NCBI GenBank assembly: GCA_030692515.1 | Contig: JAUXZS010000024.1 | Location: forward strand, 62,001-126,000 | Direction: 5' to 3' | Source of the DNA: Bacteroidota bacterium | GTDB lineage: Bacteria; Bacteroidota; Bacteroidia; B-17B0; Aurantibacillaceae | DNA length: 64,000 bases | Shown: positions 1-64,000 of the stretch, in pieces | Layout of the letters: each line of letters opens with the position of its first letter | Position numbering within the stretch: the stretch's first letter is position 1 | Made by a program: the position numbers and the translations under genes | The notes under the pieces: model-generated | The model's database searches: none | Seen by the model: only the letters and a program-made list of their open reading frames with translations | What the model was told of the DNA's origin: nothing

Positions 1-437
1 GCAGTGGCAATGTTCTTTTTTCTAATATTCAAGGGTTTTCAAAAGAAAAGAAAACATGGGATTTTAGGTTTGATGAAGAAATAAATTTTCAATGCGATTG
101 CGATGTAAGAGATAATTCGGATGGATTACTTTTTTATATGGCACTTATAGATCCACTTTCAAATGAAGTATTAACAAACATTAAACTGCTTGTAAAAGAA
201 AATGCTCTAAACAAAGGAGAAAAAATTTCTTTTACCATAACCATTCCTCCAAAAACATTGAGAATTGGTCAGTTTCTTTTATATTTTGCAATTGGTGATG
301 CAAAACAAACGCGTTGGTATGATGTTGTAGATAACAATGTAAATCTTCCCACACTAAACATTACGCCGGTTGATATGGACCCGCATTCTAATTCGGGAAA
401 GTTTTCTATACCCTATAAATTAACTATTAATAATTAA
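1..437 (+). CDS. O-antigen/polysaccharide ABC exporter ATPase, C-terminal part (Wzt-like)
   Basis: This is the 3' end of a gene that begins before the window. The frame is open from base 3, so the first in-frame ATG at 138 is internal. The visible residues form the beta-sandwich typical of the C-terminal carbohydrate-binding domain of Wzt proteins, ending in a segment with RWYDVVD and a short strand run before the stop. In that family an N-terminal ABC ATPase works with the membrane protein Wzm to export a finished lipid-linked O-antigen, and the C-terminal domain recognises the glycan's end group. The ATPase part is not visible, so the call rests on the C-domain and on the sugar-biosynthesis genes that follow directly (3 bp to the next start). 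Confidence 0.68.
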   Translation, partial: SGNVLFSNIQGFSKEKKTWDFRFDEEINFQCDCDVRDNSDGLLFYMALIDPLSNEVLTNIKLLVKENALNKGEKISFTITIPPKTLRIGQFLLYFAIGDAKQTRWYDVVDNNVNLPTLNITPVDMDPHSNSGKFSIPYKLTINN

Positions 438-440
438 AAA

Positions 441-1358
441 TTGCTGAGAAAAATATATAGAAAAATTTTTCCGGTAAAATTAGCCGCGCAACCACAATAC
501 AATTTGGTAAAGGGAGAAAACTGTATTATTGATCCTTCATCAAGTCTCATTACAGCCGAACAAGGAAAAATAATTTTAGCCGGCGATAATTATATTGGCA
601 AAAATGTTGAAATAGGAACAACAGGTATTATTGAAATTGGCAGTCACACAAGTCTACAAGATAGATGCATAATTTTAGGCGATGTTGAAATTGGGAATTA
701 TTGTACGTTTGCGCCAAACATTTATATTAGTTCAGGCAGACATTATTATAATTTTAAACCAAACATTTATATTAAAGACCAAGATGAAATGGTTGCCGCC
801 GATAAAATACTTTCAAAAGAACATTCAAAAAAAGTTACTATCGGAGATGATTGTTGGTTAGGAATTAATTCTGTTATTATGTCGGGTATTACAATTGGCA
901 GAGGCTGTGTTATTGGTGCCAATTCGGTTGTAACAAAAAATTTAGAGCCTTTTTCAGTAGTTGCAGGCTCGCCGGCAAAATTAATTAAAACCCGGCTGGA
1001 CTTTATCCCCAAAACACTTTTAAATTTTAATAACGAAAACGACTTGCCAAATTTTTATAAAGGATTTTTTATTGATTTAAAAAGTTTAAAAAATGACACT
1101 ACCGGCATAGCAGCAACAAATAATTTTTTGTTTTATTTAAAATCCGATTCAAAAAAAATAGTGCTAACCTTAAAAAAAACAGTAACAGATACGTTAACGC
1201 TTGCTTACAACAATCAGGAAATAAAATTAGACAGTAATGATTTTACAGTTATTACATTTAATTCAGATCAAACCAACTATCACAAGTTTGTTGTTAAAGA
1301 AATTAAACAAAAAAATAAAAAGTGCTTACTAATAAAAAGTGTTGAAATACTAAACTAG
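441..1358 (+). CDS. Left-handed beta-helix (hexapeptide) acyltransferase
   Basis: Residues about 40-185 carry hexapeptide repeats ([IV]GxxxxI pattern), including GDDCWLGINSVIMSG and IGANSVVTKN, followed by the AGSPAKLIK ending typical of the WbbJ/xenobiotic acyltransferase group. These trimeric enzymes transfer acetyl or other acyl groups to sugars. An extra C-terminal region of about 110 residues has no motif I recognise and may bind the glycan. The start is a TTG, since no ATG lies near the N terminus, and it sits 3 bp after the previous stop. Context suggests O-acylation of the exported polysaccharide or of pseudaminic acid; the substrate is inferred. Confidence 0.75.
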   Translation: MLRKIYRKIFPVKLAAQPQYNLVKGENCIIDPSSSLITAEQGKIILAGDNYIGKNVEIGTTGIIEIGSHTSLQDRCIILGDVEIGNYCTFAPNIYISSGRHYYNFKPNIYIKDQDEMVAADKILSKEHSKKVTIGDDCWLGINSVIMSGITIGRGCVIGANSVVTKNLEPFSVVAGSPAKLIKTRLDFIPKTLLNFNNENDLPNFYKGFFIDLKSLKNDTTGIAATNNFLFYLKSDSKKIVLTLKKTVTDTLTLAYNNQEIKLDSNDFTVITFNSDQTNYHKFVVKEIKQKNKKCLLIKSVEILN

Positions 1359-1363
1359 ATAAT

Positions 1364-2395
1364 ATGAGGGCTTTATTATATAGACTAAGACAAAAAATAA
1401 AAACGAGAGCAAAGAACAAAAAGATCTTTGTCCAAGCTTACGCGGCCTTTAAAAAAACAGGTACTACAAGTACCGAAGGTTATACAGCATTACTAGACCT
1501 TTACTGCTCATCTAACGGAAAATTTAATGAAAAAATTCATAAAGAAATTATCGTTAGTAATCCTCCAAAAAAAATAACTGATTCTGTAAATGGCATAATT
1601 GGGAAAATCAGTCCTGCAGATTTTACAAACATCAACACTATATTAAATAAAGACGGCTATTATAATTTTGACAAAAAAGTAAATCCGGAATTGGTGTCAA
1701 AAATTTATAATTATGCACTCAAAGCAAATACGGTTACTGCGCCACTCTACGATAAAAAAATAGTTTTTGATCCTAAAAATCCAATTTCAGAAATTTATAG
1801 GTTTGAACAAAATGATTTAATTAATAATACGGACATTCAGCAATTAATAATGGATCCGGTATTAATAAATGTTGCACGAAATTATTTAGGCTGCGAACCA
1901 ATTTTTGATTTTCCGGCAATGTGGTGGTCTACTGCTTTTTTAAAAGATGCTTCCAGCGAGGCGGCACAATTGTATCACTTTGATTTGGATAGAATAAAAT
2001 GGTTAAAAATATTTATTTATTTAAACGATGTAACTTCAGAAAATGGTCCGCACAGATTAATAAAGAGTTCGCATTTACCCGGTGCAAAACCACAAGAATT
2101 ACTTAACAGAGGATACGCACGAATACCCGACGAAGATATTTTAAAACATTATAAGCCAGATGATTTTTTAGTGGTTATTGGAGATGCCGGGTCAATGTTT
2201 GCTGAAGACACAAAGTGTTGGCACAAAGGCACTCCCTTAAAGTCTGGTAATCGTTTAGTCTTGGAATTTGAATATACAAGCTCACTATTTGGTGCAAATT
2301 ATCCGAAATTTGAAGTGAAAAATATTTCCGATGAGTTTAAACAGTTCTGTATAAACAATCCCATTTATGCAAGTAATTTTACATTTAAAAATTAA
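1364..2395 (+). CDS. Phytanoyl-CoA dioxygenase (PhyH)-like Fe(II)/2-oxoglutarate oxygenase
   Basis: The protein has the iron-binding facial triad of the PhyH family: H205 and D207 in HFDLDR, and a distal H287 in CWHKG, with R297 (GNRLVLEF) placed to bind 2-oxoglutarate. The strand YLNDVTSENGPHRLIKSSH is the usual core signature. PhyH proteins hydroxylate small molecules, and several occur in antibiotic or surface-sugar clusters. It lies 5 bp after the acyltransferase and 11 bp before pseB in one apparent transcription unit, so a role in tailoring the glycan is plausible, but the substrate is unknown. The N-terminal 90 residues or so are not recognisable. Confidence 0.72.
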   Translation: MRALLYRLRQKIKTRAKNKKIFVQAYAAFKKTGTTSTEGYTALLDLYCSSNGKFNEKIHKEIIVSNPPKKITDSVNGIIGKISPADFTNINTILNKDGYYNFDKKVNPELVSKIYNYALKANTVTAPLYDKKIVFDPKNPISEIYRFEQNDLINNTDIQQLIMDPVLINVARNYLGCEPIFDFPAMWWSTAFLKDASSEAAQLYHFDLDRIKWLKIFIYLNDVTSENGPHRLIKSSHLPGAKPQELLNRGYARIPDEDILKHYKPDDFLVVIGDAGSMFAEDTKCWHKGTPLKSGNRLVLEFEYTSSLFGANYPKFEVKNISDEFKQFCINNPIYASNFTFKN

Positions 2396-2406
2396 TACAT
2401 TTAAAA

Positions 2407-3417
2407 ATGCTATCAAACAAATCAATATTAATTACAGGAGGCACGGGGTCTTTAGGTAAAGAATTAACTAGAACCATTTTAAAAAATTGGCCCGATGTAA
2501 AACGCCTGGTAATTTTCTCGAGAGACGAACAAAAACAGTTTCAAATGGAGCAAGAATTTCCTGTTTCAAAATATTCTGCTATTCGTTATTTTATAGGGGA
2601 CGTAAGAGATTTTGAAAGAGTAAAAAGAGCTTTAATGGGAATTGATTATGTTATTCATGCAGCAGCTATGAAGCATGTTCATATTGCAGAATACAACCCT
2701 GATGAATGTGTAAAAACTAATATAGGTGGCGCAGAAAATGTTATTAGAGCTTGTCTAGAAACTAATGTTAGCAAGGTGGTTGCTCTATCAACAGACAAAG
2801 CCTGTGCGCCAATTAATTTATATGGTGCAACAAAACTAACTTCCGATAAATTATTTATTGCTGCAAATAATATAAGAGGAAAAAGAGATTTAAAATTTTC
2901 GGTTGTTCGTTATGGTAATGTTATGGGCTCTAACGGTTCGGTAATTCCTTTCTTTTTAAATCAAAAGAAAAGTGGCGTTTTACCGATTACTGACAAAAAC
3001 ATGACTCGCTTTAACATCAGCTTAAAAGGTGGTGTAGACATGGTTTTAAACGCATTAGAAACAGCATGGGGAGGAGAATTATTTGTCCCTAAAATTCCAT
3101 CGTACAAAATTATGGATGTTGCAAAAGCAGTTGGGCCAAATTGCGAACATGTAATAAAAGGAATTCGTCCGGGAGAAAAAATTCATGAAGAAATGATTAC
3201 CAGTTCCGATTCATTTACGACTTATGATTTGGGAAAATATTATGTTATTTTACCACAGATGCCAAATTTTAAATTGGATGACTACATAAAAAACTTCAAT
3301 GCAAAAATGGTACCTCAAGGATTTCACTATACATCTGAAAACAATACTGAATGGGAAACTATTGAAAGTTTACGAAAACTAATTGTAGAACATGTTGACC
3401 CAAATTTTAAACCTTGA
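2407..3417 (+). CDS. pseB: UDP-N-acetylglucosamine 4,6-dehydratase (inverting), PseB
   Basis: First enzyme of pseudaminic acid synthesis: it converts UDP-GlcNAc to UDP-2-acetamido-2,6-dideoxy-L-arabino-hexos-4-ulose. The NADP-binding Rossmann motif GGTGSLG is at residues 11-17. The short-chain dehydrogenase catalytic set is present as T129-D130-K131 and Y139 (NLYGATK), matching the D-K-Y arrangement of H. pylori FlaA1/PseB. Length 336 is normal for the family. It is followed at once by pseC, the standard order. Retaining homologues (PglF/CapD) are much longer membrane proteins, which argues against those alternatives. Confidence 0.93.
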   Translation: MLSNKSILITGGTGSLGKELTRTILKNWPDVKRLVIFSRDEQKQFQMEQEFPVSKYSAIRYFIGDVRDFERVKRALMGIDYVIHAAAMKHVHIAEYNPDECVKTNIGGAENVIRACLETNVSKVVALSTDKACAPINLYGATKLTSDKLFIAANNIRGKRDLKFSVVRYGNVMGSNGSVIPFFLNQKKSGVLPITDKNMTRFNISLKGGVDMVLNALETAWGGELFVPKIPSYKIMDVAKAVGPNCEHVIKGIRPGEKIHEEMITSSDSFTTYDLGKYYVILPQMPNFKLDDYIKNFNAKMVPQGFHYTSENNTEWETIESLRKLIVEHVDPNFKP

Positions 3418-3427
3418 TAAAATTATA

Positions 3428-4576
3428 ATGATTCCTTACGGAAAACAAAATATAACAGAAGATGATGTTAATGCAGTAATAGAAGCATTAACCTCTGATT
3501 TTTTAACTCAGGGTCCAAAAATAAATGAATTTGAGAAAGCATTTGCAAATTATATTGGTAGTAAATATGCAGTTGCCGTTTCAAATGGAACCGCCGCATT
3601 ACATCTTTGTACTTTAGTATTAGATGTAAATTCATCATCTAGAGTAATTACAAGTCCAATTACCTTTGCAGCTTCTGCAAACTGCGTTAAATATTGTGGT
3701 GGCGAAGTTCATTTCGCTGACATTGATCCTAAAACATATTTACTCGACATTAATAGTGTTCGTTCTTTATTAAAAAAACATCCAAAAGGATACTTTCAAG
3801 GTATTATTCCTGTTGATTTTGCAGGAAATGCAACCAATCTTGAAGAATTTAGAAAATTAGCAAATGAGTTTAATTGCTGGATAATTGAAGACGCTTGTCA
3901 CGCACCTGGAGGTTATTTTATTGATTCTAAAAATAAAAAACAAAACTGTGGCAATGGCAATTTTGCTGATTTAGCAATTTTTTCTTTTCACCCGGTAAAG
4001 CACATTGCCTGCGGAGAAGGTGGAATGATTACAACTAATGATGAAAAATTATATCATAAATTATTAAAATTACGTACGCACGGTATTACTAAAGACCCTG
4101 ATTTAATGCAAAACAATGACGGCGGATGGTATTATGAAATGCAAGAATTAGGATTTAATTACCGACTAACAGATTTTCAAGCTGCGCTAGGGACTTCACA
4201 ATTAGCAAGGGCGGAAGAGGGTTTAAAAAGGAGAAGAGAGATTGCTGAAAAATATTCACTCGCATTTAAAAATAATAAATCTATTAAACGTCAATCAGGC
4301 GTTGTTGAGGGGCACGCCTATCATTTATACATTATTGAAACCGAGAAACGAAAAGAGTTATATGATTTTTTAAAGACAAAAAATATTTTTTGTCAAGTGC
4401 ATTACATTCCTGTTCATACCCTACCCTATTATCAAAGTTTGGGATGGCAAAAAGGAGATTTCAAAAATGCAGAAAACTATTATTCAAAATGTTTAAGTTT
4501 ACCAATGTATCCAACACTAACAGATAAAGAACAAACTTTTGTAATAGAAACTATTATTGGCTTTTTAAATGACTAA
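3428..4576 (+). CDS. pseC: UDP-4-amino-4,6-dideoxy-N-acetyl-beta-L-altrosamine transaminase, PseC
   Basis: PLP-dependent aminotransferase of the DegT/DnrJ/EryC1 family, which aminates the PseB 4-keto product. The Schiff-base lysine is K191 in FHPVKHIACGEGG; the N-terminal YGKQNITEDDV and GTAALHL segments are typical of PseC. I chose ATG 3428 because an upstream ATG at 3392 lies inside pseB and would add a non-conserved leader. The coding region overlaps pseF by 8 bp, suggesting translational coupling. Confidence 0.93.
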   Translation: MIPYGKQNITEDDVNAVIEALTSDFLTQGPKINEFEKAFANYIGSKYAVAVSNGTAALHLCTLVLDVNSSSRVITSPITFAASANCVKYCGGEVHFADIDPKTYLLDINSVRSLLKKHPKGYFQGIIPVDFAGNATNLEEFRKLANEFNCWIIEDACHAPGGYFIDSKNKKQNCGNGNFADLAIFSFHPVKHIACGEGGMITTNDEKLYHKLLKLRTHGITKDPDLMQNNDGGWYYEMQELGFNYRLTDFQAALGTSQLARAEEGLKRRREIAEKYSLAFKNNKSIKRQSGVVEGHAYHLYIIETEKRKELYDFLKTKNIFCQVHYIPVHTLPYYQSLGWQKGDFKNAENYYSKCLSLPMYPTLTDKEQTFVIETIIGFLND

Positions 4577-5264
4577 CGTTGCAATTATAATAGCAAGAGG
4601 CGGAAGCAAACGAATACCTCGTAAAAACATTAAATTGTTTAGAGGGAAACCTATTATTGCCTATTCCATTGAAAGCGCACTAAATTCAGGATTGTTTGAT
4701 TATGTAATGGTTTCGACTGACGATGATGAAATAGCGGAAGTTGCAAAAAAATCTGGAGCTCAAGTGCCATTTATTAGAAGCAAAAAAAACTCTGATGATT
4801 TTTCAACTACCGCAGATGTTATTATTGAAGTTTTAAACGATTTAAAAAATAACGGTAAACAATTTGATAATGTTTGTTGCATCTATCCAACGGCTCCCTT
4901 TATTACAAAACAAACTTTAAGTGACGCATATCATTTATTAATCTCTGATAAATTTGAAAGTGTATTTCCTGTATGTCCGTTTTCGTATCCTATTCAAAGG
5001 GCTTTAGATGTAACTGATTCAAAAGTTACTATGATTATTCCAGAAAATCTTAATAAGCGTTCTCAGGATTTAAACCCAACTTATCATGATGCGGGACAAT
5101 TTTATTGGTTAAGAACAGAAAAGTTTTTGCGAGAGAAAAAAGTTTTCACTCAAAACTCTGGCTCAATAATATTAAATGAATTGCAGGTTCAAGACATTGA
5201 TAATGAAACTGATTGGAAAATCGCTGAATTAAAACATTCTATATTATTTCCTTCAGAACATTAA
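4569..5264 (+). CDS. pseF: Pseudaminic acid cytidylyltransferase, PseF
   Basis: Activates pseudaminic acid with CTP to give CMP-pseudaminic acid. The N terminus has the CMP-nonulosonate synthetase signature ARGGSKRIPRKNIK (residues about 9-22), which binds the CTP triphosphate, and FRGKPIIAYSIE follows as in the family. Length 231 is typical. NeuA-type sialic acid enzymes share the fold; the neighbouring pseB, pseC and pseI make the pseudaminate assignment the better one. It overlaps pseC by 8 bp and is 11 bp from the next gene. Confidence 0.9.
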   Translation: MTNVAIIIARGGSKRIPRKNIKLFRGKPIIAYSIESALNSGLFDYVMVSTDDDEIAEVAKKSGAQVPFIRSKKNSDDFSTTADVIIEVLNDLKNNGKQFDNVCCIYPTAPFITKQTLSDAYHLLISDKFESVFPVCPFSYPIQRALDVTDSKVTMIIPENLNKRSQDLNPTYHDAGQFYWLRTEKFLREKKVFTQNSGSIILNELQVQDIDNETDWKIAELKHSILFPSEH

Positions 5265-5275
5265 TATTATAGTAA

Positions 5276-6298
5276 ATGCGCATTTATAAATGTTTAAATA
5301 CAAATCAATTCTCAGAAGGTAACTACACGCTAGCGCCAATCAGAGACGAAGATAAATATGATATTTTAAATTGGAGAAATTCGCAAATTGATATTTTAAG
5401 ACAACAAGAAGCAATTACAAAAGAACAACAAGATTATTATTTTGATACAACTATTGCTCAATTATTCGAACAAGAAAAACCAAAGCAATTACTTTTTTCT
5501 TTTTTATTAGATGATAAATTAATTGGCTATGGAGGATTAGTGCATATTGACTGGGTAAAGAAAACAGCAGAGATCTCATTTTTAACAGAAACATCCAGAA
5601 GCCAATCAAAAGAAATATTTATTTCAGATTGGATTAATTATTTATCACTCCTAAAAAAAGTAGCCGATAACGTTTTAAATTTTAACTCAATTTTTACTTT
5701 CGCATACGACATCAGACCCAATTTATATATTGCTCTTGAAGCTTCCGGATTTAAAGAAACCAGTCGCATTAAACAACACATAAAAATTAATGAGGAATTT
5801 AAGGATGCCGTTATTCACACATTCTATTTTAAAAGACTACAAATGAGATTAGCTCAATTAAATGATATTGATTTGTATTTTGATTGGGCAAACGATACAT
5901 TAGTGAGATCCAACTCATACAATAATGAAAAGATTGAATACACACAACACGTAAATTGGTTTAAAAATAAATTAAATTCAAATAATTGTTTTTTTTACTT
6001 ATTTTTAAATGAGACAAATCCTATTGGACAAGTAAGAATTGAAAACTTAGACAACGAAATAATTATTGGAATTTCAATAGATAAAAAATACAGAGGAAAA
6101 GGTTTTGGTGTTGAGATGCTAGAACAGGCATCTGAAAATTATTTGAACCAAAACCCAACTAAAGAAATTACGGCATACATAAAAACAGAAAATACCGCAT
6201 CAATCAATTTGTTTACAAAGGCCGGGTTTATCAAAACAGACAGTGTTGTGCAAAATGGATTCAAAAGTTTTAAGTTCAAAAAAACAAAAGATAAATGA
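5276..6298 (+). CDS. Two-domain GNAT N-acetyltransferase in the pseudaminate operon (PseH candidate)
   Basis: The protein appears to be two GNAT domains in tandem. Residues about 15-185 resemble the ribosomal-protein-acetyltransferase-like GNAT group (APIRDEDKYDILNWRN, then GYGGLVHIDW). Residues about 192-335 form a second GNAT with a clear acetyl-CoA loop, KYRGKGFG, followed by the family ending ENTASINLFTKAGF. This second half resembles the acetyltransferase domain often fused to PseG in other bacteria. One domain probably performs the PseH step, N-acetylation at C4 of the amino sugar. Neither half looks like the GT28-type PseG hydrolase. The gene overlaps pseI by 4 bp (ATGA). Confidence 0.75.
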   Translation: MRIYKCLNTNQFSEGNYTLAPIRDEDKYDILNWRNSQIDILRQQEAITKEQQDYYFDTTIAQLFEQEKPKQLLFSFLLDDKLIGYGGLVHIDWVKKTAEISFLTETSRSQSKEIFISDWINYLSLLKKVADNVLNFNSIFTFAYDIRPNLYIALEASGFKETSRIKQHIKINEEFKDAVIHTFYFKRLQMRLAQLNDIDLYFDWANDTLVRSNSYNNEKIEYTQHVNWFKNKLNSNNCFFYLFLNETNPIGQVRIENLDNEIIIGISIDKKYRGKGFGVEMLEQASENYLNQNPTKEITAYIKTENTASINLFTKAGFIKTDSVVQNGFKSFKFKKTKDK

Positions 6299-7338
6299 AT
6301 GATATTAAAATAGGTAACATCACAATTGGCAACAATCATAAACCATTTATAATTGCCGAAATGAGTGGTAACCATAATCAATCTTTAGATAGGGCTTTAG
6401 CTATAGTTGATGCTGCGGCGAATGCGGGTGCTCATGCTTTAAAGCTACAAACATACACTGCAGATACAATCACCATGAAAGGTGCTTTCGTAATTAATGA
6501 TCCAAATTCTTTATGGAATGGCAAAGAATTACATGACCTATATAAAGATGCATACACACCGTGGGAATGGCATAAAGCAATATTTGACAGGGCAAAAGAA
6601 AAAGGAATGATTGCATTTAGTTCACCCTTTGATGAAACAGCAGTTGATTTTTTAGAAACACTCAATGTACCAATTTATAAAATTGCTTCTTTCGAAAACA
6701 CACATCATCCTTTATTAATTAAAGTTGCAAAAACAGGAAAGCCGGTAATTATGTCTACTGGTGTGTCTAGCGCCGAAGATATCGAAGAAAGTGTAAAAGT
6801 ATTAAGAGGTGCTGGATGCAAAGATTTGATATTGTTAAAGTGCACAAGTACATACCCTGCTACACCAGAAAACACAAATTTAAACACCCTTCAACATTTA
6901 GAAAACACTTATAATTGTATCGTTGGATTGTCTGATCATACTATGGGAATTGGCGTTTCGGTTGCGGCAGTTGCTTTAGGTGCAAGAGTGATTGAAAAAC
7001 ATTTCACCCTTCGCAGAGCTGATGGAGGGGTAGATTCAGCTTTTTCGCTTGAGCCTGAAGAAATAAAAGCCTTAGTTATTGAAACCGAGAGAGCTTTTTT
7101 AGCACTAGGAAAAGTTCAACTTGGCATACAGGAAATAGAAGCAAAAAGTGTTTTCTTTAAACGTTCAATTTATGTGGCTGAAGATATAAATGAGGGAGAT
7201 TTATTTACCGAAAAGAATTTAAAAGTTATTCGTCCCGGAAATGGGTTACATCCAAGATATTATTTTGAACTATTAGGCAAAATCGCAAAAAAAGGATTTA
7301 AAAAAGGTAGTCCATTAACCAACGATGCCATTAATTAG
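6295..7338 (+). CDS. pseI: Pseudaminic acid synthase, PseI
   Basis: Condenses the 6-deoxy-AltdiNAc sugar with phosphoenolpyruvate to give pseudaminic acid. Residues about 15-285 are the NeuB TIM barrel (FIIAEMSGNHNQ, KLQTYTADT, LLKCTSTYPA, GLSDHTMG, VIEKHFTLRR); residues about 285-345 are the SAF/antifreeze-like lid (RSIYVAEDINEGD, VIRPGNGLHP). The ending GNGLHP and the overall sequence fit PseI rather than NeuB or LegI. The start overlaps the preceding stop by 4 bp, so it is the last step of a translationally coupled pse series. Confidence 0.93.
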   Translation: MNDIKIGNITIGNNHKPFIIAEMSGNHNQSLDRALAIVDAAANAGAHALKLQTYTADTITMKGAFVINDPNSLWNGKELHDLYKDAYTPWEWHKAIFDRAKEKGMIAFSSPFDETAVDFLETLNVPIYKIASFENTHHPLLIKVAKTGKPVIMSTGVSSAEDIEESVKVLRGAGCKDLILLKCTSTYPATPENTNLNTLQHLENTYNCIVGLSDHTMGIGVSVAAVALGARVIEKHFTLRRADGGVDSAFSLEPEEIKALVIETERAFLALGKVQLGIQEIEAKSVFFKRSIYVAEDINEGDLFTEKNLKVIRPGNGLHPRYYFELLGKIAKKGFKKGSPLTNDAIN

Positions 7339-7385
7339 CAAAGTGTATCTTTATATTAAAAGCTAGAGAGCTACATAATAAAATC

Positions 7386-9035
7386 ATGATTAGATTATTT
7401 TTAAAATTTTTAAAAAATCCTCCTAAATTTTACAGGAATGATATTTTACCAATAGTTCAAAATCATAAAGCCTTCTTAAAAGCGCATGCTGGTCCAACAG
7501 CAATTCAAAATTCATACATATCCAAATTAAGCAGGTATAAAATAAAATGGGACAATTCTAAAGAACATGTTGTATTGGCACAATCCGTTTCTGACTATGA
7601 AATGTGCTTAAAAATTGCCTCATCATCATATAAACTTGCCACCGAAAAAAAAGCAAATATTGCAATATATTCTGCTGAACATACGACCTACTATTATAAT
7701 TCGGTCTTAAAATCAATTTCTACAAAAAAATTTAAAACAACTCTTGATAAAATTTATTTATCCTTTGCCGGAAAACTGATTTATAGAAACAATCAACTTT
7801 TTCAAAATCAATTAAAAATTAATGAGCAAGTTGAAACATTACTATTAAATTTAAAAACAAAAGCTGATGTTTTAAATATTGAAATTGAAAATATTAAAGT
7901 TGGCGATTTAATTTACGACACCTATTTACGCTATGCCAACCAACCCGAATTAAAGTTATTTGATCCGTTTTTCAAAACTCTTTTATTTCAAACATTTAAT
8001 ATTTTTTACGTTTCAAAACAAAAATTAGAAGAATATAAAGTGGTTGCCCTTGTAAGCACTTATACAACTTACATTTATCATGGATTGGTTGTTAGGCTTT
8101 GCCTGAACAAAAACATCCCGGTATATACCGTTGGGGCGTATTACTCTTTAGTTCACAAAGTTTTAAAAGAATACCCAAGTCATGCCAATAACCACTTTTT
8201 ATTTAAAAAATTATTTGAAAATTTAGATAATAAAGAAGAAATTATTAATAATTACAAAGCGTTATTTGAAAAACGTTTTCAAGGAGAAATTGATAGCGCT
8301 ACAACCTACATGAAAGAATCGGCTTTTTCTTCTGATACAAATTCTGAACTCACAAACATAGATTGGAAAAATACTGTTGTTGTTTTAGCTCATTGCTTTT
8401 TTGATTCTCCGCATATTTATCGCGATTTACTTTTCCCTGACTTTTATGATTGGCTTAATTTTACCTTGGATGAATTAACAAAACAAAAAGATTTAACAAT
8501 TTTAGTAAAACAACATCCAAATGGTTTGCCGCAAAACGATTATATTTTTGAGGCTTTAAAAGAAAAATATAAAGGCACTAAGATTTTATTTATCAATAAA
8601 AAAACTTCGCAGCTACAAATCATTAATTCAAAACCTAAAGCTATAATTACAGCATACGGTACGGCAGCTGCTGAATTTTCCTACAAAGGCTTTCCAGTAA
8701 TCACAATTTACGATAATCCATTTACCGCTTATGATTTCACTTATCTTGCAAAGTCAATTAATGAGTACAAATTATTGTTAGCAGATGTAAAAAATATTAA
8801 TCCAAAGCAAAATCAAAAAGAAATTATTGAATATTATTATATGCAGTATTTCTTTTTTCTGCAGGGGCGAGAAATAGATTATTTAAAATGCGCTAAATAT
8901 AAAGGTCAAACTTTTTCAGACGAATTTTTAAAAGATTATTTGCCAAATTTAAATCCAGGCTTTTTTAAAAATCTTGATTCAGCAATTGAGGATGGCTTTA
9001 AACTAATAGAATGGGAAACCAAAATAGTGAGTTAA
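7386..9035 (+). CDS. Putative GT-B glycosyltransferase / capsule-synthesis-like protein (candidate nonulosonate transferase)
   Basis: The C-terminal half (residues about 340-480) has features of the capsule polysaccharide synthesis group around KpsC/KpsS: a strand ending LVKQHPNG, a segment with INSKPKAIITAYGT and then AAEFSYKGFPVITIYDNP, the usual donor-site pattern of GT-B enzymes that use CMP-activated acids such as Kdo. The N-terminal half (to about residue 300) is not recognisable. It follows pseI by 47 bp, so transfer of pseudaminic acid from CMP-Pse to the glycan is a reasonable guess, but this is inference from fold-level motifs and position. It is soluble in appearance, with no signal peptide or clear membrane segments. 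Confidence 0.55.
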   Translation: MIRLFLKFLKNPPKFYRNDILPIVQNHKAFLKAHAGPTAIQNSYISKLSRYKIKWDNSKEHVVLAQSVSDYEMCLKIASSSYKLATEKKANIAIYSAEHTTYYYNSVLKSISTKKFKTTLDKIYLSFAGKLIYRNNQLFQNQLKINEQVETLLLNLKTKADVLNIEIENIKVGDLIYDTYLRYANQPELKLFDPFFKTLLFQTFNIFYVSKQKLEEYKVVALVSTYTTYIYHGLVVRLCLNKNIPVYTVGAYYSLVHKVLKEYPSHANNHFLFKKLFENLDNKEEIINNYKALFEKRFQGEIDSATTYMKESAFSSDTNSELTNIDWKNTVVVLAHCFFDSPHIYRDLLFPDFYDWLNFTLDELTKQKDLTILVKQHPNGLPQNDYIFEALKEKYKGTKILFINKKTSQLQIINSKPKAIITAYGTAAAEFSYKGFPVITIYDNPFTAYDFTYLAKSINEYKLLLADVKNINPKQNQKEIIEYYYMQYFFFLQGREIDYLKCAKYKGQTFSDEFLKDYLPNLNPGFFKNLDSAIEDGFKLIEWETKIVS

Positions 9036-9072
9036 ATTAATAAATTCAATCGATTTGTCTTAAATTTACACA

Positions 9073-9642
9073 TTGCATACGCTTGAGCCATATTACAACT
9101 GGAGGCATCTTTACATCGCTTCGAAAGACCCTCAGTCGCCTTTTTATGGGCGTGAGTATAATGAAGTTGAATATACCCAAACAATTTATAATTTTTATAT
9201 TCATCCACAGTGGGATGATATAGGAAGTGATACGCTTTACATTAAAATACTATTTGTTGATTATCAGGAAAAATACGCCATTATTGAGTTAATTGGCGAA
9301 TGGAATGACGCTATTAATAATGATATAATGCTTTTAAAACGAGATTTTATTGACGAATTAAATTATGCAGGTATTAATAAATATATTTTAATAGGCGAAA
9401 ATATTCTTAATTTTCATCATAGCGATGATAGTTATTACGAAGAATGGTTTGAAGATAATGGTGATGATGGCTGGATAGTGCTTGTGAATTTTAGAGAACA
9501 TGTTTTAAATGAATTTAAAAAAGCACATATAGATTATTATTTTGTTTTTGGTGGCGAATTAGATGATTTTAATTGGCGTAAATTTTCGCCGGGACAAGTT
9601 TTTGGAAATGTGAGCAAAATAATTGCCAAGAGACTCACTTAA
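9073..9642 (+). CDS. Conserved protein of unknown function (Bacteroidota-type)
   Basis: A 189-residue soluble protein, rich in aromatic and acidic residues, starting with EPYYNWRHLY and containing SPFYGREYNEVEY and IELIGEWNDAINNDIMLLKR. I recognise this as a type of conserved protein seen in Bacteroidota genomes but with no known function. The start is TTG at 9073; no ATG occurs upstream in frame after the previous stop, and conservation-like sequence begins right at the start. No catalytic motif, metal-binding set or signal peptide is visible. It stands between the polysaccharide locus and an O-methyltransferase with short gaps (37 and 48 bp), so co-transcription is possible. Confidence 0.75.
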   Translation: MHTLEPYYNWRHLYIASKDPQSPFYGREYNEVEYTQTIYNFYIHPQWDDIGSDTLYIKILFVDYQEKYAIIELIGEWNDAINNDIMLLKRDFIDELNYAGINKYILIGENILNFHHSDDSYYEEWFEDNGDDGWIVLVNFREHVLNEFKKAHIDYYFVFGGELDDFNWRKFSPGQVFGNVSKIIAKRLT

Positions 9643-9690
9643 TCCTGATTCAGGAAGTAACTATTAACTAATAACAATTGACTATAAGAA

Positions 9691-10326
9691 ATGGAATTTA
9701 TTGACGAGAAAATATCAGATTATTGCGAGGATTTTTCTGAAAAAGAAAGTGAATTATTAAAGGAGTTAAACCGCGAAACAAACTTAAAAATAAATCAACC
9801 GCGCATGTTAAGTGGTCATCTTCAAGGCCGTTTACTAAGTTTTTTATCAAAATTAATTAAACCCAACCAAATATTAGAAATTGGCACTTATACAGGTTAT
9901 TCAGCGCTATGTTTAGCTGAAGGTTTAACCGAAAATGGAAAACTAATAACCATCGACCCAAACGAAGAAACCAATCATTTTGCACAGCAGTTTTTTAATA
10001 AATCTATCTACAAAAACAAAATTGAACTTATAGAAGGACAGGCAAACTCTATAATTCCCACTCTAAAACAAAAGTTTGACATTGTTTTTATTGATGCTGA
10101 TAAAAAAAATTACGTCCTTTACTACGAACTCATAATTGATAAAGTAAAAGCTGGTGGTTTAATTATTGCAGACAATGTGCTTTGGAGCGGTAAAGTTATT
10201 GAAAAAAGCATGGATAATGATACCCTAGCGATTCATCAATTTAATCAAAAAGTAAACTCCGATCCTAGAGTTGAGAATTTACTTTTACCGGTTAGAGACG
10301 GCTTAATGTTGTTACGGAAACTGTGA
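9691..10326 (+). CDS. SAM-dependent O-methyltransferase (catechol/caffeoyl-CoA type)
   Basis: Class I methyltransferase of the Methyltransf_3 family (COMT/CCoAOMT/YrrM-like). The SAM-binding motif I is LEIGTYTGYSALCLAEGL (residues about 68-85), motif II lies in ITIDPN, and the metal-site segment is FIDADKKNYVLYYE followed by IIADNVLWSGKV. The N-terminal PRMLSGHLQGRLLSFL segment is typical of bacterial members. Substrates in bacteria are mostly unknown; it needs a divalent metal and a vicinal hydroxyl acceptor in characterised cases. No link to the polysaccharide genes can be shown beyond proximity. Confidence 0.85.
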   Translation: MEFIDEKISDYCEDFSEKESELLKELNRETNLKINQPRMLSGHLQGRLLSFLSKLIKPNQILEIGTYTGYSALCLAEGLTENGKLITIDPNEETNHFAQQFFNKSIYKNKIELIEGQANSIIPTLKQKFDIVFIDADKKNYVLYYELIIDKVKAGGLIIADNVLWSGKVIEKSMDNDTLAIHQFNQKVNSDPRVENLLLPVRDGLMLLRKL

Positions 10327-10335
10327 CATTTAATG

Positions 10336-10410
10336 AAACTCTTTATATTTTACTTATTTAAACGTTAAAAAAAACTCATTATTAGGTTAAATACAAAATT
10401 TAAAGAGTTT
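10336..10410 (+). terminator. Long-loop inverted repeat after the O-methyltransferase
   Basis: AAACTCTTTA at 10336-10345 is exactly complementary to TAAAGAGTTT at 10401-10410, which is followed by a short T run. The loop is long (55 nt), so this could be a weak terminator or a chance AT-rich repeat. Confidence 0.22.
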
Positions 10411-10481
10411 TTGGACAAAAAGAACAACCCATTTCATACTTTTACGTACAAATAACACAAAAAGACTCTTTTTCCATTATT

Positions 10482-11099
10482 ATGAAAATAAAATCACTTA
10501 TAACCTTCATTTTAATTTTTATGGGTTTATCTATAGCTCTTTCTCAAACTGTTGATCCAATGCTTGAAACCCAGATAAAAGACGGTGATATTATTTTTAT
10601 TAAAACCGATAAGGCAAATAGCCTATTGCCAAATGGAAATAGTAAATTTAATTATGCAGGAGTTATTTTTTTAGAAGACGAAGTGCCAATGGTTTATTAT
10701 GCCACCGAACCTTTAAAGAAAATAAATATTGATGAGTTTAAAAAAATGTCACTTGGTGGTGATTTTATTATTAAGCGTTTAATAGAACAAGAAGTACTTA
10801 CAAAAGATGTTATTGATAGAATGCGTGGCTGGGCAAAAGCAAAATTAGGAGTGCATTACGATAATAAAATTAAATTAAATAACGATGAATTATATAATGC
10901 AGAGTTTGTTTGGAAAATATACAAATCATGCTTAGGCCTTCCTCTTTCAGAACCAAAAGAAATTAAAGAATACAAAATTGAAGATGCTAATGCTAAAGAA
11001 TTTTTAATTGATGCTTTTGGGGAGAAAGTTTTTGAAGAAAAAATTGTTGCAATTGGCGACCTTTACCGCTCTACTTTTTTAGAGGACAAACCAAAATAA
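10482..11099 (+). CDS. Exported YiiX/YebB-like papain-fold protein lacking catalytic residues
   Basis: Signal peptide at residues 1-21 (cleavage near ALSQ-T). The mature part follows the YiiX/YebB permuted NlpC/P60 layout: DGDIIF near residue 34, a hydrophobic strand where the family has SHVGI, and a YxxEhVWKIY helix near the end. Here the histidine position reads Y58 (FNYAGV) and the cysteine position reads N139 (LYNAEFVWKIY), so both core catalytic residues are replaced. The protein may bind a lipid or peptide without cleaving it. The family call is from motif spacing by eye. A 155-bp gap precedes it, so it probably has its own promoter. Confidence 0.65.
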   Translation: MKIKSLITFILIFMGLSIALSQTVDPMLETQIKDGDIIFIKTDKANSLLPNGNSKFNYAGVIFLEDEVPMVYYATEPLKKINIDEFKKMSLGGDFIIKRLIEQEVLTKDVIDRMRGWAKAKLGVHYDNKIKLNNDELYNAEFVWKIYKSCLGLPLSEPKEIKEYKIEDANAKEFLIDAFGEKVFEEKIVAIGDLYRSTFLEDKPK

Positions 11100-11198
11100 T
11101 TTATTTTTAATCTTCCCGCAAGTCTAATATATGATATTGTTATTGGTAAATTTAAATAACAGCCGTCATAAACCACTTAGCATCTACTAACAAACGTT

Positions 11199-11263
11199 TA
11201 ATTTATTTTTGACTTTGCTAATAAAGATTTGTATCTTCATATAGCAAATTTCAGGGATAGACA
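11199..11263 (+). repeat. Leader repeat, copy A, with promoter-like boxes
   Basis: This stretch matches 12102-12164 at roughly three quarters of positions by eye, with identical cores TTTGCT, ATTTGTATCTTCA and TAGACA. A TTTG and the box TATCTTCA lie about 20 bp apart, close to the Bacteroidota sigma-A layout (TTTG, about 19 bp, TAnnTTTG). It ends 53 bp before the GDCCVxC-protein gene, so it is probably that gene's promoter and leader. Confidence 0.5.
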
Positions 11264-11316
11264 AAAAGAGTAATCCAACGGTAAAAAGGACATCACATCC
11301 ATAGGTAAAAAAAAGC

Positions 11317-11649
11317 ATGATGACCATAAAACATTTTTTATTAATCAATACAGCAATCGTTTTAGTTCAATGCGGTAGCCCAACAAAAAACAATAATACT
11401 TCAGATAAATCTAAAAATGCAAAGGACTCCTGTTGTGCTAAAAAAATCTTAAGCACTAACAATCAAATTACAATGAAATCTGAAATTACTTGTCCTAAAT
11501 GTGGTTATAAAAAAAAGGAGGTAATGCCTACAAACATTTGTGTTATTAAATATAATTGCGAAAAATGTAATGAAGAATTGAGACCAAAAAATGGTGATTG
11601 CTGCGTATTTTGTACCCATGGTACACACAAATGTCCTTCAATGCAATAA
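11317..11649 (+). CDS. GDCCVxC-domain cysteine-rich protein with lipoprotein-like N terminus
   Basis: Residues 53-110 form the small domain of the GDCCVxC family: CxxC pairs C59/C62 and C81/C84, a lone C75, the signature G93-D-C-C-V-F-C99, and a final CPSMQ. Some homologues are annotated as selenoproteins, and the family is of unknown function, perhaps metal- or redox-related. This copy has an extra 52 residues: a hydrophobic stretch ending at C19 (LVQC, an imperfect lipobox) and a polar linker with a CC pair (39-40). If translation began at the ATG at 11473 (residue 53) the protein would have the ordinary family size. Both starts are possible; the hydrophobic leader favours the long form. 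Confidence 0.72.
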   Translation: MMTIKHFLLINTAIVLVQCGSPTKNNNTSDKSKNAKDSCCAKKILSTNNQITMKSEITCPKCGYKKKEVMPTNICVIKYNCEKCNEELRPKNGDCCVFCTHGTHKCPSMQ

Positions 11650-11913
11650 TCTACGCCAACACATATTACTCGTTGACGTTTTAATAACTCGAGCGATTTG
11701 TATGCCGCCTTTGCCCATCGCTTATGGCAAGTTGGTGACCATTAATTAGTCGACCATCAAATTCTCGGTAACGCCTATCTTTATTGATTTAAATTTTAAA
11801 TTACGGGATAAATATCTGCCGGAAATATTTACAACATCTTAAATTTTCGGTATTTTTTTGTCACTTTTGGCGCTCAAAAGTAACCAAAACGCTTTTGATC
11901 TTTTGAAGGAGAT

Positions 11914-12009
11914 TTTTATTTTGGCGATGTAGAGACAGCCAAAATAAAACCATTGTCTGTCTAAACTCATGTCTGCATGCCGATTCAACTAACCGCAGAG
12001 TTTAGACAG
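11914..12009. repeat. Two consecutive perfect 12-bp inverted repeats
   Basis: TTTTATTTTGGC (11914-11925) pairs with GCCAAAATAAAA (11938-11949) across a 12-nt loop. CTGTCTAAACTC (11957-11968) pairs with GAGTTTAGACAG (11998-12009) across a 29-nt loop; an alternative pairing of GCAGAG near 11995 with CTCTGC just downstream could compete. They lie between genes that point the same way. Terminator, recombination site or processed RNA are all possible. Confidence 0.55.
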
Positions 12010-12101
12010 CAATTATCTCTGCAAAAAATCAAAATAACATTAGGTTGAAAAACTGTGCGCCCATAAAATTTATTTTCTAAATTGACTTTTTGAGGGTTGA
12101 C

Positions 12102-12164
12102 TAATTAATTTTGATTTGCTCACAAACATTTGTATCTTCAAATAAACATTTGCGGGTGTAGACA
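12102..12164 (+). repeat. Leader repeat, copy B, with promoter-like boxes
   Basis: Second copy of the element at 11199-11263. TTTG and TATCTTCA are about 19 bp apart. It ends about 80 bp before the Rieske-flavodoxin gene. Both copies sit in the same orientation and just upstream of a redox- or metal-type gene, so a shared promoter/leader is the simplest reading. Confidence 0.5.
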
Positions 12165-12243
12165 TAGGTAGCTACTAAAACCAAACTGCGACATCCACAA
12201 AACTAGGCACAATGGTGAACAACAAATAAAATAAATTTTAATT

Positions 12244-13374
12244 ATGAATTACGTTAAAGTTTGTACACTAGAAGAATTACCAAACAACTCGCAAAAGGTG
12301 GTTAGTTTGGGTAATATTAAAATAGCACTTTTTCATTTTAATGAAAAAGTGTCTGCAATAGGAAATGCGTGTTTGCATAAGGCTGGTCCTTTGGGATTAG
12401 GAGAAGTGTCTTCAAAATATAATGGTCTTTATATAACCTGCCCATGGCACGGCTGGGAATATAATATTGAAACAGGGAGTGCACCACCAGGTTTTTTGGA
12501 CCAGCAGGCATTATATGAGGTCAGAATAGAAAATGAATTTATATTCATAAGCGAAGAACCAATAGTGAAAGCGAATAAAGAGCATCCTGATAATCCTTTA
12601 TTAGAAGATTTAATAAAACTAAAATACCAAACAAGTGAAAACAGCTTAAATATTTTAGGCATTAGCACCACTAATTTATCCTCTAACCTTCCTCGGTTTT
12701 CTACATCTGAAGATGCTTTGGAAAAATCACTGTCCTATGCAAAAGAAAAATATGGGGCCAGTACAAAAATGGTAAAATTAAGGGATCTGGAATTTCGTAA
12801 TTGCGAAGGATATTATTCACAACATAGCCACGCCTGTACATGGCCTTGTAGCATTACTGAAATGGATGCTGAAGATGGTATGACACAAGTGTATGAAAGC
12901 ATGATATTATGGGCAGATATCTTGATTGTATCAACTCCAATACGATGGGGGAATGCTTCGGCCTTGTATTATAAAATGGCCGAACGCTTAAATTGCGTGC
13001 AAAATCAAATCACGATTAACAATAAAGTTCTAATAAAAAACAAAGTTGCTTCTTTTATTATTACAGGTGGTCAAGATAATATACAACAAGTTGCTGGGCA
13101 AATGATGTATTTTTTTACAGACCTTGGATTTACCTTTCCACCATTTAGTTTTTTAGGTTGGAGTCGTGGTTGGACCGCAGAAGATATGGATAAAAATGTA
13201 CTGCAGTTTAAAAAGAGCGAATATATTAAACGTACTTCTAAAGAAATTGTTGATAATAGCATTGAAGTATTAAGGCAGATTAAAAATGTGAATAACGCTA
13301 ACATTCATTCACCTAAACCAAAACGAAATGATTCGTTAAGTATTGATATTGAAAACAAAGACATGAATATATAA
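12244..13374 (+). CDS. Rieske [2Fe-2S] / NAD(P)H-dependent FMN reductase (flavodoxin-fold) fusion
   Basis: Residues 1-105 are a Rieske domain with the full cluster set C43-x-H45 (ACLHKAGPLG) and C66-x2-H69 (CPWHGWEY), of the nitrite-reductase small-subunit/ferredoxin type. Residues about 135-350 are a flavodoxin-fold FMN reductase: NILGISTTNLSSN at the phosphate loop, VSTPIRWGNASALYYKMAERL at the flavin ring site. A polar tail of about 30 residues ends the protein. The fusion would pass electrons between flavin and the 2Fe-2S cluster inside one cytosolic polypeptide; the acceptor is unknown. Its position 144 bp before katG suggests a role under oxidative stress, which is inference. Confidence 0.83.
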   Translation: MNYVKVCTLEELPNNSQKVVSLGNIKIALFHFNEKVSAIGNACLHKAGPLGLGEVSSKYNGLYITCPWHGWEYNIETGSAPPGFLDQQALYEVRIENEFIFISEEPIVKANKEHPDNPLLEDLIKLKYQTSENSLNILGISTTNLSSNLPRFSTSEDALEKSLSYAKEKYGASTKMVKLRDLEFRNCEGYYSQHSHACTWPCSITEMDAEDGMTQVYESMILWADILIVSTPIRWGNASALYYKMAERLNCVQNQITINNKVLIKNKVASFIITGGQDNIQQVAGQMMYFFTDLGFTFPPFSFLGWSRGWTAEDMDKNVLQFKKSEYIKRTSKEIVDNSIEVLRQIKNVNNANIHSPKPKRNDSLSIDIENKDMNI

Positions 13375-13506
13375 TTAAATAAATTTAATAACTGAGCAAC
13401 TATCACTAAAAATATTTACTAAAAAAAAGTATTTCGTTTTTCAAAGACAATCTTGCCAATAATTAAATTTTAAATAATTGGTAAAAACAATAAATAAAAA
13501 CAATAA

Positions 13507-15699
<2,193 letters not shown>

Positions 15700-15714
15700 T
15701 TTGTTAGTTAAATG

Positions 15715-15749
15715 TACAAGGAATGCTAAATAATTTAGCATTCCTTGTA
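15715..15749. terminator. Bidirectional terminator hairpin between katG and uvrA
   Basis: A perfect 17-bp stem with a one-base centre (TACAAGGAATGCTAAAT paired with its complement) lies 15 bp after the katG stop, in the spacer between two converging genes. Neither side has a strong T run, but the length and place support termination in both directions. Confidence 0.7.
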
Positions 15750-15806
15750 AAAACTTAATTCCTAAACAAAGCTTTAAAATAGCTTGAAGAACATTATGGT
15801 TGATGC

Positions 15807-18683
15807 TTAACCTTTTAATTCTTTTTTTAAAAATGGAGCTGTATAGCTTCTTTTTTCTTTTATCAACTCTTCCGGAGTACCGGCAAATAAAATTTCTCCG
15901 CCACCTTTACCGCCTTCCGGTCCAAGGTCGATAATATGATCTGCCACTTTAATGATATCCATATTATGTTCTATTACTAAAACAGTATTGCCATTATTTA
16001 CCAAACGGTAAAGTACTACTAATAAAATACGAATATCTTCAAAGTGTAAACCTGTAGTTGGTTCATCCAAAATATAAAAAGTATTTCCTGTATCGCGTTT
16101 ACTTAATTCGGTTGCTAGTTTTACACGCTGCGCCTCTCCTCCACTTAATGTCGTAGCCTGTTGCCCAAGTGTAATATATCCCAATCCAACATCCTGCAAT
16201 GTTTTTATTTGTCGGAAAATAGTTGGAACCATTTCAAAAAACTCACAAGCCTGATCAATTGTCATGTTTAAGACATCAGAAATAGATTTTCCTTTATATC
16301 TTATTTCTAACGTTTCGCGGTTATAACGTTTACCATTACATACATCGCAACCCACATAAACATCGGGTAAAAAATTCATTTCAATTGTTTTAACACCCGC
16401 TCCACCGCAAGTTTCGCATCGTCCACCTTTTACATTAAACGAAAAGCGACCGGGTTTATAGCCCCGAATTTTAGCCTCGGGTAATTCTGCAAATAAACTT
16501 CTTATATCTGAAAAAACATTTGTGTAGGTTGCAGGATTACTGCGTGGTGTTCTGCCAATTGGAGATTGGTCAATCTCAATTACTTTATCAACATTATCCA
16601 ACCCTGTAATTGATTTATAAGCTAAAGGTTTTTTTTCTGAGTTATAAAAATGTGCAGATAACAAAGGATATAAGGTTCCATTAATTAAACTACTTTTTCC
16701 ACTTCCACTTACTCCTGTTACGCAAATAAATTTACCTAAAGGAAAATCAACATTTACATTTTTTAAATTGTGGCCAGTGCAACCTTTTAGAGTTATTTTT
16801 TTACCGTTTCCCTTTCGTCTTTCTTTTGGAATTTCAATTTTAAATTTACCGGTAATATATTTTGCAGTAACGGTATCAAACTTTAACATCTCTTTTGGAG
16901 TTGCCGCTGCAACTACTCTACCACCGTGTATTCCGGCACCAGGACCAATATCAATTAAATAGTCGCACTCCATCATCATATCTTTATCATGCTCAACAAC
17001 TAAAACACTATTACCAACATCGCGTAAATTTTTTAATGCAGTAATTAAACGCACATTATCGCGTTGATGCAAACCAATACTAGGTTCATCTAAAATATAT
17101 AACACACCAACCAATTGCGAACCAATTTGGGTAGCTAAACGAATACGCTGAGCCTCGCCCCCACTAAGTGTTTTAGAAGATCTATTTATGGTAACGTAAT
17201 CTAAACCAACTTCCATTAAAAATTGAATACGAGAACGAATTTCTTTTAAAACTTCTACTGCAATTGTATTTTGAGTTTTAGTTAATTTTTTTTCTACATC
17301 CTTAAACCAAAGTTGTAAAACAGAAATATCCATTTCTGATAATTCAGCAATATTTTTATCGGCAATTTTAAAATAAAGCGATTCTTTTTTTAATCTTGTG
17401 CCATGGCAAGTTGGGCAATCTTTTTTATTTGTAAAGCCTTGTGCCCATCGCAACATTCCTGGGCTTGGATCGTCCTCAGCCTGACGAGTAATAAAAGTAG
17501 CTACACCTTCAAAATTGGTATTATAAGTTCCACCTTCGGTAGTTACTTTAAACAATTCATCACTACCATACAATAAAACATTTACAGCTTCTTCACTTAA
17601 ATCTTCGAAAGGAGTATTTAAATTAAAATTATATACAGCGCCAATAGCTTCAAGTTGTTTAAATATCCAACCTCCTCCACTTTTTTGAGCACCAATTGGC
17701 GCAACTGCACCTTTTGCAATAGAGAGTTTTGGATTAGTCACAATTTTTGAAATATCAATTTCAGAAACTTCACCTAAGCCATTACAATTCGGACAAGCTC
17801 CATACGGAGAATTAAATGAAAATAAATTTGGTGCAGGTTCGTCATAACTAATACCACTTGTTGGACACATTAACGAGCGGCTAAAAAATCTTGGTTTTAC
17901 CGAATTAGTATTGGTTGTTTTTTTCTTTTGTTTAGTTTCTTCTTCGTGCTCAATAACCATCAAAATACCCTTACCATGTTTCATGGCAGTTTGTAATGAT
18001 TGGTTTAAACGTGATTTAATATCCGATAAAATTTCTAATCTATCAATTACAATTTCAATATCATGAATTTTGTAACGATCTACTTGCATTTTTGGTGTGA
18101 TGTCAATTATTTGTCCGTCTACTCTAACTTTATTAAAGCCGCGTTTTCGAATATCTTCAAATAGCTCGCGGTAATGACCTTTACGGGCTCTAACAATAGG
18201 AGATAATAAATTAATTTTTCTGTTTTTGTATTCGCTAATAATTAAATCGATGATTTGATCGTCACTGTATCGTACCATTTTTTCGCCAGTGACATATGAA
18301 TAAGCTTGGCCTGCACGCGCAAACAACAAGCGCATAAAATCATAAATTTCTGTAATAGTGCCAACCGTTGAGCGAGGATTTTTATTAACTGTTTTTTGCT
18401 CGATAGAAATTACAGGGCTTAGGCCTGAAATTTTATCTACATCAGGTCTTTCTAAATTCCCTAAAAATTGACGAGCATAAGATGAAAAACTTTCAATATA
18501 ACGACGTTGTCCTTCAGCATAAATTGTATCAAAGGCTAAAGAGGATTTCCCACTACCACTAAGGCCTGTAATAACAACTAATTTATTTCTTGGAATAGTT
18601 AGTGAAATATCTTTTAAGTTATGAGAACGTGCTCCAATAACTTCAATAATTTCCTCATCAACAATATTTGATTTCATATTCAA
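15807..18683 (-). CDS. uvrA: Excinuclease ABC subunit A, UvrA
   Basis: DNA-damage recognition ATPase of nucleotide excision repair. Two ABC modules are visible: Walker A GLSGSGKSS (residues about 38-46) and GVSGSGKSS (about 655), with ABC signatures TLSGGEAQRIRLA and TLSGGEAQRVKLA. The UvrA C-terminal zinc module is intact (CETCGGAG, then CDVCNGKRY). The first zinc site near residue 270 reads CPTSG instead of CxxC, a change I associate with Bacteroidota UvrA proteins rather than damage. Length 958 is normal. The ATG at 18683 gives the usual short lead-in before IEVIGARSHNLK. Confidence 0.96.
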   Translation of the reverse strand: MNMKSNIVDEEIIEVIGARSHNLKDISLTIPRNKLVVITGLSGSGKSSLAFDTIYAEGQRRYIESFSSYARQFLGNLERPDVDKISGLSPVISIEQKTVNKNPRSTVGTITEIYDFMRLLFARAGQAYSYVTGEKMVRYSDDQIIDLIISEYKNRKINLLSPIVRARKGHYRELFEDIRKRGFNKVRVDGQIIDITPKMQVDRYKIHDIEIVIDRLEILSDIKSRLNQSLQTAMKHGKGILMVIEHEEETKQKKKTTNTNSVKPRFFSRSLMCPTSGISYDEPAPNLFSFNSPYGACPNCNGLGEVSEIDISKIVTNPKLSIAKGAVAPIGAQKSGGGWIFKQLEAIGAVYNFNLNTPFEDLSEEAVNVLLYGSDELFKVTTEGGTYNTNFEGVATFITRQAEDDPSPGMLRWAQGFTNKKDCPTCHGTRLKKESLYFKIADKNIAELSEMDISVLQLWFKDVEKKLTKTQNTIAVEVLKEIRSRIQFLMEVGLDYVTINRSSKTLSGGEAQRIRLATQIGSQLVGVLYILDEPSIGLHQRDNVRLITALKNLRDVGNSVLVVEHDKDMMMECDYLIDIGPGAGIHGGRVVAAATPKEMLKFDTVTAKYITGKFKIEIPKERRKGNGKKITLKGCTGHNLKNVNVDFPLGKFICVTGVSGSGKSSLINGTLYPLLSAHFYNSEKKPLAYKSITGLDNVDKVIEIDQSPIGRTPRSNPATYTNVFSDIRSLFAELPEAKIRGYKPGRFSFNVKGGRCETCGGAGVKTIEMNFLPDVYVGCDVCNGKRYNRETLEIRYKGKSISDVLNMTIDQACEFFEMVPTIFRQIKTLQDVGLGYITLGQQATTLSGGEAQRVKLATELSKRDTGNTFYILDEPTTGLHFEDIRILLVVLYRLVNNGNTVLVIEHNMDIIKVADHIIDLGPEGGKGGGEILFAGTPEELIKEKRSYTAPFLKKELKG

Positions 18684-18748
18684 AAGTACTCTAAGAACAA
18701 TTTACTCTAACAATAGTTTATAATTATAACTAAAGAAAACGAAAAGAT

Positions 18749-19051
18749 TTAAGAATGTAAAATTAGTTTAACAACAAAATTTACAACTAAAATTGCAGCT
18801 GTTGAACTAAAAAAAACAACAATGTATTTTGATCCATTTTGAAATGAAAATAATAAATGACAAATTGTAAAACCTATTGTAAACAAAAATGGAAGCAAAC
18901 TCGCATTTAATTTCAAACTCTCCATTATTTCGCCGCGAAGTAATGCAATAAATGCTCGCTGCATACCGCAACCCGGACAATCTAAACCAATCAAGCTTTT
19001 TATAGAGCAAGTAAATAAATGCTCTTCAAAAAAACTTATTAGTGTTTCCAA
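18749..19051 (-). CDS. DUF2752 family small membrane protein
   Basis: A 100-residue protein with the family's hallmark C25-P-G-C28-GMQRAF motif, followed by two hydrophobic stretches (about 48-66 and 74-95). The role is unknown; the paired cysteines suggest a metal or redox site at the membrane face. It lies 3 bp after the upstream small membrane protein gene, so the two are made together. Confidence 0.8.
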   Translation of the reverse strand: METLISFFEEHLFTCSIKSLIGLDCPGCGMQRAFIALLRGEIMESLKLNASLLPFLFTIGFTICHLLFSFQNGSKYIVVFFSSTAAILVVNFVVKLILHS

Positions 19052-19054
19052 AAT

Positions 19055-19465
19055 TTAAAAATTAAGAAAACTAGAAGCAATACTTCCAACTAATAAAACA
19101 TAAGCAATTAATAATAAAATGCCTAAACCAACTAAACATAAGCCAATAATGGCACAAATTTTACCAGCCTTTACATTTTTATAAGAAGCCAATGAATATT
19201 TTCCTGGATTGGCTTGGTATTCTTTTTCGGCAGTTGAAGCAAGAACAAGGGCAACTATAGCGGTAATTATAGAAACAATACCATAACACCAGCAAAAACA
19301 AATTGAAAGAATTCCTAAAACTAAAACACCAACGCTATTTGGAATATTTTGATATCCATTAGGAAAATTTGAATTAATATTAGTTTGAATTGGTGAAGAA
19401 GAAGTCGTTTCAAATTTTGGAATGTTGTCTTCAGGATTTAAATTATTTATTTCAGGAGGGTTCAT
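19055..19465 (-). CDS. Small two-TM membrane protein with cysteine cluster (CD225/DUF4190-like)
   Basis: A proline- and asparagine-rich N-terminal tail (residues 1-42) is followed by a hydrophobic segment with CFCWCYG (about 45-75), a polar loop with YSLASYKNVKAGKICA, and a second membrane segment (about 100-130). The layout resembles the dispanin/CD225 and DUF4190 groups; homologues in Bacteroidota often sit beside a DUF2752 gene, as here. Function unknown. The 180-bp spacer upstream separates it from a divergent gene, so its promoter should be there. Confidence 0.72.
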   Translation of the reverse strand: MNPPEINNLNPEDNIPKFETTSSSPIQTNINSNFPNGYQNIPNSVGVLVLGILSICFCWCYGIVSIITAIVALVLASTAEKEYQANPGKYSLASYKNVKAGKICAIIGLCLVGLGILLLIAYVLLVGSIASSFLNF

Positions 19466-19645
19466 AGTTTCTATTTATATCTAAAATTAAAAATAAAAAC
19501 TAGGATAATTTTTTTTAATATTCAAAATTCAATAATTTAAATTTAAACACTTGATTTATAGTAATTTATAATAAATTAGATGCATTTATCTTAATTAATC
19601 TAAAACGATTTAAAATAATACTTAATTTTATAAAAAAAACAAAAA

Positions 19646-21595
19646 ATGTTTCATTCAATTTTAAAAAAAACACTACTTACCTTTTTACTTCTTGAGGTTT
19701 TTTCATATTCATTAAAAGCAAACCCAGGAGATACAACTTGGGTTACAATTTATAATCTTAGAAAAATTAAAGCTTATGGTAATTATGACACCACAGCAAC
19801 TTTACCGAGCGGGGTGCGTTATCGTAAAATGCGTTTGCATTATATACTAGGAAGATATTCTTGTCCAAGCGGAGAGCAATATTGTGGTTCGTGGGATTAT
19901 ACAACACAAATTTACGCCAAACCAGTTGGAAAAGATACCGTTGAAATTGCTCGTGTAATTACTCCTTATGCCACCGACTGGCTTGCTTCAAACAGAAAAC
20001 ACGATTTTGTAATTGAAGTATCAGACTACGCAACCTCCTTACAAGGACCAACTGGTTTTAGATTTGTATATAGTGGATATTCATGGGGATTTACCGTTAC
20101 ACTAAAATTAGAATTAATAGAAGGCGTTCCACCAATGGACGCTTTGTCTGCTAAAAATATCTATGAAGGTTATTATGCTTACGGAAAAACAGCAGATCCG
20201 ATTGAGAATCATCTTACCTCAAAAACTTTCTCCTACACTACTCCAGTTTCTAAAACCTTTATTAAGAACTCTATAAGTGGTCATGGTGCCGATGATACCG
20301 ACTGCGCAGAATTTTGTAGTAAATATTATGATCTAAAAATAAATAACCTTAATGTAGCTCAAAAACAATTGTGGAGAAATGATTGTGGTTTAAATAATGT
20401 TTACCCACAAACCGGTACTTGGATTTATGACAGAGCGAATTGGTGTCCGGGTGCAGTGGTTTGGCCAATCTATCATGACATATCAAGCTTAACTACAGCA
20501 AACACAACTTTTAGTGCAGACATTGATATGGAACCTTACACAGCTCCGATTCAAACAAATGCCACAGCAGGTTATCAATTTTCTACTCAAATGATTAATT
20601 ACAGCGCACCAAATCATTCTTTAGATATTTCAATTGAAGACATCATTTCTCCAACAAAAAACGAAAATTATTTCAGAAGCAATCCCGCTTGTAATAATCC
20701 TGTAATTAAAATAAAAAATGTAGGAACTAACTCTATCAACAACGTTGCTTTTAATTATGGCTTAGTGGGCAACACAGCTTTAACTTATACATGGACAGGA
20801 AATTTAAATTTTCTTGAAGAAACTATGGTTGTTTTTCCGCCTTCATTATCAATTTACACAAATAATATTTCAAGTACTTTTCAGGCATCCGTTGTTTCTG
20901 TTAACGGAACTACCGATCAAAATGCATTTAATAATAGTTACCAATCACAAACATCTGCAGTATCACTATATCCTTCAAACTTTGTTATTAAAATATTCAC
21001 AAATAGTTCTACTGTTCCTTCTACCAACTTTAATGAAACTTCTTATATATTATATAACGAGAACGGAGGGATTGTTTTAGAGAGAGATAGTTTACCTAAC
21101 GTTACGCTTTTTGCCGATACTGTTAACTTATTACCTGGTTGTTATAAATTAGTTGTTAATGACCAAGGTTGCGATGGTTATAAGTGGTGGGCAAATACCG
21201 CAGCAGGCAACGGAAATGTTAGGTTTGAAAATACCGCAGGCACAAGTGTTTTTTATAATCCTAATGGTGATATTGGTTGTCAGTCTACAAAATATTTTGT
21301 TGTTGCAAATACCACTGGACTATCTGAAAATATTGAAAAACAAAACGAAATTGAAATTTATCCAAATCCTGCAAGTGGTTTAGCTTACCTCAAATTAGAC
21401 CTTGTTAAAGACCAAATTGCAAAGTATACTATTACTGATGTAAGCGGAAAACTTATTCAACAAAAATTATTTAATAAAATTAGCAGTGGTTATGAAACTA
21501 TAGACATACATAACCTTGAAAATGGTATTTATTTTATCTCTATTGAATTAGAAAATAATTTAATTACCACTAAAAAATTAATTATTCATAATTAA
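19646..21595 (+). CDS. Secreted PNGase F-like glycopeptide amidase with T9SS sorting domain
   Basis: Signal peptide at residues 1-25. Residues about 30-300 match the two-part fold of peptide-N-glycosidase F: MRLHYILGRYSC, then GSWDYTTQIY with D84 at the expected catalytic aspartate, SGHGADDTDCAEFC with E222 at the second acid, and WRNDCGLN and TWIYDRANWCPG. Such enzymes cut N-glycans from asparagine. Residues about 330-560 are Ig-like or unassigned. The last 80 residues (IEIYPNPASG to the end) are a type A T9SS sorting domain, so the product should cross the outer membrane and be surface-anchored or released. It is about twice the length of classical PNGase F because of the C-terminal additions. 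Confidence 0.83.
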   Translation: MFHSILKKTLLTFLLLEVFSYSLKANPGDTTWVTIYNLRKIKAYGNYDTTATLPSGVRYRKMRLHYILGRYSCPSGEQYCGSWDYTTQIYAKPVGKDTVEIARVITPYATDWLASNRKHDFVIEVSDYATSLQGPTGFRFVYSGYSWGFTVTLKLELIEGVPPMDALSAKNIYEGYYAYGKTADPIENHLTSKTFSYTTPVSKTFIKNSISGHGADDTDCAEFCSKYYDLKINNLNVAQKQLWRNDCGLNNVYPQTGTWIYDRANWCPGAVVWPIYHDISSLTTANTTFSADIDMEPYTAPIQTNATAGYQFSTQMINYSAPNHSLDISIEDIISPTKNENYFRSNPACNNPVIKIKNVGTNSINNVAFNYGLVGNTALTYTWTGNLNFLEETMVVFPPSLSIYTNNISSTFQASVVSVNGTTDQNAFNNSYQSQTSAVSLYPSNFVIKIFTNSSTVPSTNFNETSYILYNENGGIVLERDSLPNVTLFADTVNLLPGCYKLVVNDQGCDGYKWWANTAAGNGNVRFENTAGTSVFYNPNGDIGCQSTKYFVVANTTGLSENIEKQNEIEIYPNPASGLAYLKLDLVKDQIAKYTITDVSGKLIQQKLFNKISSGYETIDIHNLENGIYFISIELENNLITTKKLIIHN

Positions 21596-21624
21596 ATAAT
21601 CGAATCTGGTTTTTGATTTGAAAA

Positions 21625-22059
21625 TTAACCTTTAAAACCAACTGCTGTGTGAGAACCATCACAATAGGGTTTTGAGGCAGAAGCGCCACATCTGCAGAGC
21701 GCGGTTGCTTTACTCCGTTTTATTTTATTACCTGATTCATCTTTAATAATGATGTCGCCATAAATAATTAGGGGTCCGTTAGGGATTAATTCAATAATAT
21801 TTTCGGGAGATATTTCAGCTTCACTTTTTTTTCCATCGTTATTAAAATAACTTAATGCACCCGAAGGACAAGCATTTACATGCTTAATAATTTCCGGAGT
21901 TGAAGCACCTGTCGGATTTATCCATGGTTTAGTTTTCGGATTAAAGACAGTTAATAAACCTTTTTCCCCTTTCCAACAAAATGTAGAATGCATACACAAT
22001 TTTGGTCTCCATACAATTGTAATCTCTTCATTACTGTATTTTTTTATAATTTCCTCCAT
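21625..22059 (-). CDS. CDGSH iron-sulfur protein with N-terminal YjdI-type Fe-S domain
   Basis: Residues 10-75 resemble the monocluster YjdI/DUF1271 domain (C22, C28 and C64 in a WRPKLCMHSTFC ... NACPSGAL setting). Residues 118-144 are a CDGSH zinc-finger-type 2Fe-2S site with all ligands: C122, C124, C133 and H137 (CRCGASASKPYCDGSH). The two-domain arrangement is seen in other bacteria and suggests electron transfer or Fe-S sensing in the cytosol. It is the last gene of a redox operon, 17 bp after the pirin gene. Confidence 0.87.
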   Translation of the reverse strand: MEEIIKKYSNEEITIVWRPKLCMHSTFCWKGEKGLLTVFNPKTKPWINPTGASTPEIIKHVNACPSGALSYFNNDGKKSEAEISPENIIELIPNGPLIIYGDIIIKDESGNKIKRSKATALCRCGASASKPYCDGSHTAVGFKG

Positions 22060-22076
22060 TTTAAAAAATAAAAAAA

Positions 22077-22925
22077 TTAAGACAAAAATCCCATTTTACC
22101 TTGTTGATAATCGCGCATGGCTTCCATAATTTCAGTTTCTGAAGTCATAACAAAAGGACCATGAGTAACTAAAGGTTCATTTATTGGTTCGCCAGCCATT
22201 AATAAAAGTATTGCATCAGCACTTGCAGTTAATTTAATTTCAGCTTCCTCATTTTCAAACGCAATTAAACTATGCTGTTTTGCAACTATATTTTCATTTA
22301 CTTTTAAATCACCTTCTAAAACATAAAAAGCAACATTATTTGTTTTAGGAAAAGAAAAAGAATAATTGCTTCCCTCTTTCATTCTTAACATTGCAGTAAA
22401 TACTTCAGACTTTGCTGGTCCTTTTTTGTCAAGAAATTTTCCTGAAACTAATCTTAACTCCACACCTTCTTTTTCAATTAACACAATTTCCTTTTTGGTT
22501 ATTGGTTGGTAAGACGGCGGATCCATTTTATTTGCTTTTGGTGTATTAATCCAAAGTTGAATGCCTTGCGAGCGACCACCTTTTTTAATAAATTCTTTAT
22601 CTGCTTTTTCACTATGTACAATTCCTCTTCCTGCATTTATCCATTGCACTTCGTTATCGCCAATAACTTTTTTATTTCCTAAAGAATCCTCATGTTCGAT
22701 AGAACCATTATACATGAAAGTTATTGGACTAAAACCCCGATGCGGATGAGGAGGTACATTAAAATTATTTTCGTTTGGTTTATAAGTGAAATCAAAATGA
22801 TGCAATAAAATAAACGGACTTACCTGCTGCATCCCTTGCAAAGGAAAAGCCTGACGCAATTTTATTGGACCCATCATAGTTTCGGGCGCAATATGAATGG
22901 ATTGAATTTTTCTATAGTTGCTCAT
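22077..22925 (-). CDS. Pirin family protein (cytosolic)
   Basis: Bicupin with the pirin N-terminal metal site: NVPPHPHRGFSPITFMYNG, then GRGIVHSE, giving the usual His-His-His-Glu set. The C-terminal cupin (residues about 170-265) lacks obvious metal ligands, as is usual. Pirins are iron proteins; some have quercetinase activity, others act in regulation. It overlaps the upstream FMN-reductase gene by 14 bp, so the two are translationally coupled. Confidence 0.9.
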   Translation of the reverse strand: MSNYRKIQSIHIAPETMMGPIKLRQAFPLQGMQQVSPFILLHHFDFTYKPNENNFNVPPHPHRGFSPITFMYNGSIEHEDSLGNKKVIGDNEVQWINAGRGIVHSEKADKEFIKKGGRSQGIQLWINTPKANKMDPPSYQPITKKEIVLIEKEGVELRLVSGKFLDKKGPAKSEVFTAMLRMKEGSNYSFSFPKTNNVAFYVLEGDLKVNENIVAKQHSLIAFENEEAEIKLTASADAILLLMAGEPINEPLVTHGPFVMTSETEIMEAMRDYQQGKMGFLS

Positions 22926-23445
22926 CTTGAATTTTTTTTATGATTTCAATTAATTTATTTTTTAATTCCTCATTTACAATTCCTTCGCCTTCTTTAAAAT
23001 TTTCTTCAAAACTCGGTAAAGAAAAAGTAGCTATGATTTTTGCACCAAAGCGAGGAAAGTATTTTTCGGAAATTTCTAAAACGCTAGCCCCGCCCCTTGC
23101 GCCGGTAGATGTTGCCATTAGTAACATGGGTTTATCCTTAAAAATATTTAATTCGATTCGTGAAGCCCAATCGGAAATATTTTTAAAAGCAGTTGAGTAA
23201 TTTCGGTTATGTTCTGCCATAGAAACAACTAGTAAATCGGCTGAAAAAATTCTATCTAAAAAATCTTTTGCCAATTTAGGTTGACCAATTTCTTTTTCAA
23301 TATCAACGCTGAATAAAGGTAATTCGTAATCGTTTAAATCAAGCACTTCAACCTCACAATTCTTAAAAAGAGAGGCAGCATAAACTGCTAATTTTTTATT
23401 GATTGATTGTTTACTGCTACTTCCACCAAATGCAATTATTTTCAT
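22912..23445 (-). CDS. NADPH-dependent FMN reductase family protein
   Basis: Flavodoxin-fold reductase of about 177 residues: the phosphate-binding GGSSSKQSINKKLA loop (residues about 7-20), LVVSMAEHNRNYSTAFKN at the flavin ring site, and LMATSTGARGGASVL. The family reduces FMN, quinones, azo compounds or chromate with NAD(P)H. It sits between two pirin genes and could supply reduced flavin or remove quinones formed by them; this pairing is an inference. It overlaps the next gene by 14 bp. Confidence 0.88.
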   Translation of the reverse strand: MKIIAFGGSSSKQSINKKLAVYAASLFKNCEVEVLDLNDYELPLFSVDIEKEIGQPKLAKDFLDRIFSADLLVVSMAEHNRNYSTAFKNISDWASRIELNIFKDKPMLLMATSTGARGGASVLEISEKYFPRFGAKIIATFSLPSFEENFKEGEGIVNEELKNKLIEIIKKIQDEQL

Positions 23446-23494
23446 ATTATATCTTTATTAGTGAGGTAATTTAAAATGAATTAATTTTAATTTA

Positions 23495-24367
23495 TTAAAC
23501 AGTCATTGGCACTTCCATTATTAAAAATTCTGATTTTGTTTTTGCTTCTAACGAGATTTTATCTACATCCCAAACACCATAACCATCTCGTGAATTTAAT
23601 AATTGTCCGTTTACCTCTAAATCTCCGCTTAAATTAAATATGTAAATTCCATTACCTTTTAATTTTAAAGTGTATTCTGTTGAAACTCCTTTATCAAATT
23701 TTCCTAAATGAAACCAAGCATTTTGATGAATCCATACTCCGGCATCATCAGCGTTTGGCGATAAAATCTGTTGCAATTTATTATGCCTGTCTTCTTCACT
23801 AAGTGTAATTTGATCGTAGCGAGGCGTGACATTTTTTTTATTCGGAAAAACCCAAATCTGTAAAAACTTTACTGTACTATCTTTACTCTTATTATATTCG
23901 CTATGCTGAATTCCTGTTCCAGCACTCATTACTTGAATATCACCATTTTTTATCACAGCAACATTACCCATACTATCTTTATGCTCCAAATCACCCTCTA
24001 ATGGAATACTAATAATTTCCATATTATCATGGGGGTGAGTTCCAAAGCCCATTCCGCCTTTAACAACGTCGTCATTTAAAACACGTAAAACCCCAAAGTG
24101 CATACGTTCTGGATTATAATAATTAGCAAAGCTAAAAGAATGTTTACTATGCAACCATCCGTGATCAGCATCACCTCTAGTATCTGCTTTGTGCAAAATT
24201 GTATTTTCCATAATTTTTGAATTTGTGTTTGGAATATGATTAAAACCTAAAATTTCAAGTTCCTTAAGTTCATCAATATCATTTTTAATAATATTACCAA
24301 AGGAATTGGCTGCTACAAACATTCCAGTACCTAAAAGACCTTTTTTCAAGAAATTTTTTCTATCCAT
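23495..24367 (-). CDS. Pirin family protein with Tat-like signal peptide
   Basis: The N terminus MDRKNFLKKGLLGTGMFVA looks like a Tat signal with an RK in place of RR, followed by a hydrophobic core and AANSFG. The pirin domain starts near residue 60: GTHPHDNMEIISIPLEG and GTGIQHSE supply the metal ligands (three His and a Glu), with WVFPNKKN as in the YhhW group. Ordinary pirins have no export signal, so this one is probably periplasmic. It is the first gene of the operon and is followed by the FMN reductase after 49 bp. Confidence 0.82.
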   Translation of the reverse strand: MDRKNFLKKGLLGTGMFVAANSFGNIIKNDIDELKELEILGFNHIPNTNSKIMENTILHKADTRGDADHGWLHSKHSFSFANYYNPERMHFGVLRVLNDDVVKGGMGFGTHPHDNMEIISIPLEGDLEHKDSMGNVAVIKNGDIQVMSAGTGIQHSEYNKSKDSTVKFLQIWVFPNKKNVTPRYDQITLSEEDRHNKLQQILSPNADDAGVWIHQNAWFHLGKFDKGVSTEYTLKLKGNGIYIFNLSGDLEVNGQLLNSRDGYGVWDVDKISLEAKTKSEFLIMEVPMTV

Positions 24368-24415
24368 ATTTAAATGCTATCATAAATATACAAATAGTGA
24401 CACAAAAAGTTGTAA

Positions 24416-24436
24416 AGGAATAGCAAGAATATTCCT
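24416..24436 (-). terminator. Small hairpin after the 24485 gene
   Basis: AGGAATA (24416-24422) pairs with TATTCCT (24430-24436) across a 7-nt loop, 48 bp beyond the stop of the upstream minus-strand gene. Only three Ts follow directly, so it is a weak candidate. Confidence 0.3.
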
Positions 24437-24484
24437 AAATAAAGTAAAAAACTAATAAATATAGGCGACTCGGCGAGAAAAAAA

Positions 24485-25045
24485 TTACTTTGAAGACTTA
24501 GGAGTTTCCTGTTTAAAGGCAATTAAATCAGACAGTTCTGTTTTAATATTTTCAGCCCAACTATTAATGGCTAAATTATAAGCGCCATACTTTGATTCCT
24601 TTTGGAAATGCATGATTCTATCTGCCAAACCAATTTTAGCAGCTTTATATTTTTCTTCAAAGGAAACCGGATAAGGATCTAATTTAGCTTCCTTAATTGA
24701 CTTTCTTAATTTCCTACTATACAATTCCCCAATATCAAACATAACCTGACAATATTTTAAATACATATCAGATTCATTTTTAGGTTTAATCCACGAATTT
24801 CTCCAATCAAAAACTGTTACCACGTATGTTGTTGTGCCAGAAAATCTAGAACCTTTTTTCTCACTTGCTAAAATCTCAATCACACAAACACTGCCAACAT
24901 TTAAAGAATCAATAACATCTCCCTTAAAATCATTTAAGGTAAGAAGTCTGCCAGCAGACCAATGAATGGTGTCGGTAGAAGAAATTTGCGAAATAAAAGA
25001 AAGAGTACTAAAAAGAAACAGAACTAAAATTGAAATTTTTTTCAT
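24485..25045 (-). CDS. Exported protein of unknown function (DUF922-like)
   Basis: Signal peptide at residues 1-21 (MKKISILVLFLFSTLSFIS). The mature protein begins with a WSAGRLLTLNDFKG segment resembling the start of DUF922 proteins, continues with a beta-rich part, then an amphipathic helix region (YCQVMFDIGELYSRKLRK). No HExxH or other catalytic set is visible, so a protease role cannot be supported. It is probably periplasmic. It stands alone on the minus strand, divergent from the pseudouridine synthase gene. Confidence 0.62.
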   Translation of the reverse strand: MKKISILVLFLFSTLSFISQISSTDTIHWSAGRLLTLNDFKGDVIDSLNVGSVCVIEILASEKKGSRFSGTTTYVVTVFDWRNSWIKPKNESDMYLKYCQVMFDIGELYSRKLRKSIKEAKLDPYPVSFEEKYKAAKIGLADRIMHFQKESKYGAYNLAINSWAENIKTELSDLIAFKQETPKSSK

Positions 25046-25115
25046 AAAAAATAATTGAAATAAAGATAATACAATATTATTATTAAATGATAATTTTACA
25101 ATTTAAAACAATTTA

Positions 25116-25712
25116 GTGGAACGTTACTTTATTATATATAAACCTTATAAAATGATTTCTCAGTTTATTAGTCCATATGAACAGCGCAAGTTGGGCGAAT
25201 TAAACTATATTTTTCCGGAAGGAACTAACGCTGTTGGTAGACTTGATAATGACAGCGAAGGTTTATTGATACTAACAACTGATAAAAGTTTAGCTAACAG
25301 ATTACTGCATCCAACAAGAAAACACAAGCGAAGTTATATTGTACAAGTAGAAAGAAAAGTGGAAGAACACTCATTAACAAAATTAAGAGAAGGTTTACAA
25401 ATAATAGTAAAACGAAAAGGATTTTACATTACCCAACCAGCAGAAGTAAACTTAATTGAAAAACCCGCAAATTTACCTTTAAGAGAACATCCATTTAGAG
25501 AAAGCCTACCTCACTCCTGGTTAGAATTTGTTTTAACCGAGGGAAAAAACAGGCAAATAAGAAAAATGTGCGGCGCGGTTAGACATGATTGCAAAAGATT
25601 AATAAGAACAAAAATTGAAAATTTAGAGTTGGGTGATATGCAACCTGGTGAGGTAAGAGAAATTGAACAAGAAAAACTGTTTGAATTGTTGTTGTTAAAT
25701 GATAACAATTAA
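25116..25712 (+). CDS. rluE: 23S rRNA pseudouridine synthase, RluE/RsuA family
   Basis: A 198-residue enzyme without an S4 domain, as expected for RluE-type synthases. The catalytic aspartate is D44 in VGRLDNDSEGLLILT; KPYKMISQF and FVLTEGKNRQIRKMCGAV are the other family motifs. E. coli RluE modifies U2457 in the peptidyl-transferase region of 23S rRNA; the same target here is inferred. The start is GTG at 25116, which puts FIIYKPYK at the normal distance from the N terminus. Confidence 0.87.
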   Translation: MERYFIIYKPYKMISQFISPYEQRKLGELNYIFPEGTNAVGRLDNDSEGLLILTTDKSLANRLLHPTRKHKRSYIVQVERKVEEHSLTKLREGLQIIVKRKGFYITQPAEVNLIEKPANLPLREHPFRESLPHSWLEFVLTEGKNRQIRKMCGAVRHDCKRLIRTKIENLELGDMQPGEVREIEQEKLFELLLLNDNN

Positions 25713-25740
25713 ATTATTTATGTTTTAAACCACATTCATA

Positions 25741-25990
25741 AAAAAGCCACGAATTGCACTAATTACACTAAGCTATTATTGAACTTACATCAAACGGAGG
25801 TAAACCAACCTGATGAAAAAGCCACGGATTACACGAATTACACCAAGCTATTTTTTAATTTCCTTAACTCTATTTTGGTGAAATATTTGTTCTTGCGATA
25901 AATCGCTGAACAATAAATTACACAAATTAAGATTAAATTTTAACTAAAGATTAATTACTAATTCGTGCAATTAGTGAAATTAGTGGCTAC
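25741..25990. repeat. Dispersed intergenic repeat: two direct copies and one inverted copy
   Basis: Two direct copies of about 40 bp, 25741-25780 and 25816-25856, share AAAAAGCCACG, GATT-like and ACTAAGCTATT-like cores. A third, inverted copy at about 25957-25990 reads CTAATTCGTGCAATTAGTG and GTGGCT on the plus strand. Elements of the type GCCACGAATT...ACACGAATT are common in Bacteroidota spacers. The 334-bp gap 25713-26046 holds no gene. Confidence 0.7.
25786..25810 (-). other. Fragment duplicated from the end of the neighbouring peptidase-like gene
   Basis: The 25 bases here match 26095-26119 inside the 3' part of the minus-strand gene at 26047-26562 at all but about three positions (shared blocks TACATCAAACGGA and AAACCAAC). 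On the minus strand it reads as VGLPPFDV against VGLSPFDV in the gene. It lies between two copies of the dispersed repeat. Confidence 0.55.
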
Positions 25991-26046
25991 GTTATAAATA
26001 CACTTTGCATTCTAAAATATCACTATTTGATACATTTTTTTAAACC

Positions 26047-26562
26047 TTAATTTGTTGGTCTGAATATTTTAAACTTGCCTTTAGTTATAGTTTTTACATC
26101 AAACGGACTTAAACCAACTTTTCTTCCTGAACGTCCGGTATTTTGATCTGCTAGTATAAATTCCTCTTTACTTTTTACTTCAAAAATAATTGCTGTATGA
26201 TGAGAGAGGTTTTCCATATACTTTTTTTTATCTATCTCATATTTTAAACTAACGCCTTCGAATTGGATAATATCTCCTGGAAAAACACAATCCTTTTTAA
26301 AATTTACTTCTTTACCAAATTTATAATTACCATCCCAAGTTGCTCCCGTGTAGTTAAGCGCCTCTGCAGCAAAATCCCAGCACTCTCCTTTACCAACTTT
26401 TTTACCGATTTTCGATTTTGCAAAAGCAACAATGTTTTTATTTAAAAGCGGAAGACTATCGCAATTAAAAACTGCATTAAAATTATAAACTGGAATTAAA
26501 TTAGAGTAATTAATTCCTTTAAGATATAGTAAAGTTGATACTATTAAAATGCTAATCTTCAT
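26047..26562 (-). CDS. Exported papain-fold (NlpC/P60- or CHAP-like) cysteine peptidase candidate
   Basis: A hydrophobic N terminus (residues 3-18) suggests export, though the signal is weak. The order Cys-His-polar expected for NlpC/P60 or CHAP enzymes is present: C61 in GKGECWDFAAEAL, H121-H122 in LSHHTAIIFEV, and D139/N141 in LADQNTG. FPGDIIQFEG before the histidine is typical of these folds. Substrate is unknown; the usual role is peptidoglycan peptide or amide hydrolysis. The gene overlaps the upstream M24 peptidase gene by 11 bp. Confidence 0.65.
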   Translation of the reverse strand: MKISILIVSTLLYLKGINYSNLIPVYNFNAVFNCDSLPLLNKNIVAFAKSKIGKKVGKGECWDFAAEALNYTGATWDGNYKFGKEVNFKKDCVFPGDIIQFEGVSLKYEIDKKKYMENLSHHTAIIFEVKSKEEFILADQNTGRSGRKVGLSPFDVKTITKGKFKIFRPTN

Positions 26563-27244
26563 TTTTTTTATTCAAAAATTGCTCAAAAAATCCACCAATT
26601 TCTTTTTTGGTGTCAACAAAATGTATTTCATAAATCCAAAATCTTTCATTACCGAATTTGTCTTTATCCCTCATTAAGTTTAAGTTTTCTGGGTGAATAT
26701 AATTAATAGTTTCTTCCCCAATAATTTTTTCGTGAGGAAAATTACCAATTAAATGTCCGCAATGAATATTACCATAATCCCATCCATATTTAGTTGCCAA
26801 TGTTTTTGTGTAATTATAAAATTCAGCGCCAGTAAGCGAATCTTTATTTTTAAAATAAAAATCTCGCCCTTCGTGCCAAGCTAATTCAACGTCTTTTTGC
26901 AACTTTAATTTATCTATATTCTTTCCTATCACATATGTTTTACCAATATCAGCTTCCCAGTTTTCAAAAACTGGACCGAAATCAAAAAACAAAATATCAT
27001 CTTCTTTTAAAACTAAATTTGGCGGATTTTCTTTATAAGGGCAAAGTGTATTTTTTCCTGCCCTAACAATACGTTTGTGCCAATATTTTTTTATTCCAAA
27101 AAGTTCAAAGGCAAGGTTAAAAATTTCTTTATTTAATTCTAGCTCTGATTTACCGGCAACTATTAACCCACGTTTTTGAATCTCGTCAAAAAGTTGAAGA
27201 GCGTTTTTTTCTGCAGAAATTAAATTTGAAATTATATTACCCAT
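26552..27244 (-). CDS. M24 family metallopeptidase (aminopeptidase P/creatinase fold)
   Basis: Pita-bread fold with the five M24 metal ligands in order: two aspartates in FFDFGPVFENWEADIGKTY, a histidine in HCGHLIGNF, a glutamate in IYEIHF, and a last glutamate in GGFFEQF. At 230 residues it lacks the N-terminal domain of true aminopeptidase P. No signal peptide, so it is cytosolic. Substrate cannot be told from sequence. It overlaps the downstream exported cysteine-peptidase-like gene, so the two are co-translated. Confidence 0.8.
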   Translation of the reverse strand: MGNIISNLISAEKNALQLFDEIQKRGLIVAGKSELELNKEIFNLAFELFGIKKYWHKRIVRAGKNTLCPYKENPPNLVLKEDDILFFDFGPVFENWEADIGKTYVIGKNIDKLKLQKDVELAWHEGRDFYFKNKDSLTGAEFYNYTKTLATKYGWDYGNIHCGHLIGNFPHEKIIGEETINYIHPENLNLMRDKDKFGNERFWIYEIHFVDTKKEIGGFFEQFLNKKNED

Positions 27245-27299
27245 ATATTATTTAAACTATAACGAACAAATCAATTGAAGGTACAAAAATAAGAATAAA

Positions 27300-27327
27300 A
27301 AAAGGCATAGAATATTCTATGCCTTTT
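27300..27327 (-). terminator. Rho-independent terminator of the TonB receptor gene
   Basis: A perfect 28-nt palindrome (stem around GGCATAGAAT), with a T run on the minus strand just beyond it, 20 bp after the receptor's stop codon. Confidence 0.85.
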
Positions 27328-27346
27328 AATAGTTTAAAAAAATCAA

Positions 27347-29752
27347 TTACAATTTATATCGTAAACTAACAATAAAATTTCTTCCAGGAGCATTAATTCC
27401 ACTAGCAAAAACACGGTAACGATTGTCTGTTAGGTTTTCGCAGGCTGCATTTAATCGAAAGTTTTTAGTGATATTATATCCAAGTCTTATATTTAAAGTA
27501 AACCATGCTGGCATACCGTTAACTGTGGCATAAGGTAAATTATCTTCGCCACTAGGGCTATAATCGGCTAAAGATTTTTTACCGTTGTAGCGAACAAAAA
27601 ATTCACCATCAAAATTCTTAGCCTTATATAAAATACTTGTTTGTCCAAACACAGGTGGAATATGATCTAATGGAACAACTGTATCCATTTTAGAATTTAT
27701 ATATCTCCCATAAGTGTAATTGATAATACTTTTGAATGATAAATTATCGTTAAAATCAAATTGAAGTCCGGCAGTAAAGCCATAAATATAAGCATGATCG
27801 GCATTTTGCATAGCTTGGGTTTTTGTTGTTATGCCATTATATAGCGCGCTATCTTTACCATTAAATTTATAATCGGCTAACACGAGAGCATTTTGTAACG
27901 AAGTATAAAAACCTGTAAAATCAAGTTTATATCTTTTTTCAAATACTTTAGTAATACCAAATTCAAAATTAGTTGCATACTCTGGTTTAATTTGTGCATT
28001 TGGAACAATTAAAACATTACCACCGCTCTCGAAGACCTTACTCATATCATCAATATTAGGCGTTCTAAAACCAGTATTTACTAAAAAAGAAACTTTATAA
28101 TTATCAATTTCTGTCCACACAAAACCTAAAGACCCTGTAAGCGCTTGATTATTTTGTTGTACTGTTTTAAACGGAAATTTAAAAACTGTGGTATCAGTAA
28201 ATGTTGATTTAAGACTATTAAAAGTAAAACGTAAACCATCAGTAATAACAAACTTATTACTGAACTCCCAAGAATGCGAAATATAAGTTCCAAAAGTTTG
28301 CATAGAATTTCCACCATCAGCATAACGTGTTTCGCCTAAGGCTCTATAGGCACTATCTTTTTTTATATCTATAAAGTTTGCTGTAGATTTCACATCGTTT
28401 GATGTTACCTCAAAACCATAACGCAGTTCATGATTTTCTTTTACTTTTTTAAACAAATCAATATTTGCAGATAATACATTTACATTCTCAACTTGAGTTT
28501 TTCTATTTACGTTTTGAAATCTTCTGGTAGTTCTTTCTTGCACTATTTGCTGATAAGCAAGGATTACTTTTATATTATCAGTAATTGCAGTTTTTCCATC
28601 AAAATTTAAAGTATAAGCACCAAGCATACGATTTTGTTTATAGCCATTTTCTGCAAATTTTAATTTACCGCCAGCGTAATCGCCGGCCAATCTGTCGTAC
28701 CTAGGCAAATAAGGATTTAAACTAAATTGAAAATTTAAATTATGAGTAAGATGTTCGCCAGTTTTAATGTTAAAGCGTTGCATAATATCTGTTTGAGTAT
28801 AACCACTGCCAACCAATAAATTATTATTACTGTTTTTAACCATACTATCGCGATTATCAAAACGTTTTACATAATAATCTTTATCCCATTTATTTGTATA
28901 ACCAGTAAGTTTTGTTGAACCACTCATTAAGTCTCCAAAACTAGATGATGTAATATTTGTCATAGATGCAAAATTTTTCCAACCTAAATTAAAATCTATG
29001 TGGCCAGTTTTTTCTTGCGAAGCAGAAGCATAACGCGCCATTGTGTTAACTTTTACGAGCATTTTATCATCGTTACTAAACTCTGCGTTTTTTGTGTAAA
29101 AGTGCATTACCCCACCTAAGGCGTCGCTGCCATACATTGTGCTAGATGGACCAAAAATAACTTCAGCTCTATCGAGCATGTTCGGGTCTATCGTCATAAC
29201 GTCTTGCAAATGACCACCTCTATAAATTGCATTATTCATACGAACACCGTCAATCACCATTAAAACTTTATTGGCTTCAAAACCTCTCATACTTGCACTT
29301 CCACCGCCTGCTTGACTTTTTTGTAAAAAAACCGCACCCGTATTCTGTAAAACATCGCCGGTTGTTGGTTGATTACCAAATTCTATATCTTTTTGTTTGA
29401 TAATTTCTATTTGATAAGGAACATCGCTCTTTTTTTCTTTAATTCTGTTTGCAGAAAAAATAACCTCATCTAATTGAAATAATTTAGCTATCAAACCAAT
29501 TTCAACATCTCCACTTCCCGCAATTATTTTTTTTGTAAAATACGCAGGGTTATATATTGATAGAGAATCAGTAACATCTAAACCAGAAAGGCTGGCTTTA
29601 CCTTTATTATCGGTAATTACAGTAATATTATTTTTATCTTTTATGATAATGCTTGGAATTGGTTCGCGTGTTGAATTATCTCTAACGGTAATGTTTTGAG
29701 CATTGAGATTTAAACACAGCCATGCCAATGGTAATAGTAAAAAGATTTTCAT
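27347..29752 (-). CDS. TonB-dependent outer-membrane receptor
   Basis: Signal peptide at residues 1-18. Residues about 20-95 are a carboxypeptidase-regulatory-like domain (TREPIPSIIIKDKNN). The plug follows at about 105-225, with GDVLQNTGAVFLQKSQAGGG, SMRGFEANKVLMVIDGVRMN and DPNMLDRAEVIFGPSSTMYG; the beta-barrel fills the rest and ends in RNFIVSLRYKL. The plug resembles siderophore/haem-type receptors (FepA/HmuR group) rather than SusC, and no SusD gene is adjacent. The imported compound is unknown. The gene is flanked by a terminator and a 77-bp gap, so it is transcribed alone. Confidence 0.9.
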   Translation of the reverse strand: MKIFLLLPLAWLCLNLNAQNITVRDNSTREPIPSIIIKDKNNITVITDNKGKASLSGLDVTDSLSIYNPAYFTKKIIAGSGDVEIGLIAKLFQLDEVIFSANRIKEKKSDVPYQIEIIKQKDIEFGNQPTTGDVLQNTGAVFLQKSQAGGGSASMRGFEANKVLMVIDGVRMNNAIYRGGHLQDVMTIDPNMLDRAEVIFGPSSTMYGSDALGGVMHFYTKNAEFSNDDKMLVKVNTMARYASASQEKTGHIDFNLGWKNFASMTNITSSSFGDLMSGSTKLTGYTNKWDKDYYVKRFDNRDSMVKNSNNNLLVGSGYTQTDIMQRFNIKTGEHLTHNLNFQFSLNPYLPRYDRLAGDYAGGKLKFAENGYKQNRMLGAYTLNFDGKTAITDNIKVILAYQQIVQERTTRRFQNVNRKTQVENVNVLSANIDLFKKVKENHELRYGFEVTSNDVKSTANFIDIKKDSAYRALGETRYADGGNSMQTFGTYISHSWEFSNKFVITDGLRFTFNSLKSTFTDTTVFKFPFKTVQQNNQALTGSLGFVWTEIDNYKVSFLVNTGFRTPNIDDMSKVFESGGNVLIVPNAQIKPEYATNFEFGITKVFEKRYKLDFTGFYTSLQNALVLADYKFNGKDSALYNGITTKTQAMQNADHAYIYGFTAGLQFDFNDNLSFKSIINYTYGRYINSKMDTVVPLDHIPPVFGQTSILYKAKNFDGEFFVRYNGKKSLADYSPSGEDNLPYATVNGMPAWFTLNIRLGYNITKNFRLNAACENLTDNRYRVFASGINAPGRNFIVSLRYKL

Positions 29753-29829
29753 CTTAGAAAATATTTAAAATTTGAATAATAGAAAACTAGACTTCTTTAC
29801 AAAAAGAAATCGAAAATAAAATGAAATTT

Positions 29830-30354
29830 TTAGGCCTGAGGAGGCTTAATTAGCTTGAGGTAGAATTGAGAATCAAAGAAGTGAAACTCTGATGTTACAA
29901 ATTGATTTTTTAAAGCGATATTATTAAAAACGATATCAGAATTACTTTCCAAATAGGTAAGGTTTATTAGTAGTTTAATTAACTCAGAAAAATCCTTATG
30001 AATACCTTTATGCATGCAGAAGAATTTTTTAAAAAGTGAATTTTCTGCTTTATCTTCAATAAGTGAAACAACAAAAAAATCGTTTATTTCTTTGATTGCT
30101 ATTACTTCATGAAATATTCCGTTAATTACTAATTCTTTATTTTTTTCTTTCCACTCACAACCATTTTTATTAATATAAATATCATCCTTTGAAAATTTAA
30201 CTTCAATAACCTTATTGTTGTTTTCGGAAATTAATTGTTTTCTAAATTCAGATTTTTGACCCTTAATGTATGAAATGAAAAATAAAAAACGGAAGCTAAT
30301 AAGGCCAATAATTAGAATTAATATAAAAGGAGATAAACTCTTTACTAATTTCAT
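29830..30354 (-). CDS. Membrane-anchored protein of unknown function
   Basis: I place the start at ATG 30354: the frame is open further upstream, but that part runs through the terminator hairpin at 30383-30424. From this start the protein is 174 residues with one membrane segment (about 8-27), then a polar domain with strands ELVINGIFHEVIAI and FFVVSLIEDKAEN. No motif is recognised. Orientation would place the polar domain outside the cytosol. Confidence 0.5.
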   Translation of the reverse strand: MKLVKSLSPFILILIIGLISFRFLFFISYIKGQKSEFRKQLISENNNKVIEVKFSKDDIYINKNGCEWKEKNKELVINGIFHEVIAIKEINDFFVVSLIEDKAENSLFKKFFCMHKGIHKDFSELIKLLINLTYLESNSDIVFNNIALKNQFVTSEFHFFDSQFYLKLIKPPQA

Positions 30355-30382
30355 TTCCTTCAAAATTAGGCTTTTTATCGGA

Positions 30383-30424
30383 CAAAAAAAATCCCTCCTG
30401 CAACACAAAGCAGAAGGGATTTTA
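30383..30424 (-). terminator. Rho-independent terminator of the ECF-sigma operon
   Basis: AAAATCCCTcCTGC pairs with GCAGaAGGGATTTT with a single mismatch and an 8-nt loop; on the minus strand it is followed by eight Ts. It lies about 100 bp after the PKD-lipoprotein stop at 30521. Confidence 0.8.
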
Positions 30425-30520
30425 ACACTAACACAGAACTTAACACAGAACAAAAAAGAACAGTAAATTGTTTACCTATTAACAAATACGTTTACTCAAA
30501 CATAAAGGTTGGGTAATTTT

Positions 30521-31639
30521 TTAATTTTTATATGCAATTGCAATTACAGCCTCGCCATTCGTGATATCAAGCACATTGGAACCATTATACACCTTACAAT
30601 TGAACTTAATTTTAATTTTCTTAAATATTTGACTGCTTTCAGGTGCAGAATAGTTCTCGATTGATACAATTTGAAAATGGCTGTTTTGCGCTTGATTTTG
30701 CGACGAGGATGAGTATATATTGCCACTAGGATCACTAACTAAGATAGTAACTGCTGAAAGAGCCTTGGGGTTTTGAATTGGGCTAAAGTATGCGCTAAAA
30801 TTAGACTCGCCAAATAAGCCGTCAACCACAGGCACTTGATAATAAGAAATACAAGTATCTTTATTGGAATCAATTAAGGTAAGTTTTGCAGTATAATAAT
30901 TCGAAATAATATACTCATGACTAGGCGAAACATCAGAAGAGGTATAACCGTCGCCAAACTCCCATAAATAATTGTATGGTGCTACTCCTGTTGGATTTAA
31001 AGCGCTAAACTTATAATAAAAAGCAGAAAAAGGGGCAATTCTTGTTGCACTAACATTGGTTTGCACTGGATTGCCAATATCAAAAACATTAGAATGGGCT
31101 ATATTACCAAATAAACTGCTTGTAGTTTCTAAATTACAAGTGTATTTTGAATGCGCCTTTAAAGTTTTGGTGCAACTTGTTGTGTAAAACATATTTCCAT
31201 CGCTAAATTGCCACTTATATGATAAATTTTGAGTGGAATTTTGACGAGGCACAAAATTTCCAATGTAAAACAATGGCTCTATATTGCCATCATTATATTG
31301 ATATGAAGAAAGAGATAGGGTGCTATCAATAACCATATTACCTGACGGAGAAACTTTATAATCATTAATTAAAACTGTAATACCAAAACCACAATTTGCC
31401 GAACAATTTTTTTGCTTTAATTCGCCTTTAAATACGTAAATAGAACTTGAATCTTGAAAGTAGGATGATGTCATATAATACCCACTTACACCAGCATCAA
31501 TAGAAACAGGAAACTCGTTGGCCATACATTTAAAGTAAAAAACCGGTGCAGGCTCTTCTTCTTTGGGAGGCAGGTTTTTTTTATTACAAGAACTGAAAAT
31601 CATTGCAATAATAAAAACAGCTAGTACATTTAATTTCAT
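30521..31639 (-). CDS. PKD-domain lipoprotein
   Basis: Lipoprotein signal with lipobox FSSC and C18 as the lipidated residue, then a proline/glutamate-rich spacer. Two repeat-like parts follow; the second (about residues 190-265) is a clear PKD domain with YLWEFGDGYTSSDVSPSHEY. The first part also reads like a PKD variant (YKWQFSDGNMFY). The final 100 residues are unassigned. PKD domains mediate protein or glycan contacts at the cell surface. It starts 6 bp after the anti-sigma-like gene and ends the operon. Confidence 0.78.
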   Translation of the reverse strand: MKLNVLAVFIIAMIFSSCNKKNLPPKEEEPAPVFYFKCMANEFPVSIDAGVSGYYMTSSYFQDSSSIYVFKGELKQKNCSANCGFGITVLINDYKVSPSGNMVIDSTLSLSSYQYNDGNIEPLFYIGNFVPRQNSTQNLSYKWQFSDGNMFYTTSCTKTLKAHSKYTCNLETTSSLFGNIAHSNVFDIGNPVQTNVSATRIAPFSAFYYKFSALNPTGVAPYNYLWEFGDGYTSSDVSPSHEYIISNYYTAKLTLIDSNKDTCISYYQVPVVDGLFGESNFSAYFSPIQNPKALSAVTILVSDPSGNIYSSSSQNQAQNSHFQIVSIENYSAPESSQIFKKIKIKFNCKVYNGSNVLDITNGEAVIAIAYKN

Positions 31640-31645
31640 CGTTTT

Positions 31646-33061
31646 TTATTTTTCAAGTAAGGTGTATTGTAAACCAACTCTAAAGCCAATTGGTTTTTGA
31701 GTATAGTTATTAGAATTTGTATTTTTAAAAATATCTCTAACGCCATAAAAAACCTCTGTATTTAAAAATACGCGTTTATTTAATTTAACTTTATAAAATG
31801 TAGATAATAAAATATTGTTTAAACGTACGCCTTCATATATCCCTGATGAATTAGTTACAATTTCGCTAGACTTTACATTATCCGTTAATCGAAAATTCTC
31901 AACTTTATTTTCGGAACTAAATAAGAAACTTGTATTTGCAGAAAAACCAACTTGATTAGAAGAATTGATTGCGTAATAAAATTTAACAGGAACCGAGAAA
32001 TAGAAAAGAGATTGTGCTGTAATAATTGTGTTTGAAGAAGTAGAGCCCAAACCATATACTGATTTTGAACTCTCATAAAACGATTGATTGATGTGGCTAA
32101 TATTATAAAATTGAGAGCCTGCGCTAAAACCAACTTTTGGTGTAATAAACTTACCATAATTAAGTCCAGCATACCAATTTAATCCTCTACCATCCTTACC
32201 ATTATCAGAGTTCCAGCCTAACATAAATGCTGCACCAACTTCGGCATTTAAGAAACTCATTCTTTTTTTCCCTTTACGATGATAATCATCCAGATACCAG
32301 CTTGGTATTTTTACCGGACCAAGTTTAACATTTCTGATAGAATATACATAGGGTAATTTAGAATCAATTCTATCTAATACTGTATGTTCCAAAAACACAC
32401 CTCCTGCCAATTCACTCTCAGTCCTTTCTGTAGAACTCATTTCATTCGCATCTTTTGTATTTGCATTATTGTTTTTTAGATTCAAAGCATTTTTCATGCC
32501 TAAAGAATTGCGAGTATTCTTTAATGTAGAATTGTTATCTACTTCTTTTTTACTATCAACATAACCTGCATTATTTTCATTTAAAATCTTTGATTTTAAA
32601 ACTGTATTTAAACTCTCATTTAAATTATTGTCAACTAAAGAATTATTATTTTCAGAAGAATTACTGCTTTCGCTATTTGTATGTTGTATTATTAATTCAT
32701 TATTTTCAGAAACTACATTATTTGATGCTAATAAATTATTTTCTGAATTTAGAGAAGAGTATTTGTTATTATTTACATTACGAGTTTCGCTTATAGAATT
32801 ATCAATTTCACTAGCATTCTCCACTAATTCATTTTTTATTCCAAATGGATTCTCAATTTTATATAAAGCAATACTTGCAGAGGTAATGCCCAAAAATAAT
32901 AATCCCAAGTACAAGTATTTTCCCCAGCCGCCAGCTGCTGCAACTCTTCTTTCCGAATCTAATTGCATGCTCAGCTTATTCCAATTTTTTTCATCAAACG
33001 GAAACTCTGCCTCGTCTACTTTTTTCTTGATAATTTTATCAAACTTTTGTTCTGGGTTCAT
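31646..33061 (-). CDS. Anti-sigma-like transmembrane protein fused to an outer-membrane beta-barrel-like domain
   Basis: Residues 1-45 are a charged cytosolic helix region (FDKIIKKKVDEAEFPFDEKNWNKL) of the type found at the start of Bacteroidota anti-sigma proteins next to ECF factors. A single membrane segment spans about 48-67. A long Asn/Ser-rich linker (about 75-225) leads to a C-terminal domain (about 250-471) of alternating strands such as LNAEVGAAFMLGW and YAGLNYGKFITPKVGF, ending LQYTLLEK, like a small porin-type barrel. One polypeptide spanning both membranes would be needed for both parts to be in their usual places. It follows the sigma gene by 6 bp. Confidence 0.65.
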   Translation of the reverse strand: MNPEQKFDKIIKKKVDEAEFPFDEKNWNKLSMQLDSERRVAAAGGWGKYLYLGLLFLGITSASIALYKIENPFGIKNELVENASEIDNSISETRNVNNNKYSSLNSENNLLASNNVVSENNELIIQHTNSESSNSSENNNSLVDNNLNESLNTVLKSKILNENNAGYVDSKKEVDNNSTLKNTRNSLGMKNALNLKNNNANTKDANEMSSTERTESELAGGVFLEHTVLDRIDSKLPYVYSIRNVKLGPVKIPSWYLDDYHRKGKKRMSFLNAEVGAAFMLGWNSDNGKDGRGLNWYAGLNYGKFITPKVGFSAGSQFYNISHINQSFYESSKSVYGLGSTSSNTIITAQSLFYFSVPVKFYYAINSSNQVGFSANTSFLFSSENKVENFRLTDNVKSSEIVTNSSGIYEGVRLNNILLSTFYKVKLNKRVFLNTEVFYGVRDIFKNTNSNNYTQKPIGFRVGLQYTLLEK

Positions 33062-33067
33062 CTTTAT

Positions 33068-33619
33068 TTAGGCTCTAATTAATATGTTTTTTCCTATTTG
33101 TTCTTTTAATTTTTCGCGTGCAGCATTTAGGTGCCACTTAGAAGTTCCTTCGCTAATTCCTAGTAGCTCGCCTACTTCTTTGTGCGAGTAACCATCAATA
33201 ACATACAAGTTAAATACTTGTTTTGTTGCATTTGGCAATTTATTTATCTCCTCATAAATTTGCTTACAGCTAATATTACTAAGAGCATCGTTAACGTCAG
33301 CATAATCACAAGAATCGTAATATTCTTCAACATACGTAACGCGTTCTTTTTCTCGTTTTTGTTTTCTGTATTCATCAATCAAAGTATTTACCATTATACG
33401 GCGTATCCATACTTTAAATGGAATTTCAGGTTTATAAATATTAATGTTTTTTAAAATTTTTAGAAACCCCATATTTAAAATTTCAGAGGCTGTATCCTTA
33501 TCTTTGTTATATCTCAAACAAATGCTCATTAAATAACTGTACGAAACTTTATATAATTCATACTCCGCCCTTCGGTCCTGCTTAGCGCACAATGCAATAA
33601 GTTCTGGCGTAATATTCAT
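33068..33619 (-). CDS. ECF-type RNA polymerase sigma factor
   Basis: Region 2 lies at residues about 22-90 (SICLRYNKDKDTASEILNMGFLKILKNI, FKVWIRRIMVNTLIDEYRK) and region 4 at about 120-175 (INKLPNATKQVFNLYVIDGYSHKEVGELLGIS, with a helix-turn-helix ending EGTSKWHLNAAREKL). It is 183 residues, typical for ECF factors. The next gene encodes an anti-sigma-like membrane protein, so this factor is probably held at the membrane until a signal arrives. Targets are unknown; its own operon is the likeliest. Confidence 0.92.
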   Translation of the reverse strand: MNITPELIALCAKQDRRAEYELYKVSYSYLMSICLRYNKDKDTASEILNMGFLKILKNINIYKPEIPFKVWIRRIMVNTLIDEYRKQKREKERVTYVEEYYDSCDYADVNDALSNISCKQIYEEINKLPNATKQVFNLYVIDGYSHKEVGELLGISEGTSKWHLNAAREKLKEQIGKNILIRA

Positions 33620-33773
33620 GTTTAAAATTCCTCTATCTATTATACGATTAAAGTTAATGAAAAGTTGGGTTAAAGCCTTAACGTAAATTGTTAAAAATCA
33701 GTTAAATAGCCGATTACATAGTAAATAACCTATGAGGTAGCAAGAAAATTTGAAATTATTGAGTTTTATTGAA

Positions 33774-34619
33774 TTAACTCTTAAACATTTTTAAGAGCGC
33801 GCCAAGCTTTTCTTTGAGTTCAGTTCTAGGTATAATCTTATCTAAAAAGCCATGCTCGAGAACAAATTCGGCAGTTTGAAATCCTTTTGGTAGATCTTTA
33901 CCAATTGTTTCTTTTACAACACGGGGTCCGGCGAAACCAATTAATGACTCAGGCTCTGCAATGTTTAAATCGCCTAACATAGCATAACTTGCCGTAACGC
34001 CACCCGTTGTAGGGTCGGTTAATAGTGATATGTATGGGATATTGTTTTTTGCTAATTGACTTAATTTAGCTGATGTTTTTGCCATTTGCATTAAAGAAAA
34101 TGCAGCTTCCATCATACGAGCGCCGCCACTTTTTGAAATGATTAATAATGGTGTTTTTGTTTTAATACAAAAATCTATTGAACGAGAAATTTTTTCACCT
34201 ACAACGCTTCCCATGCTGCCGCCAATAAAACTAAAATCCATGCAACAAATAACTAAATCGTGACCATTAACTTTGCCATAAGCACTTCTTAAGGCGTCTT
34301 TTAATCCGGTTTTTTTGATCGTATCTGTTAACCTGTCAGTATATTTTTTTGTGTCTGTAAAGTCAAGTGGGTCGCCACTTACAAGATTTTCGTGTAATTC
34401 GGTAAATTGATTTTCGTCAAAAATAACTTCAAAATATTCTTTACTACCAATGCGCTCATGATAAGCACATTCTGTACAAACATATTTATTTCCGGCATGC
34501 TCTTGTGCAGTGTTTATTTTTTTGCATGAAGGACATTTATACCAAAGACCTTCAGGAGTTTCCTTTTTTTCTTTTGTAGAAGTTGTAATACCTGATTTTA
34601 ATCTTTTAAACCAACCCAT
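33774..34619 (-). CDS. accD: Acetyl-CoA carboxylase carboxyltransferase subunit beta, AccD
   Basis: Transfers the carboxyl group from biotin to acetyl-CoA to make malonyl-CoA for fatty acid synthesis, together with AccA. The N-terminal zinc ribbon has C29, C32, C48 and C51 (CPSCKK ... CTECAYH). The carboxyltransferase core follows, with [37 protein letters not shown] and [18 protein letters not shown]. Length 281 is normal. The gene is 70 bp from the aldolase gene upstream and may be co-transcribed with it. Confidence 0.95.
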
Positions 34620-34689
34620 TTTTTAAATATTATAATTTTAAATTATTAATGCAAAAATTCAACATTTATAATTTAGCATTTACCATTTC

Positions 34690-35745
34690 TTAAGCTATTG
34701 TAATTGTTTTGTCCAAATATACATCCTGAACAGAATTCAATAATTGAATCCCTTCAGCAATTGGTTTTTGAAAAGCTTTTCTTCCGCTAATTAACCCTTG
34801 TCCTCCGGCTCTTTTATTAATAACTGCGGTTGTAACAGCTTCTGCTAAATCACTGGCACCCTTACTTTCGCCGCCACTATTAATTAATCCCATTCTACCC
34901 ATATAGCAGTTTGCCACTTGGTAACGACAAAGATCAATTGGATGATCTGTTGTTAATTCTGAATAAACTTTCGGAGAAGTTTTACCAAATTTAATTGCGT
35001 TATATCCTCCATTTTTGTCGGATAATTTTTGTTTAATAATATCTGCTTGAATTGTAACCCCTAAATGATTTGCTTGAGAAGAAAGATCTGTTGCCGTATG
35101 ATAATCAACGCCATCCTTAACAAAGGCGTTATTACGAGTATAACACCATAAAACCGTTGCCATTCCTAATTCGTGGGCTCTTTCGAACGCCTGAGACACT
35201 TCAACAATTTGACGAGAAGATTCTGGTGAGCCAAAATAAATTGTTGCACCAACAGCAACAGCACCCATATTCCATGCCTCATCAACAGAACCAAACATAA
35301 TTTGATCGTATTTTGTAGGATAAGTTAATAATTCATTATGGTTAATTTTAACGATAAATGGAATTTTATGAGCGTATTTTCTTGAAACTGAGGCTAATAC
35401 ACCAAAAGTTGAAGCCACTGCATTACAGCCACCTTCTAAAGCCAACTTTACAATATTCTCGCTATCGAAATAAATTGGGTTTGGAGCGAAACTTGCGCCT
35501 GCGCTATGTTCGATTCCTTGATCAACTGGTAAAATGCTCATGTAACCAGTTCCGGCCAATCTACCATTATTATATAATTGGTTTAGGCTTCGCAATACCT
35601 GAGGATTACGATTTGAGGGAGCGAACATTCTATCCACAAAATCGTTACCAGGAAAATGAAGGTGTTCTTTTGAAATAGTTTTACAAGTATGGTTTAATAA
35701 ATCTTTGGCATTAGAGCCTAATAATTCTACAATATTGGTTGACAT
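34690..35745 (-). CDS. fbaB: Class I fructose-bisphosphate aldolase (DhnA/FbaB type)
   Basis: Interconverts fructose 1,6-bisphosphate with two triose phosphates. The sequence has the DhnA-family signature [19 protein letters not shown], and [14 protein letters not shown] leading to a downstream [15 protein letters not shown] phosphate loop. At 351 residues it matches E. coli FbaB closely in length and is unlike the zinc-dependent class II enzymes. No signal peptide. Confidence 0.9.
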
Positions 35746-35775
35746 AAAACTTAAAATTTAAGGTAGCAAATATAA

Positions 35776-35801
35776 CAAAAAAACCCCGCCAAAGGCAGGG
35801 T
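35776..35801 (-). terminator. Rho-independent terminator of the Sia-type operon
   Basis: ACCCCGCC-AAA-GGCAGGGT forms a GC-rich hairpin and the minus strand then reads a run of seven Ts. It lies 22 bp after the siaC-like stop. Confidence 0.83.
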
Positions 35802-35823
35802 AATATTTGGAAAAAATAAAATA

Positions 35824-36204
35824 TTATTCAGCAACCATTACCATTTTAAATGGCACGTTGATGATGGCTTGATAATCTTCGCCAGCTTCTAACATATCCT
35901 CATCATCTTCTTCATAATGCCAGTGAATTGTTACAGCACTACCACCTTTATTAATTCCTTCTAATTTCTTAAATACATCTAATATGCATTTTGAAGATGA
36001 AGTATTAAAATACTCTAACTGTACATTTACTGTTGTTGCAGGCTTTGTGGCGCTAGAATACTTGTCTAATGCGTCTACTAAGGGTTTATAAAATTCGATT
36101 GAATTCTCAGGGATTGAACGTCCTTTGATTTCTAAAACTCCACCATTTAAGTCAAAGCTGATACTTGGTGTTTTTGGTGTGCCTTCGATAGCGTATTTGT
36201 CCAT
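35824..36204 (-). CDS. SiaC-family (DUF1987) regulatory phosphoprotein
   Basis: A 126-residue soluble protein: TPKTPSISFD and LEIKGRSIPENSIEFYKPL are the DUF1987 signature, and LEYFNTSSSKCILDVFKKL carries T68, which matches in position the phosphorylated threonine I recall for P. aeruginosa SiaC. In that system SiaB phosphorylates SiaC, SiaA dephosphorylates it, and free SiaC activates a diguanylate cyclase. Here the siaB-like gene lies 11 bp upstream. No cyclase is in the window, so the downstream target is open. Confidence 0.85.
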   Translation of the reverse strand: MDKYAIEGTPKTPSISFDLNGGVLEIKGRSIPENSIEFYKPLVDALDKYSSATKPATTVNVQLEYFNTSSSKCILDVFKKLEGINKGGSAVTIHWHYEEDDEDMLEAGEDYQAIINVPFKMVMVAE

Positions 36205-36215
36205 ATTTGTATTTT

Positions 36216-36764
36216 TTAATTTTGTTGTGATACTTTTATATTAAGTGTAAAGAAAGAAACTTTATTGTCAATTTCCAAAAAATCGTACTCTAATTTTTCA
36301 CCAGTTTTTCTGGCAATATCAATCATCCCTAGTCCACCCCCGCCCTTTAACGACATTTCGCCGTTATTAAGAACTTGTTTATAATATTCCTTTAATTCTT
36401 CTTTAGACAAAGAATTTACTTCGTCTAATCGAACCTTTAAACCATTAATATTCTCATTTAAAATATAATTACCCGTAAAAATTGAATATTTACCGTCTAA
36501 TTTACCAATCATGAATATCGCAGATCGATTACTATCTCCAGAAAAGTTTGATGAATCATCTAAATGGTGATATAAATTTTGTAGACATTCAACCAGAACG
36601 TTGTAAACCTTTTTTTTCATTTTAGGCTCTTCCTGCATATTTTCCATCTTATTCTCCATTATTTGAAGAATAGAGGTTAGTAGGTCTGAAGTAATTTCGC
36701 CTTTAAATGAAAGCAAAATATTATTTCGCTCCATTTTATTATATATATCAAATACATCTACCAT
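36216..36764 (-). CDS. SiaB-family protein kinase (GHKL-like, DUF6272)
   Basis: An anti-sigma-kinase-like fold: the N box is VECLQNLYHHLDD (E59, N63), and the glycine loop is LKGGGGLGMIDIARKTG (G141-G146). These are the ATP-lid features of SiaB, which phosphorylates SiaC. No membrane segment. It is encoded directly before the siaC-like gene and two genes after a SpoIIE phosphatase, which completes a kinase/phosphatase/substrate set in one operon. Confidence 0.83.
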   Translation of the reverse strand: MVDVFDIYNKMERNNILLSFKGEITSDLLTSILQIMENKMENMQEEPKMKKKVYNVLVECLQNLYHHLDDSSNFSGDSNRSAIFMIGKLDGKYSIFTGNYILNENINGLKVRLDEVNSLSKEELKEYYKQVLNNGEMSLKGGGGLGMIDIARKTGEKLEYDFLEIDNKVSFFTLNIKVSQQN

Positions 36765-36802
36765 GTTTGGTTCAACCGAAGTTTGTTGCGGAATATCAAT
36801 AT

Positions 36803-37660
36803 TTAGTTTAGTGTAAATGCTACTGTGCTTCCGTTAACGGTAAATGTTGCCTTATTATCGCAAGTGCCATCGCCAAAATCAACTGTTCTGGTTTTAAATC
36901 CATCTGGTGTTAGTTCAAAAATTCCTTTGTCAATCCATTTGCAAAGTTTATGCTTAACTAATGGAGTAGCTTGAGGAATAACAACTGTAAAAGCCTTACC
37001 AACACGATTAACACCGTTTGTTGTTCCATAAATCTCGGCAACCGGATCGGTATTTACTGGATTTCCTTTTGGATAAAAAGTAATTGTTCTATCTAATTCA
37101 TACTTAATATTCCAATTAGCGTTTTGGCAAACACCCTTGTATAATTTCACGTTAAATGTAGTTGCAAATGTTGAAGATGAAATAGTTTTTACTACCATAC
37201 TGTCACATGAATAAGATATTCCAGCAGCATTATAGTTGATCATGGTGATTATCATTTTTGAACCTGCATTTTTAATTTTACCCGTTAATTTAATTTGCAT
37301 CTTACCCCCTCTTACTCTTCCATCAGGCATAGTATTAGCACAAGCTGATGAGGAGATATTCATTGTATAAACGGGGTATGAAGCTGGATTGGTGAAAAGT
37401 GTATCTCCAGAAATTAAGGTTAATGTATCACAAGGTGGAGCTATAGCAAAAGTCATTCTATTTCCGCCGGTACCTTTTGTATTAATTGCATGCCCATTTA
37501 CTGAAGGAACAATTGACATATATTCTTGATCTGCAACGGCATTATCAACAGCGGATTGTGTTTCATTATCAACTTCAACAGTTTCTTTTTTACGACATCC
37601 CATAAAAAATAAAGATGTTGTGAAACTCAAAACTAAAAAAATATTAAAGACTTTTTTCAT
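36803..37660 (-). CDS. Lipoprotein of unknown function in the Sia-type operon
   Basis: Lipoprotein signal peptide with lipobox FFMGC and C22. The mature part is beta-rich and has paired cysteines (PPCDTLT, SSACANT, SYSCDS, GVCQN, HKLCKW, DGTCDN) that could form disulfides; it includes a repeated pattern of ordered strands with TFYPKGNPV and ends in TVNGSTVAFTLN. No domain is recognised. It sits 38 bp before the kinase gene and 58 bp after the sensor phosphatase gene, so it may present a signal to the sensor, but that is a guess. Confidence 0.65.
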   Translation of the reverse strand: MKKVFNIFLVLSFTTSLFFMGCRKKETVEVDNETQSAVDNAVADQEYMSIVPSVNGHAINTKGTGGNRMTFAIAPPCDTLTLISGDTLFTNPASYPVYTMNISSSACANTMPDGRVRGGKMQIKLTGKIKNAGSKMIITMINYNAAGISYSCDSMVVKTISSSTFATTFNVKLYKGVCQNANWNIKYELDRTITFYPKGNPVNTDPVAEIYGTTNGVNRVGKAFTVVIPQATPLVKHKLCKWIDKGIFELTPDGFKTRTVDFGDGTCDNKATFTVNGSTVAFTLN

Positions 37661-37718
37661 TGATTTTTTTTAAAGTTAGACAAATATAATAAAATAATTT
37701 AAATTCCAAAACATACGA

Positions 37719-40700
37719 TTAAATTCCTATTCCCACTACCAAAACATCATCCACTTGCTCATGATTTTGTCGCCACTGCTCGAAGTTATTAATCAATTCT
37801 TTTCTCTGTTCTTCAGGCCTTCTTAGGTGAATCGTAAGCAATAATTCATGAAAACGTTTAACCATAAATTTTTTACCCCTTTGCCCGCCGAATTGATCGG
37901 CATAACCATCGGTTGTTAAATAGGCCATTGCAGGATTTTTTAATTTAACTGCTTGAGTAGTAAAAACCCTATTTATATCTAATTGAGCGCCGCCAACGGG
38001 AAATTTATTTCCATCAAATTTCAAAAACTCGCCAGTAGAATCTATTGTAATTAATGGTCTGTTTGCGCCCGCCCACATTACTTCGTGTGTAATATCATTA
38101 ATAACAATTAATGACACATCCATACCATCATTAGTATTTACTTCATTTTGTCCTTGTCTTAATGCATCTTGAACACCTTTATGCAACTGATTTAAAATAT
38201 TTCCGGGGTCGGTTATTCCCTTTTCTGAAACTATTTGATGTAATAAATTATGGCCAATCATGCTCATAAATGCTCCTGGTACGCCATGCCCAGTGCAATC
38301 TACAATAGCCAAAATCTTAAAATCATTTTTTTCGGCAAACCAATAAAAATCACCGCTTACTATATCTTTTGGTTGATACAAAATAAATGCATCTTTTAAT
38401 TTCTTAAAGATTTGATCCTTGGATGGCAAAATTGCTTCTTGAATTCGCTTTGCGTATTCTATACTACTGGTAATGTCATTATTTTTCTCTTCTAATTCTC
38501 GTGTTCGCTCTGCAACCTTATTCTCAAGAATTTTATTTTCTTTTTTTATTGCGCCTGTTCTATATTGTGTAAAAGCATATATACTTCCTCCAGCAAAAAT
38601 GATTAATAAAAAATAAAATAATTTTGTTTTCCAAAAAGGAGGAACTACATTGATGGTAATCTCATAAGGTTTTTCATTCCAAATACCATCATTGTTGGTA
38701 GACTTTACAAGAAATTTATATTCTCCACCAGGCAATTCGGTATATGAAACATATCGCACGTTAGTGGGTTCAGACCAGTCATCATCGTAACCCTCTAATT
38801 TATACTTAAATTTATTTTTTGAAGGCTCTATATAATCTAAACTTGCTAGTTCGAATTGAAAATAATTTTCGCGCCAACTAATATTTAAATATTTTTTATA
38901 GGCAATAAACGAATCAATAACAACATCTTTGCCGCCTCGTTTGTAAGCAATAATAAAAGCGTTGGGAGTGTGTAAATTATCTTTTATTGCTGATGGTTTA
39001 AAAATATTGTAGCCATTGGATCCACCGAAATACATATTACCACTTTCTGAAACAAAGGCGGCGCCCATATTATATTCCGAATTTAACAAACCATCTTTTA
39101 TTCCATAATTTTTAAAAATTATTTCGCTTTCTTTTAGTAAAGGATTAAATTTTATTAAACCAGAGTTTGAACTCATCCAAAAATTATTCAAACTATCCTT
39201 TAATATCGAATACAAATAAGTATTTGCTAAACCGTCTTTTTCATAAAAATTATAAAATTTATTTTCAGGCAACAATTTACTTAAACCTGCCGACGTTGCA
39301 ACCCATATGTTACCTTTAACATCTTCATTAACACCAAAAACAATATTAGTTGCAATGTTTTCAGTACTACCCTCATTTTTATAAACCTGATCAATATTCA
39401 ATTTATTTCCCTCAGGAAAAGAATTTAGCTTAATTAATCCTCCATCATAAGTTCCAATCCATACTTTTCCTTTCGAATCGGCAAAAATTGAATTAACATT
39501 TAAATTGGTCAAACCTTGTTCTGCACCAAAATGGGTTGTAGCAAAACTTTTTAAATTAATCTTAAATAAACCATCTCCAAAAGTTCCCGCATATAAATTT
39601 CCTTTATCATCTGCTTTTAAACAAATTACTGTGCCTCCAAAATCTTTGCTCAAGAACCATCTATATCTATTAGTGCTTTTATCGTATCTAATAAGACCCT
39701 TTCCCCATGTTCCAATCCAATAAATATTTTCATTTTCGGGGAAAATACAAAGGGCAGTATTACCATCAAGAATTGAAGAACGGTCAATTATTTCTTTGTT
39801 TTTATTTAAAAAAATCAATGTGTTTTCGCCACCAATAATTCTTTCATTGTTTTTAGTTTCAGAAAAGGAATATAAATTTTTTAAATCGTTTTGTTTATCA
39901 CCTTCACCATCTGGGAATTTTATTGATTTAGGGAAAGAAACATTTACACCCCCTAAATAAGTACCTAACCAAATATTTTTTTCTTTATCAAAAAACACTT
40001 CTTTAATCAAATCATCGTTTATTCTAAAAGTACTTGAGTTTTCCTTATTAGTTACGCTAATTATTTTATTAGACAATAAGTTATAAGTAACTAAGCCATC
40101 ATTTGTTGCTGCATATATTTTACTATTATCTATCACTAAATTATTTACTTCATTAATATTCTTTCCCGGTAAATTATTAAATAAAATTTTATCTTCAATT
40201 TCAAAATCAGTTAGATTTAAAGTAAATATTCCATAGCCAATTGTACCAATATATAATTTACCTGCATATTCATACAAACACCTAATAGACTCTAGTTCTG
40301 AAGTTTTAAAATTTAAATGATCTGGTTTAAAAAAATTAATTCTTTCTAATTCATCATTCTGTAACACCCACAAACCCTTTTCTCTGGTACCAATGAAAAA
40401 ATTTTTATTTACTTTTTTGATGCAATCAACTTGAATAGAATTTGTAATTGGAAAATTATACTTCTTAATTAATTTTGAAGGGATATTCAGCGAAAATAAT
40501 CCTTCATCACTTCCAACTAAAATATTATCGTTATTTAATACTTCTATAAAATTGATTTTTACATTAGCCCCCTTTAAATTATTAAGGCGGGTAAACTTTA
40601 GGGTTATTGGATTAAATAAATTAAGTCCGTCTCTAGTTCCAATAACAATTAAATCAGCTTTAATTTGTTTTAAACAAGTAATCTCCGAACTTGATAATGA

Positions 40701-40973
40701 ATTTATGGAAGTAGGGTCATTTTTAAAAACAGTAATATTATACCCATCATATTTATTCAAGCCATCTTGCGTTCCAAACCACATAAAACCTTTATCATCT
40801 TGAATTATAGAGGTAACATAATTGGTGCTTAATCCATCTTCATTGGTGATTTGCTTAAATCGATATTGTTGCGAATACGAAAAACTCGTTATAGCAAAAA
40901 GCAATGCAAAAAAAATATATTTAAAACGCTTCAAAATTAAAAAACTAATATAATTATAATTTACACATTTCAA
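37719..40973 (-). CDS. Beta-propeller sensor with SpoIIE-type PP2C phosphatase (SiaA-like)
   Basis: Order of parts: signal peptide; about 14 two-bladed-propeller (Reg_prop) repeats with WFGTQDGLNKYDG-type motifs (residues about 25-680); a Y_Y_Y domain (about 690-775, with YKLEGYDDDWSEPTNVRYVSY); one membrane helix (about 781-802); a coiled coil (about 805-840); and a SpoIIE/PP2C phosphatase (about 860-1084) with SGDFYWFAEKND and VDCTGHGVPGAFMSMIG, whose aspartates bind the metal. The sensor head resembles those of hybrid two-component regulators, but the output is a Ser/Thr phosphatase. The start is TTG 40973; a TTG at 40934 would give a cleaner signal peptide (KRFKYIFFALLFA). Confidence 0.85.
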   Translation of the reverse strand: MKCVNYNYISFLILKRFKYIFFALLFAITSFSYSQQYRFKQITNEDGLSTNYVTSIIQDDKGFMWFGTQDGLNKYDGYNITVFKNDPTSINSLSSSEITCLKQIKADLIVIGTRDGLNLFNPITLKFTRLNNLKGANVKINFIEVLNNDNILVGSDEGLFSLNIPSKLIKKYNFPITNSIQVDCIKKVNKNFFIGTREKGLWVLQNDELERINFFKPDHLNFKTSELESIRCLYEYAGKLYIGTIGYGIFTLNLTDFEIEDKILFNNLPGKNINEVNNLVIDNSKIYAATNDGLVTYNLLSNKIISVTNKENSSTFRINDDLIKEVFFDKEKNIWLGTYLGGVNVSFPKSIKFPDGEGDKQNDLKNLYSFSETKNNERIIGGENTLIFLNKNKEIIDRSSILDGNTALCIFPENENIYWIGTWGKGLIRYDKSTNRYRWFLSKDFGGTVICLKADDKGNLYAGTFGDGLFKINLKSFATTHFGAEQGLTNLNVNSIFADSKGKVWIGTYDGGLIKLNSFPEGNKLNIDQVYKNEGSTENIATNIVFGVNEDVKGNIWVATSAGLSKLLPENKFYNFYEKDGLANTYLYSILKDSLNNFWMSSNSGLIKFNPLLKESEIIFKNYGIKDGLLNSEYNMGAAFVSESGNMYFGGSNGYNIFKPSAIKDNLHTPNAFIIAYKRGGKDVVIDSFIAYKKYLNISWRENYFQFELASLDYIEPSKNKFKYKLEGYDDDWSEPTNVRYVSYTELPGGEYKFLVKSTNNDGIWNEKPYEITINVVPPFWKTKLFYFLLIIFAGGSIYAFTQYRTGAIKKENKILENKVAERTRELEEKNNDITSSIEYAKRIQEAILPSKDQIFKKLKDAFILYQPKDIVSGDFYWFAEKNDFKILAIVDCTGHGVPGAFMSMIGHNLLHQIVSEKGITDPGNILNQLHKGVQDALRQGQNEVNTNDGMDVSLIVINDITHEVMWAGANRPLITIDSTGEFLKFDGNKFPVGGAQLDINRVFTTQAVKLKNPAMAYLTTDGYADQFGGQRGKKFMVKRFHELLLTIHLRRPEEQRKELINNFEQWRQNHEQVDDVLVVGIGI

Positions 40974-41072
40974 CTAGTATATTTACAAACATAAATAGAT
41001 AGCTTATTGCTACTGCATTATTTTATAAAAATTATTTGTTTTACCCGTTAACTAATTTCAAAATAAAAATAA

Positions 41073-42257
41073 ATGCCTAAAATATTGCGTATCATAAACC
41101 GTTTTAATTTAGGTGGAATTACATACAACGTTTCATACTTAAGTAAATATTTACCAATAGAATACGAAACGCTCTTAATTGGTGGCCCAGAAGAAGAAGG
41201 AGAAGAAAGCTCTTTATATATTCCTGAATCCTTAGGCTTAAAGCCTATTATTATTAATGAACTTAAGAGAAGTATTAATCCATTAAATGATTATTTTGCT
41301 TACAAAAAAATAAAAAAAATAATTAAAGACTTTAAACCTGATATTGTACATACACATGCCAGTAAAGCTGGAGCAATTGGACGATTGGCGGCAAAAAGTT
41401 GCTCAGTTCCAGTAATAATTCATACTTTTCATGGGCATGTTTTTAAAGGGTATTTTTCTACTTTTAAAACAAGTGTTTTTAAAGGTATAGAACGTTATCT
41501 CGCAAATAAAAGCGATGCCATTATTGCCATCAGTAACATTCAAAAAAAAGAATTAACTCAAGAATATAAAATATGCGACGCAAAAAAAACGCATGTCATT
41601 AAATTAGGATTTGATTTACAACGTTTTATTGATGATAAACAAGAAAAAAGAAATCGTTTTAGAACTGATTATTCTCTTCATGATAATGAGATTGCAATTG
41701 GCATAATTGGACGTTTAGCGCCAATTAAAAATCATTTTTTGTTTATTGAAGCAATTGAACATGTTGTTAAGAATTCAAACGTTAAAATAAAAGCATTTAT
41801 TATTGGGGATGGAGAAACAAAAAACGAATTAATTGATTTTATTAAAAACAAAGGTATATCCTATACAACCCAAAAGAATAAAGAAGCTATTTTTACGTTT
41901 ACAAGTTGGATAAAAGAGATTGATGTTGCTTTAGCAGGATTAGATTTAGTTTGTTTAACTTCTAAAAATGAAGGTACACCGGTAAGTTTAATCGAGGCTC
42001 AAGCAGCCGGCAAATTTATTATTACAACAAATGTTGGTGGCATTAAAGATATTTTAAACCCCAATTGCGGTTTACTTTGCGAAGCTGATGATTATGAAAC
42101 TTATAAAAACAACTTATTAAATGCAGTTACAAATTTTTCCGAAATTTCAAAAAATGCAAATGCTGCAAGCAAGGAAGTGATAGAAGAATTTAGTTATACG
42201 CGTTTATGTAATGAAATGGATACTCTTTATAAAAAATTATTAAAGGATAAACTTTAA
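41073..42257 (+). CDS. GT4 family glycosyltransferase
   Basis: GT-B fold: N-terminal half with RFNLGGITYNVSYLS and DIVHTHASKAGAIGRLAA; C-terminal half with AIGIIGRLAPIKNHFLFIEA and LTSKNEGTPVSLIEAQAAG, which contains the nucleotide-sugar-binding EGTPVSLIEAQ segment of GT4. Probably cytosolic and membrane-associated, adding a sugar to a lipid or polysaccharide. It is not next to other sugar genes, so its product is unknown. It is divergent from the sensor phosphatase gene. Confidence 0.85.
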   Translation: MPKILRIINRFNLGGITYNVSYLSKYLPIEYETLLIGGPEEEGEESSLYIPESLGLKPIIINELKRSINPLNDYFAYKKIKKIIKDFKPDIVHTHASKAGAIGRLAAKSCSVPVIIHTFHGHVFKGYFSTFKTSVFKGIERYLANKSDAIIAISNIQKKELTQEYKICDAKKTHVIKLGFDLQRFIDDKQEKRNRFRTDYSLHDNEIAIGIIGRLAPIKNHFLFIEAIEHVVKNSNVKIKAFIIGDGETKNELIDFIKNKGISYTTQKNKEAIFTFTSWIKEIDVALAGLDLVCLTSKNEGTPVSLIEAQAAGKFIITTNVGGIKDILNPNCGLLCEADDYETYKNNLLNAVTNFSEISKNANAASKEVIEEFSYTRLCNEMDTLYKKLLKDKL

Positions 42258-42273
42258 ATCACAAATTCTCTTT

Positions 42274-43854
42274 TTAAAACTCACTCTTTAAATGGAATTT
42301 TATATCCGGGAATTTTTCTCGAGCCATTTCTAATAACCAAGGACTTTCAGCCAAAAACACTGGTCTTCCCTCTTTATCTAAGGCAATGTGTGCGTTTCTA
42401 TCTTGCATAAATTCGTCTAATTTCTTTTTATCATCGGCGCTTATCCAAAGTGCTTTATATAAATTAATTTGATCAAAACTAGCACTAGCATTATACTCTG
42501 ATTTTAAACGATGTTGAATTACTTCGAATTGTAAAGCCCCAACAGTTCCAATTATTTTTCTGCCATCCACTTTACGCGTAAATAATTGCGCCACACCTTC
42601 ATCAGTAAGTTGTTCTAACCCTTTTTGTAGTTGTTTGGTTTTCATTGGGTCGGTATTTGTAACATACCTAAATAATTCTGGCGAAAAGCTTGGTATTCCC
42701 TTATATTGAAAGTTAGCACCTTCGGTTAAAGTATCGCCAATTTTAAAATTCCCAGCATCATACAAGCCAATAACATCTCCAGGAAAAGCTTCATCAATTA
42801 CAGATTTTTGCTGAGCCATAAAAGCAGTAGGATTACTAAAGCGTAATTCCTTTTTTTCTCTTACGTGGTGGTAATATTTATTTCGCTCAAATGTTCCTGA
42901 ACATATTCTTAAAAAAGCAATTCTATCTCTGTGTTTAGGATCTAAGTTTGCGTGAATTTTAAAAACAAAACCACTAAATTTTTTATCATCTGGTTTTATT
43001 ACGCCGCTTGTAGTTTCGCGTTCTTTAGGGCCTGGCGCTATTTCAACAAAACAATCCAATAACTCATGAATACCAAAATTATTTACAGCACTTCCAAAAA
43101 AAACGGGACTTAAAATTCCATCTAAATATTTTTGAGTATCTAATTTATCATAAACACCATCAATCAAATCTACATCTGCTCTTAATTGCTCTGCAAAATC
43201 AACTCCTACTCTTGCATCAATTTGCTTATCATTAATATCATTTATCTTCAATCTATCTTCAACAGTAGTCTTACTATCTCCTTGAAATAAGTTTAGTGAT
43301 TTTTCTGTTAAATTATATACTCCTTTAAACGATTTACCAATACCAATTGGCCATGTTAACGGACGTACTTTAATTTTTAATTCTTTTTCAATTTCATCTA
43401 ACAAATCAAAAGGATTTTGACCTTCGCGATCCATTTTATTTATAAAAACAATTACAGGCGTATTACGCATACGACAAACCTCAAGCAATTTACGTGTTTG
43501 TGGCTCTACTCCCTTAACGCAATCAATCACCATTATTACGCTATCAACAGCGCTTAAGGTTCTATAAGTATCTTCAGCAAAATCTTCGTGACCGGGAGTA
43601 TCTAAAATATTTACTTTATAGTTTTTATAATCAAAAGCCATTACAGAGGTAGAAACTGAAATTCCTCTCTGCTTTTCAATTTCCATAAAATCGGAAGTTG
43701 TTGACTTTTTAATTTTATTAGACTTAACGGCTCCTGCGGTTTGAATGGCGCCACCAAATAATAATAATTTTTCGGTTAATGTAGTTTTACCCGCATCGGG
43801 GTGAGCAATAATGGCAAAGGTTCTGCGTCTATTTATTTCTTCTAAAAAAGTCAT
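42274..43854 (-). CDS. prfC: Peptide chain release factor 3, PrfC
   Basis: Translational GTPase that removes RF1/RF2 after termination. G1 motif [15 protein letters not shown], switch-I segment with KQRGISV, G3 DTPGHEDF, and G4 [10 protein letters not shown]. The total of 526 residues and the RF3-specific C-terminal domains ([31 protein letters not shown]) are as in the family. It ends 17 bp from the converging glycosyltransferase gene. Confidence 0.95.
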
Positions 43855-43985
43855 TTATATTTTCTGGGGCGCAAATATAAAAATTTAAGTGTGGCAAAAC
43901 ATAAAAAAGGATTTAGAATTATCGATTATCATCGACAAGACATCAATTTCATCCTATAAATCCCTGCTTTTTTGAAATATAATTA

Positions 43986-43993
43986 TATCTTTG
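43986..43993 (+). promoter_or_regulatory. Promoter -7 box (TAnnTTTG type)
   Basis: TATCTTTG fits the Bacteroidota consensus and lies 21 bp before the ATG at 44015. No matching TTTG is found about 19 bp upstream, so this is a partial match. Confidence 0.4.
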
Positions 43994-44014
43994 CTTCTTA
44001 TCATTATCAAAAAA

Positions 44015-46645
44015 ATGGAAATGAAAAAATTATTTGCTTTAGTTTTAATTACAAGTTCTTTATTTGTTCAATCACAAACAAAATCAGGAGGAACATATAA
44101 AGAATATTTTCAAGAAGGATCTTACCTTTTATTAGAGGATAATTTTAGCGCGGCTCAAGACAATTTTGAAGCGGCCTACGCTATAGATTCTTTAAACTCA
44201 AATATTAATTACATGCTTGGTATTTGTTATTTACATTCTCCTATTCAAAAAGCTAAAGCTGAATATTATTTAAGCGAGGCTGTAAAAAATGTGTCGCGCT
44301 CATATAAAACAGACGATGCAACTGAAAAATCAGCGGCGCCACTAGCCCATTTATTTTATGGCCAAGCTTTGCACATTAACTATAAATTTGACGAGGCCCT
44401 TGTACAATTTTCGGAATTTAAAAAATACGTTAGCGCTAAGGATAAAGAATGGACTAAATTAGTTGAGAGACAAAAACAAATTGCACAAAATGGAAAAGAA
44501 GCAATCGCCTTTCCAATGAATATTCAAATCACCAATTTAGGTGATAGTGTAAATAGTCAGTACCCAGATTATAGTCCGGTTTTAAGTGCAGATGAACGCA
44601 TGTTAATTTTCACAACCCGTCGTCCAAATACAACTGGTGGTTTTAAAGAAATGAATGGCTTGTATAATGAAGATGTTGTTGTATGTTACAAAGATGATAA
44701 CGGAGTGTGGAGTTCTCCTCAACCAATTTCAGCCAATATTAACACTTCTGCTATGGAAGCGGTAATAAATCTTAGTGCCGATGGACAAACCTTAATTATA
44801 TACAAAGATGGCGGAGAAGGAATGCAAGGCAATATTTACTATAGTAATTATGATGGAAAAGATTGGACAACCCTAAAAGAATTTGGCTCCGATATAAACA
44901 GTAAATATCAAGAATCTCACGCTTGTTTAAGTGCAGATGGAAATGTTTTATTTTTTGTTTCTGATAGACCAGGAGGTTTTGGTGGAAAGGATATTTATCG
45001 CTGTATAAAATTACCAAATGGCGCTTGGAGTAAAGCCCTAAATATGGGACCAAATATTAATACAGAATATGATGAAGATGGCGCTTTTATTCACCCTGAT
45101 GGCATTACTTTTTTCTTTTCATCAAATGGTCACAAAACAATGGGAGGATATGACATTTTCTTTACAACATTAACAAGTGATTCTAAATTTACGGAAGTAA
45201 CCAATCTTGGCTACCCTATTAACACCACTGATGATGATATTTTTTATGTTACATCGCCTGATGGAAAAAGAAGTTATTTATCGTCGGCTAAAGAAGGAGG
45301 ATTTGGAGAAAAAGATATTTACATGGTTAGCATACCAGGTGCCAAAGAAAAACCTTTAGCTTTATTTAAAGGTCAAATTATTGCTGCTGAAGGAGAAAAA
45401 TTACCAGAAGACATCGTTATCATTGTAAAAGATAAATTAACTGGCGAAGTTGTTGGTACTTACAAACCAAAATTAAATAACGGAACTTTTTCAACCATTT
45501 TACCTCCGGGTAAAGAATATAATTTTTCTTATCAAGCACCCGCTGGCGAAGAATTTTATAATGAAGATGTGTTTGTAACAGGTGAATTAACTTATCAAGA
45601 AATTAAAAGAGAAGTAAATTTAGAGCCTGTAAAATTATTAGGGAAAATTTCTGCTAAGAAAAAAACAATTGTTTTAAACCCAGTTGTTTTAAAAAGCAAC
45701 TCTGATAAAACACATGTTATAGGTTCAAAAATAACCTTACAAGAAAAAGGTGGAGAAACTCAAACATATACTGCTAATGCAGAAGGTAAATATGAAGGCA
45801 TTACTTTAAAACCCGAAAAAAACTATACGATTTTTGCTGAGATAAACGGCAAGAAATCTAATATTGCTGAAATAAGTACAGCAGGAATTAAATCAGGTAA
45901 AGTAATGAATCAAACTTTATATCTTGATGGTAAAATCGAAAAAGTTGCATCCAAAGATGTAGCATTAGGTGTTTTTGTAAAAAATTCTAAAACTAAAAAA
46001 CCAATTGCAAATGCAGTAGTTACTATAACAGACCCTCATGGATTTAAGTTTGATGCCACTACTGATGATAAAGGATTTGCAAAAGGCATTGAGTTAAGTG
46101 CAGATACAAAATACCAATTAATAGCTGTTATTGATAACTCAGTATCTGAACCAATGTCGTTTACTACGCCATCTTCTAAAACAAAAAATGCACTAACAAA
46201 AACTATATTAATTCGTCAAGAAACAGTTAAGAATAACACTGTTGTTAAAAATAATAATACAACAAACGTTTCATCAAATTTACCGGCGACTGAATATGAG
46301 TTTTACTTTACTTATCATAAGAAAAAAACGGATGATACAGAAGCATCTTGGATTAGTTTTATTGATAAAATAACAGAGTTAAGCAAACAAAAAACGGTTA
46401 CCGTTACCATTAATTCAAGTGCATCTACTGTACCTTACCGTAATGGCAATAAAAATTTAGCTTCTGCTCGCGCTAAAAAACTTCAAGCAAGTATTAAAGA
46501 AGCTGTTGAAGCAAAAGGCGGAGATGTTTCTAATATTAAATTTATTAAAAGAGCAAAAGTATCTGGACCAAGATATAAAGGCGATTTTAATTTAGGTCGC
46601 AAAAAATACGAGAAATATCAATACGTAAAAGCAAAAGCAATCTAA
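44015..46645 (+). CDS. TPR / PD40 / OmpA-like envelope protein
   Basis: Signal peptide at the start (MKKLFALVLITSSLFVQSQ). TPR-like helices cover residues about 30-150; PD40/WD40-like strands with YPDYSPVLSADERMLIFTTRR and related repeats (about 175-450) come next; carboxypeptidase-regulatory-like segments (about 460-740); and a C-terminal OmpA-like part (about 755-876) with SARAKKLQASIKEAVEAKGG. This layout matches OmpA/PD40 proteins linked to the T9SS (PorE type). The OmpA-like part has lost some of the usual peptidoglycan-binding sequence, so binding is uncertain. Upstream TTG 43991 falls inside the promoter box, so I start at ATG 44015. Confidence 0.8.
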   Translation: MEMKKLFALVLITSSLFVQSQTKSGGTYKEYFQEGSYLLLEDNFSAAQDNFEAAYAIDSLNSNINYMLGICYLHSPIQKAKAEYYLSEAVKNVSRSYKTDDATEKSAAPLAHLFYGQALHINYKFDEALVQFSEFKKYVSAKDKEWTKLVERQKQIAQNGKEAIAFPMNIQITNLGDSVNSQYPDYSPVLSADERMLIFTTRRPNTTGGFKEMNGLYNEDVVVCYKDDNGVWSSPQPISANINTSAMEAVINLSADGQTLIIYKDGGEGMQGNIYYSNYDGKDWTTLKEFGSDINSKYQESHACLSADGNVLFFVSDRPGGFGGKDIYRCIKLPNGAWSKALNMGPNINTEYDEDGAFIHPDGITFFFSSNGHKTMGGYDIFFTTLTSDSKFTEVTNLGYPINTTDDDIFYVTSPDGKRSYLSSAKEGGFGEKDIYMVSIPGAKEKPLALFKGQIIAAEGEKLPEDIVIIVKDKLTGEVVGTYKPKLNNGTFSTILPPGKEYNFSYQAPAGEEFYNEDVFVTGELTYQEIKREVNLEPVKLLGKISAKKKTIVLNPVVLKSNSDKTHVIGSKITLQEKGGETQTYTANAEGKYEGITLKPEKNYTIFAEINGKKSNIAEISTAGIKSGKVMNQTLYLDGKIEKVASKDVALGVFVKNSKTKKPIANAVVTITDPHGFKFDATTDDKGFAKGIELSADTKYQLIAVIDNSVSEPMSFTTPSSKTKNALTKTILIRQETVKNNTVVKNNNTTNVSSNLPATEYEFYFTYHKKKTDDTEASWISFIDKITELSKQKTVTVTINSSASTVPYRNGNKNLASARAKKLQASIKEAVEAKGGDVSNIKFIKRAKVSGPRYKGDFNLGRKKYEKYQYVKAKAI

Positions 46646-46673
46646 GTAAGAAATAAAAAAATATTACCAAATT

Positions 46674-46702
46674 AAAACCACCAATAATATTGGTGGTTTT
46701 TT
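46674..46702 (+). terminator. Rho-independent terminator, copy 1
   Basis: A 12-bp stem (AAAACCACCAAT) with a 3-nt loop, followed by further Ts, 28 bp after the stop of the preceding gene. The same 27-nt palindrome recurs at 50690-50716. Confidence 0.88.
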
Positions 46703-46880
46703 GTTTTACACCAATAGGTAGCGTTAGTAGAATTACACTTCAATACCAACCCTTTTATTTATCTGTACTCAGAGTATTTATAATTCTGCGTAATCTTTAG
46801 TTTAAAACAAACAGCATAACCAAAAAATTATTCTATAATTAACTTGCATTATAACTTTTTTATTATAATTTTACTATACT
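46703..46880. promoter_or_regulatory. AT-rich spacer between a terminator and a T9SS-protein gene
   Basis: No gene is visible on either strand. The last 40 bases are extremely AT-rich and the ATT proposed as start lies at its end. A promoter for the two T9SS genes should be here, but I cannot point to a clear -33/-7 pair. Confidence 0.3.
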
Positions 46881-47849
46881 ATTAAAACCTCACTAAAATA
46901 TTTAACTCTCTTAATTTTAATTTTTGTAAAAATTAATTTTTGTAAAGCACAAATGAATTTGGTGCCTAATCCGAGTTTTGAGAACGTAGCCCAATGTCCT
47001 TTCTCGTTTGGCTTGGAAGCATACACTACCGACTGGAAGTCTGCAAGAGCAACTCCTGATTATTTTAATTCATGCTCATCGTGGTCAGGTGCTTCAACTC
47101 CAACAAATGGTTATGGTTATCAATTAGCAAACTCTGGAAATTCATATATTGGCATGCTCACATATAGGTCTGACAGCTCTATATATTCAGAAGCAGCGTC
47201 TGTGCAATTAACAAATCCTTTGATTCTTGGGCAAACTTATTATGTATCTTTTAGATTGAGTTTAACTTTAGATGATTTTACTGAATCTAATACAGCAAAT
47301 AATAAAATTGGAGTTCAGTTTTCTACGGTTGATTATTTGCCTTCAAACCCATTGCCAATAAATAATTTTGCTCATGTTTGGTCAGATTCAATTATTACAG
47401 ACACATTGAATTGGTCTATTATAAAAGGTTCTTTTGTGGCAGATTCTAATTATACTCATTTATCTTTAGGAAACTTTTTTGACAAGCCATATGTTGACAC
47501 CATAATTTATGGTACAAATTTCGGAGGATATTACTTCTTTGATGATGTTTGTGTCAGCACAGATTCTGTATTATGTTATTCGAGTGTTGGCATAAATGAG
47601 TACAATAACAAAGATTTAAACATTACTGTTTACCCTAGTCCAGTTATTAATTACGTTACAATTAAAAACAATAAGGCTACAACCCCTTATGATGTTACTG
47701 TTATTAATTCATTAGGACAAATTATTTACAAGGAGCAAAAACTATATGGAATTGGAACAATTAACGCAGAACAATTTGATAACGGTGTATTAACTATTGA
47801 AATAAAATTTGAAAATAAAAAGTCATATTATAAACTAATAAAACAATAA
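46881..47849 (+). CDS. Secreted protein with T9SS sorting domain; probable ATT start
   Basis: The frame is open from 46869 and encodes a hydrophobic leader, IKTSLKYLTLLILIFVKINF then CKAQ, immediately before the first ATG at 46953. No ATG, GTG or TTG occurs in that leader; ATT at 46881 is the best-placed candidate. The mature part (MNLVPNPSFE) resembles the N terminus of secreted Bacteroidota proteins of the GLP family, with FGLEAYTTDWKSARATPDYF and GGYYFFDDVCVS. The last 80 residues (NITVYPSPVIN to KLIKQ) form a type A T9SS sorting domain. It is followed 2 bp later by the next T9SS gene. Confidence 0.72.
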   Translation: MKTSLKYLTLLILIFVKINFCKAQMNLVPNPSFENVAQCPFSFGLEAYTTDWKSARATPDYFNSCSSWSGASTPTNGYGYQLANSGNSYIGMLTYRSDSSIYSEAASVQLTNPLILGQTYYVSFRLSLTLDDFTESNTANNKIGVQFSTVDYLPSNPLPINNFAHVWSDSIITDTLNWSIIKGSFVADSNYTHLSLGNFFDKPYVDTIIYGTNFGGYYFFDDVCVSTDSVLCYSSVGINEYNNKDLNITVYPSPVINYVTIKNNKATTPYDVTVINSLGQIIYKEQKLYGIGTINAEQFDNGVLTIEIKFENKKSYYKLIKQ

Positions 47850-47851
47850 CA

Positions 47852-50668
47852 ATGAAAACACCCAACCTCAAACTACTTGGTGCAGCTGTATTTTTATCAG
47901 TAACTATATCTTCCTTTTCTCAAAATAATTGGACAATTAATGGGAATGGTAACACAACAGGTGCAACTAACTTTCTTGGTACTACCAATAATGAACCCTT
48001 AAACATAAAGACCAACGGCACGCAACGTATGTTTATTAATGATGGTACAGGTAATTCACCATTTCCGACTACGCCTGCTAATAATATTGGTTATATAAGC
48101 ATTGGTAACCCTCCTGCTTCAGCGCCACTGTTTAATATATCAGTGCTTACCGCTAGCGTTGGGAATACTAGTACCACAGGAGGTGGTGACTTTTTAATTG
48201 GAGGCACAACTAACAAATCTCCCAGTAGTTTAATGGGATTAATTGATGGAAGCGCCTCACCGGGCATATTTTCACCTTGCTATATTGGCTCATTAGATAA
48301 TGTGCAACAAGGCCCTTCAATAACTACCATTGGTAATATCAATGGTGCACAGGATAATGGGCCCGGTATTAATAACTTTGCAGTTCATCAATTTGTGGTT
48401 GGCAAAGGATTTAGTCCTTATGGTTCTGGTATAGGCGGTATTAGTGAAATTAATAACCGTGTTGCCTTTGTTTGGAAAAATGCCAGTATCATAAAAATGA
48501 TGATGAATGCTGCAGGCAGGCTTCGCATAGGCGCTGCGCTTACTATACCCGGCGCCTTGCCAAATAATAGAATTGAAATTACATCCTCAGCTGGTGCTAC
48601 CCCTGCTCTAAACGATCCTTACTTTGGAACAATAAATGGCAGTAGTGGTTTACGTTTTACTAATTTAACTTCTACTAATACTCCTATAGCAAACGGAGTA
48701 AATGGCGTTACTAATACAAAAGTATTAACGGTTGACCAAAATGGCGATATTGTACTTGCCAATGGGGCAGGTGCTGTGCCAACAACGAACAATGGAATTG
48801 TTGTAAACACCGGTGTTATACAATTAGGATCTGATTGCGCTAATACAAGTGCGGTGCAAAAATCTGCTCAGGGTTTACAAAACAATAGATTCTTACATTT
48901 AAACGGTCAAAATTTTATTTTTGGTGATGGCGGCCGTGTTGGTATTGGTATGCCACCTTCAAATGGCAATGCGCAATGTAACAGTGTTGGTAATAAATTA
49001 GAAATACAAAGTACTGTTGGTAATCCATACTTTAATACTGTAAATGGTGCCAGTGGCTTAAGATTTAGATTATTAACCAGTGCAAACGCACCAGTTGTAA
49101 ATGGTGTAAACGGGGTAAACACCAATTTGGCTTTAAGTGTAGATCAAAACGGCGATGTTGTTTTAATTACTCCGGTTGGCTTACAAGGTCCTGTAGGTCC
49201 CCAAGGTCCTCCCGGTGCTGGCGGTGGCATTACCACAGCTCAAAACGGGTTAAATTTATTTAATTCAAGTACAGTTGAGTTGGGCGGAACTTTATTACAT
49301 CCAACTACAGTAAATTTGAGTACGCACTCATTTAATTTTTTAGGTTCATCTACAACATTATCATCTGGTTGGAAAATACTAGATAATGGTCCCGTTCAAC
49401 ATTTTGCGTATGGCCCTGCCTATAATTATGGATATTCTTTATCAACAAAAGACCTCGATGTTGGGTATTTAGTAAATGCTAATAATACTGCCATAGGAGG
49501 AAACCTTGAAGGATACCGAGCAGAGTGTTTGGCAAACAGTGCACAAGTTACAGGGTATAGTGCAGTGATTAATAACCAAGCTCTCAATGGAAATGCTTAT
49601 GGATTCTTATCTAATGTTACTTCTGGTGGTAAATATAAAAGAGGTTTTTCAGCTATTTGTCAAGGCACCAGTGATGAAAGTATTGGCATTTTTAGTGAAG
49701 TAAGAGGTGCAAAACAAAATTATGGAGGTAAATTTGTTGTGGACAATAACGGAGACCCTACCGTTCAAGATTTATACGGAGTACATACTCAAATTGCTTT
49801 TAATGCAGGAGGAAACAATATGAATGTTGGAATATATTCTGCGGTAGCAACTGCCGTTACAAACCCAAATAATCCACCTGCGAATGGGCCATATTTTTAC
49901 GCGGGTTATTTTTCTGGTAGCGTTTATGTTTCTGGTCAAATTGGTCCAAGTGATCAAAAATTAAAACAGAATATTGACACAATTAATAATGCATTAAATA
50001 TAATTAAACAATTAAAACCTAAAACTTTTGACTACAAACTGAGTCAATTTTCTCAAATGAACTTGCCTTCTGGTCTTCAATATGGTTTAATTGCACAAGA
50101 TGTTGAACCAATTTTACCTGAATTAGTTTCTAACAATATTCATCCCGAAGAAAAAGATTCTAATGGTGTAGTGATTAAACCTGCTGTTACATTTAAAGGT
50201 TTAGAATATCAACAAATTATTCCAATTTTAATTCGTGCAGTTCAACAATTAGAGGCAAAAAGTCAAAAACAAGATTCGATAATTAATTTACAAAACAATT
50301 TATTAACTGCTTTAACACAAAGCATTAATAATTGTTGTTCGAATACATCTATTAGAACTACTGGTATTATTGGTAAACAAACCAATGTTGAGTTAAGTGA
50401 TAAGGACATCATTGTTTTAAATCAAAACTCTCCAAATCCATTTGCAGAAAGCACAATAATTACTTATAATATCCCAATCGATTTTAAAGTAGCACAAATT
50501 ATTTTTAATACAACAGATGGTAGAATAATTAAAGCTGTTGATATTAAAGAAAAAGGGAAAGGTGAATTAAACGTTTACGCTAACGATTTAACAAATGGAC
50601 TTTATAGTTATTATTTGGTTATAGATGGTAAAGTAATTGACACAAAAAAATTAATTAAACAAAATTAA
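47852..50668 (+). CDS. Secreted tail-fibre-like protein with S74 chaperone domain and T9SS sorting domain
   Basis: Signal peptide at residues 1-23. Residues about 25-430 are Gly/Asn/Thr-rich with internal repeats such as RFTNLTSTNTPIANGVNG and RFRLLTSANAPVVNGVNG. A short collagen-like stretch (GPVGPQGPPGAGGG) lies near residue 450. A Peptidase_S74 (intramolecular chaperone) domain begins at GPSDQKLKQNID (about residue 700) and runs through LIAQDVEPILPELV. A coiled coil follows, then a type A T9SS sorting domain (LNQNSPNPFAES to the end). The gene lies between two identical terminators with its neighbour. Confidence 0.83.
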   Translation: MKTPNLKLLGAAVFLSVTISSFSQNNWTINGNGNTTGATNFLGTTNNEPLNIKTNGTQRMFINDGTGNSPFPTTPANNIGYISIGNPPASAPLFNISVLTASVGNTSTTGGGDFLIGGTTNKSPSSLMGLIDGSASPGIFSPCYIGSLDNVQQGPSITTIGNINGAQDNGPGINNFAVHQFVVGKGFSPYGSGIGGISEINNRVAFVWKNASIIKMMMNAAGRLRIGAALTIPGALPNNRIEITSSAGATPALNDPYFGTINGSSGLRFTNLTSTNTPIANGVNGVTNTKVLTVDQNGDIVLANGAGAVPTTNNGIVVNTGVIQLGSDCANTSAVQKSAQGLQNNRFLHLNGQNFIFGDGGRVGIGMPPSNGNAQCNSVGNKLEIQSTVGNPYFNTVNGASGLRFRLLTSANAPVVNGVNGVNTNLALSVDQNGDVVLITPVGLQGPVGPQGPPGAGGGITTAQNGLNLFNSSTVELGGTLLHPTTVNLSTHSFNFLGSSTTLSSGWKILDNGPVQHFAYGPAYNYGYSLSTKDLDVGYLVNANNTAIGGNLEGYRAECLANSAQVTGYSAVINNQALNGNAYGFLSNVTSGGKYKRGFSAICQGTSDESIGIFSEVRGAKQNYGGKFVVDNNGDPTVQDLYGVHTQIAFNAGGNNMNVGIYSAVATAVTNPNNPPANGPYFYAGYFSGSVYVSGQIGPSDQKLKQNIDTINNALNIIKQLKPKTFDYKLSQFSQMNLPSGLQYGLIAQDVEPILPELVSNNIHPEEKDSNGVVIKPAVTFKGLEYQQIIPILIRAVQQLEAKSQKQDSIINLQNNLLTALTQSINNCCSNTSIRTTGIIGKQTNVELSDKDIIVLNQNSPNPFAESTIITYNIPIDFKVAQIIFNTTDGRIIKAVDIKEKGKGELNVYANDLTNGLYSYYLVIDGKVIDTKKLIKQN

Positions 50669-50689
50669 TACCTGTTTTTTTCATAAATT

Positions 50690-50716
50690 AAAACCACCAA
50701 TAATATTGGTGGTTTT
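50690..50716 (+). terminator. Rho-independent terminator, copy 2
   Basis: Identical 27-nt palindrome to 46674-46700, including four further identical bases upstream (AATT); it ends the T9SS gene pair, 21 bp after the stop. Confidence 0.85.
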
Positions 50717-50737
50717 ATTTTTTGTTACCTTTACACT

Positions 50738-51469
50738 ATGAACAGCGCCGAATGGTTTAAAGATTGGTTTAATTCTCCTTATTATCATTTATTGTACAAC
50801 AACCGAAATGAAAATGAGGCTAAATTTTTTATCGACAATCTTTGTTCTCACTTAAATTTACAACCAAATGCAAATGTATGGGATTTAGCCTGCGGAAAAG
50901 GAAGACACGCTGTATGCTTAAACAATAAAGGCTATAAAGTTGTTGGAACAGATTTATCAAAAAATAGTATTAAAGAAGCTTCACAATATAGCAATGCAAC
51001 TTTAGATTTTTATGTGCATGATATGCGCGAACCATTTAGAATTAATTACTTTGACGCCGTTTTTAATTTATTTACTAGCATTGGGTATTTTGAAAATTTT
51101 AATGATAATTTTTCAGTCTTTAAAAATATTGCTAACTCCTTAAAACCAAACGGAGTGTTTGTAATTGATTTTTTTAATTCTAAAAAAGTAGCTTCAACGC
51201 TAAAAACTGATTATATCGAACAAAGAGGTGATATTACTTTTAAAATAAAAAAGCAAATCGCAAATAATGCAATCTCTAAAAGAATTGAATTTAATGCTAA
51301 TAACCATCAATATTACTTCGAAGAATCTGTTTCTTTATTAAAAAAAGAAGACTTTGAAAACTTCGCTAAAAAAGCGGGATTTAAAATTGAAAGTGTATTT
51401 GGAAATTACAATTTAGAGCCATTTGATGAAAATAAATCTGAACGATTAATAATTATCTTTAAAAAATAA
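50738..51469 (+). CDS. Class I SAM-dependent methyltransferase
   Basis: Motif I is VWDLACGKGRHAVCLNNKGYKVVGTDLS (residues about 46-73), followed by a FDAVFNLFTSIGYFEN motif IV-type strand and LKPNGVFVIDFFN. The protein resembles small-molecule methyltransferases; the substrate cannot be told. Its start is 3 genes upstream of priA and spacings to the next genes are 3 and -1 bp, so these form one operon. Confidence 0.8.
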   Translation: MNSAEWFKDWFNSPYYHLLYNNRNENEAKFFIDNLCSHLNLQPNANVWDLACGKGRHAVCLNNKGYKVVGTDLSKNSIKEASQYSNATLDFYVHDMREPFRINYFDAVFNLFTSIGYFENFNDNFSVFKNIANSLKPNGVFVIDFFNSKKVASTLKTDYIEQRGDITFKIKKQIANNAISKRIEFNANNHQYYFEESVSLLKKEDFENFAKKAGFKIESVFGNYNLEPFDENKSERLIIIFKK

Positions 51470-51472
51470 ACT

Positions 51473-52204
51473 TTGAACCCATTACTCTCTATACTTGGCT
51501 TAATTGCCCCTATTCTATTCGCTGGTGGAATTGCATTAAAAATTAAAATTAATCAGGTTAATTTAAGATTATTATTAGCATTTAGCGCTGCTTATTTATT
51601 TGCATTAGCAATCATCCATTTATTACCCGAAGCATTTGCTTTAGGTAATGTAAAACAAATGGGCTTATTTATTGTTCTTGGTTTTTGTATACAATTACTA
51701 ATTGATACTTTCAGTACCGGCATAGAGCATGGTCACGTGCACTTACATAGCAGCGAATGTAAAAAGCATTTACCAAACGGAATAATAATTGGTCTTTTAT
51801 TGCATTCTTATTTAGAGGGCTTACCAATTTATAATTTAAGTAGCGATTATTCCTCCACAATTAATAATCAATTAATTTTAGGCTTAGCCATGCACAATAT
51901 TCCAATAACAATTGCTTTTGTTTCCTTATTAAAAGAGCATGAATCAAAAAACTCAAAGAAATGGGCTTTGCTTTTACTTTTCTCAATAATGACACCACTA
52001 GGTTATTTAAGTAGTTATATTTTGCAAACTTTTGGATTACATAATTATGAAATCTATAGTCAAATTGCTTTTGCAATTGTTATCGGTATTTTCTTACACA
52101 TATCTACAGCTATTTTATTTGAAACAAGTGAGCATCATAAATACAACAAAACAAAAGTGTTAATGATGGCCGGAGGAATAATTTTAGCCTATTTAATTAG
52201 TTAA
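51473..52204 (+). CDS. ZIP family divalent metal transporter
   Basis: Seven to eight hydrophobic stretches, with a His-rich loop (HGHVHLH) and the ZIP metal-path motifs in a divergent form: HSYLEGLPIYNL in TM4 and MHNIPITIAFV in TM5. The transported metal, likely zinc or iron, cannot be read from sequence. The start is TTG at 51473, 3 bp after the methyltransferase stop, and the stop overlaps the priA start by one base. Confidence 0.78.
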   Translation: MNPLLSILGLIAPILFAGGIALKIKINQVNLRLLLAFSAAYLFALAIIHLLPEAFALGNVKQMGLFIVLGFCIQLLIDTFSTGIEHGHVHLHSSECKKHLPNGIIIGLLLHSYLEGLPIYNLSSDYSSTINNQLILGLAMHNIPITIAFVSLLKEHESKNSKKWALLLLFSIMTPLGYLSSYILQTFGLHNYEIYSQIAFAIVIGIFLHISTAILFETSEHHKYNKTKVLMMAGGIILAYLIS

Positions 52205-54747
52205 TGCAAAACGAAACACTTTTTGTAGATGTAATTGTTCCTTTAGGCGTCCCTAATAAATACACCTATAGGGTTCCAAAAGAATTAAACGAAGGAATAC
52301 AAATTGGAAAGCGTGTTTTAGTTCAGTTCGGAAAAACAAAAATTTATACGGGAATAATTTATAAGAGTCACCATAATGCTCCTAAAGAATACCAAGCAAA
52401 ATACATTGACGCTATTTTAGATGAACATCCTATAGTAAACGAACTACAATTAAAGTTTTGGGATTGGATTGCTTTTTATTATTGCGCTAATCCTGGTGAT
52501 GTTATGAATGCTGCTTTACCATCTGGATTAAAACTGAGCAGCACTTCTCACGTACAAATAAACCCCGAATTTAATTTTGAAGAAATTGAACATAATTACT
52601 TCAACGAAAAAGAACATTTATTAATTGATACTTTACATGCTAGTCCGAATTTAAGTTTTGATGATGTTGCTCAATTACTAAAATTAAAATCAGCACAAGG
52701 AATAATAAATGTTCTTCTTAAGAAAAACGCAATTATCGTTTACGAAGATGTAAAAGATAAATACAAACCAAAACTTCAATCTTTTATTCGTTTAGATGAA
52801 AAATACACAAATGAAGTTTTACTGCATGAAACTTTAAGTCAACTTGAAAAAAAAGCGTTTAAGCAAGCTGAAGCGCTACTTTACTTTTTACAATTACAAA
52901 AAAACAAGGATGCGAATTTAAATGGCTGGATAAAAAAAACAGACTTAGCCAAAAAGGTTGATGGAACTGCTATTGCAGCACTTGTAAAAAAATTAATTTT
53001 TATTGAAGAGCATTTTGAAGTTGGAAGATTATTATTTGAAAAAAGTAATAGTACCATTAAAGCTTTAAGTAAATCGCAACAACAAGCCTACGAAAACACC
53101 AAATTAGGTTTTAAAGAAAATAAACCTGTTTTATTGCATGGTGTAACCGGTAGTGGTAAAACAGAAATTTATATTCAATTAATAAAAGATAATTTAAAAG
53201 AAGATAAGCAGGTTTTATTTTTGATTCCTGAAATTGCATTAACCACTCAGCTAATTACACGCCTTAGAGCGGTGTTTGGAGAACTGGTTGGTGTTTACCA
53301 TTCAAGATTTAGCGAAAATGAGCGGGTAGAAATTTGGAATAATATCATCGAAGGGACAAAAGATGCAGGACTCAAGATACAAGACGTCCCAGTTAATGAA
53401 GAGCAAAAAATAAAAAACAAAAAACATCAATACAAAATAATTTTAGGCGCTCGTTCTTGTTTATTTTTACCTTTCAATAATTTAGGGCTAATTATTGTGG
53501 ATGAAGAACACGATAGTTCTTTTAAACAACACGACCCTTCGCCTAGATATCATGCCAGAGATTCTGCTTTGTATTTAGCCAATTTACACAAAGCAAATGT
53601 TTTATTAGGAAGCGCTACTCCATCAATTGAGAGTTACTATAATGCTAATCAATCAAAATATAAATTAGTTGAATTAAATAACCAATATGTTGAAAGTGGA
53701 GGTACAACCTTAGAGGTTTGCGATATAAATTATTTTGAAAAGTCGAACCAAATGAAGGCTTGTTTAACGCCTCCTTTATTTAATGCGGTTGAAAATGCGC
53801 TTTCAAAAAAACAACAAGTAATTTTATTTCAAAACAGAAGAGGTTTTGCGCCGTATACGGAATGTAAACAATGTGGGCATGTACCGCAATGTATTCAGTG
53901 CGATGTATCGTTAATTTATCATAAGCACCAACAAAAATTAATTTGTCACTATTGCGGTTATTCTATTGCTCCTCCTAAAGTATGTTCTGCTTGCGGTAGT
54001 AATAATTTGCAATACAAAGGTATGGGCACCGAAAAAATTGAAGAAGATATAGAAATACTATTTCCAAATGCAAAAATTGCAAGAATGGATTTGGATAGTA
54101 CAAGAAGTAAATACGCTTACAAACAAATAATAGATGATTTTGAAAGCGGCAATATTGATATTTTAATTGGAACGCAAATGGTAACAAAGGGTTTAGATTT
54201 CAATAACGTAAGTGTTGTAGGAGTTTTAAATGCCGACTCTATTTTAAATTTTCCCGATTTTAGGTCTTTTGAAAAAGCATTTCAATTAATTACTCAAGTA
54301 AAAGGTAGAGCAGGAAGAAGTTCAGATAAAGGAAAAGTATTTATACAAACCACCCAACCACAACATCACGTTATTAATTACATTTCTGAAAATAAAATAA
54401 AGAATTTTTTAGAAGATACTTTAAAAGAAAGACAACAATTTAATTACCCACCGTTTTCACGTTTATTTGAATTAAATATTATTTCAAAAGATTTGAACGA
54501 AGTAAATCATTTAGCAAATGAATTGTTTGTGCTATTAAAACCTGCATTTAATGACAATTTATTAGGCCCTGAATTTCCTTTAATATCAAGAATTAAGAAC
54601 CAATATTACAAGAGAATTTTAATTAAGACTTCTAAAAAAGAAACGGCGCTAAGTATAAGACAAACGATTTACACTGCCTTAAATGATTTACAAAATAATT
54701 TTAAAGATTGGCGCTATAAAATAGCGATAGATGTAGATCCGGTTTAA
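52204..54747 (+). CDS. priA: Primosomal protein N' (replication restart helicase PriA)
   Basis: Superfamily 2 3'-5' helicase that reloads the replisome at stalled forks. Walker A GVTGSGKTE (residues about 312), DEEH box IIVDEEHDSS (about 432), and a PriA zinc-binding region with paired cysteines (CKQCGHVPQCIQC, ICHYCG, CSACGS; about residues 555-600). Helicase motifs V and VI include GTQMVTKGLDF and QVKGRAGRSS. Length 847 is slightly above typical. The ATG overlaps the preceding stop (TAATG). Confidence 0.95.
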   Translation: MQNETLFVDVIVPLGVPNKYTYRVPKELNEGIQIGKRVLVQFGKTKIYTGIIYKSHHNAPKEYQAKYIDAILDEHPIVNELQLKFWDWIAFYYCANPGDVMNAALPSGLKLSSTSHVQINPEFNFEEIEHNYFNEKEHLLIDTLHASPNLSFDDVAQLLKLKSAQGIINVLLKKNAIIVYEDVKDKYKPKLQSFIRLDEKYTNEVLLHETLSQLEKKAFKQAEALLYFLQLQKNKDANLNGWIKKTDLAKKVDGTAIAALVKKLIFIEEHFEVGRLLFEKSNSTIKALSKSQQQAYENTKLGFKENKPVLLHGVTGSGKTEIYIQLIKDNLKEDKQVLFLIPEIALTTQLITRLRAVFGELVGVYHSRFSENERVEIWNNIIEGTKDAGLKIQDVPVNEEQKIKNKKHQYKIILGARSCLFLPFNNLGLIIVDEEHDSSFKQHDPSPRYHARDSALYLANLHKANVLLGSATPSIESYYNANQSKYKLVELNNQYVESGGTTLEVCDINYFEKSNQMKACLTPPLFNAVENALSKKQQVILFQNRRGFAPYTECKQCGHVPQCIQCDVSLIYHKHQQKLICHYCGYSIAPPKVCSACGSNNLQYKGMGTEKIEEDIEILFPNAKIARMDLDSTRSKYAYKQIIDDFESGNIDILIGTQMVTKGLDFNNVSVVGVLNADSILNFPDFRSFEKAFQLITQVKGRAGRSSDKGKVFIQTTQPQHHVINYISENKIKNFLEDTLKERQQFNYPPFSRLFELNIISKDLNEVNHLANELFVLLKPAFNDNLLGPEFPLISRIKNQYYKRILIKTSKKETALSIRQTIYTALNDLQNNFKDWRYKIAIDVDPV

Positions 54748-54749
54748 AA

Positions 54750-55766
54750 CTAATCAAATAAAAGTTGTTTCAGTTTTGATATTTGCTCTGGCGCACCCAA
54801 AACAAATATTTTTGAGTGAGGAATAATTTTAGTGTCAGCGCTTGGATTAACAATATATTCTCCGGTTACAGTTTTAAAACCAATAATATTTGCGCCACTT
54901 TTATTTCTAATTTCAAGGTCGCTTAACGTTTTATTTTTTAAAGAATCAGAAATTGTATCAAAAGTAATTTCTTCCAAATTAATGCTATCAGCACTTTGCG
55001 CAGTTATGTAATCCAAAAACTCCATAACATCGGGCTTCATAACTAAACTCGCCATATGCGCGCCTCCAACTTTATCAGGCATTATTACATTATCTGCTCT
55101 GGCAATTTTTAACTTAGCATCGCTTCCATCATCACTTGCACGAGAAATAATAGTCAACTTAGGATTTAAATTTCTTGCAGTTAATACAATAAACACATTG
55201 GCAGCATCTGCAGGAAGAGTCGTAATAAGCGCTTTAGCTTTCAATATTCCGGCTTTTAAAAGAATTTCATCTTGAGTAGCATCGCCGTTTAAAATTAGTT
55301 CAGAAAACCTATGTTTAATACCAGCAGTTACTTTTTCGTTTTCTTCAATTACAACAAAACGTTTATCGTGCTTTTTAAGAATTTGGGCAGCTTGTTTCCC
55401 ATTACGACCGTAACCGCAAATAATAACATGATCGTTTAATTTTTCTACTTCTGAATTCAAGCGTTTGTTTTTAAAGAATAAATTTAGCTCACCATCAATC
55501 AAAAATTTTGTAATTGATGATACGGCATAAGCAAATGTAATAAAACTTGTGATAATTAAAAAAGAGGTAAAGAGTCTTCCTACTCCAGAAAGGGGCTCAA
55601 CTTCTCCATAACCAACCGTTCCAATGGTGATTATAGTCATGTAAAAAGCATTTAACCAGCAATAGTTATCAATAACAACATAACCTATAGTTCCTACAAT
55701 TATTAATACCAGAAGTAAAAAAAATGGTATTAAAAACCTAAAATACTCTTGAATAAATTTTTTCAT
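54750..55766 (-). CDS. Potassium channel family protein with TrkA-N domain
   Basis: Two membrane helices flank a pore loop with selectivity filter TIGTVGYGE (residues about 45-55). From residue about 115 a Rossmann-type TrkA-N (RCK) domain follows (HVIICGYGRNGKQAAQIL), then a TrkA-C-like part (about 265-338). Probably a ligand-gated K+ channel. I start at ATG 55766 (MKKFIQEY); a GTG four codons earlier at 55778 is possible. It converges on priA with a 2-bp gap. Confidence 0.87.
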   Translation of the reverse strand: MKKFIQEYFRFLIPFFLLLVLIIVGTIGYVVIDNYCWLNAFYMTIITIGTVGYGEVEPLSGVGRLFTSFLIITSFITFAYAVSSITKFLIDGELNLFFKNKRLNSEVEKLNDHVIICGYGRNGKQAAQILKKHDKRFVVIEENEKVTAGIKHRFSELILNGDATQDEILLKAGILKAKALITTLPADAANVFIVLTARNLNPKLTIISRASDDGSDAKLKIARADNVIMPDKVGGAHMASLVMKPDVMEFLDYITAQSADSINLEEITFDTISDSLKNKTLSDLEIRNKSGANIIGFKTVTGEYIVNPSADTKIIPHSKIFVLGAPEQISKLKQLLFD

Positions 55767-55854
55767 GGTGATTACCACGATAAATATAATGAAAATTGAG
55801 AGACTTTAAGGAAAAGTGGGGTTTCCAAAAGCCTAATAACAGATAAATAATTAA

Positions 55855-55862
55855 TATCTTTG
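55855..55862 (+). promoter_or_regulatory. Promoter -7 box (TAnnTTTG type) for rimO
   Basis: TATCTTTG lies 7 bp before the rimO ATG. Transcription from it would give an almost leaderless message. No TTTG at the -33 spacing is seen. Confidence 0.4.
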
Positions 55863-55869
55863 CCTTACA

Positions 55870-57183
55870 ATGAAAACTAAAACTTTAAAAAAGAACAAAG
55901 TTAATGTAGTAACACTTGGCTGTAGTAAAAACCTAGTAGATAGTGAGGTTTTAATGGGACAGCTAAAGGCTAATAAATTTGATGTTGAGCATGAAGGTAC
56001 TAGTGACGACCACCAAATTGTAATTATTAATACTTGCGGTTTTGTAGATAATGCAAAACAAGAAAGCATTGATACAATTTTACGTTACGTAAAAGCTAAA
56101 AAAGCAGGAGATGTAGAAAAAGTTTATGTTACAGGTTGCTTAAGCGAACGCTATAAAAAAGATCTTGAAATAGAAATCCCAGAGGTTGATGCTTACTTTG
56201 GAACAAGAGAATTACCAAAAATATTAAAAACATTAAAGGCAGATTATAAACACGAATTGGTTGGCGAACGTTTATTAACCACACCTTTTCATTATGCCTA
56301 CTTTAAAATAAGCGAAGGTTGCGATAGACCCTGCAGTTTTTGTGCTATTCCATTAATGCGTGGTAAACATGAGAGCGTAGAAATTGATGAATTGGTTAAA
56401 CGTGCTAAAACTCTTGCGGCAAAAGGCACTAAAGAATTATTATTAATTGCTCAAGATTTAACCTATTACGGATTAGATATTTATAAAAAAAGAGAACTCG
56501 CCAACTTAGTAGATAAATTAAGTGATGTTGAAGGTATTGAATGGTTACGTTTACATTATGCTTTTCCAAGCGGTTTTCCTATGGAAGTGTTAGATGTTAT
56601 GAAAACAAAATCTAACGTTTGTAATTATTTAGATATGCCATTACAACACATTAGTGATAATATGTTAACCAGCATGCGCAGAGGAATTACTAAACAAAAA
56701 ACAATTGACTTAGTAAATAAAATTCGCGACAAAGTTCCTGGCATTGCAATTCGTACAACATTAATTGCAGGATATCCAGGAGAAACAGAAAAAGATCATG
56801 AAGAAATGTTGAAGTGGGTTGAAGAAAGTAAATTCGAACGTTTAGGAATATTTACTTACTCACACGAAGAAAATACTCATGCCCATTTATTAAAGGATGA
56901 TGTTTCAGAAAAAATAAAACGTAAACGTGCAGATGCCGTAATGGCATTACAACAAGAAATTTCTTATAAGTTAAATCAGCAAAAAATAAATCAAACCTAT
57001 AAAGTTTTATTTGATAGAAAAGAAGGAGAATATTTTATTGGACGAACTGAATTTGATAGTCCGGATGTTGACAATGAAGTTTTAGTAAAAGCAATTGGTG
57101 ATACTTATGCTAGAATTGGTGATTTTGCAAATGTAAAAATTACAGAAGCAAATGATTTTGATTTGTATGGAACATTAATTTAA
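55870..57183 (+). CDS. rimO: Ribosomal protein S12 methylthiotransferase, RimO
   Basis: Radical SAM enzyme that methylthiolates an aspartate of ribosomal protein S12. Three domains: N-terminal UPF0004 with cysteines in VTLGCSKNLVDSE, NTCGFVDNAKQES and VTGCLSERY; radical SAM core with C151-x3-C155-x2-C158 (EGCDRPCSFCAIP); and a C-terminal TRAM domain (about 370-437, YKVLFDRKEGEYFIGRTE). GLDIYKKRE and MRRGITKQKT are RimO-like rather than MiaB-like. Length 437 is normal. Confidence 0.95.
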   Translation: MKTKTLKKNKVNVVTLGCSKNLVDSEVLMGQLKANKFDVEHEGTSDDHQIVIINTCGFVDNAKQESIDTILRYVKAKKAGDVEKVYVTGCLSERYKKDLEIEIPEVDAYFGTRELPKILKTLKADYKHELVGERLLTTPFHYAYFKISEGCDRPCSFCAIPLMRGKHESVEIDELVKRAKTLAAKGTKELLLIAQDLTYYGLDIYKKRELANLVDKLSDVEGIEWLRLHYAFPSGFPMEVLDVMKTKSNVCNYLDMPLQHISDNMLTSMRRGITKQKTIDLVNKIRDKVPGIAIRTTLIAGYPGETEKDHEEMLKWVEESKFERLGIFTYSHEENTHAHLLKDDVSEKIKRKRADAVMALQQEISYKLNQQKINQTYKVLFDRKEGEYFIGRTEFDSPDVDNEVLVKAIGDTYARIGDFANVKITEANDFDLYGTLI

Positions 57184-57197
57184 TAACACATAATAAC

Positions 57198-57611
57198 ATG
57201 AAAAAAATATTATTTTTTGCTTTCGCTTTACTTACAATTACAGGATTCTCACAGGCAATTCAAAATAGCAGTTATAGCACCGTTGGTTATATTAAAGAAG
57301 ATGGCACTGTGCAAAACCAAAGTTATTCTACGTTGGGATATATTAAAAAAGATGGCACTGTGCAAAACCAAAGTTATTCAACCATCGGTTATATAAAAGA
57401 AGATGGCACTGTTCAAAATAAAAGCTATTCTACCATTGGTTATATTAAAAATGATGGTACAGTTCAAAATCAGAGTTATTCAACAATAGGATATATTAAA
57501 AGTGATGGTACACTGCAAAATCAAAGTTATTCAACAATAGGCTATGCTAAAAACGTAAATAAAAAATGGGCCGCTGCTGCAGTTTTCTTTTTCTTTTACC
57601 GTTTGAATTAA
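57198..57611 (+). CDS. Secreted repeat protein, beta-flower-like
   Basis: Signal peptide at residues 1-19 (ITGFSQ-A). From S25 the protein is built of five complete 17-residue units, SYSTIGYIKxDGTVQNQ, and a shorter sixth ending SYSTIGYAKN, then a hydrophobic tail WAAAAVFFFFYRLN. I recall similar proteins described as a beta-flower fold predicted from structure models; the function is unknown. The hydrophobic end could insert in a membrane or pack the fold. Short 14-bp gap to rimO, so co-transcription is likely. Confidence 0.75.
   Translation: MKKILFFAFALLTITGFSQAIQNSSYSTVGYIKEDGTVQNQSYSTLGYIKKDGTVQNQSYSTIGYIKEDGTVQNKSYSTIGYIKNDGTVQNQSYSTIGYIKSDGTLQNQSYSTIGYAKNVNKKWAAAAVFFFFYRLN
57270..57551 (+). 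repeat. Tandem 51-bp coding repeats, five full units and a partial
   Basis: Units start at 57270, 57321, 57372, 57423, 57474 and 57525. Some adjacent units share long identical stretches (for example the GATGGCACTGTGCAAAACCA core twice), which suggests recent expansion or gene conversion; others differ mainly at synonymous sites. Confidence 0.85.
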
Positions 57612-57755
57612 TTATATTTGATATACGTTATGAGAAATCGCAAAATATTAAGAGCCCTTTCAATGGCGATGTGGAGTAAATAATACTCTCCCTTTAATTT
57701 ACAATTTTTAAAAAATTGAGAATTTCCAATTTCATTCACCCTTAAAAAAATTAAA

Positions 57756-58919
57756 ATGGCAGAAAAAGAAATAAAAAACGTTGAATACGGATTAGAAAAA
57801 ATATTTGAAGGTGCACAAGATTTTTTACCACTTTTAGGAACAGATTATGTAGAATTTTATGTTGGTAACGCAAAACAATCTGCACACTTTTACAAAACAG
57901 CATTTGGCTTTCAATCTTATGCTTATGCAGGATTAGAAACGGGCTTAAAAGACCGTACCTCTTATGTTTTAAAGCAAGGTAAAATACGTTTGGTTTTAAC
58001 CACAGCTTTAACTAGCGATTCGCCTATTGGCGAACATGTAAAAAAACATGGTGATGGTGTAAAAGTAATTGCACTTTGGGTGGAAGATGCTCGTAAGTCA
58101 TTCGAAGAAACTACTAAGCGTGGCGCAAAACCATTTATGGAGCCAACCGTGGAGAAAGATGAGCATGGTGAAGTTGTTCGCTCTGGAATTTATACTTACG
58201 GCGAAACCATCCATATGTTTGTTGAACGTAAAAATTATAAAGGCGATTTTTTACCGGGCTTTAAAGCTTGGAAAAGTGATTACAATCCTGCCGCAGTTGG
58301 TTTAAAATTTATTGATCATATGGTTGGTAATGTAGGTTGGAATCAAATGAACGAGACCGTTAAATGGTATGAAGATGTAATGGGTTTTGTTAACTTTTTA
58401 AGTTTTGATGACAAACAAATTACTACCGAATATTCTGCTTTAATGAGTAAAGTAATGAGTAATGGTAACGGACGTATTAAATTCCCAATTAACGAACCAG
58501 CGGAAGGAAAGAAAAAATCACAAATTGAAGAGTATATTGATTTTTACGAAGGCCCCGGTGTTCAGCATTTAGCGTTAGCTACGGATGATATTATTACAAC
58601 TGTTGCTGAATTAAAAGCAAGAGGCGTTGAATTTTTGCCACCACCACCACAGGCTTATTACGATGATATCCCAAGACGTTTAGGAGTGCATATGGATATT
58701 ATGAAAGAAGATATTAAAGAACTTCAACGCTTATCAATATTGGTGGATGCTGACGAAGAAGGATATTTATTGCAAATATTTACAAAACCTGTTGAAGACA
58801 GACCTACTCTATTTTATGAAATAATTCAACGTATGGGTGCTAAAGGTTTTGGCGCTGGTAACTTTAAAGCTTTATTCGAATCAATTGAAAGAGAACAAGC
58901 ATTAAGAGGAACCCTTTAA
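57756..58919 (+). CDS. hppD: 4-hydroxyphenylpyruvate dioxygenase, HppD
   Basis: Converts 4-hydroxyphenylpyruvate to homogentisate in tyrosine breakdown. The three iron ligands of the family are H188 (FIDHMVGNV), H271 (GVQHLALAT) and E355 (LFYEIIQR). The two-vicinal-oxygen-chelate-domain layout and the C-terminal RMGAKGFGAGNFKALFES, which caps the active site, are present; length 387 is typical. No other genes of the pathway are nearby. Confidence 0.96.
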   Translation: MAEKEIKNVEYGLEKIFEGAQDFLPLLGTDYVEFYVGNAKQSAHFYKTAFGFQSYAYAGLETGLKDRTSYVLKQGKIRLVLTTALTSDSPIGEHVKKHGDGVKVIALWVEDARKSFEETTKRGAKPFMEPTVEKDEHGEVVRSGIYTYGETIHMFVERKNYKGDFLPGFKAWKSDYNPAAVGLKFIDHMVGNVGWNQMNETVKWYEDVMGFVNFLSFDDKQITTEYSALMSKVMSNGNGRIKFPINEPAEGKKKSQIEEYIDFYEGPGVQHLALATDDIITTVAELKARGVEFLPPPPQAYYDDIPRRLGVHMDIMKEDIKELQRLSILVDADEEGYLLQIFTKPVEDRPTLFYEIIQRMGAKGFGAGNFKALFESIEREQALRGTL

Positions 58920-58926
58920 ACTTTAT

Positions 58927-59643
58927 TTAATTTTTCCAAGCAAAGCAAACATCTAAAAGGTGTTTGCTTTTTTTATGAGAAGACAGTTTACCGAAAAAAT
59001 TACGCTTAAACTTTGCCACTTTTTTAGCAAACATTCTGTTTTTAACATGCGAAGAAGTGCCTGAGGAATAAGATTTAGCTTTAATAATAGAATGACCGCT
59101 TAAGTTTAAAGATAAATCTAAATTAAAACTTGTCTGATTTCCTGAATTAGTTTGTTCTTGCTGAGGAAAAGAATTTCCATCATTTGAAACACTTTGAATT
59201 TGTAAATCAGTGTTATTTACAAAATTATTCATTTGCGAAATTGGATTTGATTCATTTCCTGATGCAGAGTTACTCGCATTTGAATTATTTTGAGTAACTA
59301 CATTTATAATTGGTTGGTTAACCCGAGTAGGTTGAATATTTTGGCGAGTTCTTGGGCGTGAGCGTATTACTTGCGCAGTAATAGGTGTTTTATTTGCACT
59401 AATAGTATTTATTTGATTTGTAATACTTGCTGGTCGTACTCTTACAGTTGGTCTGTTTATTTGCTTAGGTTTATTAGAACTAACTTGACTATTAGAACTC
59501 TGAATAACATTTGAGAAATTTATATTCCCACGATTATTATCATTTTGGTTATTGAAGTTTGAAATATTGTTTGCTAAAAACTGCTGTTGTTGTTGCGAAA
59601 ATCCAAACTGAACAAACAAACTAAAAATAATAACTGTTCTCAT
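58927..59643 (-). CDS. Secreted low-complexity Asn/Gln/Ser-rich protein
   Basis: Signal peptide (residues 1-16, FGFSQ). The rest to about residue 185 is rich in N, Q, S and short PxVRVRP/RPRTRQN blocks; no fold can be predicted. The C-terminal 50 residues are basic (KNRMFAKKVAKFKRNFFGK, SHKKSKHLLDVCFAWKN). The role is unknown. The last codons contain the hppD terminator. Confidence 0.5.
   Translation of the reverse strand: MRTVIIFSLFVQFGFSQQQQQFLANNISNFNNQNDNNRGNINFSNVIQSSNSQVSSNKPKQINRPTVRVRPASITNQINTISANKTPITAQVIRSRPRTRQNIQPTRVNQPIINVVTQNNSNASNSASGNESNPISQMNNFVNNTDLQIQSVSNDGNSFPQQEQTNSGNQTSFNLDLSLNLSGHSIIKAKSYSSGTSSHVKNRMFAKKVAKFKRNFFGKLSSHKKSKHLLDVCFAWKN
58942..58974 (+). terminator. Rho-independent terminator of hppD
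   Basis: AAAGCAAACA (58942-58951) pairs with TGTTTGCTTT (58961-58970) over a 9-nt loop, followed by more Ts. It lies inside the last codons of the converging gene at 58927-59643. Confidence 0.8.
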
Positions 59644-59790
59644 ATAAAATGTATTTACATCAAATATCCAAAAAGCAAATTCTGCAAAGTAACACGAACT
59701 GTTAACGAAAGATAAAAATAAAATGGATTTAACGGTTTTTGGGAAATGGAGATTTTAAAAAAATCATAAAGAATAACAATAATAGAATTT

Positions 59791-60174
59791 TTACTTTTTA
59801 AATTCAAAGCGAATCAAATCGCTGTTATAGTTTGTCTCGAATATTAACTCATCTTTGGTTAATTTTTTTATTTCCCATAATCTAATAGAAGCTGAAACCA
59901 AAAAAAAGGAGTGAGAAGTATTAGGTGAATAAAACACCGGTAAAAACCCTAATACTTTTTTTTTATTTTCAATACTTAGAGAGAAGTCCAGATTCGCATA
60001 ATAATTAGTTAACACTGCTTTTCCTCCATTCGTTTTATAATTCATACCCTCTATAATAAAAAACTCAAAATCTGATGGGTTATTACGATTCGGGTCCATT
60101 TTGTGAATATGGACTAATGTGCTATCAGAGCCATTAATGAATAATTTATTTAATTTCCAACTATGGGCACGCAA
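59791..60174 (-). CDS. Protein of unknown function, probably the body of a broken lipoprotein gene
   Basis: The 127 residues from TTG 60174 (LRAHSWKLNK) form a beta-rich domain with VHIHKMDPNRNNP, FEFFIIEGMNYKT and LWEIKKLTKDELIF; no family is recognised. In the same frame, upstream to 60288, lies a typical lipoprotein signal that a TAA stop interrupts (see 60175-60288). If the stop is real, translation could start only at the TTG or an ATT, giving a cytosolic fragment. So the gene is probably inactive, or the stop is a sequence error. Confidence 0.45.
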   Translation of the reverse strand: MRAHSWKLNKLFINGSDSTLVHIHKMDPNRNNPSDFEFFIIEGMNYKTNGGKAVLTNYYANLDFSLSIENKKKVLGFLPVFYSPNTSHSFFLVSASIRLWEIKKLTKDELIFETNYNSDLIRFEFKK

Positions 60175-60288
60175 TCTTTTTTTTGCTGTTTGTAATGATA
60201 AATGCCCATCTTCTGGATATTTTTTACAGGTAGTAAATAATATTACTATGATAAAAAAACTAATTTATAATTTTAAATTTTTTCTCAT
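60175..60288 (-). pseudogene. Lipoprotein signal peptide with an in-frame stop codon
   Basis: From ATG 60288 the frame reads MRKNLKL, then TAA at 60267-60265, then ISFFIIVILFTTC-KKYPEDG, in one frame with the gene at 59791-60174. Basic start, hydrophobic core and LFTTC lipobox make a clear lipoprotein signal if the stop were a sense codon such as TAT. Confidence 0.6.
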
Positions 60289-60330
60289 TTTTTCCAATTT
60301 TATCACTAACAAATTTTGAATTCTTTAAAC

Positions 60331-61185
60331 CTAATAAACCTCAAAAAGTTTTTCTGATTTTGCTTTTTCTAATAGCTGAGATTTGTAATCGTTAATTAAC
60401 TGTGTTTTTTTACGATTAATAATAAAATTTTTAATGTTTTGTTTTTCGAAATTTAATGGAGATAATCCATTTTTTACTTTAACCTCTTTTATTTTAAGAT
60501 AATAATAATAAAAATCATCGGTGAATTCTATAATTCGGCCCTGGCCTAAATTAAAATCGGGTTGCTCTCGTAATTTTGGCATTTCTTTTTTTATGTCTTC
60601 TAAATACAACCAAGTACTATCGTTCATAAAAAAATTTTCAGCGTTTTGGACACACAAATTCTTAAGAGCTTCTACATCTTTTGGCACATACGCATAAGAA
60701 CGAAGTAACTTTTTAATCTTTTCTAATCCAGGGGCTTTAATAGGAATTTTAAAATAATTTACTTTAACAATGTTTTCTTTTAAAATAAAATTGTCCTCGT
60801 TTTCGTTATAATATTGTTCAATTTCACCTTTAGAAATGTTTGTATCTAGGTTAGCCTCAATTAATTTTGTTTGATAAATGTAATTAACCAAAGACTTCTT
60901 ATAGGCTTCCATTTGTTTATCTATATCTATTTCATCTGGATTTAATTTCATCATGGCTTCCTGAAAAAACAAAGATTCAATTGCCCAATTTTCAATAGAT
61001 TTTCGAGCTAAAATAGTACTGTCATTTTCAGATTCAATAGCAATATAATTTTCTTTATAATCATTAATACTTAAAACTTCGGTGCCAGCTTTTGCAATTG
61101 TTTTTGAAGTAGGCTCATCCTTTTTAGAGAGCACGTTGCAAGAGGCTGCTATTAAACCAATAAATATGTATTTTATAATTTTCAA
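60331..61185 (-). CDS. SurA-like periplasmic lipoprotein chaperone
   Basis: Lipoprotein signal with lipobox IAASC and C16. The mature part resembles the chaperone (SurA N) domain: helices with KSIENWAIESLFFQEAM and NLDTNISKGEIEQYYNENEDNF, and a degenerate parvulin-like second half (QPDFNLGQGRIIEFTDDFYYYYLKI) without the catalytic His/Cys pattern. A likely role is outer-membrane protein folding. It is followed in the genome by a barrel and a real parvulin, consistent with one envelope-biogenesis unit. Confidence 0.7.
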   Translation of the reverse strand: MKIIKYIFIGLIAASCNVLSKKDEPTSKTIAKAGTEVLSINDYKENYIAIESENDSTILARKSIENWAIESLFFQEAMMKLNPDEIDIDKQMEAYKKSLVNYIYQTKLIEANLDTNISKGEIEQYYNENEDNFILKENIVKVNYFKIPIKAPGLEKIKKLLRSYAYVPKDVEALKNLCVQNAENFFMNDSTWLYLEDIKKEMPKLREQPDFNLGQGRIIEFTDDFYYYYLKIKEVKVKNGLSPLNFEKQNIKNFIINRKKTQLINDYKSQLLEKAKSEKLFEVY

Positions 61186-61214
61186 TTATCTTTTATTAAT
61201 ACTCTAAAAATAAA

Positions 61215-62201
61215 TTAATTTTTTATAACATTCTCAAAAACTTTCTCCCAAAAGGTTTTACCAAATAAAACACTAAAACCTATTTGCACATAAGGACTTG
61301 AATTAATACCGAATTTTGTTGGCACACCGTCGGTTTTTGTATATTGCAAATTCTGATAAAAAACATAACCGCACTCTACCCTAGCAACTAAAGATTTGGA
61401 TAGTTTATACCGAAAATTGGCATAAGTTAATCCTGCATAATAATTTAAATTTTTGCGCTTGGTTAAATATAAGATTCCATTTCTATAACCATCAAATCCA
61501 ACGCCAACAGTTACTAGCGTTTTTTTGTTATCCTTATACTGCAAATTTATCTGAACCGGTAAAGTATAATTAAAAATAAATTTTTTCCCAATAGGCTCGC
61601 TTCCACCAAAAAAAGGTGAAGGGATTAATAACCCATCACTGTAGGTTGCAGCTATGCCATAAAAATAATTACGTTTAAATCCTCGTAAATGTAATTGCCC
61701 GATTAAAGCCGAAAACCTGGGGACAGAATTATTAATTGTTTTATCTTGTTCTGCAATTGTGACTGTGGCAGAATAAAACTGCACCCTGTATTTACGCGAC
61801 AATCTTAAGCCCATTAAGCCGGCTGTTGCGTTTAAAATATTTTTTTGAGGTAATGTGTCAAAGCCAATATTTATTTGACGTCCAGTGAGTCTAAATACGC
61901 CCAGAGTTTGTGATGCTTTAAAGCGAACAGATTTATTAATTATATCTTTTAACTTTAAGCTACTTAAATCCAATTCAACCTCGGTTTTAAACTTTGTTTT
62001 AATTGGAAATGTAAAAACGCTATTTATTTCTTTTTGGTTAAATACTCCGCTTGTATCTTTAAAATTGGCGTCTAAAATATATTTCGACTCTACACGAATT
62101 CTTGGTCTAAATAATTGTTCTATTTGATCAACTTCAAAGGTTTGTGCCTGTGAAACAGAAAATAAAGCAATAATAAAAAAACAAATTAATCTATAAGCCA
62201 T
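61215..62201 (-). CDS. Outer-membrane beta-barrel protein of unknown function
   Basis: Signal peptide at residues 1-19 (ALFSVSQAQ). The mature 309 residues alternate hydrophobic and polar residues in strands ending in aromatic ones (VQFYSATVTIAEQ, LVTVGVGFDGYRNG, VARVECGYVFYQN) and end in IGFSVLFGKTFWEKVF. This fits a 12- to 14-strand barrel of the DUF6268-like kind. No substrate is evident. It lies between two periplasmic folding factors in the same orientation. Confidence 0.68.
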   Translation of the reverse strand: MAYRLICFFIIALFSVSQAQTFEVDQIEQLFRPRIRVESKYILDANFKDTSGVFNQKEINSVFTFPIKTKFKTEVELDLSSLKLKDIINKSVRFKASQTLGVFRLTGRQINIGFDTLPQKNILNATAGLMGLRLSRKYRVQFYSATVTIAEQDKTINNSVPRFSALIGQLHLRGFKRNYFYGIAATYSDGLLIPSPFFGGSEPIGKKFIFNYTLPVQINLQYKDNKKTLVTVGVGFDGYRNGILYLTKRKNLNYYAGLTYANFRYKLSKSLVARVECGYVFYQNLQYTKTDGVPTKFGINSSPYVQIGFSVLFGKTFWEKVFENVIKN

Positions 62202-62211
62202 GTTTAAAAAT

Positions 62212-62248
62212 AAAAAAGCCGACTACTTTATGTTTTAAGGCAGTCGGC
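62212..62248 (-). terminator. Rho-independent terminator of the parvulin gene
   Basis: GCCGACT (62218-62224) pairs with AGTCGGC (62242-62248), with CTT/AAG pairing inside; the minus strand then has six Ts. It lies 19 bp after the parvulin stop codon. Confidence 0.8.
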
Positions 62249-62267
62249 AATTAATTGATTTTACAAT

Positions 62268-64000
62268 TTACTTTATTGTACTAAGCACATCGTTATTTAC
62301 TTTAACAATATATTTTTTCTTAAGATAATCTAACCATTCTTTTTCTAAATAATTTTGGTAGTCTGCAGTTACCAATCCTCTACACTCACCTAGCGATTTA
62401 GGAGACTTGGCTAAGATTTTATTTACAACAATAACAAATATTTTTTTCTCTTTGTCATCGTTAATATCTTTTGGAGCAATACCAACTTTCCAATTATCAT
62501 CTACATATTTATTTTCTGTTTTTAAATAGGTAACATTTTCAACGCTTAAGTTTAATTGAGAAGGTTTATTTATTATTTCTGTTATTTCTTTTTCAGTTTT
62601 CTTTTCTTTTAAAAGTTTTCTTACATCCTTCGCAACTTTTTCGTTAAGACATTTGTAAGTAGAAACTTCTGCTCTCTCGTCCCATAAATAATTATTTTTA
62701 TTTTTCTCATAAAAATCTTTTAAGCCGCTTGTATCTTTAACTGCTTTACTCCAAACTTTTTGATCAGTTAAATCAAATAATAAAATTCCATCACGGTATT
62801 CGCGTAATAAATTTCTGAAATCAACATATTTTTTCTCTAATTGTGCATCTTCAAAATTTACAACACTTTCATCAACCCAAGTTTTGTAAATACCTTTCAT
62901 TACTTCGTTAACATCTGTAGGACTTCTAAAAGTCATTTGCGTTTCTAAAAATTGCGCGAAATCATTTTGAGTGTAAGACTTACCACCTAAATTAAAAATT
63001 TCTTTATTACCTAACTTCTTAGCGCGAGCAGCTGTCCAGGTAGCTTTTAAATAAGTAGTATCCATAATAGATTTAAATTCATCTCTATTTTTTAAATTTT
63101 CAGTGAATTTATTTTCTTTTTTCACACGCTCTATTAAAGCAGTTTTTCCCATTTGAGATCTGCTATCGCGAGCAATACGAGTTTTTAATTCGTTCTTAAT
63201 TTCATCAAATGATGCAAGGCCTTTTGCTTCGTTACGTTTGATAATATGCCAGCCATATTGCGTCATGATAGGCGCAGAATAATCGTTATTAGCTTTTAAT
63301 CCAAAAGCAGCATCTTCAAAAGCTTTAGGTAATTTTCCGCTTTTAAAAGGCTGTAATTGTCCGCCTCTATCGCTAGTTTGTTTATCATCGCTAAACTGGC
63401 GAGCAAGTTCTTCAAATGATTGTCCTGCTTTTAGCTTAGTATATAACTCATCAATTTTTGTTTTAGCATTTGCTTTATCTTGTTCAGTAGCATCTTTACC
63501 AAACTTTGCCATGATGTGAGAAACAAAAATTTCTCCACGACTTTCGCGTTTATCATAAACTTTTAAAATGTGGTAACCAAAACGAGTTCTAACTACAGGA
63601 CTAACATCGCCAACTTTAGTAGTATAAGCAGCACTTTCGAAAGGATAAACCATATCTAAAGAAGAGAAAAAATTAAGGTCGCCTTTATTATCAATAACAG
63701 AAGGATCATCGCTTGTTTTTGGAGCAATATCCATAAACTTATCGGTTGCATTTTTATAATAATCTGCTAAATACTTTACTGAATTTAATTTTGCTTTATA
63801 TATGGCACTATCTTTTCCTTTTAAAGTTTTAGCAACCTCTGATTGATTTTTTAAAAGTTTATCGTAGTTTGCGATATCTGCTGCTGTTGGTAATTTACCA
63901 AGAACAGCATCTCTAATTAAGTGAATTCTTGTCCATGCCTCTAAAGTATCTTTTGGTAAAGCTGTTTCTTCAACTCTAACTAAAATATGGCTTGCACGAA
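62268..64000 (-). CDS. Multi-domain parvulin-type peptidyl-prolyl isomerase, 3' part
   Basis: The gene runs off the window; the frame stays open to base 64000, so ATG 63734 is internal. From the edge, a first parvulin domain starts at ASHILVRVEE and ends at RTRFGYHILKVYD, with a long insertion. A second parvulin domain follows (GEIFVSHIMAKF ... SFEELARQFSDDKQTSDRGGQLQPF ... TQYGWHIIKRNE). The rest, about 300 residues, is a helical chaperone-like tail. Together these resemble PpiC/PpiD/SurA folding factors, probably periplasmic; the membrane anchor or signal peptide must be in the missing part. Confidence 0.88.
   Translation of the reverse strand, partial: RASHILVRVEETALPKDTLEAWTRIHLIRDAVLGKLPTAADIANYDKLLKNQSEVAKTLKGKDSAIYKAKLNSVKYLADYYKNATDKFMDIAPKTSDDPSVIDNKGDLNFFSSLDMVYPFESAAYTTKVGDVSPVVRTRFGYHILKVYDKRESRGEIFVSHIMAKFGKDATEQDKANAKTKIDELYTKLKAGQSFEELARQFSDDKQTSDRGGQLQPFKSGKLPKAFEDAAFGLKANNDYSAPIMTQYGWHIIKRNEAKGLASFDEIKNELKTRIARDSRSQMGKTALIERVKKENKFTENLKNRDEFKSIMDTTYLKATWTAARAKKLGNKEIFNLGGKSYTQNDFAQFLETQMTFRSPTDVNEVMKGIYKTWVDESVVNFEDAQLEKKYVDFRNLLREYRDGILLFDLTDQKVWSKAVKDTSGLKDFYEKNKNNYLWDERAEVSTYKCLNEKVAKDVRKLLKEKKTEKEITEIINKPSQLNLSVENVTYLKTENKYVDDNWKVGIAPKDINDDKEKKIFVIVVNKILAKSPKSLGECRGLVTADYQNYLEKEWLDYLKKKYIVKVNNDVLSTIK

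Follow-up and report, generated by a model that had tools for sequence, protein, structure and literature searches.

A Sia-type phosphorylation operon with a propeller-headed phosphatase in Bacteroidia and an ABC exporter as its candidate output

RESULTS AND DISCUSSION

Four genes in one operon

Four open reading frames on the minus strand at 35824-40973 of the window, the 64,000-nucleotide stretch of DNA analysed here, form one operon that encodes a phosphatase, a lipoprotein, a SiaB-family kinase and SiaC, with intergenic gaps of 58, 38 and 11 bp in this order. The features are as follows.

37719-40973, minus strand: membrane phosphatase with Reg_prop, Y_Y_Y, transmembrane (TM) and SpoIIE parts (Pfam); likely start near 40934
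36803-37660, minus strand: lipoprotein, 285 aa, lipobox C22; conserved fourth gene
36216-36764, minus strand: SiaB-family protein kinase, 182 aa (NF038262, Pfam DUF6272, 6kko_A)
35824-36204, minus strand: SiaC-type phosphoprotein, 126 aa (Pfam SiaC, PDB matches)
35783-35801, minus strand: intrinsic-terminator-like hairpin between siaC and fba, 8 pairs, 6 of them GC, then six T

A preliminary description of this DNA had placed a SiaC with its T68, a SiaB kinase and a SpoIIE phosphatase in one operon, and the reading frames, their strand, their location and the family matches all agree with this. The same description spoke of a strong terminator. The hairpin with its T run is indeed well positioned, yet one such match is within chance for a terminator scan.

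SiaC, SiaB and the phosphatase

SiaC matched Pfam SiaC (DUF1987) with an E-value of 1.3e-42 (144.7 bits against a cut-off of 24.5), and the solved structures 6kko, 6kkp, 7e6g and 6k4f with an E-value of 2.8e-19. The phosphosite T68 is residue 68 of the protein, inside the motif YFNTSSSK, and Y65, N67 and S69 are retained as well. T68 is invariant in a 15-member alignment and is a threonine in 78 of 80 Bacteroidia SiaC sequences, although conservation at seed positions in this 80-locus set is biased, because YFNTSSSK and W[HYF]YEEDD served as seeds of the GTDB DNA scan. SiaB matched Pfam DUF6272 (E 1.1e-42), the NCBIfam SiaB_fam_kinase model NF038262 (169.4 bits against a cut-off of 85) and 6kko_A (E 2.7e-20). 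Both E59, the N-box glutamate in VECLQN, and the glycine box GGGGLG are invariant in the aligned family, and E59 is predicted to be the catalytic glutamate, the counterpart of E61 in P. aeruginosa.

The earlier proposal of a periplasmic Reg_prop/Y_Y_Y sensor on the phosphatase was borne out by the Pfam matches (Reg_prop 6e-24, Y_Y_Y 8e-18, SpoIIE 1.6e-16 with 61.3 bits against a cut-off of 25) and by two hydrophobic segments, at approximately residues 9-29 and 783-804. The resulting architecture consists of a signal peptide, a Reg_prop propeller, Y_Y_Y, one TM segment and a cytoplasmic SpoIIE/PP2C domain (approximately residues 880-1084), in which the catalytic motifs SGDFYW, DCTGHG and TDG are present. 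Residues 808-1081 align with positions 378-654 of the SiaA model NF038263. Translation probably begins at the TTG of codon 14 (about 40934), the position at which many orthologues start. A periplasmic propeller followed by Y_Y_Y, one TM segment and a histidine kinase output is the layout of the Reg_prop/Y_Y_Y hybrid two-component sensors of Bacteroidota, whereas the present protein ends in a SpoIIE phosphatase.

As in the SiaABCD system of P. aeruginosa (PMC7647112, PMC8457831), a SpoIIE/PP2C phosphatase, SiaB and a SiaC with T68 are encoded in one operon, and the solved structures that were matched are those of homologues. The present operon differs in its propeller/Y_Y_Y sensor and its added lipoprotein gene, and the P. 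aeruginosa equivalog cut-offs for SiaA, SiaB and SiaC are missed (188 < 700, 94.9 < 225 and 92.5 < 150 bits, respectively). Similarity of SiaB (E 2e-4) and SiaC (0.03) to the cyanobacterial slr1658/slr1659 superfamily is weak and far under the cut-offs. Taken together, the operon very probably encodes a Sia-type phosphorylation switch.

Conservation of the cassette

The lipoprotein carries its lipobox cysteine at C22 and seven cysteines in total, of which only C22, C240 and C267 are invariant in the family. It evolves fast, and its predicted structure is a helix plus beta. Foldseek returned no solved fold at E≤0.001, and a structural aligner gave beta-barrels and OSBP-type folds (Z ≤9.5, rmsd about 4-7 Å), which do not form a consistent family. 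The lipoprotein gene had been regarded as an insertion in the operon, but the same four-gene order (phosphatase, lipoprotein, siaB, siaC) is kept across the genus of the window and was found in at least five other families (loci L109, L110, L112, L114 and L115). Judged from this gene order, the lipoprotein is a conserved partner and not peculiar to the present operon.

A survey of Bacteroidota for the propeller-SpoIIE/SiaB/SiaC set with the lipoprotein had been suggested, and the cassette does recur, with 22 complete four-gene copies among the GTDB loci. That many examples with a known output might already have been published found no support, as no published example of Sia in Bacteroidota or of the present gene order was found in the literature searched. 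SiaC itself is present in about half of the 396 Bacteroidia genomes sampled. With 8 SiaC, 7 SiaB-domain and 45 SpoIIE matches in the genome of the window, cross-talk or further outputs are possible.

An ABC exporter that tracks SiaC

The output of the switch had been left open. There is now a strong candidate, an ABC half-transporter of 1025 aa with N-terminal TerB and FHA-like domains followed by ABC and ABC2 domains (ABC_tran 1.4e-30, ABC2_membrane 5.8e-18), which tracks SiaC both in gene neighbourhood and in presence and absence. A structure model of its N-terminus matched TerB with a Z-score of 9.6 (2h5n). Against FHA domains the best match in VIA-align had a Z-score of 7.7 (2.2 Å over 76 residues), with rows 2-8 all FHA, which is a fold match with Z below 8; the Z-score against FHA-2 of Rv1747 was 6.5, and Pfam FHA gave a weak match (E 0.062) in 1 of 16 family members. 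Two further leads were discarded: the helix KVLKICTQIN of the ABC protein resembles the SiaD motif KV.RISDRYQ, but the hhalign probability of such a stalk was only 0.3%, and the gene at 15807-18683, suggested by BLAST as a homologue of the ABC gene, is actually UvrA-like.

In the genome of the window, the ABC gene is not adjacent to the operon: about 41 kb separate it from siaC, which puts it 13.8 kb past the window end, and its neighbours encode a 303-aa lipoprotein and a 142-aa secreted protein. In 30 genomes from 13 families, siaBC and the ABC gene are convergent and no more than 1.5 kb apart, and in one further family (f15, loci L307-L309) the same-strand order is SpoIIE-siaB-siaC-ABC-lipoprotein-secreted gene, which puts the ABC gene in the siaD position. 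Across the 396 genomes, 180 contain both SiaC and the ABC protein, 14 only SiaC, 10 only the ABC protein and 192 neither. Counted by genus, 81 have both, 6 and 8 only one of the two, and 103 neither (Fisher p 2.7e-38, ignoring phylogeny).

These data point to the ABC exporter as the probable main output, which we consider the better-founded assignment. SiaC might instead act on another, unlinked protein, the ABC gene being an old neighbour with a shared clade distribution. The convergent order may persist by descent, the genes w50738 and w51473 likewise adjoin siaB in several families, and several of the 8 SiaC copies lie beside other SpoIIE or secreted-protein genes. Against this stand the genus-level coupling, the ABC gene inside the Sia operon of f15, and the persistence of the coupling between unlinked genes, of which the genus of the window is an example, which together make an unlinked target a rather unlikely explanation, albeit the strongest of the rivals.

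A proposed mechanism

In the mechanism that we propose, SiaB would phosphorylate SiaC at T68, and the propeller would read a signal, probably with or via the lipoprotein, and thereby switch on the SpoIIE domain, which would remove the phosphate from SiaC. Unphosphorylated SiaC would then dock by its alpha2/alpha3 face, and in Bacteroidia the docking target would most likely be the cytoplasmic TerB plus FHA-like N-terminus of the ABC protein, to which we infer that SiaC binds, and not a diguanylate cyclase. In this way, the Sia switch would gate the export of some envelope or secreted substrate. We put the probability of this model as a whole, a propeller-sensing Sia switch that gates the ABC exporter via unphosphorylated SiaC, at roughly 0.58.

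The docking form is probably unphosphorylated SiaC. Should phospho-SiaC be the active form, the FHA-like domain of the exporter would recognize pT68, in the manner of the FHA domains of Rv1747 with PknF. The FHA-like fold does adjoin the ABC domain, and Rv1747, an FHA-ABC exporter, is encoded in one operon with its threonine kinase (PMC3908365). However, in P. aeruginosa target binding is abolished by phosphorylation (PMC8457831). Moreover, T68 is located at a helix start and not in an extended peptide, and canonical pThr-contact residues were not identified in the FHA-like domain, so that an active phospho-SiaC seems unlikely.

Another alternative is an anti-sigma partner switch that controls transcription, for example via the sigma-like gene at 33068-33619. 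SiaB would then be the anti-sigma factor, similar to RsbW, and SiaC would antagonize it. SiaB is of the HATPase-kinase kind, and within the genus the sigma-like gene keeps its place near the operon. SiaC is also STAS-like (PMC8457831). Nevertheless, fba, accD and the terminator lie between the sigma-like gene and the operon, and in other families most loci lack this gene next to siaBC, which renders such a switch improbable.

Absence of a SiaD-type output

That no diguanylate cyclase lies near the operon, as first described, can be extended: a GGDEF search found none in the own genome or in 59 relatives (0 of 60 genomes), with 8 of 14 controls positive, which excludes a SiaD-type cyclase as the output. 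P. aeruginosa SiaC contacts SiaD through Q10, D29, Y31, D79, R103, L107, E110 and D114 (PMC8457831). In the present SiaC, these SiaD-facing positions are P, R, I, K, D, A, D and I, respectively, another difference from SiaABCD besides the lack of SiaD and of any GGDEF domain. Seven of the eight replacements are common to 78-79 of the 80 Bacteroidia SiaC sequences; the positions are outside both scan seeds, but their invariance is partly due to selection, since the 80-locus set retains the closest relatives. SiaC of other classes, from an unseeded Pfam sample, differs at the SiaD-contact positions. Thus, despite the SiaA/B/C homology, a classic SiaABCD circuit with c-di-GMP as its output, made by a diguanylate cyclase that SiaC activates, is hardly tenable given the missing GGDEF domains, the replaced contact residues and a genome search for a SiaD-type stalk protein that gave none at E≤0.1, this search having no positive control of its own.

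Apparently exchangeable outputs of SiaC

Outside Bacteroidia, in other classes of the phylum, SiaC neighbours bear a SiaD-like docking stalk joined to one of four effector types: GGDEF, histidine kinase, SpoIIE or class III cyclase. This variety suggests that the outputs of SiaC are exchangeable. SiaC may be a plug-in switch of general use that has changed its output several times, the stalk being gone in Bacteroidia and the TerB-FHA-like-ABC exporter gated instead, a generalization that we regard as evenly balanced. The nearest parallel to the exporter, Rv1747-PknF of M. tuberculosis (PMC3908365), shares the ABC/ABC2 exporter, an FHA-type N-terminal domain and a genetic tie to threonine phosphorylation. 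Rv1747 has two FHA domains, whereas the candidate has TerB and one FHA-like domain, and the kinase here is SiaB-type and would act on SiaC, not on the transporter.

In the literature found, the output of SiaC is known only in Pseudomonas, where it is a c-di-GMP cyclase. Since about half of the sampled Bacteroidia carry SiaC and GGDEF domains were absent from all 60 genomes, a widespread signalling system had been left without an assigned output. For this system, the ABC exporter that co-occurs with SiaC provides a concrete target that is directly testable, and the docking stalk would permit sequence-based prediction of SiaC targets elsewhere. If the model is true, Bacteroidia would possess a transport pathway controlled by threonine phosphorylation and driven by propeller or other sensors.

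A Sia-type operon outside the Pseudomonas system

The Sia genes of the window are arranged as follows.

40973-35824, minus strand: four ORFs, for a membrane phosphatase, a lipoprotein, a SiaB-family kinase and SiaC
Second gene of this minus-strand set: lipoprotein, 285 aa
Third gene: predicted SiaB-family kinase, 182 aa
Last gene: SiaC, 126 aa

The phosphatase ORF opens with TTG, and its probable start is near 40934, a start point shared by many orthologues. The genes are separated by 58, 38 and 11 bp, and a hairpin with six T follows siaC, in agreement with the single, terminator-ended operon of the preliminary description. The gene assignments made there also held, as the SiaC, DUF6272/SiaB family, Reg_prop, Y_Y_Y and SpoIIE domains all scored well over the Pfam and NCBIfam cut-offs. 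The phosphatase resembles P. aeruginosa SiaA in its C-terminal 270 residues, the part covered by the NCBIfam SiaA alignment, but also carries Reg_prop and Y_Y_Y. The whole protein did not reach the NCBIfam SiaA equivalog cut-off, and SiaB and SiaC likewise scored below those of their Pseudomonas equivalogs. Since the domains exceed family but not equivalog cut-offs, the set is, judged by sequence, Sia-type but outside the P. aeruginosa SiaABCD system.

The lipoprotein was thought to be inserted in the operon. It does lie there, but as a conserved member: it is present in 50 of the 60 genomes searched, and the order SpoIIE-lipoprotein-siaB-siaC recurs in most of the genus and in five loci from other families (L109, L110, L112, L114 and L115), alongside some partial sets. 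GTDB contigs were scanned for relatives of the window SiaC, giving at least 563, of which 80 were kept, nearly all from Bacteroidota MAGs. The stable core of these loci is siaB-siaC, with SpoIIE and lipoprotein genes also upstream in 22 loci and unrelated genes upstream in many others. In complete cassettes, identity to the window copy was 68-97% for SiaC (61% in L115), 68-98% for SiaB, 52-86% for the SpoIIE domain, 27-70% for the propeller and 31-65% for the lipoprotein. The two envelope-side parts, propeller and lipoprotein, thus evolve quickest, which would fit a sensing role.

Two further lipoprotein paralogues (28-29% identical) lie distant from Sia genes in the same genome (L085:7477-8325 and L086:7122-8075). 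Relatives of two window genes of 243 aa each (50738-52204) adjoin siaB or a Sia cassette in several other families (e.g., L144, L176 and L310), the vestige of an earlier arrangement.

No cyclase, and a changed SiaC target face

The earlier remark that no diguanylate cyclase is nearby can be extended, as domain searches found no GGDEF in the window's own genome or anywhere in the set of 60 genomes, its own included, that was searched for relatives (8 of 14 control genomes were positive). The window's genome gave 8 SiaC, 7 SiaB-domain and 45 SpoIIE matches. A second close SiaC (L076:7118-7501, on G000 C44; 64-65% identical) keeps T68 and has no adjoining siaB; its neighbourhood holds a response regulator-PglZ protein, which looks like PorX, and one of 141 aa, which looks like TsaE. 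Proteins of 376 and 360 aa with two tandem SiaB domains each lie beside SiaC and SpoIIE genes (L079:7951-9081 and L082:8560-9642), and two SiaC paralogues lack siaB (L077:9342-9713, flanked by long secreted-protein-like genes, and L081:10869-11273). Six consecutive SpoIIE-domain genes occupy another locus (L087, G000 C58:78000-96000).

In the SiaC-SiaD crystal structure, the SiaD stalk is contacted via SiaC Q10, D29, Y31, Y65, N67, T68, S69, I71, M75, D79, R103, L107, E110 and D114 (PMC8457831). This numbering carries over to Bacteroidia SiaC without offset. Y65, N67, T68 and S69 are retained, but positions 10, 29, 31, 79, 103, 107, 110 and 114 are P, R, I, K, D, A, D and I. All except P10 are common to 78-79 of 80 Bacteroidia sequences, an invariance inflated because this set was picked by similarity. 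For the most part, SiaC proteins from other classes, taken from an unseeded Pfam sample, differed at these positions, and at some, e.g., Y31, they were nearer Pseudomonas. The target face has changed in Bacteroidia.

In other classes of the phylum, the gene adjoining siaC often contains the pattern [KR][ILVM]x[RK][ILVM][SG]DxxQ. It occurred in 15 ORFs of unseeded loci and in none of 1,698 ORFs (570,244 residues) of Bacteroidia loci; as the pattern was derived from these same proteins and the SiaD paper, the evidence is the contrast with Bacteroidia and not the count of 15. A profile of the stalk N-termini matched SiaD (7e6g) with an E-value of 0.03, spanning both known SiaC-binding motifs. Some stalks stand alone and others are joined to GGDEF, HisKA/HATPase, SpoIIE or class III cyclase domains, so that one SiaC-docking stalk seems to be attached to differing effectors. 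Four siaC neighbours (L197, L199, L208 and L213) share one N-terminal stalk, with histidine kinase, GGDEF, SpoIIE and class III cyclase outputs.

An ABC half-transporter as candidate output

In many loci, the convergent neighbour of siaBC encodes an ABC protein of ~1030 aa with TerB, ABC ATPase and ABC-2 membrane parts, and the two lie within 1.5 kb in 30 genomes from 13 families. One family (f15, L307-L309) has SpoIIE-siaB-siaC-ABC on the same strand, followed by genes for a lipoprotein and a small secreted protein. Among 396 genomes of the class, SiaC occurred in 194, the ABC N-terminus in 190 and both in 180 (Fisher p 4e-81, phylogeny ignored); at genus level, 81 had both, 6 and 8 only one, and 103 neither (p 2.7e-38, phylogeny ignored). 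In a phylum sample, all five SiaC genomes of the window's class had the ABC protein, as did one further genome of that class, against none of the 17 SiaC genomes from other classes. The best copy in the window's genome maps to contig position 139787, not within the window itself:

L306:11854-16864, past the end of the window: genes encoding a 303-aa lipoprotein, a 142-aa secreted protein and the ABC protein

This trio recurs near siaC in other loci, and its lipoprotein and secreted protein, which adjoin the ABC gene there too, matched no Pfam or NCBIfam family. Another siaC, accompanied by SpoIIE and a tandem SiaB-SiaB protein, has a second ABC copy close by.

The ABC N-terminus was modelled by AlphaFold2 (pLDDT 84). 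Its helical part resembles TerB-type proteins (2h5n, Z 9.6, 118 residues, 3.5 A; 2ou3, annotated as tellurite resistance, Z 7.1), and residues 160-241 resemble FHA domains (Z 7.7, 76 residues, 2.2 A; seven consecutive FHA rows), including Rv1747 FHA-2 (Z 6.5). Foldseek gave FHA probabilities up to 1.00, with E-values of 0.02 or worse, and sequence search hardly detected FHA. Rv1747, an FHA-ABC exporter whose operon also encodes the threonine kinase PknF (PMC3908365), may serve as a working analogy, not as an established homologue.

The published work that we found on Sia switches concerned only Pseudomonas SiaABCD. From the observed gene content, motifs, conservation, GGDEF absence, neighbourhood and co-occurrence, we infer a mechanism, with all of its biochemistry, the way control runs and the existence of an exported substrate, in which a propeller signal would activate the phosphatase, which would dephosphorylate SiaC. 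SiaC would then dock onto the ABC half-transporter at its TerB-FHA-like part and alter export, making this protein the Bacteroidia candidate for SiaC output.
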